Shown in pieces: positions 1 to 29,037 of a stretch of DNA of 29,037 nucleotides. A program made the position numbers and the translations under genes. Where the stretch lies: the IMG/VR virus record IMGVR_UViG_3300037137_003653, positions 1 to 29,037 of that record; one strand, given 5' to 3'. Each line of letters starts with the position of its first letter. Positions within the stretch are counted from its first letter, which is position 1. Origin of the DNA: a virus. The notes below the pieces were generated by a model that ran no database searches, had not been told where the DNA came from, and worked only from the letters and a program-made list of their open reading frames with translations.

Positions 1-1
1 T

Positions 2-76
2 ATATCAAAGGCAGAATCACCTACAGCATCAATTGACCCAGAAGACATGTTTAACAAGATCAGAAATCAGAAATAA
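2..76 (+). CDS. C-terminal end of a late gene cut by the window edge
   Basis: Reading from base 2 gives 24 codons and a TAA stop at 74-76, in a frame that looks coded (ends ...DPEDMFNKIRNQK). The next gene starts only 3 bases later, which is the tight spacing of the rest of the late block. The other frame starting at base 1 stops after 11 codons. The product cannot be identified from 24 residues. From its position it is probably another tail or baseplate component. Confidence 0.5.
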   Translation: MSKAESPTASIDPEDMFNKIRNQK

Positions 77-79
77 TAC

Positions 80-1588
80 ATGCCTAACAACACTAGCGAC
101 AATATGCGTGATTTTGCTGAAGGCAGAAGCAATTCTTCAATAACGCAAAGTAAACATCGAGAACCAGAAAAATCTCAATTCTTAAGAATGATTGTTCTTG
201 AAGTCATTTCAGATCCAAATTATGATCTAACTGACGAAAAAAAGAAAGCAAGATGGCAAGGTCTTGGCGTCTCAAATATGACGTATGCAGACATATTGCC
301 AAGAAATTCAATCATTGCAAGAAAAATGAGTTCAGACGAACCGCCAATGTTTGTCTTTCCTTTCTTTGCATCACATCTTTCGTTGCCATGCAAACCAGGC
401 GAATGTCTTTGGGTGATGATAGAAAATCCCGCCGGACACTCAGATGCTGCATTTTGGATGACACGCATAATTGAACCACATCTTTCAGATGATGTTAATC
501 ATTCACATCCAGGCAGATCTTTTGAAGTCACAATGAATCCTGACACTGTAAAGATTGCAGAAAATGAAAAATCTGGAAAAGCAGAGTCAGGAGAAGATGT
601 ATGGCATGAACTTCGTAATGGACCTGTTGTTAATGTAAATGATGACAGAACAACTGCCTATGAAGGATCATTGCTTAGAGGTGAACCAGAAGATATCTTC
701 GAACGTCTTATTACAGAATCAGATGCTTCAAAATTGATGTCATTTGAACCAGTCGCAAGATTTCGAAAGCGACCAGGCGATATCGCATTCGAGGGTTCAA
801 ATAATTCTCTCATTGTTTTAGGAACTGATCGTGAAAGTTCAATTGCTGCTTATAATGATCCTGTCACAGAATTAGAAAAATCACTTTGGACTAAAACTAC
901 ATCATATCCTGAATCTGATTTTCTTAATGATGCCGGCACAATTGATATTGTAGTAGGAAGAGGACAAACAGAAACTACATTTGGAAAGTCTGCATCTACG
1001 ACTAGTATACGCGATGCCAAAGGCAAGACAAAAGGGACTAGCATAAAGAAGGAACTAAATAAATCGCCTGCGATTATTTCTGCATCAGAAGGCGATCCTG
1101 ACTATGTAAATGACAGAAGTCGCATACTTGTTTCACAACGGACTAGAGTTGATAGAAACTTTGATCTTACTTCTTACAATACAACAATAGATGAGAAGAT
1201 GTCAGATTCTATTACTGGTGATGCTGCAATTGTAATCAAGACGGACAAGGTACGTCTCATTGCAAGAAATGATGTTCAATTTCTTGTTACAAATTTTACT
1301 GCAGGAAAAACACCAGATGGTGCACCCATTGCAATTGATGAATCAGATGCATCAAAGTGGGCATCAATTACAATCATGAATGGAGATATTATCTTCAAGC
1401 CTAGTCAAGAAGGGTATATCAAGTTAGGCAGTGAAAATGCAGATAAGGCACTACTTTGTACAGATAAACCAGCAAAACCTGTTTTAGGCACAGTACATGC
1501 TAGTCCAATTACCGATACATCTGTTGGATTTATTGGAACGTCTGCACCAGGACAAGGTACATGGGCAAAAAAGATTCTTGTAGATTAG
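80..1588 (+). CDS. gp5-like baseplate hub / OB-fold virion protein (no lysozyme domain seen)
   Basis: A 502-residue protein. Residues about 90-117 (VFPFFASHLSLPCKPGE, then LWVMIENP) have the look of the OB-fold that opens T4 gp5-type hub proteins: a strand, the PGE turn and a second hydrophobic strand. The C-terminal third (about 375-500) is a series of short Gly/Asp/Lys strands (DAAIVIKTDKVRLIARNDV) like a beta-helical or prism end. I see no lysozyme signature in the middle, unlike T4 gp5. The next gene carries a murein peptidase pattern and could supply that activity. The ATG follows the upstream stop by 3 bases and has no clear Shine-Dalgarno. The hub assignment is inferred from fold resemblance and order (hub, peptidase, gp25, gp6). 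Confidence 0.55.
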   Translation: MPNNTSDNMRDFAEGRSNSSITQSKHREPEKSQFLRMIVLEVISDPNYDLTDEKKKARWQGLGVSNMTYADILPRNSIIARKMSSDEPPMFVFPFFASHLSLPCKPGECLWVMIENPAGHSDAAFWMTRIIEPHLSDDVNHSHPGRSFEVTMNPDTVKIAENEKSGKAESGEDVWHELRNGPVVNVNDDRTTAYEGSLLRGEPEDIFERLITESDASKLMSFEPVARFRKRPGDIAFEGSNNSLIVLGTDRESSIAAYNDPVTELEKSLWTKTTSYPESDFLNDAGTIDIVVGRGQTETTFGKSASTTSIRDAKGKTKGTSIKKELNKSPAIISASEGDPDYVNDRSRILVSQRTRVDRNFDLTSYNTTIDEKMSDSITGDAAIVIKTDKVRLIARNDVQFLVTNFTAGKTPDGAPIAIDESDASKWASITIMNGDIIFKPSQEGYIKLGSENADKALLCTDKPAKPVLGTVHASPITDTSVGFIGTSAPGQGTWAKKILVD

Positions 1589-1606
1589 CAAAGACTGAAT
1601 ATAAAA

Positions 1607-3379
1607 ATGGCAGATCCTCCTCATGCACAAGTTGCAGCAAATGTTCTAGAAGAAAAAAATGGAAATCTTGTTATCACAGATGTAGCTCGTGCAGTATTTG
1701 TAAAACGAACAAAAGATGCATTGATCAATGGAGAACTAGGCTTACCATTTCCTTGTGGAGAAAAACTTCAGACATTAGATGCAGCAAAAGATATAGATCT
1801 TGATGATCGTGACAAATTTCCTGATTTTCATAATTTCTGGATAGATGGCTTATATACCGGCATTGCAAAAGCTATAAATACTGTACCATCTCAATTTATG
1901 ATACCCATATTTGATCCGCTAGCGTTGGCAATCGCTCTTAAATTACCAGCACCAAAATTAAGCTTTCCTTCTGTGACAATGAGCTTAGCAGCACCAATTC
2001 CACTTGCATTGAAATTAATTGGAATCAAGCCGCTAGATTTACCGCTAAAAATCCCAGAAATGCTTAAGCTTATCAATATTGAACCGCCAAAAATTCCTGC
2101 GCTAGATATCAAATTCCCAGACATAAATTTGGTATATCCGTGGGGTGCATTTCAAATACAAGCAATGCTTAATTTGGCAATTCCGCTTGGATTTGCCAAA
2201 TTACTTTTGAATCTAGCTACACCTTCATTTTGGGCACCACTTTCTTTTCCAGCTTTGTTTGAACTTGGTTGTAAAACATTTACAGACTCAATATCAGCAC
2301 CATTTTCAACAGCAACTGATGCAGATGGAGAAACTGTTACACCACCGCTCACAGGGCTAGCAGCAGCAAGAGCACTGGCATCTGTAACATCAGATTGTGC
2401 AATTTTTGCAGCAACTGGGTGTGTCGTAGGTGCAGGATTCATAGTTCAAAAAGAAGCAGAAATGCAAGGTTACGTGCCTCGAGCAGCAGAAGAAGATACA
2501 ACGCTTATAGCAGAAGGTGCAATGAACGGTCTATCAGCTTTTGAACCTGATGAGACTACTGATGGAGCACGTTGGGTATTTAGAGATAGCACAAGAAATA
2601 CTTTTTTTGGTGATCCTTTTGTTGTTGACTACCTTTATGAACTAAGCGCACATATGAAAACGAAATCAACAACTTTTGAAGTTCCTGATTATATTGTTGA
2701 AGTTGGAAATATTACTGGCAAAGATGATGATCACGGATGGAGATGGTCGAAGTGGTCAACAAAAAGATTGAATGGAAAGATTATTTCATCTCATTTTGGA
2801 AGTGCATTCGATTTTGCATATCCGTTAAGATCAGGTAATTCAAGAATTTCGGGAATGAATCCTAAAGCAAAGGCCATTACAGGCGAAGCAGAAGGTGCAC
2901 CAGGAACATCTCCATACCTACCAAGTCCTTTATCTCCTCTCAAGGCTGAAAAATATGACTTTGAAGTAATGCATGAGATTTTTACATGGTCAATAAGTCA
3001 TGTTAGAGAACTGATATCTTCAAACAAGATAACACCAAAAAATATTTATGCAAAACATAATCTTGTTGTTGGTGACGTATTTATTGCTGTCACGCTTGGT
3101 GAACAAGTATTTTCTTTTTATAAAAACTGGCTAAAGACAAATGGAAAAAGTCTTCCTTCTGGCCCAATTTGGGATCCAAATAAAGTGCATGAAGATCATT
3201 TGCATTTTAGATTTGCTCGAACACGCTCTGATTCAGGCAATCCAGAAAGTCCCAATCAAGATATACGTTATTTAATTCCTTGGCGCATCGAAGGAAAATA
3301 TCCAAATGATAGAGGAATAGAAGAAGCAAAATCGCCACCTAACCCAGAAGATGGATCAACAATTACTGTTGTTGTCTAA
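1607..3379 (+). CDS. Tail-associated LAS-type (M15/M74-like) murein peptidase candidate
   Basis: A 590-residue protein. Its C-terminal domain shows the two zinc motifs of LAS peptidases (VanX, MepA and phage L-alanyl-D-glutamate endopeptidases): S-H396-FGSAF-D402, equivalent to the usual SHxxGxAxD, and D-H531-L-H533-FRF, equivalent to the DHxH(V/F)R ending of MepA-like enzymes. The first motif has five residues between His and Asp instead of six. Residues about 85-210 form an unusual hydrophobic stretch rich in Pro, Leu and Ile with short repeated units such as KLPAPKL, LPLKIPEM and PPKIPAL. A second apolar segment lies near 265-285. Placed between the gp5-like gene and gp25, it is probably a tail-tip enzyme that opens peptidoglycan during injection. 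The ATG comes 18 bases after the previous stop without a strong ribosome site. Confidence 0.6.
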   Translation: MADPPHAQVAANVLEEKNGNLVITDVARAVFVKRTKDALINGELGLPFPCGEKLQTLDAAKDIDLDDRDKFPDFHNFWIDGLYTGIAKAINTVPSQFMIPIFDPLALAIALKLPAPKLSFPSVTMSLAAPIPLALKLIGIKPLDLPLKIPEMLKLINIEPPKIPALDIKFPDINLVYPWGAFQIQAMLNLAIPLGFAKLLLNLATPSFWAPLSFPALFELGCKTFTDSISAPFSTATDADGETVTPPLTGLAAARALASVTSDCAIFAATGCVVGAGFIVQKEAEMQGYVPRAAEEDTTLIAEGAMNGLSAFEPDETTDGARWVFRDSTRNTFFGDPFVVDYLYELSAHMKTKSTTFEVPDYIVEVGNITGKDDDHGWRWSKWSTKRLNGKIISSHFGSAFDFAYPLRSGNSRISGMNPKAKAITGEAEGAPGTSPYLPSPLSPLKAEKYDFEVMHEIFTWSISHVRELISSNKITPKNIYAKHNLVVGDVFIAVTLGEQVFSFYKNWLKTNGKSLPSGPIWDPNKVHEDHLHFRFARTRSDSGNPESPNQDIRYLIPWRIEGKYPNDRGIEEAKSPPNPEDGSTITVVV

Positions 3380-3408
3380 GATTATGTTTCTGATATATAT
3401 GATCAGAC

Positions 3409-3882
3409 ATGTCGTCATATAGCTTCAAAAGTTCAGGTCAGACACAAGATCAAATTTCAGACGAAGATGCTGCAGTCATTGCATCAAAAACTCCGTATGG
3501 AATAAAGACGCCTCTACAACTTGGAGATGGCGACAGGTTATATGCCATGAACTTTGAACTTGAAGATCAATTTGCAGATAATTTAAGAAATCTATTACTG
3601 ACTAATTGGGGAGAACGTCTCGGCTTGTATAAATTTGGTGCAAATCTGAGACCACTTACAACAGAATTTGTCAGTCTAGATAACTTTGATTCTCAGGCAA
3701 TTGGAAGAATTCGTTCTGCAGTAGAACAATGGATGCCATTTATAGATCTTGAAACATTTACATCAGCAGTAGATCGAACAAATAACAAAAATACAGGTAT
3801 TCTCACGATCAATATAACATACAATATACCTGCACTTGACGTCACGGGCAAAGGTCTTCAAATTGTTTTGTACGTAATCTGA
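3409..3882 (+). CDS. Baseplate wedge protein, T4 gp25-like
   Basis: A 157-residue protein of the gp25/IraD-like family, slightly longer than T4 gp25 because of an N-terminal extension. It contains the family hallmark L-L-L-T-N-W-G-E-R-(x4)-F-G-x-N-L-R-P-L (about residues 64-85), followed by the helix around IGRIRSAVEQWMPFIDL. In T4 this protein sits in the wedge core and contacts the sheath. Despite its historical lysozyme label the family is structural. It lies directly before gp6, the same gene order as in T4. In this gene 4 of 12 Ile codons are AUA by hand count, which bears on the tRNA-Ile2 gene at 19581. Confidence 0.9.
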   Translation: MSSYSFKSSGQTQDQISDEDAAVIASKTPYGIKTPLQLGDGDRLYAMNFELEDQFADNLRNLLLTNWGERLGLYKFGANLRPLTTEFVSLDNFDSQAIGRIRSAVEQWMPFIDLETFTSAVDRTNNKNTGILTINITYNIPALDVTGKGLQIVLYVI

Positions 3883-3916
3883 TTGTGTATCTATTTATCA
3901 TCAGGTAATAACAGAA

Positions 3917-5779
3917 ATGGCAATCTCAGACAACAGCGTGGCACTAAAAACTGTTCGGCAACGAAATTATCTTGCCAGAGACTTCGATGGTTTCAGAACA
4001 GTTCTTCTAGATTATGCCAGGCAGTATTATCCTGAACAGATTCAAGACTTTTCAGAATCATCACTGGGCGGCCTCTTACTTGATATGGCAGCATATGTTG
4101 GCGACAACATGTCATATTATATGGATCATCTGTATGGAGAGCTAAATTCAGAGACAGTAGTTGAGACAGCAAATATAGAACGTATCCTTAGATCAGCAGG
4201 CGTACCAATACATGGCGCCGCAGCAGCAGTAGTAGACGCAGACTTTTACATCGAAGTCCCAGTTCTTTCAGATGGAACACTGACACCGGATAGTACACTT
4301 CTTCCTACAGTAAATGAAGGATCGATCATTCAGTCATCGACAGGTATCAGCTTTAATCTTCTTGAAAATATAGATTTTTGGAAGTCTGATCCAATATCAG
4401 GTCAAATAAGCATTGCTGACGATGTTGAAGTTACAAATGGAAGAAGACTTTCTGGTAACATCGTATCAAAGATTCTCAAAAAGAAGGGAACTTGCGGCAG
4501 TGGCAATCAAACAACTGAGACTTTCTCAGTTGGTGATTTTGTACAATTCAGAAGACTAACACTTTCACAAAGCGATGTTACACAAATCATTAGTGTGTCT
4601 GATTCTCTTGGTAACGTCTATTATGAAGTTGGAAATTTGACACATGACGTAGTATACAAGAACGTTCTTAACACTGTAGAAAAGGATGTTCTCGTCAAAG
4701 ACATATTAAAAGTGATTCCTGCACCGTATAGATTCGTAAAGGAAACTTCACTTAGCAATAGAACATCGACGTTGTTATTTGGAGGCGGAAATGCCGATGT
4801 CATCGAAGATGATATAATACCAGATCCGTCGGAATTTTCTATTCCTTTGCCATACTCTCAGACATTTTCCAAAATTCCAATCAATCCACAGAAAATGCTT
4901 CAAGGAACAACGCTGGGTGTCGCCGGCGCAAATACTACATTGACAGTCACTTATCGATATGGCGGCGGTCTAAATCATAACGCAAAACCAGGAACAATCC
5001 GTAGCGTCTCGACACTTTCTATGACATTTCCGCAAAATCCTTCTGCAGGTCAGCAATCACAGATTAGAAATACACTTGCAGTAACTAATCCATTTGATGC
5101 TAGCGGCGGCGAAGATCCACTAACAACAGATGAGTTGATGGCTTTAGTTCCAACGATAAAGAATTCACAAGAACGCATCGTAACAAAAGAAGATCTTCTT
5201 GCAAGGGTATACACGATGCCAAGTAACTTTGGTAGAGTGTTTCGTGTAGCAATCACAAAAAATCCAAATAATCCGCTTGCATCTAGACTTTTTATAGTCT
5301 CGCGCAATATAGACGGACAACTGATTACATCTTCAGACAAGTTAAAGCTTAATCTTAAGCGTTATCTTAACAGCTATCGAATGATTTCAGACGCTATTGA
5401 CATACAAGACGCAGGAATCATCAATTTAGAACTATTTTTTCAAGTAGTTGTAGATCCTTCTATGAACAAGAGTGTGCTCATTCAAAGTGTTATTCGTGAT
5501 CTAAAAGCACAGTTTGAAATTACAAAACTTCATATCGGTCAACCAATAATTATGTCTGACATAATATCAACGATATTCGCACATCAAGGTATAATTTCTG
5601 TCGATACAGTCAAATTCAACAATCTTAATGGCACAAACAACAACTTGCAATACTCACCAATTGCATATAATCCTCAGTTCAATACAAAGAATAACATCAT
5701 GTATCCCTTGGAGGGTTCGATCTTCGAGATAAGATACCCAGACGTAAATATAGTTGGGAAAGCGATGTCAAATGTTTAA
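3917..5779 (+). CDS. Baseplate wedge protein, T4 gp6-like (Baseplate_J family)
   Basis: A 620-residue protein, close to T4 gp6 in length. The N-terminus carries the family signature: YLARDFDGFRTVLLDYARQY (about 15-35), then LGGLLLDMAAYVGDNMSYYM (about 50-70) and the helix NIERILRSAGVP. The C-terminal half (about 395-590) has the baseplate-J pattern: MTFPQNPSAG, a long helix-rich region around TKEDLLARVYTMP, and LNLKRYLNSYRMISDAIDI. In T4-like tails gp6 dimers form the inner ring of the baseplate and drive the change that starts sheath contraction. The end overlaps the next gene by 8 bases, taking that gene's start as 5772. Confidence 0.93.
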   Translation: MAISDNSVALKTVRQRNYLARDFDGFRTVLLDYARQYYPEQIQDFSESSLGGLLLDMAAYVGDNMSYYMDHLYGELNSETVVETANIERILRSAGVPIHGAAAAVVDADFYIEVPVLSDGTLTPDSTLLPTVNEGSIIQSSTGISFNLLENIDFWKSDPISGQISIADDVEVTNGRRLSGNIVSKILKKKGTCGSGNQTTETFSVGDFVQFRRLTLSQSDVTQIISVSDSLGNVYYEVGNLTHDVVYKNVLNTVEKDVLVKDILKVIPAPYRFVKETSLSNRTSTLLFGGGNADVIEDDIIPDPSEFSIPLPYSQTFSKIPINPQKMLQGTTLGVAGANTTLTVTYRYGGGLNHNAKPGTIRSVSTLSMTFPQNPSAGQQSQIRNTLAVTNPFDASGGEDPLTTDELMALVPTIKNSQERIVTKEDLLARVYTMPSNFGRVFRVAITKNPNNPLASRLFIVSRNIDGQLITSSDKLKLNLKRYLNSYRMISDAIDIQDAGIINLELFFQVVVDPSMNKSVLIQSVIRDLKAQFEITKLHIGQPIIMSDIISTIFAHQGIISVDTVKFNNLNGTNNNLQYSPIAYNPQFNTKNNIMYPLEGSIFEIRYPDVNIVGKAMSNV

Positions 5780-7295
5780 AACATTCTTTGCTGACAAGGA
5801 CACCTACATAACGAATAAAGTCATCAAGTCTGTAAGAAAGACGTCTAGCAATGTAGGTAATGCTGGTACTCTTGATCTATTCAAGTTGTATGGTGCTTCA
5901 ATGAGTGGAACACTTCCCAATACTGAATTGACTCGTTTGCTCATTCATTTTGATATAGACAAGCTAAAAACGCTTCATGAATCAGGTCGAATCGATATTG
6001 GAGATTCTAGCTTTTGGTGTGAAATGCATCTTCATGATGTTTATGGTGGTCAACCAACACCAAATAATTTCACAGTTGATGTATTTCCATTGTCCTCGTC
6101 ATTCGATGAAGGCCTTGGAAGAGATATAGCTCATTACTCTGATTACGATTCATGTAATTGGCTTTCTTCATCATTTACAACGTTATGGGTTTCTGGTGGC
6201 TGCTCTCTTGCATGCTCTGCAAACTCCGGCGGCGGTGATTATATCACGAGTTCTTTTAGTCTTGCTAGCACAAAAGCTTCTCAATACTTCAAAACAGGAA
6301 CAGAAGATCTCGTTGTCGATATCACATCGTTGATGTCAGCAACGTTGGCAGGAGAGATACCCGACGTTGGATTCAGAATATCTTTCGAAAATTCGCTTGA
6401 GGTTAACTCAAAGACTTATTTCGTAAAACGATTCGCATCACGTACAGCATTTGACGAGACAAAGCGTCCACATCTATTGATGGGATTTGACGATTCTATC
6501 TACGATGATACTCAAGATCTTTCGCTTGACACGTCATGTCGTCTGACATTCTATAACTACAATTTTGGAAGTCTTTCAAATCTCACGTCAGGAAGTAGTT
6601 TAAGCCAAATCACGGGAAGCAATTGTCTATTGCTTAAAATGAGCACGCCTATATCTGGAGGCTACTATAATCAGTATATAACTGGATCTCAATATTCACA
6701 TGGCTCGTCATATGTTACAGGAACATACTTTGCTGACGTAACAATCCCGTCATCAGGAACTGGATTAGCTGCAGTAATTGCATTATCTGGTTCTCTGGAA
6801 TTTGTGCCCGTATGGCAATCAATTGATAACAGTCTTGCGTATATAACTGGCAGCACTCTCACTATATCCCCTCCAGTAAGGAGTATGTCGCGAAGAAACA
6901 AGTCACTTATTGTATCTGTAAGAGATCTAAAAGACAGATACACAAATTCAGAAGAAGCAATTATTAGAGTGCATATCTTTGATCAAACAAGCCCCTTGAT
7001 CAAAGCAACAAAGTTACCTGTTGAATTGCCTGGTGTTATCATAAAAGATGTGTACTATCAAATTCGAGATTCTGTGACAGACGAAGCCGTTGTACCATTC
7101 GATCTTGATAAAAAGTCAACAAAAGTATCTAATGATGCTGATGGCATGTTCTTCGTACTCGATACATCAAGTCTTTCTTCCGGCAGAACATATGTGATTG
7201 ATGTCATTATTCCTATAGATGGAAACAACTCAGAATTCAGATCTGTTTCTTCTATATTTCGAGTTGAAAATTACCCGACACCACTGAGGACATAA
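5772..7295 (+). CDS. DNRLRE-like baseplate / tail structural protein
   Basis: A 507-residue protein if the start is the ATG at 5772. An in-frame ATG at 5754 adds six residues but overlaps gp6 further. The N-terminal ~220 residues follow the DNRLRE/disaggregatase-like pattern: opening FFADKDTYIT, then TRLLIHFDIDKL (about 55-66), a run of beta strands with SFDEGLGRDIAHYSDYDSCNW (about 112-132), and DLVVDITSLM. Such domains are beta sandwiches used in extracellular and phage adhesive proteins. The rest is Ser/Thr/Gly-rich beta structure with no recognised family. It occupies the slot between gp6 and the large wedge protein and is probably part of the baseplate periphery. The assignment is from pattern only. 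Confidence 0.6.
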   Translation: MFKTFFADKDTYITNKVIKSVRKTSSNVGNAGTLDLFKLYGASMSGTLPNTELTRLLIHFDIDKLKTLHESGRIDIGDSSFWCEMHLHDVYGGQPTPNNFTVDVFPLSSSFDEGLGRDIAHYSDYDSCNWLSSSFTTLWVSGGCSLACSANSGGGDYITSSFSLASTKASQYFKTGTEDLVVDITSLMSATLAGEIPDVGFRISFENSLEVNSKTYFVKRFASRTAFDETKRPHLLMGFDDSIYDDTQDLSLDTSCRLTFYNYNFGSLSNLTSGSSLSQITGSNCLLLKMSTPISGGYYNQYITGSQYSHGSSYVTGTYFADVTIPSSGTGLAAVIALSGSLEFVPVWQSIDNSLAYITGSTLTISPPVRSMSRRNKSLIVSVRDLKDRYTNSEEAIIRVHIFDQTSPLIKATKLPVELPGVIIKDVYYQIRDSVTDEAVVPFDLDKKSTKVSNDADGMFFVLDTSSLSSGRTYVIDVIIPIDGNNSEFRSVSSIFRVENYPTPLRT

Positions 7296-7296
7296 A

Positions 7297-10200
7297 ATGT
7301 CCACAAGATCGAATACACCGTTTGTTCCATCATTTATGAAGGCTGTTGCAGGCAATACTAAGCCTGTTATCCAAACATATGCTGATGCTGATTTGAGTAA
7401 CTCTAATCATGCAGGCAACACATCATTCAAATATGATCCGCTTGATTCACCTCTCAAAAGTTCTCAACAGCTCAACGTAGATTGGTCAAAGTTTGAAAAT
7501 CATACTTTTTTCTCTTCTGCAGAAGTAAAAGTAAATGAGGCATTCAACAAGATAATCAACGGTTTTCCATTTGACGGAACTAGGAAAGAGGTCGAAGAGT
7601 ATCTTGATTCAATGACAGGATTTGAAAAATATGTCTTTGACAGCTTTCCAACGTGGTCAGGTGCACTGCATTTTTCAGGTACGTCAGTAACTGAAAATCC
7701 CGCAGGAGGATTCCAAGAAAAACTTGGAACATGGATAGCCGTTAAGGATAAATCAGGTAATCTATATCCTGAAATGTCAAAAAACAATGAGGGCGTAACA
7801 ATCATCAATCCTGCAGATGAAGAGACGTCAATGTCTATCGAAGCAATCATTCGAATACCAGAACTTGCAAATGACACACAAGTTATTTTTCAAAAAAGCT
7901 CAACTGACACTGATGGTTTTATGTTTCATCTTAGTCCATCAGTGTCATCCACTTCTGCTACTGCTGTTTTTAGTGTAACGTCAGGGTCGATATCAAATTC
8001 AGTTTCTTATGAGCTTTTAAAGGGTTCACCAAATCACGTCTGTGTAATTCTTAATAAAGAAGGAAGAGAAAATTCACTTCAATTTTATCTCAATGAATCG
8101 CTTCAGTCAGAAACAACTAAGAATAAAAAATTTGGAAAACTTTCAATTGATGAATCAGATTTTCTGATAGGGTCTGGCAGTACTTTTTATTCTGGCGGGA
8201 TCCTTGTAACACCTACACAAACTTTCAGCGGTTCGCTTGATGAATTGCGTATTTTTCATTCTGTTAGAGATACGCAGTCTCAAATCTTACAGTCATCTCG
8301 CGGTTTATATTCTACGCCTGATCTGAAACTTTACTATCGATTCAATGAACCTTCTGGGACATTATCTAATCTTAATTCTACGACAGATGCTGTTGTATTG
8401 GATAGCTCAGGCAATTCATTGCATTCAACAATTCAAAACTATGATGCATCACTGAGGCTTGATGCTACAGCAGATAGTGACAACATACTTGTTAATGAAC
8501 GAAAAGAATTCAAAACAGTATTATTTCCAACATATGAGCCGATATTGGAGCTCAATTTATCACTTTTGACTGAAGCTACAAAATATGACAGGGAAAATCC
8601 AAACAATATCATTAAGCTAATACCAAAACATTACCTTCTTGAAGGTGCATCACAAGACGGCTTCTATGATGTTGAAGGTGATGCAGGAAATCCTTATGCA
8701 GGCGATGGTGTACCCGGTCAGGGTAAAAAGGGCTCTGTTCAACTTATCCTGTCTTTTTTGTATATCTGGTCAAAGTTTTTTGATGAGATCAAGCTGTATG
8801 CAGATGCATTTAGTACACTTAGGACCGTCGGTTATGATGAGACTGATACGATCCCAGACAACTTTCTTGAAGATCTTGTCAGACAATATGGTTTTTATCT
8901 TCCAAAGTTCTTTACTAATTCAACAGTTGAACAATATGCTGATGGTCAATATATCCCAGGTTTAACTGACTTGGACACGCCGCTTAAGAAGATTCAGTCT
9001 ATCATTCTCCGTCGTGTTCTCACCAACATGCCAGACATAATCAGGTCAAAGGGAACACAACATAGTATCAAGTCATTTCTTAGATCAGTAGGAATAGATC
9101 CTGAAAATAGCATAAAAATTAGAGAATACGGCGGAGCAACAACCAAACAATTGTCTGCATCTCGTGAAAAGAAGTTTGAACCACTCGGCATGGTTAACTT
9201 TATCACTTCGTCTTTTGTGATAACTCAGCCGCTCTCAGGATCACGAATAGAACCTGGTTTTCCAAAGCCCGCAGGAAGCTTCATCACAAGCAAAATTACA
9301 AAAAGAAATACTGGGACAACTAACAGGTCTGACGGATTATTTACATCGGGTTCTTGGAACGTCGAAGGATGCTTCAAATTTACACCACAAAAAATATCAG
9401 AGATAGTAGGTAGTGAAGGTAATCAGTCATTATTTCGAATGATTGTCACCGGCAGTACTTTGCCAAGTCAACAACCAGCATTACTTGCAAATGTTGTCGC
9501 AACGCAAGGCAGTGGAAATCAACAAGATCCTGCAACTGTTGAATTATTCTGTAGACCAACTCAAAGTTCATCTGCAAAATTGTTGCATATGTCACTATCA
9601 TTATCAGGATCAGGTATATTTGACGGCGATCGTTGGAACGTTTCATTCGGTTGCATTAGAAATGATGAATTCGATTCAAGAGTAACATCTTCGTATTATT
9701 TGCGAGTTGGTAGAGCTGATGAAGGTGAAATATTAGATTCATATGTAACATCATCATATTTTGATGAATCAATCACCGGACAGAACAATCTCTTTAGAAC
9801 TGCATTATCAGGAACGAATGCATCTGGAAGTTATATCTGTATTGGTAATAATCAAGTTATTCCTGCAGGTATTGGTTACTCGCATCTTAACGATACTTTG
9901 TATTCAGATGATATTGCACGTACAGTTGACTTTGAAGGATGGGCAGCAGGCATACGTTTTTGGTCAAAGTCAATGACAGTTGATGAATGGAAAGAACATG
10001 TAAGAAATCCTAAGTCTACAGGCGTAGATGATCCGATGACGAACTTTAACTTCGTTACAGATATGTCTGGTTCATTTCAAAAACTTCGTCTAGATACATT
10101 TCATAAGCAACCAATACGTGATGCTGATGATAATGGCAACATCGTATTCGCAGATTTTAGTCAAAACAATAACGAACCTGATGGAACAGGTTTCGAACCG

Positions 10201-10812
10201 AATTCTCATGTTGTTATTGGTGATATTTTCCGCTTTAGTTACCTGTCACCTGCATTCGATGAATCAGCAACTGATGATAAGATTCGAATCAAGAGTTTTA
10301 CAAGCCCAGATCTACTAAATGAAAATCCATTTGCTGTTCCTTCACCGTCATATTTGAGTAATGATTACTTACTATCAGAAGAACCGCAGGATGATCTTCG
10401 ACTATCACTAGAATTTTCAATGATTGATTCACTAGATCGTGACATTGTTTCAATGTTTTCATCATTTGACATCTTAAATGACGTTCTTGGTAGTCCTGAA
10501 TTAATGTTCTCTGCTGATTACCCTGGTCTTGATGTACTTCGAGATGTTTACTTCAATCGATTGTCAGACAAGGTAGACTTTAGAAAATTCTTGGAATTCT
10601 ACAGGTGGTTCGATATATCAATATCAGGATTCATTGAACAACTTATACCTAGTAAGACACGGTACAAAGGAACAAATTTTGTGATTGAGTCTCACATGCT
10701 CGAGCGTCATAAGAACACATATCGTCATAGTGATAACTACATTGGTCAGAAGCAGATTATTGATGATAGCTTATTGGTTCAACAAATAGTCGGAGTATTT
10801 AGAAAATATTAA
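7297..10812 (+). CDS. Large baseplate wedge / tail protein with LamG-like domains and a gpI-like core (gp7 position)
   Basis: A 1171-residue protein starting one base after the previous stop, with GAGG eight bases upstream of the ATG. A LamG/concanavalin-like jelly roll is visible at about residues 170-330 (MSIEAIIRIPEL ... FSGSLDELRIFHSVRD). A core at about 480-610 resembles phage tail protein I: long helices around SFLYIWSKFFDEIKLYADAF, then LRRVLTNMPDIIRSKGTQHS and FLRSVGI, the 'R.KGT' helix. A second LamG-like region lies at about 685-905 (GWAAGIRFWSKSMTVDEWKE). The C-terminus ends in a helical IESHMLERHKNTYRH segment. Placement after gp6 and the size match T4 gp7, whose wedge role includes a gpI-like part. 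Equivalence to gp7 is inference; the structural role is likely. Confidence 0.7.
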   Translation: MSTRSNTPFVPSFMKAVAGNTKPVIQTYADADLSNSNHAGNTSFKYDPLDSPLKSSQQLNVDWSKFENHTFFSSAEVKVNEAFNKIINGFPFDGTRKEVEEYLDSMTGFEKYVFDSFPTWSGALHFSGTSVTENPAGGFQEKLGTWIAVKDKSGNLYPEMSKNNEGVTIINPADEETSMSIEAIIRIPELANDTQVIFQKSSTDTDGFMFHLSPSVSSTSATAVFSVTSGSISNSVSYELLKGSPNHVCVILNKEGRENSLQFYLNESLQSETTKNKKFGKLSIDESDFLIGSGSTFYSGGILVTPTQTFSGSLDELRIFHSVRDTQSQILQSSRGLYSTPDLKLYYRFNEPSGTLSNLNSTTDAVVLDSSGNSLHSTIQNYDASLRLDATADSDNILVNERKEFKTVLFPTYEPILELNLSLLTEATKYDRENPNNIIKLIPKHYLLEGASQDGFYDVEGDAGNPYAGDGVPGQGKKGSVQLILSFLYIWSKFFDEIKLYADAFSTLRTVGYDETDTIPDNFLEDLVRQYGFYLPKFFTNSTVEQYADGQYIPGLTDLDTPLKKIQSIILRRVLTNMPDIIRSKGTQHSIKSFLRSVGIDPENSIKIREYGGATTKQLSASREKKFEPLGMVNFITSSFVITQPLSGSRIEPGFPKPAGSFITSKITKRNTGTTNRSDGLFTSGSWNVEGCFKFTPQKISEIVGSEGNQSLFRMIVTGSTLPSQQPALLANVVATQGSGNQQDPATVELFCRPTQSSSAKLLHMSLSLSGSGIFDGDRWNVSFGCIRNDEFDSRVTSSYYLRVGRADEGEILDSYVTSSYFDESITGQNNLFRTALSGTNASGSYICIGNNQVIPAGIGYSHLNDTLYSDDIARTVDFEGWAAGIRFWSKSMTVDEWKEHVRNPKSTGVDDPMTNFNFVTDMSGSFQKLRLDTFHKQPIRDADDNGNIVFADFSQNNNEPDGTGFEPNSHVVIGDIFRFSYLSPAFDESATDDKIRIKSFTSPDLLNENPFAVPSPSYLSNDYLLSEEPQDDLRLSLEFSMIDSLDRDIVSMFSSFDILNDVLGSPELMFSADYPGLDVLRDVYFNRLSDKVDFRKFLEFYRWFDISISGFIEQLIPSKTRYKGTNFVIESHMLERHKNTYRHSDNYIGQKQIIDDSLLVQQIVGVFRKY

Positions 10813-10821
10813 GCTATGAAT

Positions 10822-10845
10822 AAGTTTTCATACAAACAAAAACTT
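10822..10845 (+). other. A/T-rich inverted repeat between two late genes
   Basis: AAGTTTT and AAAACTT form a perfect 7-bp stem around a 10-base loop in the 44-base gap between the 1171-residue protein and the next gene. There is no G+C-rich stem or following T-run, so it is not a standard terminator. It might be a weak processing or attenuation site, or chance. Confidence 0.25.
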
Positions 10846-10856
10846 GGTGCAGAATA

Positions 10857-11954
10857 ATGAGTGTAAACTTTAACAATTCTACAGCAACACCTGCCGGCAG
10901 CATTTCATCTGCATTGGCTCGTGCAAATTCAAGCGTAGACAACATACACATTGATTGTGATGTAAATTATTTCAATACAAAAGAACAAATTCGACTTAGA
11001 GACATTACATGGTTTGAAGATTTTGGCGCGCCGGCTGTGATAGCGGGATCTTCAGAGGCAGGCGGATTTTTCTCACATCGAAAGATCTATAGAAATATTC
11101 CTTCTAGTGGAACGTCTCATCATCTTGTAAGCATGACAGTCATCGATGGAAAAGGGGAATCTAGAAAAATTCTTTCAACAAATATCGATTACTATGCATC
11201 ATCAAGTCTCGATTCATATCGAAATGGTGTTGATATTACTGCTGAGAAACACTGGACAGCAGGCATTGTAAAAATTTCTGCCGGCACAGCAGGACATTTG
11301 CTAGATAGAACACTATTCGGTGTTCCGCATGTCAGTATAATAGCTGCAGATAGATTTGAAGAGATTGATGTATTTGATCCTGTCAGGTATGTTGAATCAG
11401 GTGGTGATCCAAGTATTTTCACATATCCGATTGTCACATCTGATACAAATCAACGAGAAAATTATGTTATAGATGGAATAATAGAAGCGTTTCCAATTCG
11501 TTCAGTGGTATCAAATTTTTCAATTAATCATCCATTTGAACCACATTCTGTAATGGGTCAATTTGGAAATGGAAACATATTTAGTCGATTTGATTCAGAT
11601 CAAGTCTTGTCAGTTGATTACATAGACAAACCATTTGTGAATAAGCAATTTTTTCTCGATGCAGTCGAAGTAGTTGGAATTGAAGGAACAGATTTTCATG
11701 TAGGTCCTGCAATAGGTTATGTCTCATATGATAGAAACGTATTAGAACCATTTGAAGATGTAATTCATCTAATACAAGAATTTCCTGTTGGAAGTAGAGC
11801 CAATGGAGAAAATCTATTTAATTCACTCAATGCTATGAGAAATTCATCAACAACGTATATTACACCAAAAGAGCATACAGGTACGTGCGGATTTGTGTAT
11901 GATAATGCATATTCTGGTACAGAATCTGTGACATACGGAGGTATGCTTTTTTAA
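10857..11954 (+). CDS. Virion structural protein, family unknown
   Basis: A 365-residue protein with no recognised family. It is mostly predicted beta strands with the acidic/aromatic composition typical of tail proteins, no signal peptide and no membrane segment. It starts 44 bases after the preceding stop, following a small A/T-rich inverted repeat. Its TAA overlaps the ATG of the next gene by one base (TAATG), so the two are probably translated together. Its place in the unbroken late block supports a baseplate or fibre-attachment role, but no motif defines it. Confidence 0.6.
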   Translation: MSVNFNNSTATPAGSISSALARANSSVDNIHIDCDVNYFNTKEQIRLRDITWFEDFGAPAVIAGSSEAGGFFSHRKIYRNIPSSGTSHHLVSMTVIDGKGESRKILSTNIDYYASSSLDSYRNGVDITAEKHWTAGIVKISAGTAGHLLDRTLFGVPHVSIIAADRFEEIDVFDPVRYVESGGDPSIFTYPIVTSDTNQRENYVIDGIIEAFPIRSVVSNFSINHPFEPHSVMGQFGNGNIFSRFDSDQVLSVDYIDKPFVNKQFFLDAVEVVGIEGTDFHVGPAIGYVSYDRNVLEPFEDVIHLIQEFPVGSRANGENLFNSLNAMRNSSTTYITPKEHTGTCGFVYDNAYSGTESVTYGGMLF

Positions 11955-13246
11955 TGTCTGCATCGCCAAAAACTAAGAGATTAGCACCTGACAGAAACTT
12001 TGACGACTATGTTGTAACACTGACGTCGTTATCTGATGATGGCTTATTTCCTGTTCAAAGCGCAAATATGACGTATTTGCCTGGTGTTATTGGAACTGAG
12101 TATAGTGCAATTTCAAATGCATTTATTGATATTGGATTTAATTTTGTTTTTGATGGTAAGACATATACTAAGCTATGTGTTTCATCGTGCGGCTTTTGTG
12201 TGCTTGTTGATCCCAGTATTTCTTATGCATCGACTGCTGCACTTATGGGTGATGTATTGGACGTTGCTGCTAGCTTTTATAGGAATACTACAATCAAAAC
12301 AACAATTACTGGCAACAACATTGTTGTTGCGCCATGGTGGGATTTTTTGCGGAATGTCTTTAGATATCCAAAAGGAGCAAATCAAGATCTGTACTTTACA
12401 TCTTTACAAGGTCCTCCGCTGCCATATGTCACTTATAGTGATGTCATATCTGGTAAATTTTTAATGCCATCTGGCATCGATTCAACGTTGGGCGGAGTCA
12501 AATATTTTCGTGCAAATTCAACACAATATGGCAAAGCACTAGCCATACGTTGGAAATCTTTTTCAGTTTATGGAGCACCAGGAACTTCTGAAAATATAAT
12601 CACGTTTGATCTAATAATTTACAATTCAGGAATGATAGAGTTCAGATACTCACCAAGATCATTTACAGGAATCAATATTGAAGAAGCTGCAACAATCGGG
12701 ATATTCAAAAATAATACGACATACAGGGATTTTGGTCAAATCTTAAAAACCGACGATACAAACGCTAGGCCCAGACATGTTAACGGTGGTGCTTCATGGA
12801 ATAGTTCTTTTACAGATTATGATTCTGCAGAATCAGATTATGCAAATTATACAGTGTCACTTAACACATTCGAACATTGGCCTGCAGCAGGTACTGATAA
12901 GTGCGCAATCTTTCGATTCTCACCCCCTTCAAATAGAAGAACACAAAATAGAACAGTACTCCCAATGAGAGCTGCAACTCCTTTCATTCGAGGCAGTGAA
13001 GATTCATCAGTGTTTAATGATCAAAAAACAATACCTTTTTCCGACACAAACACAAATCAATTGATAGAATATCCATCAATGATTCCAGCATCTATGAATA
13101 CTGTAGCATTTGGTAATCCATATACTGTTGCAGATTTATTTCGTTCAGGAAGTATACAGATTTCTCGTGTGACAGTTCCTGCATGTCTATCAGATTCTAT
13201 TCTTTCTGATTCAATCATTGACGGAAAAAGGAGATCTGGGCAATGA
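11954..13246 (+). CDS. Virion protein with a NIDO-like / 'GFxFxFxGxxY' beta domain
   Basis: A 430-residue protein. Residues about 56-86 (FIDIGFNFVFDGKTYTKLCV, then SSCGFCVL) and 217-234 (FDLIIYNSGMIEFRYSP) match the two-part pattern of NIDO-like and related bacterial surface domains: GFxFNFYGxxYxxVxVSSNGF followed later by FQVxLYxxGxIEFxY. The segment between contains VAPWWDFL, also typical. Such domains occur in adhesive extracellular proteins, so a receptor-proximal virion part is plausible. GGAGGT lies about ten bases before the ATG. Its TGA overlaps the next ATG in an ATGA junction. The domain call rests on pattern recall and is not a firm family match. Confidence 0.6.
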   Translation: MSASPKTKRLAPDRNFDDYVVTLTSLSDDGLFPVQSANMTYLPGVIGTEYSAISNAFIDIGFNFVFDGKTYTKLCVSSCGFCVLVDPSISYASTAALMGDVLDVAASFYRNTTIKTTITGNNIVVAPWWDFLRNVFRYPKGANQDLYFTSLQGPPLPYVTYSDVISGKFLMPSGIDSTLGGVKYFRANSTQYGKALAIRWKSFSVYGAPGTSENIITFDLIIYNSGMIEFRYSPRSFTGINIEEAATIGIFKNNTTYRDFGQILKTDDTNARPRHVNGGASWNSSFTDYDSAESDYANYTVSLNTFEHWPAAGTDKCAIFRFSPPSNRRTQNRTVLPMRAATPFIRGSEDSSVFNDQKTIPFSDTNTNQLIEYPSMIPASMNTVAFGNPYTVADLFRSGSIQISRVTVPACLSDSILSDSIIDGKRRSGQ

Positions 13247-15069
13247 AACCTTTTAGTGAACACGCAAGATTTGAACAAAATAATGGATCTGATCAATTCT
13301 ATGCAACCGGTTCTAGTCCCTCAATAGGAGATGGGAGCTTTGATTCTGCGCTGTCAAATAAAGCACAAATTAGAGTTTCTTTTGCAGTAAAGACAAACAT
13401 TGAAATGTTGCCAAATACATCAAGTATTTACTACTTCAATCCAAACAAGAATCAATGGAGTTTACCAGCAAATTCTATTTCAGATCATGTGGGTCTATTT
13501 GATAAACATTCAGTCCCAACGGCCGCCGATGCCTCAGTAAATGCAAACCAAGGCTCTTTTATAACAGAAGATCAAAAAGGTTTCACATCAACTGGTAATC
13601 CAATAATTTCTGGTAGTCTAGATCTACGTAGACATGTTGAGACTGGTACAGATGAAGGAAATTATTCTGATCCGCTTGTAGGTCATCTTGAATTCGGTGG
13701 CAGCTATCTGAAAAACGAAAATCTCGATCCACTGCCTCAATTAATAATTGGCGGCTTAACAAAAGAATACCCAAAAAGTATACAAAGAAATGCTGACTAT
13801 GACTCAAATGGCATGTCATTTGAACTCAATATTGATGCTCCATTTTTAATTGAAAAGGTTGTTATAGAAGTTCCTATGACATTTGGTCCGTCATGGTTTA
13901 GAGACAAAACAGTATCAACTGTAATATTTGACACTGGCTTAATTTATGATTATGCTGTTACAGATCCTATTGGCATAAACACTGCAGGTTACTCAAATTA
14001 TTATTTTGATTCTGCAGGACCCGCACTCACTTTTTCATTGTTTAGTGAGAAAAATTATGGTCTTACAAAGATTAGAGATCTAATAACAAATTCTACAGTC
14101 ACTAATTCGAACGATGCAACATCAAATATTCGTGTAAAGACTATTCCAAATACAAGCCCTCCTGCCACAACAGAGTTTGCGCTTAGTCCAACACTTATCT
14201 TGTGCGAGAGTTATTTTTCACCAGACACAGTTGTTTCGCCTACTAATACAATTGGATCAAATGAATTTTTCACAGGTAGCATCGTAATCAAGTCTACTCC
14301 TTCAATTTCAAATGGTATTTCAAAAATATATTTACTTAATTCAACAATCACAGACATAACGTCAGCAGTCCCCGATTTCAGCCCAGCTTTTATGACTGCC
14401 GCCGAGTCCACAATTTTTTACAGAGATTTTTTTGCAACTGAATATCTTACAAAATTGTCAATTATACAAAGCGATAAAAATAAGCTTCGCAATGGAGAGT
14501 CACTATTCTTAGACACGATCAATGCATTTGGCAGAGGCATGACTGGCTTCAATCCAAGCGGTGGTTCAATATTCGGCGGCGAATATGTTACAAATCAGGT
14601 TGTTTCTAGAAAAGACAAATCAATTAAGAATCCATTTTTTCTAGAAAATGCCGCAGACATAGAAGATGTAATCAATAAACTAATTGTTGTTGTAGGTGAT
14701 CGTATTGCATATGCTATTTCTCAAGGTTGGATAACGTATTACTTGGCAAATTTTTTGATAGTTGCGCCACTTGACTTTACTTCAAAGAAAAATTCACCGT
14801 ATCTCATTAACCCAGGCGAGAAGTTAATACTTGCTGCATCAAAAACGAGACCTGCATTTGAAACAGTTAAGCTCAAAGTTATGGACACAGCCCCAGGTAG
14901 CCCAAGCGATCCTTCAACTGGTACGTGCTTGCTGCTTTCAAGCTCTACGTTATATGACGTAGATTATGGAGGCCCTGCTCGAGGTCACGATGTATGCTTC
15001 AACACAGGCTCAATAAACATAACTTTTTACGGGTCATATGTCAAAGAAGGTAGTGAGTTCATACCATGA
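13243..15069 (+). CDS. Large virion structural protein, family unknown
   Basis: A 608-residue protein beginning in an ATGA overlap, with a strong AAGGAG eight to nine bases upstream. It is rich in Ser, Thr, Asn and Asp, with many short beta segments (for example APFLIEKVVIEVPMTFGPSW) and no catalytic motif. A helix-rich part near 470-500 (AADIEDVINKLIVVVGDRIA) breaks the pattern. It overlaps the following gene by four bases (ATGA). Its chain of overlaps with both neighbours implies that the three proteins are made in linked amounts. It is likely a tail or baseplate appendage protein. Confidence 0.6.
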   Translation: MKPFSEHARFEQNNGSDQFYATGSSPSIGDGSFDSALSNKAQIRVSFAVKTNIEMLPNTSSIYYFNPNKNQWSLPANSISDHVGLFDKHSVPTAADASVNANQGSFITEDQKGFTSTGNPIISGSLDLRRHVETGTDEGNYSDPLVGHLEFGGSYLKNENLDPLPQLIIGGLTKEYPKSIQRNADYDSNGMSFELNIDAPFLIEKVVIEVPMTFGPSWFRDKTVSTVIFDTGLIYDYAVTDPIGINTAGYSNYYFDSAGPALTFSLFSEKNYGLTKIRDLITNSTVTNSNDATSNIRVKTIPNTSPPATTEFALSPTLILCESYFSPDTVVSPTNTIGSNEFFTGSIVIKSTPSISNGISKIYLLNSTITDITSAVPDFSPAFMTAAESTIFYRDFFATEYLTKLSIIQSDKNKLRNGESLFLDTINAFGRGMTGFNPSGGSIFGGEYVTNQVVSRKDKSIKNPFFLENAADIEDVINKLIVVVGDRIAYAISQGWITYYLANFLIVAPLDFTSKKNSPYLINPGEKLILAASKTRPAFETVKLKVMDTAPGSPSDPSTGTCLLLSSSTLYDVDYGGPARGHDVCFNTGSINITFYGSYVKEGSEFIP

Positions 15070-17639
15070 GTCATTTCGCTGATAACATCTTTACAGATGA
15101 CATACACGATGCAATAGGTAATCAACCTGTGCTCGATCAATTTGATATTTCTTACGAAGCATCATTTTATGGATCAATGCAGGACGATTACATCACAGGC
15201 TCCATACTTGCGATATCAAATAATAGTTTCATTACAGGTTCGCGAGCAAGAAAATTTAGCAAACAATTTGCAGAGCTTGAAGTTCCACTGTCGTCAGAAT
15301 ATGATTCGATTACATCGGCAGAAGTTGTAAGAAATCCTTTGCTCTCATACAGGCAAGTTCCGTGGCAAGAAAGAGTATCACACACTGCTTATAGAATTGT
15401 GCAATGTCACGATGGTAATGAAAGATATTACGATTCATGTATACCAGATCTTTCATTTTGTTTAAAGCAAAATGGTTCTGTTCCGTTTAGCATCTCTGGC
15501 AGTCGATTTGAAGTTAACTCTGCATTTTTTCTTAGTCCATACAATAACGTTGTTACTGCATCTGTTGGTTACATGATTTTCAATGGATCAAAAGTAGACA
15601 GAACAAACATTGGTCTTACTGATGATCCGCTCGTTAATAATAAGTGGACGTGGTCATTTCCATATGAGACACAATACGATCCTAACAATAGACTTACAAA
15701 GACAAATGACGTTTTTGGAATTAACTTTTGTCGAAACGAAACGACAATAAATTCACACTTTACAGACATAAATTTTTTGACAAAAAATCGTCAGAAATTA
15801 ATAAAATCGATCATTCCAATTTTACCAGGACACTTGAATAAAAGTGACATCGCAGTACACGGAAGAAATTCATTAAGGGTTCCTGCAACTGTTTTTGATG
15901 GAACTGAAGATATCTATTTTCCCGCGCTGCTCACTGGTACAATAAGCAATTCATCGCTGGATAACAGTCTTGGTATGTCTTATCTCATACCGTCAGAAGT
16001 CTTCTTGAATAAGAAAAATGATCATGGCTATCTTAATAGCTACACTGCAATATCTGCACCATTTTCAAATAGTCCTGCTAGTGTATATCAAACGGGCTCG
16101 ATGGTTTACACAGACCTTATCAAGTTCTTTTTCGGATATGGTGATTTGAATAACATCACATATGAATCACAGTTTGACGTCAATGATCCTGCGACGTCGT
16201 ATTTTGAGGGATTTGAAGTGCCTACAAGCGTCGTAGGAACAAATTCAGGCAAATTAGCAAGTGCATTTTCTTCATTAGCAACAGACGATCTGATCATTGA
16301 CTGGTCATTCTCGCCAAATGGAGCGACACCAGGTTCTGGGACACCAATGCCTTGGACTGCTATTTACAGAGGCTCAACATTTGAAGCACCAACTGTTGGT
16401 ATTACTTTTGCAGCAATTTCATCATCGTTCACATCATCGATTCTTACGCAGGGTATATACTGGCAATCTTCATCTATAATTAGCGATCCGCCAAGTGACT
16501 TTGTTCTCCTATCAGCAACTACTAGCAGCTTCCACGGAGCTATTCCGACATACACAAATGCACTTAATGAGGCAGCAGCTAGTTTTGTATGGTCAACAGC
16601 TTGTGTAGAGATAACAGCATCATATCCATTTATTTTTAACTATTCAAGAGCAATTGCTGGTCATCCATCAGATTATCTTGCTGTGTATTTTTCAGGCGTA
16701 CCAAACTCTCCTTCACACAGGAATCCTTCTTTGTCACCGGGTAATTCAAAGTCTGGTTTCTATCCACTTGTTGACAGAAAAAATGAAATGTTCTATATCG
16801 AAAAACTTTTTGGTATGGCATCAGGATCTGCATTGTCAGCTGACTCTCTTGATGGTGGAGCTGCGCCGGCATTAATGCAGATGAGTGACAAATTTTCATT
16901 CGTCGATGACAAATGGTCTGGACCGATTATGCCATCAGGCGAGTACAGACTATGTTTTTCATATGTAAAGATTCTTACGTTAGCTACTCCTGCACGATCA
17001 AAACCTGACATTGCAGCGATCGATAACTTTGTTGTAAAGACGCTCAAGCCTAACTTAAACTTGGACCGCCGTATCGGTGCAAATAACTACCCAATGTTCA
17101 GAGCAAAAAAAGTCGATACAAGATTCAATCCAATTGCCAGCACAGACGTCAAAAATTATAACTACTTACAAACTTTCATAAGCGGCACGCAGAACAATTA
17201 TTCAGGATACACATTTGGAATATCACCAGTAATCAGAGGCTGGAAATATGGTCTATATAGTGGGCTTCCTGCACATTCTAAAGCTACATTTAGAAGAAAC
17301 AGATTTGGACAGCTTCGAGACATGCTCGAGCAACGTCAGTATACGAAATTCATCAATGACGGAACTACAACTTTTGATAATGAAGCAATATTGAGATCGC
17401 CAGAGATAAAAGAACTTGGCGGAGCAAGATCTCAAAGTGCGACTGTTGTCAAAGGCTCACCCGGGCCGAGTCCAGTTGAAGTTAACTTCGTTCGTCAAGC
17501 TTATCGAAAAACTGATCGGGGTATTGGAGAGATTTATGTTGTAGGCGTTCAACCCAATACGACATATTCACAAAATCTTAGCACAGAAGCAACATCTTCG
17601 CTTCCTTACTTTGATGGTTTCTCTAGAAACATCCCTTAG
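15066..17639 (+). CDS. Large virion structural protein, last gene of the late block
   Basis: An 857-residue protein, overlapping the previous gene by four bases. The N-terminus repeats short beta turns such as DDYITGSILAISNNSFITGS. The C-terminal ~150 residues contain RRNRFGQLRDMLEQRQYTKF (about 741-760), a helical signature that I associate with long structural proteins of other large phages. No enzyme motif is visible. It closes the + strand structural run; a hairpin begins 7 bases after the TAG. Probably a baseplate or fibre component. Confidence 0.6.
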   Translation: MSHFADNIFTDDIHDAIGNQPVLDQFDISYEASFYGSMQDDYITGSILAISNNSFITGSRARKFSKQFAELEVPLSSEYDSITSAEVVRNPLLSYRQVPWQERVSHTAYRIVQCHDGNERYYDSCIPDLSFCLKQNGSVPFSISGSRFEVNSAFFLSPYNNVVTASVGYMIFNGSKVDRTNIGLTDDPLVNNKWTWSFPYETQYDPNNRLTKTNDVFGINFCRNETTINSHFTDINFLTKNRQKLIKSIIPILPGHLNKSDIAVHGRNSLRVPATVFDGTEDIYFPALLTGTISNSSLDNSLGMSYLIPSEVFLNKKNDHGYLNSYTAISAPFSNSPASVYQTGSMVYTDLIKFFFGYGDLNNITYESQFDVNDPATSYFEGFEVPTSVVGTNSGKLASAFSSLATDDLIIDWSFSPNGATPGSGTPMPWTAIYRGSTFEAPTVGITFAAISSSFTSSILTQGIYWQSSSIISDPPSDFVLLSATTSSFHGAIPTYTNALNEAAASFVWSTACVEITASYPFIFNYSRAIAGHPSDYLAVYFSGVPNSPSHRNPSLSPGNSKSGFYPLVDRKNEMFYIEKLFGMASGSALSADSLDGGAAPALMQMSDKFSFVDDKWSGPIMPSGEYRLCFSYVKILTLATPARSKPDIAAIDNFVVKTLKPNLNLDRRIGANNYPMFRAKKVDTRFNPIASTDVKNYNYLQTFISGTQNNYSGYTFGISPVIRGWKYGLYSGLPAHSKATFRRNRFGQLRDMLEQRQYTKFINDGTTTFDNEAILRSPEIKELGGARSQSATVVKGSPGPSPVEVNFVRQAYRKTDRGIGEIYVVGVQPNTTYSQNLSTEATSSLPYFDGFSRNIP

Positions 17640-17745
17640 AGTGCTGCGTTACTGGAACAATTTGTAACGCTGGCTGCAATATTTCAAATTCAATTCGTCG
17701 AATTTCCTCTGCAGAATATTCGCGTTTGATCACTACAGGTTCATC
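17623..17745 (-). CDS. Possible small acidic protein, antisense to the late-block end
   Basis: A 40-residue reading frame from an ATG at 17745. It could extend to a TTG at 17808, giving 61 residues. The sequence is strongly charged and amphipathic (DEPVVIKREYSAEEIRRIEF) and uses the codons of the neighbouring genes, which makes it look coded. Against it: no Shine-Dalgarno, an overlap of 17 bases with the structural gene on the other strand, and a position over the hairpin at 17646-17670. No family recognised. Confidence 0.3.
   Translation of the reverse strand, partial: DEPVVIKREYSAEEIRRIEFEILQPALQIVPVTQHSKGCF
17646..17670 (+). other. Hairpin just after the late block
   Basis: GCGTTAC (17646-17652) and GTAACGC (17664-17670) form a perfect 7-bp stem with an 11-base loop, 7 bases after the last structural stop codon. 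There is no following T-run, so it is not a canonical intrinsic terminator, though its position suits transcript end formation or RNA protection. A weaker AAATTC/GAATTT pair follows near 17688-17707. Confidence 0.35.
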
Positions 17746-17864
17746 CATGATTACAATATCTTCGTCATCTCCAACAAGATCAATGATTACTATCACTAAA
17801 GACCTCAATCATAGATATGATGACATTTGATAATTCATTGTGTTTGTGCATAGTTATTGTTGAC

Positions 17865-18443
17865 ATGAGCCGTCGCGACACTAAATTGCTTTCTCTGTAT
17901 GTGAGAGCATTAATTGAATCTACAACCAACAAAAAAAGAGTATTAAGAATCTTTGATTTTGATGACACACTAGTCAAAACCGATTCTAGAATACATGTGT
18001 TAACTGCATCAGGAGACAAACTTAGCTTAACTAGCGGCGAGTATGCTGTGTATGCTCCGCAGTACGGAGACAAATTTGACTACTCAGATTTTTCAAAATT
18101 GGTTAATCCGTCTGAGATAAAATGGACGACAAAAATTCTTAAAAGAATAATTGCAAAAGGAGGAGAAGTTGTAATTCTAACTGCGCGCAGCGACCCAAAG
18201 CCAGTGCGTCAATTCATTAATGATATCAATTTAGCATATGTAGAAGTTGTTGCTCTGGGAGACTCAGATCCTCAAAAAAAAGCAGAATATATTTCTCGCA
18301 GACTAGATGAAGAAGACTTCAATGAGGTTGAATTCTTTGATGATTCATACAAGAATATCTTGGCAGTTGCAAACATTTCTGCTGATTATCCTGATGTGAA
18401 GATAATCACACGACATGTTACGCATACTCCCAAAATTAATTGA
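17865..18443 (+). CDS. HAD-superfamily phosphatase-like protein
   Basis: A 192-residue protein from ATG 17865. An upstream ATG at 17817 would add 16 poorly conserved-looking residues. The haloacid dehalogenase motifs are complete: D31-F-D33-D-T (motif I, nucleophile and general acid), VVILTAR (motif II region), a Lys-rich stretch after LGDSDPQKK (motif III) and EFFDDS (motif IV, metal-binding acidic pair). The type with a small cap is common in phages and resembles the 3'-phosphatase half of polynucleotide kinase-phosphatases, but substrate cannot be read from sequence. The N-terminus carries a basic helix (LLSLYVRALIES) ahead of the domain. It is the only clear + strand gene right of the late block and converges with the gene at 18436, overlapping by 8 bases. 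Confidence 0.8.
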   Translation: MSRRDTKLLSLYVRALIESTTNKKRVLRIFDFDDTLVKTDSRIHVLTASGDKLSLTSGEYAVYAPQYGDKFDYSDFSKLVNPSEIKWTTKILKRIIAKGGEVVILTARSDPKPVRQFINDINLAYVEVVALGDSDPQKKAEYISRRLDEEDFNEVEFFDDSYKNILAVANISADYPDVKIITRHVTHTPKIN

Positions 18444-18936
18444 TCTTGCCGGCTACGACATTCGAAGCTTCGACAGCATGTGCTGCCTGAGTTGCTGAGA
18501 ATAACTTAGAAAAATCAAACTTAGAATGTACTTTTTCATTTATGGGAATTATTCTGATGTCCTTCTGGGCAGCCTGCTTGGTCCATGGGACAGCACCTCC
18601 AACCACCCAACCTGTATACAATTCTACAAAGCTTGTTTTTGCTGACGTCACGTCTGATGGCAACATCTTGACAGCACGTATGTTGTCATACCGCTCATGA
18701 TTCAATGAGATCTTTGGATTTGGACCGTGGTTCGTGTCAACGTAGTAATACTCACAACCCAGCCATTCAATTTCTACAAATTCTTTTTGTTCAAGGCTCA
18801 TGACTGTTGCACGTTCTTTCCATGCAACAGAATCAACAGGATCTTCACGAAGATAATATGCAGCTTCTACAGAATCAAATACATTAAATGACCAATAGGT
18901 GGCAGATTTTTTTAGGCTTAGTCTTATCTTTTTCAC
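18436..18936 (-). CDS. Hypothetical protein, unknown family
   Basis: A 166-residue protein starting with GTG at 18936; the ATG at 18948 is out of frame. No family recognised. It appears soluble, with alternating charged helices and strands (EFVEIEWLGCEYYYVDTNHG) and a helical C-terminus (KLFSATQAAHAVEASNVVAG). It is the last gene of the long leftward unit, 28 bases after tilS, and its end overlaps the convergent HAD gene by 8 bases. A 12-base palindrome TCGAAGCTTCGA lies in its last codons (18462-18473). Confidence 0.6.
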   Translation of the reverse strand: MKKIRLSLKKSATYWSFNVFDSVEAAYYLREDPVDSVAWKERATVMSLEQKEFVEIEWLGCEYYYVDTNHGPNPKISLNHERYDNIRAVKMLPSDVTSAKTSFVELYTGWVVGGAVPWTKQAAQKDIRIIPINEKVHSKFDFSKLFSATQAAHAVEASNVVAGKIN

Positions 18937-18964
18937 GTATGCCGATCATATCACATGTCAGCAA

Positions 18965-19564
18965 TTAAGAAACTATCTCAGCAAGATATTTCTTTCGAAT
19001 CACGCTTCGAAGGCCTGGATTCACTATTAGTGCAGCAGGTACAATATCTTTTCGAATCAGATTACGCATAAATCTTACATCATTGTTGCTGGCATCTTCA
19101 CACCATGAAAGATTTTGACGTTTGCACCAAGACATGAATTCTGATTTTGGCGTCATTAGAAATGGCCGAATTACATTCCCTCTTTTGTATGGAATGATTT
19201 TTCCATTGCCACGAAGCGATGTGAAAATCCATGTCTCAACAGAATCATCAAGATGATGTGCTGTGATTACAGGGCCATCAATTGTCGAAAGAAAGTTGTA
19301 TCGATGTTCTCTCCAAAAATCTTCTAGAGATCGACCTTTTGGAGGTGCAAAATCAAGCTTGCCACGAGTCAATTTTAGACTTCGTTTATTTGCAAATTCA
19401 CTAACAAAAATTTCTGCTTCGGCTGAAGCGACAGTATTGTGATTAAAGAATGCAAGATCTACGCGCCTAGATCTCAAAAGAAAATCAACGACAGCGACAG
19501 AATCAACACCGCCTGAAAAAGCAACAGTGCACTTTTCTGGAAGCTTGCCTAGAATTTTTATCAT
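18965..19564 (-). CDS. tilS: Minimal tRNA(Ile)-lysidine synthase TilS
   Basis: A 199-residue protein containing the TilS catalytic core. The PP-loop ATPase motif S17-G-G-V-D-S22 lies near the N-terminus. It is followed by ITAHHLDDSVETWIFTSLRGNG-type residues (about 100-121), IRPFL, and WCEDASNNDVRFMRN then LIRKDIVPA, the TilS-specific block. TilS uses ATP and lysine to convert C34 of the CAU anticodon of tRNA-Ile2 into lysidine, changing both its charging (Met to Ile) and its decoding (AUG to AUA). E. coli TilS has over 400 residues. Here the protein ends just after the core, with no C-terminal tRNA-binding domains. The ATG is 16 bases downstream of a CAU tRNA gene bearing TilS identity features, so enzyme and substrate are probably cotranscribed. 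Confidence 0.88.
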   Translation of the reverse strand: MIKILGKLPEKCTVAFSGGVDSVAVVDFLLRSRRVDLAFFNHNTVASAEAEIFVSEFANKRSLKLTRGKLDFAPPKGRSLEDFWREHRYNFLSTIDGPVITAHHLDDSVETWIFTSLRGNGKIIPYKRGNVIRPFLMTPKSEFMSWCKRQNLSWCEDASNNDVRFMRNLIRKDIVPAALIVNPGLRSVIRKKYLAEIVS

Positions 19565-19580
19565 GATTTGTTAGATTTTG

Positions 19581-19657
19581 TGGACCGGGTGGGACTCGAA
19601 CCCACACATCTACAGTTTATGAGACTGTCGCTTTAACCTATATTTAGCTACCGGTCC
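19581..19657 (-). tRNA. tRNA with CAU anticodon, probably tRNA-Ile2 (AUA decoding)
   Basis: A 77-base cloverleaf: acceptor GGACCGG/CCGGTCC, D arm with GG in the loop, anticodon stem ACAGT/ACTGT with loop CTCATAA (anticodon CAU), T arm GTGGG-TTCGAGT-CCCAC and discriminator A73. CAU may mean Met or Ile2. The acceptor has C4-G69 and C5-G68, which are known TilS recognition pairs in E. coli tRNA-Ile2 and differ from elongator tRNA-Met. The adjacent tilS supports Ile2. CCA is not encoded (the discriminator is followed by CAA), so a CCA-adding enzyme is needed. The variable region is six bases, one more than usual, and the D stem has only three good pairs. Confidence 0.9.
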
Positions 19658-19703
19658 GTAAATTTATATGTTGTTAAGATTACTTTAATGTGTCTTCCAA
19701 TTG

Positions 19704-19786
19704 TGCCCTGGGTCGGATTCGAACCGACATATCATCGCTGATGGTTGATTTTGAATCAACTGTGTCTGCCATTCCACCACCAGGGC
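19704..19786 (-). tRNA. tRNA-Leu(CAA)
   Basis: An 83-base class II tRNA: acceptor GCCCTGG/CCAGGGC, anticodon arm GTTGA-TTCAAAA-TCAAC giving anticodon CAA (reads UUG), long variable arm with an ATCA/TGAT stem, T arm GTCGG-TTCGAAT-CCGAC and discriminator A73. The anticodon arm is the same as that of E. coli tRNA-Leu(CAA). CCA is not encoded. It lies 46 bases upstream of the CAU tRNA in the same orientation. Confidence 0.95.
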
Positions 19787-19826
19787 ATGAACTTATTCTA
19801 TCATATAGCGTAAGTATTTTACATGG

Positions 19827-20243
19827 TTAGATCAATTTTAAGTTTCCCGTGATCTCATCTATCTTATCAATTTCATCAGGGCCAAGTGCTATTGCGACCA
19901 TTTGCACAGTTTCTGGAAATTCTAATTCTGGTGAATCAGATTTTACATCGTCCGCGACGCGTTTTTCAACAGTATAGCAAGGAACTCCTTTGATCTCTGC
20001 TTTGAATACAAGCGACTTCAAGGCATTTTCTGAAGCAACGCCGACGATTACAAGTGTCCCATCATTCTGCAACCATTCTGCTTCATATGGTGTGAGTTCG
20101 ACAGCCAACTTATCTAGTTGTTCAGAAGTGTCATTGTCAAAAATAAATTTAGATGATGCCTTTGCCACTAGTGCTGCTAGTGCTGCACGACGAAGCCTCA
20201 GATCTCGCCTAACGACAACAACCTGCTTAAGTGACTTTGACAT
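19827..20243 (-). CDS. Pth2-like peptidyl-tRNA hydrolase
   Basis: A 138-residue protein starting at the ATG at 20243, since homologs begin just before KQVVVVRRDL; a longer frame to 20285 overlaps NADAR. It shows the Pth2 layout: strand KQVVVVRRDL, a long helix, G-T-L-V-I-V-G-V strand, helix NALKSLVFKAEIKGVPCYTV, and the C-terminal signature ALGPDEIDKIDEITGNLKLI. Pth2 releases peptides from peptidyl-tRNA that drops off ribosomes. It is archaeal and eukaryotic but also occurs in some bacteria and phages. Two usual catalytic stretches are altered: GKxAAQxxHA is replaced by RLRRAALAALVAKAS, and the DAGRTQ loop by ADDVKSD. It could therefore be a divergent enzyme or a DUF2000-type relative. It lies immediately upstream of two tRNA genes and tilS. 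Confidence 0.7.
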   Translation of the reverse strand: MSKSLKQVVVVRRDLRLRRAALAALVAKASSKFIFDNDTSEQLDKLAVELTPYEAEWLQNDGTLVIVGVASENALKSLVFKAEIKGVPCYTVEKRVADDVKSDSPELEFPETVQMVAIALGPDEIDKIDEITGNLKLI

Positions 20244-20268
20244 GTAACGGATATTACACCGTAATTTA

Positions 20269-20727
20269 TCATGCGTCTGCTGCAAATTCTAGTTGAATTG
20301 CATCACGTTCATCCATGATGATCTTGCCAAGCCAATTCGAACCGGTTCCACGACAGATACCCCAAAACGTATCATTCCAAGTATTGTTATAGACTAGTTC
20401 TGCATTGCTAGTCGAAAGAAGCCGCGGCCGCAAGAATGGATTTTCAAATTTCTTCTTTATGAAATCTCGCATCAGTTCGAGCTTCACTGAATCCCAGTCA
20501 GGCCGAATCTGAATACATCTTCCAAGTTTCTTGGCTTCCGCAGGTGTTGCAGCGCGCCGTATGATATCACGAATATTCTCATCCAATGTTTTATGCGCCT
20601 GATAAGCATGTTCACAAGTCTTGTATGACTTGCCATCTACATAGATTGTTGATGGATGAAAATTTGACAGAAATCCATAACCTGCTTCATTTGTAAAGCT
20701 ACTAATTATATGATTTTCTGTATTCAT
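20269..20727 (-). CDS. NADAR domain (YbiA-like) N-glycosidase / ADP-ribose hydrolase
   Basis: A 152-residue single-domain protein from ATG 20727. The family pattern is complete: GFLSNFHPSTIYVDGKSY, TCEHAYQAHKT, the AATPAEAKKLGR helix, RPDWDSVKLELM, KKKFENPFLRPRLLST, and NNTWNDTFWGICRGTGSNWL then GKIIM. NADAR proteins are linked to NAD/ADP-ribose metabolism; YbiA acts in riboflavin-intermediate repair and other members remove ADP-ribose from guanine, countering DarT-type DNA-modifying toxins. In a phage, reversal of host ADP-ribosylation defence is a reasonable idea. It sits in the leftward unit, 11 bases after the DUF551-like gene and 25 before the Pth2-like gene. The ribosome site is weak. 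Confidence 0.88.
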   Translation of the reverse strand: MNTENHIISSFTNEAGYGFLSNFHPSTIYVDGKSYKTCEHAYQAHKTLDENIRDIIRRAATPAEAKKLGRCIQIRPDWDSVKLELMRDFIKKKFENPFLRPRLLSTSNAELVYNNTWNDTFWGICRGTGSNWLGKIIMDERDAIQLEFAADA

Positions 20728-20738
20728 TTTGATCTGAC

Positions 20739-21002
20739 TTAGAAAGGCGCCTGCGGCCACTTTCGCCAATAAATTTTGGCATCTTCTGGGATGTTGCCAT
20801 CAACAGCCGGTCCATGATATGTGAGTGCAGTATACTCCACTTTGCCATTCTGAATACTGCATGCGAGCACCTCTTCACCGATCGGCGGTTTCACCTTTGG
20901 TGCAAGATTCCAGCCATTTTTTGTGAACAAGCGAATTATCATTGGAATGATAATTGATCCACATAGCGTTCCCATCAGGAAGTCGAAGCCGTGCGCGTTC
21001 AT
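20739..21002 (-). CDS. Small membrane-anchored protein with a DUF551-like tail
   Basis: An 87-residue protein with the best ribosome site in the window: AGGAGG four bases before the ATG. Residues about 9-27 (LMGTLCGSIIIPMIIRLF) form one membrane helix. The remainder resembles DUF551: KPPIGEEVLACS (the 'P..GeeVL' start), a short beta core and the ending PEDAKIYWRKWPQAP. DUF551 proteins are common in phages and have no known function. Having a membrane anchor in front is unusual. It follows the G+C-rich island, and its base composition is intermediate. Confidence 0.7.
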   Translation of the reverse strand: MNAHGFDFLMGTLCGSIIIPMIIRLFTKNGWNLAPKVKPPIGEEVLACSIQNGKVEYTALTYHGPAVDGNIPEDAKIYWRKWPQAPF

Positions 21003-21027
21003 GTGTCCTCCTGTGCTCTCATGCGGA

Positions 21028-21264
21028 TCATCGCGACACCATGTGTGTGTGCGGCGCTCGCAGTTCGCCGGCGAAATCGCAATGAACCATCATCGCAAGA
21101 TGTCGCAGCGCCACGAGCATGTCGTCCGCGGTGCCGCGGAGGCCCGTCTCAATAATCACCGCGTAGGCCGCGGTTGTCTCCGGGCTGTAGGCCACGGTCC
21201 TAGGTGGAGGGCTTGCCTCCGCCGTGACGGGCTTCGCCGGAGTAGCGGTGTCTGGCTGCTTCAC
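21028..21264 (-). CDS. Small hypothetical protein of the G+C-rich cascade
   Basis: A 78-residue frame starting at GTG 21264, whose bases overlap the TGA of the preceding gene (GTGA). The N-terminal half is Pro/Ala/Thr-rich and probably disordered (TPAKPVTAEASPPPRTV). The C-terminal half is a compact helical part (AYAVIIETGLRGTADDMLVA, LRHLAMMVHCDF). Its opening, Met-Lys-Gln from GTG AAG CAG, is the same as in the two 19-codon ORFs upstream. Unknown family. Confidence 0.55.
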   Translation of the reverse strand: MKQPDTATPAKPVTAEASPPPRTVAYSPETTAAYAVIIETGLRGTADDMLVALRHLAMMVHCDFAGELRAPHTHMVSR

Positions 21265-21521
21265 GGTTGCACCGGAGTCCGCATAGCCACGAACATGTGC
21301 TCGACGACTCGGGGCGCTCGAATGAACGCCGCCGGGAAAAGATTCGGGCACAGTTCTCGGACGGACATCATGAGCGCGTCGCCCTGGGCTTCGGTGGCTA
21401 GGTGCAGAGCAAGCCCGGCGTCGTCAACCCAATCGAAGTGCCGCGCCGAGGCGCGGAGGTATGCTGGCCCCGGTGCTTCGATCAGCCAGTAGCACTTCTC
21501 CGTGGGTGTTCCGTCGCTCAT
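21261..21521 (-). CDS. Small phage hypothetical protein (YWLIEA-type)
   Basis: An 86-residue protein from ATG 21521, which overlaps the preceding ORF's TGA in an ATGA junction. The opening CYWLIEAPGPAYL followed by HFDWVDDAGLALHLATEAQG resembles a small phage family in which a short beta strand precedes a W-(x)-D-D and a helix, often written as YWLIE...FxWTxDxxxAxxF. Function unknown. The C-terminus ends Val-Gln-Pro-stop, as does the 62-residue gene upstream. Confidence 0.65.
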   Translation of the reverse strand: MSDGTPTEKCYWLIEAPGPAYLRASARHFDWVDDAGLALHLATEAQGDALMMSVRELCPNLFPAAFIRAPRVVEHMFVAMRTPVQP

Positions 21522-21577
21522 GGGATTGCTTCTTTCTGGATCCGCTCCACGCGGACTGCCGGCCTCTGTTGCTTCAC
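21518..21577 (-). CDS. 19-codon ORF, copy 2 (MKQQRPAVRVERIQKEAIP)
   Basis: GTG at 21577 overlaps the TGA of the small membrane protein upstream, and its own TGA overlaps the next ATG. The product MKQQRPAVRVERIQKEAIP matches the copy at 21690-21749 at 8 of 19 positions with several conservative changes, and has the same length and the same coupled junctions. It may be a basic microprotein or simply a translated coupling device. Confidence 0.45.
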   Translation of the reverse strand: MKQQRPAVRVERIQKEAIP

Positions 21578-21693
21578 GGGGCACGATCCTTTCTTTCGGT
21601 CATCGTGAGATCGACTGTGGCGTGCCAGTACCCGTCGATGTACCCGACAAGCCCACCGAGCAGCACGCCGCCGAGGAGCCACGCAAAGGTCAA
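21574..21693 (-). CDS. 39-residue single-pass membrane protein
   Basis: Starts at TTG 21693, overlapping the upstream TGA (TTGA). No ATG or GTG is available nearby in this frame, so translation probably depends on coupling. Residues about 3-19 (FAWLLGGVLLGGLVGYI) form one membrane helix, followed by a short polar tail ending RKDRAP. No family recognised. The small glycine-zipper-like helix could be a holin-like, accessory or regulatory peptide, but nothing shows which. Confidence 0.5.
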   Translation of the reverse strand: MTFAWLLGGVLLGGLVGYIDGYWHATVDLTMTERKDRAP

Positions 21694-21749
21694 CGGACTG
21701 CCTCTTCCATGACCCGGTCGGTCCAGATAGCTGGTCGCTGTTGCTTCAC
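21690..21749 (-). CDS. 19-codon ORF, copy 1 (MKQQRPAIWTDRVMEEAVR)
   Basis: GTG at 21749 overlaps the upstream gene's TGA, and its TGA overlaps the next TTG. AAGGTG lies a few bases upstream of the GTG. The 19-residue product MKQQRPAIWTDRVMEEAVR is a clear relative of the ORF at 21518-21577. Two related ORFs of equal length, in different local frames and with the same coupling, suggest real translation. Confidence 0.45.
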   Translation of the reverse strand: MKQQRPAIWTDRVMEEAVR

Positions 21750-21751
21750 GG
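21742..21751 (-). repeat. Junction repeat CCGTGAAGCA, copy 1 of 3
   Basis: Ten identical bases occur at three gene junctions on the - strand: 21742-21751, 21570-21579 and 21257-21266. Each contains the stop TGA of one gene inside the GTG start of the next, so that the upstream product ends in Pro and the downstream product starts Met-Lys-Gln. The first two copies extend to CCGTGAAGCAACAG. Confidence 0.7.
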
Positions 21752-21934
21752 CTGCACCTTCGTCTTTTCGGCGGACGTGCCCTGCTTCCGCAGGTATGTG
21801 CGCCCGGCCACATTGTCGTTTAACGCCCAGCGCACCGTGAGGCGCGCGCCAACCGGGATGCGGTAGACGTCGGCCTGAGACTTGACGGCATTTATTCCGA
21901 CTATTTCTGATGCTATTTGCTTATTTGACATCAT
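21746..21934 (-). CDS. Small hypothetical protein spanning the composition boundary
   Basis: A 62-residue frame from ATG 21934 (a second ATG follows at 21931), overlapping the upstream gene by 14 bases. The first ~15 codons are A+T-rich (AAT AAG CAA ATA), and the rest are strongly G+C-rich from about 21892 on. The second part (YRIPVGARLTVRWALNDNVA then GRTYLRK) looks like a compact small phage domain. The protein may be a fusion created at the edge of the inserted island. Ends Val-Gln-Pro-stop in a GTGA junction. Confidence 0.55.
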   Translation of the reverse strand: MMSNKQIASEIVGINAVKSQADVYRIPVGARLTVRWALNDNVAGRTYLRKQGTSAEKTKVQP

Positions 21935-22244
21935 GGTTGCCGGGCGCGTAATATACGGTGTCACCACCCCAAGTAAAAGCCTGTTCAAGCGCATCTTCAA
22001 GCTCAGGAGTAAGCGCGCCACCATACACGTCTTCTTCTATACCCCAGCGGGCTTCGCTTGCGTTGTACTCTGACAACATGACTTCGCCTTCCAATTCACC
22101 TTGCCAAACTGCACGAAGTGACACTTCGGATGCCAGGAAGGCAACATGTCGAGCTAGTCTTCGACCATACTCTTCGATGAAAGCTTGTGCTGCATTGGGA
22201 TACTTTTCCACCAGCTCCGAGAATCGTAGCGCCGGCACATTCAT
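21921..22244 (-). CDS. Hypothetical acidic helical protein
   Basis: A 107-residue protein if it begins at ATG 22244, which forms an ATGA overlap with the VWA gene. An ATG at 22250 adds two residues. It opens with a helix (LRFSELVEKYPNAAQAFIEE), has a central part containing LSEYNASEARWGIEEDVYGG, and an acidic helix TPELEDALEQAF. No family recognised. Its intermediate base composition matches the VWA gene rather than the G+C-rich genes after it. Confidence 0.6.
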   Translation of the reverse strand: MNVPALRFSELVEKYPNAAQAFIEEYGRRLARHVAFLASEVSLRAVWQGELEGEVMLSEYNASEARWGIEEDVYGGALTPELEDALEQAFTWGGDTVYYAPGNHDVK

Positions 22245-23584
22245 CGCCATGCACCCTGAATGACAGCATTGTCAGAGATGTTAATCTGAAGCTCTTCAGT
22301 ATTGAACATCATCTTCCGGCCGCGCCCGATAACGTAACCTCGCTTGATTCGCGACGGCCTCGGTGCGTTACATTCACCGTCAGACATGATGAGAAGTCCG
22401 TCCCACCGACCACGATTCTTTGGTGCATTTGCGAAATCCGTCGGAGCATTGAAGTCAGTGCCACCGCCAAGTTCGCGCTGTGCAACGATATTCGTTCCAC
22501 GCTTCCACGTGAAGAGATTCTGCTCTTTAACACGCGTGTCAAACGGAATGACATCAATCGATACTTTCTTTGTGAGAGAGTTCAATTCACCGAAGAACTC
22601 GACAAGCATTTCGTTGGAGACAGAACCCGACTGATCGATCGCGATCAGAAGTTTTGCCTCATATGACCGCTTAATTCCCGGGTGAATGTAAGGAAACCGC
22701 TTGTTGATTCGCTTGATCGAAGTGCTCCGGCCCCCGCGATTGATCGACCCGATGAATTGGCGAAGAACAGAGCGCCAATTAACGACACTTGCGACAGACT
22801 TCCGAATTGCCTCGATTAGGTCGAGCGGGATATTACCCCAACCGTTCGACTGCTGATCAGCAGTCTTTGCAGCCTTTTCGACCATTGACTTGACCTTGCC
22901 TTCGACGTATTCGCGAATCTCCTCGGGAATATCATCCCAGCCATCGTGGCTGTCCATCTGACCGTTTCCAGGGATGTAATACGTACCACTTCCCTCGCCA
23001 CCGTCAGATTCAAAGTCTTCATCATCTTTGATCTGCTCGTTGATTTTGTCAAAGTACCATTCAGATGCCTGCATGATAGGCAGCTTTTCGATGATTTCAC
23101 CGAACTTCTGTGCAGCTCGTTCTTCCTTGGTCGGCTCTTTGCCTGCCTCGACAGGCCGCGGCACGTACTTCATGCCAGGAACATATGCAAATCCAGGCAG
23201 GATTTGACTGCCAGTAAGTGTCCTGTACGAACCAGCTTTGAATGCCTCTACCAAGATGGAGTTAATCGCGAGGTCAGTTGAAATGTTCCACAGCTCGTGT
23301 GGCTTGCGCCGCCGCCCGTAAAGGTGGCCAAACACGATATGATAGAACTCGTGGGTGATGACGCCGCGAACTTCTGCCTGAGACAGCTTTGAAAAGAAGT
23401 CCGGATTGTACAGGAGGCACAAGTCGTCAGTCTTTTCATTGAATGCGACACCTGCTGTCGGTATGTTCCTCGTCGGAATCTTCGTGATGTGTCGGGACAG
23501 TTCCGCAAAGAAGGGATTGTCCTGAAGGAATTTGATGAGTTCAACATGAATGTTGAAGTCTGTTTCGCAGGGGGTTAGGTCCAT
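22241..23584 (-). CDS. HExxH metallopeptidase-like / VWA domain protein (DUF2201-type)
   Basis: A 447-residue protein from ATG 23584. The N-terminal half is the putative metallopeptidase region of DUF2201-type proteins, with zinc motif H78-E-F-Y-H82 and a further His at 87. The C-terminal half is a von Willebrand A domain with the metal-site motif D317-Q-S319-G-S321, then GGGTDF and MSDGE. A charged linker lies between (GEGSGTYYIPGNGQMDSHDG). Bacterial relatives work with a MoxR-type AAA+ ATPase to remodel or mature target complexes; large phages often have such pairs. No MoxR partner lies in this window. Arg codons are often CGN and composition is near 50% G+C (30 of 60 at 22741-22800), unlike the A+T-rich neighbours. 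First gene of a leftward unit with a promoter directly in front. Confidence 0.85.
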   Translation of the reverse strand: MDLTPCETDFNIHVELIKFLQDNPFFAELSRHITKIPTRNIPTAGVAFNEKTDDLCLLYNPDFFSKLSQAEVRGVITHEFYHIVFGHLYGRRRKPHELWNISTDLAINSILVEAFKAGSYRTLTGSQILPGFAYVPGMKYVPRPVEAGKEPTKEERAAQKFGEIIEKLPIMQASEWYFDKINEQIKDDEDFESDGGEGSGTYYIPGNGQMDSHDGWDDIPEEIREYVEGKVKSMVEKAAKTADQQSNGWGNIPLDLIEAIRKSVASVVNWRSVLRQFIGSINRGGRSTSIKRINKRFPYIHPGIKRSYEAKLLIAIDQSGSVSNEMLVEFFGELNSLTKKVSIDVIPFDTRVKEQNLFTWKRGTNIVAQRELGGGTDFNAPTDFANAPKNRGRWDGLLIMSDGECNAPRPSRIKRGYVIGRGRKMMFNTEELQINISDNAVIQGAWR

Positions 23585-23590
23585 GGTTCT

Positions 23591-23620
23591 AGTATATCTT
23601 GATTTGAAGAAGGTTTGCAC
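23591..23620 (-). promoter_or_regulatory. GTGCAA/TATACT promoter, leaderless start of the VWA unit
   Basis: On the - strand GTGCAA (23620-23615), 18 bases, TATACT (23596-23591), 6 bases, then the ATG at 23584. Initiation six to seven bases past the hexamer would fall on the start codon. No Shine-Dalgarno fits between. The spacing is the same at 27802-27831 and 28900-28929. Confidence 0.7.
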
Positions 23621-23820
23621 TGCCTAGAAAATATTTTCGCTTATGATTTACGAGCGGCAGACATGTCGTCGACTAGTCGCACACAGTATTGCATTGTGTC
23701 CACACCGGTTCATTCTTTCATCATCTGCAGTTTGCCATTTGACACAGGTTTATTCTTTAAAAATTGGCCATTGTTCTACATGTCGTATTACTCTCATTAT
23801 TCTGAGTGACTTGTGGCTGG
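23621..23820. other. 200-base gap without a convincing gene
   Basis: Between the promoter of the VWA unit and the end of the aminotransferase gene. Short frames on both strands (up to 64 codons on +, about 20 on -) lack ribosome sites and protein-like sequence. No hairpin with a T-run was found, so how the aminotransferase transcript ends is unclear. Confidence 0.5.
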
Positions 23821-25134
23821 CTAGCTGAATAACTTGTCGAGAATTCGTAAAAGTTCATCAATTTCATTACTTGTGATGCTCAAGTTTGGTCTTAGTCGAA
23901 TTGTGTCACCTGCAGCTCCCATTATAAGTAATGAATGCTCGGCAAGTGCTCGTTCGATTAATTTTGATTTTGTGCCTGTTTGACAGAGGCTAAAGCCAAG
24001 GTAAAGACCGTATCCGCGCACATTATGAATAGATCTAGGCACTCTTCGTGCAAGTGATTCTAAGCCCGACCGCAAGTGTTCTGATTTGTCTGCAACAAGT
24101 CCAATGAGATTTTCTTCTTCAACTATTTTCATCTCTTGCACAAATCGAACCATGTCGACTAGCGGACCTGACCACGTCGAGTCAAGTACGCCACTTTCAA
24201 CGGGCGCATTCTTCATCCAAAGTATGCCACATGCAAATTTCTTTGCACTCACGACGACTTCTGGTGGGTGTTCAAGGCCGAGCTGGTCACATAAGAATAT
24301 CGTGCCACATGGTCCGCCACCCGTTTGAACTTCATCAAAACATAGAGGTGTATCGTACTTCTTGCTAAGTAGGCTAAGTTTTTGAAAAAACTCTGGATGT
24401 GCAACACGATGGCCACCGGCGCCCTGCATTGGTTCAACAACAATTCCTGCATAATCGAAATTTGACAGCTCCCGTTCAATTTCAATCAAGCTAGATTGTA
24501 ACAATTCATTACTTGCATTCATATCATGTGGCTGCCATTCTGGAAATGGAATTTTTTGACTCTGCACGTCTTCAAAAGACTCAAAGTCTTGAGTTACAAC
24601 TGAATTGTGTGGCGTATGAGTAATGCCAAGTGTAAATACTGTTCTACCATGAAAGCCTTGTTCAAATGTCAAGAATCTTGCAGGCCTTCTTCGAATTCTG
24701 TTTTTTTGCCACTTGCTTACAAGATATTTGAGGCCATTTTCCATTGCCTCTGCACCTGAGTTAAGTGTAAAAATTTTCCCAGTAAATTTTCCTGAAGAAT
24801 TTGAATCTAGCATGCACCTCGGCGCAATTTGCATTGCCAATTTGTAATATGCAACAATTTCAGGAGTAACAAAATCAGGATTTGATACCTTGTTATTTGC
24901 GGCATATGACAGTCGCTTTAAATATTCTTGTTCAAAGAGCCTAGCATGATTATGACCAATTAGCTTTGATGCGTAATAATTGACCCAGTCGAAGATTTTT
25001 CGTCCTTCGACTGTCACAAGATGTGATCCCGAACATTTTGACAAATCTATTACAAAATGTCGCGGCTCCATAATGACGTAGTCACGAAACTCATCGATTA
25101 AATCACTTTCTAATGATTGCATTTTTGTGTTCAC
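23821..25134 (-). CDS. PLP-dependent class III aminotransferase, L-lysine 6-aminotransferase-like
   Basis: A 437-residue, full-length fold-type I aminotransferase. Features in order: FVIDLSKCSGSHLVTVEGRK and ASKLIGHNHARL near the N-terminus, TLNSGAEAMENGLKY (cofactor phosphate region), EQGFHGRTVFTLGITH, VVEPMQGAGGH, FDEVQTGGGPCGT (Asp near 266 contacts the PLP ring) and SAKK298-K299-FACG with the Schiff-base lysine. The FDEVQTG-G-(x)2-GT, AKKxxxCG and DSTWSGPLVDMVRF blocks are characteristic of lysine 6-aminotransferases, which move the epsilon-amino group of lysine to 2-oxoglutarate, giving 2-aminoadipate semialdehyde. The GTG start at 25134 overlaps the membrane-protein TGA; an ATG at 25122 is an alternative. 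Unusual cargo for a phage; the physiological substrate is inferred. Confidence 0.82.
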   Translation of the reverse strand: MNTKMQSLESDLIDEFRDYVIMEPRHFVIDLSKCSGSHLVTVEGRKIFDWVNYYASKLIGHNHARLFEQEYLKRLSYAANNKVSNPDFVTPEIVAYYKLAMQIAPRCMLDSNSSGKFTGKIFTLNSGAEAMENGLKYLVSKWQKNRIRRRPARFLTFEQGFHGRTVFTLGITHTPHNSVVTQDFESFEDVQSQKIPFPEWQPHDMNASNELLQSSLIEIERELSNFDYAGIVVEPMQGAGGHRVAHPEFFQKLSLLSKKYDTPLCFDEVQTGGGPCGTIFLCDQLGLEHPPEVVVSAKKFACGILWMKNAPVESGVLDSTWSGPLVDMVRFVQEMKIVEEENLIGLVADKSEHLRSGLESLARRVPRSIHNVRGYGLYLGFSLCQTGTKSKLIERALAEHSLLIMGAAGDTIRLRPNLSITSNEIDELLRILDKLFS

Positions 25135-25541
25135 AAGAGCAATCTAGCGTATTCATGAACCAAATATGACAATGCAAATATGAAGCCAATATTAAAACAG
25201 CGTCTTATACTAATTGAAATTTTTCTTGTGAAGAAATCAAAGTTATGATATTCAAATCTGTAGTGCAGATCGCAAAGATAAAAAATGACTTCTTCCAAAA
25301 TGATGCTGAACATTAGCATAATTCCGAATGCATCAATTGCAGAAATTTGTGGCATATTGGGAAATTTTGCAATAAAAAACCATTTCCACAGCTTTGAAAA
25401 ACAGATCGCTCTAAGCAGATTTTCAAGTAGAAAAAATCCCGTTGCAAGCGGCGTTAATAGCAAAATGTCAAGAAATGAAAGATTTGCTTTCTCTATCTTT
25501 TTTAATTCAGCAGGCGGCTTTGTTGACTCTTCTTCTTCCAT
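25131..25541 (-). CDS. Membrane protein with three predicted helices
   Basis: A 136-residue protein with an acidic N-terminus (MEEEESTKPPAELKK) and three hydrophobic helices: about 27-48 (LLLTPLATGFFLLENLLRAI), 72-95 (FGIMLMFSIILEEVIFYLC) and 114-135 (FNIGFIFALSYLVHEYARLL). AAGAGGT three bases before the ATG is a good ribosome site and overlaps the end of the lipoprotein gene. Its stop overlaps the aminotransferase start (GTGA), so the two are likely translated in linked amounts. No family recognised; transport or exclusion roles are possible but unshown. Confidence 0.65.
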   Translation of the reverse strand: MEEEESTKPPAELKKIEKANLSFLDILLLTPLATGFFLLENLLRAICFSKLWKWFFIAKFPNMPQISAIDAFGIMLMFSIILEEVIFYLCDLHYRFEYHNFDFFTRKISISIRRCFNIGFIFALSYLVHEYARLLL

Positions 25542-25549
25542 GATACCTC

Positions 25550-26446
25550 TTATGGGTTGATTTTGTTGAGAAATTCATTCTTTAGACGAATGATGTAAGA
25601 CACAGTTCGTTTTGGAGCACGGCCCATTTCTCCTGAAATGGATCTTTCTATTGCGTACGAAGGATTTCCGAATACTTTTGTTACTTTGTCATTTTCATCG
25701 ACTTCAGAAACAATTAGTGAATGCCAATGAATTTCTTTTTCATAATCCCACGGAGCCTTACCGCGAATGAAGAGTATATCTCCAAGTGCTGTGCCATGTT
25801 CATGAAGCCACTTTGTAAGATTTTTTGTCTGACCTACGGGTGGACTAGAATCAGTGGTTTCTTTTTTATAGACAAATTGAAACCATTCGTTATGTGTTTC
25901 AAAAAAACTTACAAGATCTGGAATACGTCGCGGATCAAGTCCATGTGATTTGATGTCAGTTCGAAAATCATATCTTCCAATTACGCGCTGCGGATGATTT
26001 CTATCTAGCGAATACCACGTACCTGCAGTTCTATCAATCGAATCTACAATAAAATCTGCACACACTTGTGGTACGTTTGGGGCACCCTTTGAAGTCCATG
26101 TTCTATACCAATCACCATTAAAACCAAACTTGCGTTCACGATGACGATACGCGTTAATCCACAGAGGACGAAGCTTGCCGTCTAACTGAAAGCCATATTC
26201 GTGCAGCGGTTCATCGAACGGTATGTGTTCGTCATTTTCAGACTTCATGACTGCAATTAGTGCAGAAAGTATCTCATTGCGAGTTTTTTTTACGTCTTCA
26301 ATTGTCGTGTTAATACTTGTTTCTGGGATCGTAATTGTATTGTTTGCATCAGCTTTTACAGTTACTGTGTTCCCTACTCTGTCAGAATTTCCACATGCTA
26401 TCATAAAGATGGTAGCTGCAGTAATAGATACAGAAAGTTGGCTCAC
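25550..26446 (-). CDS. Lipoprotein with a papain-like (DUF1287-resembling) hydrolase domain
   Basis: A 298-residue protein from GTG 26446, overlapping the ligase stop (GTGA). The N-terminus is a short signal peptide ending in the lipobox-like MIAC18, so it is probably exported and lipidated. The rest resembles DUF1287/NlpC-P60-type cysteine hydrolases: C129 in VPQVCADFIVDSID at the start of a helix, GLDPRRIPDLVSFFETHNEW (about 169-188; DUF1287 has a DHRRVPNLxxFF block), ALGDILFIRGK (about 220-229) and H240-W-H242-SLIVSEV, the His strand. Family members are thought to act in the cell envelope. In a phage the role could be superinfection exclusion, envelope remodelling or lysis help. The lipobox has Met at -3, which is less common. 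Distant match by motif only. Confidence 0.6.
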   Translation of the reverse strand: MSQLSVSITAATIFMIACGNSDRVGNTVTVKADANNTITIPETSINTTIEDVKKTRNEILSALIAVMKSENDEHIPFDEPLHEYGFQLDGKLRPLWINAYRHRERKFGFNGDWYRTWTSKGAPNVPQVCADFIVDSIDRTAGTWYSLDRNHPQRVIGRYDFRTDIKSHGLDPRRIPDLVSFFETHNEWFQFVYKKETTDSSPPVGQTKNLTKWLHEHGTALGDILFIRGKAPWDYEKEIHWHSLIVSEVDENDKVTKVFGNPSYAIERSISGEMGRAPKRTVSYIIRLKNEFLNKINP

Positions 26447-27795
26447 TGCTTATGCTCTGAAAGATATTTCTTGCCTGCAGCAATTACCTTTTGATCGACA
26501 TCACGAGGATCACGTTCACGAACATAAACTGGAAAGCGAACGCATCCGTCAACTGTGAAACCGTCAGTCGTCATTGGATCAGGCTGACCTTCTACTTCTA
26601 GAATGCGACCGATCCAACGATCAGGATCGAGGCCAATTTCTGCCTTGAGCTTGTCTGAATAACCACCGCCAACTTTAGTCACAACACCATTTGGCATCAC
26701 TACTTCGAAGCCGCCCCACATTCCTTCGCGTTTTGATCCGCGCTTGCCTTCGTAATGTGATACAACTATTCCTTCAAAAGTTGCGATTGGCTTGAGCTTA
26801 AGCACTGCATCTGTTCGCTTAAAAACATACGGAGAATCAAGTTTCTTCAACATGATGCCCTCATATCCGCTGTTCATTGTTTCTGAATAGAACTTCATCA
26901 ATTCCTTTTCAGACGTGACTGTCTTTCCTGACACTTGAATGACATGTGCATCATTTATTTGATTCAACAGTTCTGTAACCAAAGTGATTCGTTCAGAAGT
27001 TGCAGTCTCGTTGTTTTGATCGTGCCAATCATCGAATGCCATTGCATCGAACACATTATAGACCATGTTCGAATCATCCTTTGCAGTCTTGTGAGACATC
27101 ATGATTGATGCCGATTCATTCCACGTCGACCCTATGCATTCCCCGTCAAGCACAAAATCATCCCAACTTGCTGATTCTAGTATTGACTTAATTGTTGGCA
27201 GCGTTTCAATTGGTGATCCACTACGAGTAAACATCGAAACTTCGCCATTATGTTTCACTGCAATACAACGAAGTCCATCAAGCTTTGGTTCCACTCGAAC
27301 TGGGTATTGTACTTTCTCTGTTATAGCAATACCGTTCGTCTTTGTGCAAGTTGACGGCAACGTTTCTGCAAGTTGAACAGAGAACTTGACGATTGCACCT
27401 TCCCAAACCTTGTTAATTGTCGATTCCATCACACCTACTCGCAAATTTCGAAGTAGGACGCGACGGCACCACTTTTGTTCCCTGTCTGTAAATTGACTAA
27501 ACATATTAGCAACAAGTGCTTTTGCAGCATTTCCTGTAACTTTTCGAGTCGACAATTTTGATTCTAGCTCATCAAGAAATGTCTTGATGCTATCGTCTTC
27601 AGACCTAGTCGAAGTCGACATAGAAGAAGGCATCTTGAATTTCGAAATATAGAAATTCGTGTATGGATCAGACGTTGCAACAAAAACACGACGCAACAGA
27701 TCGTTATCGATGTTCTTGCGAAGTACGTCTTCCTTGAAATTTCGCGAATTATCTGACTCGAGGATCTCGAGGATGTCTATGACACTTTTCTTCAT
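26443..27795 (-). CDS. ATP-dependent DNA ligase, T4 gp30-like
   Basis: A 450-residue ligase. The nucleotidyltransferase motifs are clear: EPK171-LDG (motif I, AMP-binding Lys), DFVLDGECI (motif III), GYEGIMLKK (motif IV) and AVLKLKP (motif V), followed by an OB-fold containing GVVTKVGGGYSD. The N-terminus (NIDNDLLRRVFVATSDPYTN) resembles T4 gp30 (KDNELLKRVYRLTY). It seals nicks in phage replication and recombination. First gene of a leftward unit; the ATG sits six bases after a TATAGT hexamer with no ribosome site. An odd operon partner for a lipoprotein and an aminotransferase. Confidence 0.93.
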   Translation of the reverse strand: MKKSVIDILEILESDNSRNFKEDVLRKNIDNDLLRRVFVATSDPYTNFYISKFKMPSSMSTSTRSEDDSIKTFLDELESKLSTRKVTGNAAKALVANMFSQFTDREQKWCRRVLLRNLRVGVMESTINKVWEGAIVKFSVQLAETLPSTCTKTNGIAITEKVQYPVRVEPKLDGLRCIAVKHNGEVSMFTRSGSPIETLPTIKSILESASWDDFVLDGECIGSTWNESASIMMSHKTAKDDSNMVYNVFDAMAFDDWHDQNNETATSERITLVTELLNQINDAHVIQVSGKTVTSEKELMKFYSETMNSGYEGIMLKKLDSPYVFKRTDAVLKLKPIATFEGIVVSHYEGKRGSKREGMWGGFEVVMPNGVVTKVGGGYSDKLKAEIGLDPDRWIGRILEVEGQPDPMTTDGFTVDGCVRFPVYVRERDPRDVDQKVIAAGKKYLSEHKQ

Positions 27796-27801
27796 ATGCT
27801 C

Positions 27802-27831
27802 ACTATATCTTGTTCAATGATTGTTTTGCAC
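27802..27831 (-). promoter_or_regulatory. GTGCAA/TATAGT promoter, leaderless start of the ligase unit
   Basis: On the - strand GTGCAA (27831-27826), 18 bases ending CAAGA, TATAGT (27807-27802), 6 bases, ATG at 27795. The spacer end CAAGA and hexamer TATA are shared with the promoter at 23591-23620. Confidence 0.72.
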
Positions 27832-27838
27832 TTTAAAT

Positions 27839-28672
27839 TCATCGTGATGCAGGCGAGATCGCGGGAAGATTCCTGACACGCCTGATTGATGCTTTCAAAG
27901 GATTATAATCATAACCATTGCTTCGAACTGTCACACTAAAATGCTTCAAGTCTTGCCGCCGGCGGGAGCCGTCGTTTAATGTGAAGTAATAACAACCAGG
28001 CGCAGGCGCAGCAATAAAACCAAATTTCGAAAGATCAATTATCCGATCAGATCCACCAGCTCTGAGGTTTAGTCGAGCTTTGTGACACTCGCCGTTCTTC
28101 GACATTTTTCTTATTAGACTACTTACCGTTGTCTCATAAGCATGTTGCTTGTCGCGAGCTAGCCTCTCATCATTATTAAGCTTTATGATTCGAATCGGCT
28201 GAGACACCATCTCAGTAAGCTCATCTAGCAATTCACGCATAGCATCGATACAGCGAGCGCGCTGCATGAAAATGTCAAGTGCAGTAACTGCTGTACCATG
28301 TGTCGAGCTAGAAATTGATGGGATACATACGAATTTATATGTAACCCATGCGTTACCTGTTCCGTCAACAATCTCAGTTTGAGATTCGTCCCACAGAAAT
28401 TTAACAGATGCAATTGTCTTGTAGTAATATGTCGAACATATTTCTGGAAGATCTGACAGTGTCATTGTGAAATTCAAGTCGGGCTCAGCCGCCAAAAATT
28501 GATCTGTTAGACTTTTATTTTCTTTCTTCTCAAGATATGGCAAGATACCAGAAGACAAGATTTTCCCAATAATCAGACGCGTGATTATCGATTTTTCGTT
28601 GCTCGACGACTCATTGACAGAGTCAAGAGCTTGATCATCCACAGTCGTGGAGCCTTGAGTTTCAATCGTCAT
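27839..28672 (-). CDS. Hypothetical protein, unknown family
   Basis: A 277-residue protein from ATG 28672, preceded by GAGG nine bases upstream. A GTG at 28687 that overlaps the upstream stop is the alternative and adds five residues. No signal peptide or membrane helix. It has an acidic Ser-rich N-terminus, a mixed middle part (WVTYKFVCIPSISSSTHGTA), a long helix ARCIDAMRELLDELTEMV, and a basic C-terminus (GSRRRQDL, ASIRRVRNL). The charge pattern might suit nucleic-acid or complex binding, but this is not shown. Second gene of the unit starting at 28893. Confidence 0.6.
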   Translation of the reverse strand: MTIETQGSTTVDDQALDSVNESSSNEKSIITRLIIGKILSSGILPYLEKKENKSLTDQFLAAEPDLNFTMTLSDLPEICSTYYYKTIASVKFLWDESQTEIVDGTGNAWVTYKFVCIPSISSSTHGTAVTALDIFMQRARCIDAMRELLDELTEMVSQPIRIIKLNNDERLARDKQHAYETTVSSLIRKMSKNGECHKARLNLRAGGSDRIIDLSKFGFIAAPAPGCYYFTLNDGSRRRQDLKHFSVTVRSNGYDYNPLKASIRRVRNLPAISPASR

Positions 28673-28683
28673 TGTTGACAACC

Positions 28684-28893
28684 TCACTTACCTGCAAGAA
28701 CAAAACACATCGAACGCTTGTCGTGATCATGAATAAAAGAACACCATGAAGTGCTCTTTGAGACGACTGCGTAGCAAGTCATTCTGCTATCATGATCATG
28801 AATTGATGCACAACGCGTCATCTGCGCGCCGCTCGTGGGTGATATCAACGTGATAATCACAAAAACAAACAGAGAAAGCCGTTTCCGTACCAT
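28684..28893 (-). CDS. Small secreted protein with two C-x2-IHDHD-x-R-x2-C repeats
   Basis: A 69-residue protein. Residues 1-23 are a signal peptide (KR, then LSLFVFVIITLISP, cleavage likely after SGA). The mature part of about 46 residues holds two copies of one unit: CASIHDHDSRMTC (28-40) and CSFIHDHDKRSMC (51-63). Each has two cysteines flanking a His-Asp-His-Asp core, suggesting a disulfide-closed loop, perhaps metal-binding. The pattern recalls small bacterial proteins with C-x2-I-x-D-x-D-x-R-x2-C repeats, whose function is unknown. Its export implies a periplasmic or outer role during infection. Its TGA overlaps a possible GTG start of the next gene. Confidence 0.75.
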   Translation of the reverse strand: MVRKRLSLFVFVIITLISPTSGAQMTRCASIHDHDSRMTCYAVVSKSTSWCSFIHDHDKRSMCFVLAGK

Positions 28894-28899
28894 GAAACT

Positions 28900-28929
28900 A
28901 TACTAACATGATTTAGAACATCATTGCAC
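28900..28929 (-). promoter_or_regulatory. GTGCAA/TAGTAT promoter, leaderless start of the secreted-protein gene
   Basis: On the - strand GTGCAA (28929-28924), 18 bases, TAGTAT (28905-28900), 6 bases, ATG at 28893. A TGT precedes the hexamer. Same spacing as the two other promoters of this class. Confidence 0.62.
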
Positions 28930-28940
28930 AAGATGACTAT

Positions 28941-29037
28941 TTAGTTGCTACGAGAATCTGCAAATTCTTGTCTTGCTATTGGCAAGTCAATAACTGGTGT
29001 AATAAGTGATGTCATCAACGCAGCTTTAATTTTTGTG
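28941..29037 (-). CDS. C-terminal fragment of a gene continuing beyond the window
   Basis: Reading leftward from 29036 gives 31 codons and a TAA at 28943-28941, with protein-like sequence and phage codon use (TSLITPVIDLPIARQEF). The other two - strand frames are broken by stops. The gene body lies outside the window, so no function can be given. Its stop is 11 bases upstream of the GTGCAA box of the next unit. Confidence 0.45.
   Translation of the reverse strand, partial: TKIKAALMTSLITPVIDLPIARQEFADSRSN

Follow-up and report, generated by a model that had tools for sequence, protein, structure and literature searches.

A block of small, overlapping minus-strand genes in a viral contig carries three copies of a ~90-bp repeated leader element, and the array to which it belongs is otherwise known here only from quite different, G+C-rich phages. 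The window (the whole stretch of DNA analysed, 29,037 bases) is one whole virus contig. We consider it probable that the block is a segment of the leader-punctuated array of phages with ~65% G+C, now lying in an unrelated T4-like myovirus, and that the leader serves as a bicistronic relay and as a recombination boundary. A wider proposal is put forward much more tentatively: that these phages possess a translated gene-cassette system, in which a ~90-bp module combines a ribosome entry site, a leader ORF and a recombination boundary, any small gene inserted behind it is translated at once, and blocks of genes can cross between lineages and G+C contents.

The open question addressed by this proposal is how phages keep fast-changing small genes expressed while these are being swapped. 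A repeated leader would standardise translation at each joint and supply homology for exchange, which is a concrete and testable answer. It would also explain the abundance of tiny ORFs in such regions, which annotation drops, and the elements would be natural bicistronic leaders usable for G+C-rich hosts. No description of a translated repeated leader was found in the limited set of literature searched.

The G+C-rich block and its coupled genes

The contig carries baseplate genes, a DNA ligase, an NADAR gene, a TilS-like gene and two tRNAs and, from its sequence, is a fragment of a large T4-like myovirus. Its G+C content is 0.38 over positions 1-20900 and 0.62 over 21003-21934 (0.64 for 21003-21870). 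The G+C-rich island of the original prediction is therefore present, at 62% in a 38% contig, but its right edge is gradual: 21890-21934 is A+T-rich and the VWA gene still has 50% G+C. Third-position G+C for the VWA and ligase genes is 0.57 and 0.39 in the window, 0.79 and 0.72 in L002, 0.89 and 0.83 in L004, and 0.49 and 0.36 in L005. Since the excess of VWA over ligase also occurs in these relatives, the 50% G+C seems to be characteristic of the gene, which would lie outside the island. A like composition in related genomes would speak against capture of the block; the island is absent from the nearest VWA relatives (L002-L005) and from the NADAR/PTH2 relative (L022). The order NADAR, PTH2-like, 166-aa gene is also found in L022, without any island there; in the window, the NADAR gene followed by the PTH2-like gene and tRNAs occupies 18436-20727.

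Within the block, six small minus-strand genes follow one another as predicted, with the junctions GTGA (B62/C19), TTGA (C19/D39), GTGA (D39/E19), ATGA (E19/F86) and GTGA (F86/G78). The coupled run is longer than these six genes. Upstream, the VWA gene overlaps A107 as ATGA (22244) and A107 overlaps B62 by 14 nt; downstream, G78 is joined through ATGA to a mini-ORF, MIRMRAQEDT, and this through a further ATGA to H87 (21002). Any TGA that follows A, G or T yields a 4-nt overlap, so that single overlaps mean little; five successive overlaps from one start arise in 0.1% of random sequences of 62% G+C. Codon-position G+C along the chain is 0.66/0.48/0.73 in the proposed frames and a flat 0.62 in any fixed frame, which shows that the chain genes are coding. 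It is this bias, together with the paralogy of C19 and E19 (see below), that makes the small genes real.

All genes of the run are on the minus strand. The first is the VWA/metallopeptidase-like gene (DUF2201; 22241..23620), which matches Pfam PF13203/PF09967 and PHROG 1314 and has relatives of 60-63% identity in L002-L005. A107 (21921..22244) is a 107-aa ORF of 52% G+C with no homolog among the fetched loci, Pfam or PHROGs. B62 (21746..21934) is a hybrid gene made up of an A+T-rich start (21934-21890), a body homologous to the phage contig G006 (21889-21769) and a tail, EKTKVQP*, from the leader element. D39 (21574..21693; 39 aa, TTG start) is called from its ORF and its codon-position G+C; one hydrophobic segment is visible by eye and no homolog was found. 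F86 (21261..21521), an 86-aa orphan cargo gene, terminates with TPVQP*, which is already the 5' portion of the following element, and has no match in phages, plasmids, viral contigs, genome contigs, Pfam, PHROGs or PADLOC. G78 (21028..21264) is a leader-fused cargo protein; its likeness to other array genes ends at the leader and its body after residue ~22 is an orphan. The mini-ORF (20999..21031) carries AGGAGG and has an ATGA overlap at each end, and H87 (20739..21002) encodes 87 aa. The protein search of each ORF gave homologs for B62 and H87, with A107, D39, F86 and the G78 body remaining orphans. For the cargo genes, no convincing match to a defence or other known function was found. A promoter scan of the block, using sigma-70-type signals that may not be those of the host's sigma factors, stayed at chance level, which speaks neither for nor against the control by the VWA promoter that was originally predicted.

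The cascade of tiny genes is thus as first described, but its main feature, the repeated leader element, was missing from that description. Each of the three copies in the block is laid out as an SD, GTG-AAG-CAR-CA, 19 codons and then another SD, which is embedded and overlaps the start that follows. The product is either a 19-residue leader ORF (21749-21690 and 21577-21518) or an in-frame fusion to the next protein (21264-21202). Leader element 1 (21678..21773) consists of the SD and start AAGGTGCAGCC-GTG, the free leader C19 (VKQQRPAIWTDRVMEEAVR), the embedded SD and the TTGACC start of D39. In element 2 (21506..21601) the leader is E19 (VKQQRPAVRVERIQKEAIP), a paralog of C19 that closes as ATGA on F86, and in element 3 (21193..21288) it reads directly into the G78 body as an in-frame fusion (VKQPDTATPAKPVTAEASPPP). 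The full-length alignment of C19 with E19 (19 residues) has a score reached by none of 200,000 permutations. Both keep MKQQRPA, their codons for the conserved Arg, Pro, Ala and Glu differ synonymously, and the pair suggests some selection on the leader peptide. Element 3 is 88% identical in nucleotides to L058 9049-9116 over 68 bp and the G78 leader is 76% identical in residues to its nearest copy over 21; because the nucleotide identity is the higher, selection on the peptide is uncertain for this leader.

Leader arrays in G+C-rich phages

A degenerate pattern for MKQQRPA[VI] matched a phage contig of 65% G+C in which the leader, VKQQRPAVQNYPDTKDATP, has 19 residues, closes as ATGA and is preceded by GGTGCAACC-GTG; additional contigs came from other patterns. 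At its 5' side the element sits in the end of the preceding gene, often ..EKTPVQP* (DNA ..AGGTGCAACC), and at its 3' side TTGACC or ATGA is preceded by an SD rich in purines, for example GAAAGAGGCAATCCG. In fused copies the frame continues into the next protein, usually via PPP (CCTCCACCT).

A leader profile was then built without the window and run twice with different seed sets. In the 29-kb window the first model matched only the block, at three places (E values of 4e-15 for element 3, 2e-14 for element 1 and 8e-11 for element 2); the second seed set gave 4e-15, 9e-15 and 5e-9 in the same order. At E <=1e-3, the second model found 3, 4, 6, 5 and 5 elements in G001, G002, G003, G004 and G006, respectively, a total of 23 in five ~65% G+C phage contigs outside the window. 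The elements of each contig are confined to one same-strand stretch of 1-2 kb, the small-gene array, and none occurred elsewhere in the fetched parts (G001, G003 and G004 were fetched incompletely). A length of exactly 19 codons recurs in at least eight free leaders, including two in the window, and some leaders are degraded by frameshift (for example, L063 3245). In the single virus collection used, the carriers are six contigs (the five phage contigs and the window), with no isolate and no bacterial genome among them; no convincing match was found in the isolate phages or bacterial genomes searched. Pattern matches in genome contigs were discarded as probably due to chance: none has array context and only L065 passes E 0.001 in the leader model.

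The carrier contigs encode terminase, portal, head protease, sheath or tape measure and DnaB helicase, as well as a RecE-like exonuclease (G003), a tyrosine recombinase and a cytosine methylase. The carriers are recognisable as phages by their RecE-like exonuclease, integrase, sheath, portal and terminase. In G001 and G003 the tyrosine recombinase lies directly 5' of the array.

The arrays turn over. Between G001 and G003, identity is 96% across 11.4 kb of head and tail genes and 94% across the integrase gene; in their arrays the two have in common only leader elements (38-66 bp, 76-87%) and two stretches of 25-39 bp near the array end. In an all-against-all protein comparison of array genes, likeness is mostly limited to residues 1 to ~20-25. 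As the leaders are nearly the sole homology between arrays, recombination at leaders could swap cargo. One cargo gene is common to G002 and G006 (83% over 168 bp) with different neighbours, and the common stretch runs from inside its own leader to ~10 bases into the following one, just past the next start. G006 contains a duplicate gene pair of 94% identity. At L069 5450-5653 and 6553-6756, two copies of a leader-headed cargo gene, 94% identical, lie 1.1 kb apart with different neighbours, evidently a recent duplication within the array.

Translation signals and comparison with known systems

Each unit of an array is headed by the ~90-bp module, with an SD and spacer (typically AGGTGCAACC) placed within the 3' end of the preceding gene, a GTG start with the conserved AAG CAR CA, and then 19 codons with a second SD at their 3' end. 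The leader either stops in a 4-nt overlap with the next start, which would make it a natural bicistronic leader, or reads on in frame. In the mechanism that we propose, the module would recruit ribosomes at a weakly structured start and pass them to the following gene, and recombination between leaders would exchange cargo genes with translation being kept. Phage recombination works on short, diverged homology (PMC3945230) and would use the leader as its boundary. In the window, the segment would have replaced the stretch between B62 and H87, genes that stand in the same order in G006.

SD pairing is enriched at the positions concerned: its mean is -6.1 kcal at genes after a leader and -4.5 at leaders, compared with -2.2 at random positions, while folding at leader starts is weaker than at G+C-matched positions (-6.2 versus -8.0), although the elements are homologous copies, so that these SD and folding statistics are not independent and their p-values are optimistic. 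In all nine listed copies the stop overlaps the next start by 4 nt. An embedded SD is also present at most of the leader-headed junctions, that of E19 for F86 being weak (-1.0 kcal). No stable RNA fold of the element was detected (z-scores of -0.5 to +2.0 relative to dinucleotide-shuffled sequences; RNA energy parameters). Overlaps of 4 nt usually couple translation (13 of 14 pairs, in other genes; PMC6728339), and re-initiation from gene to gene, as originally predicted, is plausible here. In several fused copies the SD lies opposite CCTCC in a short hairpin (L058 9833-9904, L058 9053 and window 21203-21231); the CCTCC of the PPP codons, by pairing with the internal SD over up to 8 bp, could silence internal initiation.

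Arbiol et al. (2010) reportedly described a short repeated regulatory element between small genes and proposed that it mediates gene shuffling; these mobile regulatory cassettes of T4-type phages are said to be early promoters with stem-loops, placed between genes. The leader arrays share this layout. The leader element is translated and has no excess folding, whereas the cassettes reportedly have a stem-loop. That study is cited, with regard to mobile regulatory cassettes of T4-type phages, in PMC4177764.

The leader element resembles the BCD leader, which is shorter than 20 aa, has an SD1 and an SD2 embedded in its 3' end, and is directly coupled to its target (PMC5995908). With a leader of fewer than 20 codons and a second SD embedded in it, expression depends less on what sequence lies downstream (PMC5995908). 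Two of its defining features were found here: a leader ORF of less than 20 aa (19 codons) with its own SD, at the mean pairing energy given above, and a second SD in the leader 3' end with a stop/start overlap, this SD being weak in E19. The leader element may work in the same way. The BCD is synthetic and present once per construct (PMC5995908), whereas the leader is natural, repeated through the array and sometimes fused to its target. Termination-reinitiation pairs (PMC6728339) have 4-nt stop/start overlaps with intragenic SD motifs, as does the window, but are ordinary gene pairs, whereas the relay here would be a dedicated mini-ORF, inserted in repeated copies.

The SAS and ESAS of cluster K mycobacteriophages and cluster EF Microbacterium phages (PMC3203893, PMC7302621) are, like the leader element, conserved repeats at the starts of many unrelated small phage genes, and they are thought to act in translation initiation. 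The SAS is a 13-bp sequence upstream of the start, to which the ESAS adds inverted repeats (PMC3203893, PMC7302621). The leader element, in contrast, reaches back into the previous gene, contains the start itself as well as 19 codons that are translated, and has no excess folding. An SAS reading was rejected, as the 13-bp consensus 5'-GGGATAGGAGCCC (PMC3203893) has no match with up to two mismatches at any leader start.

Borders of the block and competing explanations

The phage contig G006 contains two B62 homologs and one H87 homolog, ~1.0 kb apart and in the order seen in the window. B62 is 88% identical in nucleotides to the two G006 copies over 120 bp (21889 to 21769); this homology stops abruptly at leader element 1 and leaves B62 truncated. 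It resumes at 21023 with MRAQEDT*, the remnant of a gene before H87; the G006 counterpart of this 3' part of the mini-ORF is a longer gene ending in MRAKEDT*. The H87 start region contains a 36-base run identical to G006, which includes the first ~33 nt of H87; past this run H87 is A+T-rich and diverged, with 59% protein identity to its G006 homolog over the gene. Outside these border regions, the rest of the window has no match to G006. Both borders of the block therefore fall inside genes (B62 and H87). Since G006 has homologs of the genes flanking the array segment, the block can be read as a segment of such a gene set. The original prediction that it was captured from a phage of a high-G+C host gains support, because the leader elements as well as B62 and H87 have homologs in phage contigs of ~65% G+C.

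A block placed between two genes common to the recipient and to such phages fits homologous exchange, but an assembler could also slip there. We judge the join in the window likely to be real. The transplant into an A+T-rich phage depends on this join; the array system, seen in five phage contigs and the window, does not. Were the join an assembly chimera, an array phage of high G+C present in the same sample would have been joined in silico at stretches common to both contigs. The position of both borders inside genes with close relatives in a high-G+C phage, the 36-bp run at the H87 border (enough to mislead an assembler) and the abruptness of the composition change would all fit. Such an error would, however, require two independent switches ~0.9 kb apart, at sites that the recipient must itself contain. 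Moreover, the divergence and A+T-richness of H87 past the run mean that the recipient already had this gene type, and the overlapping gene order continues through both borders. We therefore regard a chimera as unlikely.

Other explanations concern the leader itself. Slightly less likely again than a chimera is that the leaders are merely inherited gene starts (paralogous heads), functionless leftovers of gene turnover. They are clearly paralogous, some are frameshifted (as in L063, above) and fused versions exist; yet free copies have exactly 19 codons, the second SD is kept beside a start, and the leader is conserved across contigs whose cargo was replaced. It is improbable that the active entity is the 19-residue peptide (as a regulatory peptide or a tag for localisation, for instance), with the protein fusion as its functional state. 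C19 and E19 retain MKQQRPA despite synonymous codon changes and one head is fused to several unrelated proteins, but the C-terminal half is highly variable, several copies are free-standing and the closest fused copies are more alike in nucleotides than in protein. The least probable explanation, to which we give hardly any weight, is an integron-like cassette array with the repeat as an attC-type site for the adjacent tyrosine recombinase. Integrons, including phage-borne ones (PMC9892861), likewise have small genes split by a repeat, phages are able to carry them (PMC9892861), and a tyrosine recombinase lies nearby in two contigs, directly 5' in G001 and G003. The leader arrays, unlike integrons, lack attC core sites, a hairpin and an integron integrase, and the attC reading was rejected on these three counts: the RYYYAAC/GTTRRRY core pair is present in none of 21 elements, there is no excess folding, and the G001 recombinase scores 19.9 bits against TIGR02249 (integron integrase; cutoff 265) and resembles an ordinary XerC/phage integrase.

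A second junction type was seen at L074 15371-18830 (G006 55.4-58.8 kb): in consecutive small genes the last codons often read EDT* (GGAGGACACATGA) and overlap the ATG of the following gene. This type, which may be another repeated start module, includes H87 and its neighbour in the window. Elsewhere in the window, the TilS-like (tRNA-lysidine synthetase) gene at 18965-19657 adjoins a tRNA called Met(CAT). This tRNA may be an Ile2 tRNA needing lysidine, in which case the phage may supply a tRNA together with its modifying enzyme. In L005, a 35% G+C relative of the window phage, the VWA gene is followed on the opposite strand by a 772-aa repetitive, tail-fibre-like gene of ~55% G+C (8022-10340). 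Finally, a class III aminotransferase at 23821-25134 of the window is unusual cargo for a phage operon; its nearest model is L-lysine 6-transaminase, with a score well below the cutoff of that model.
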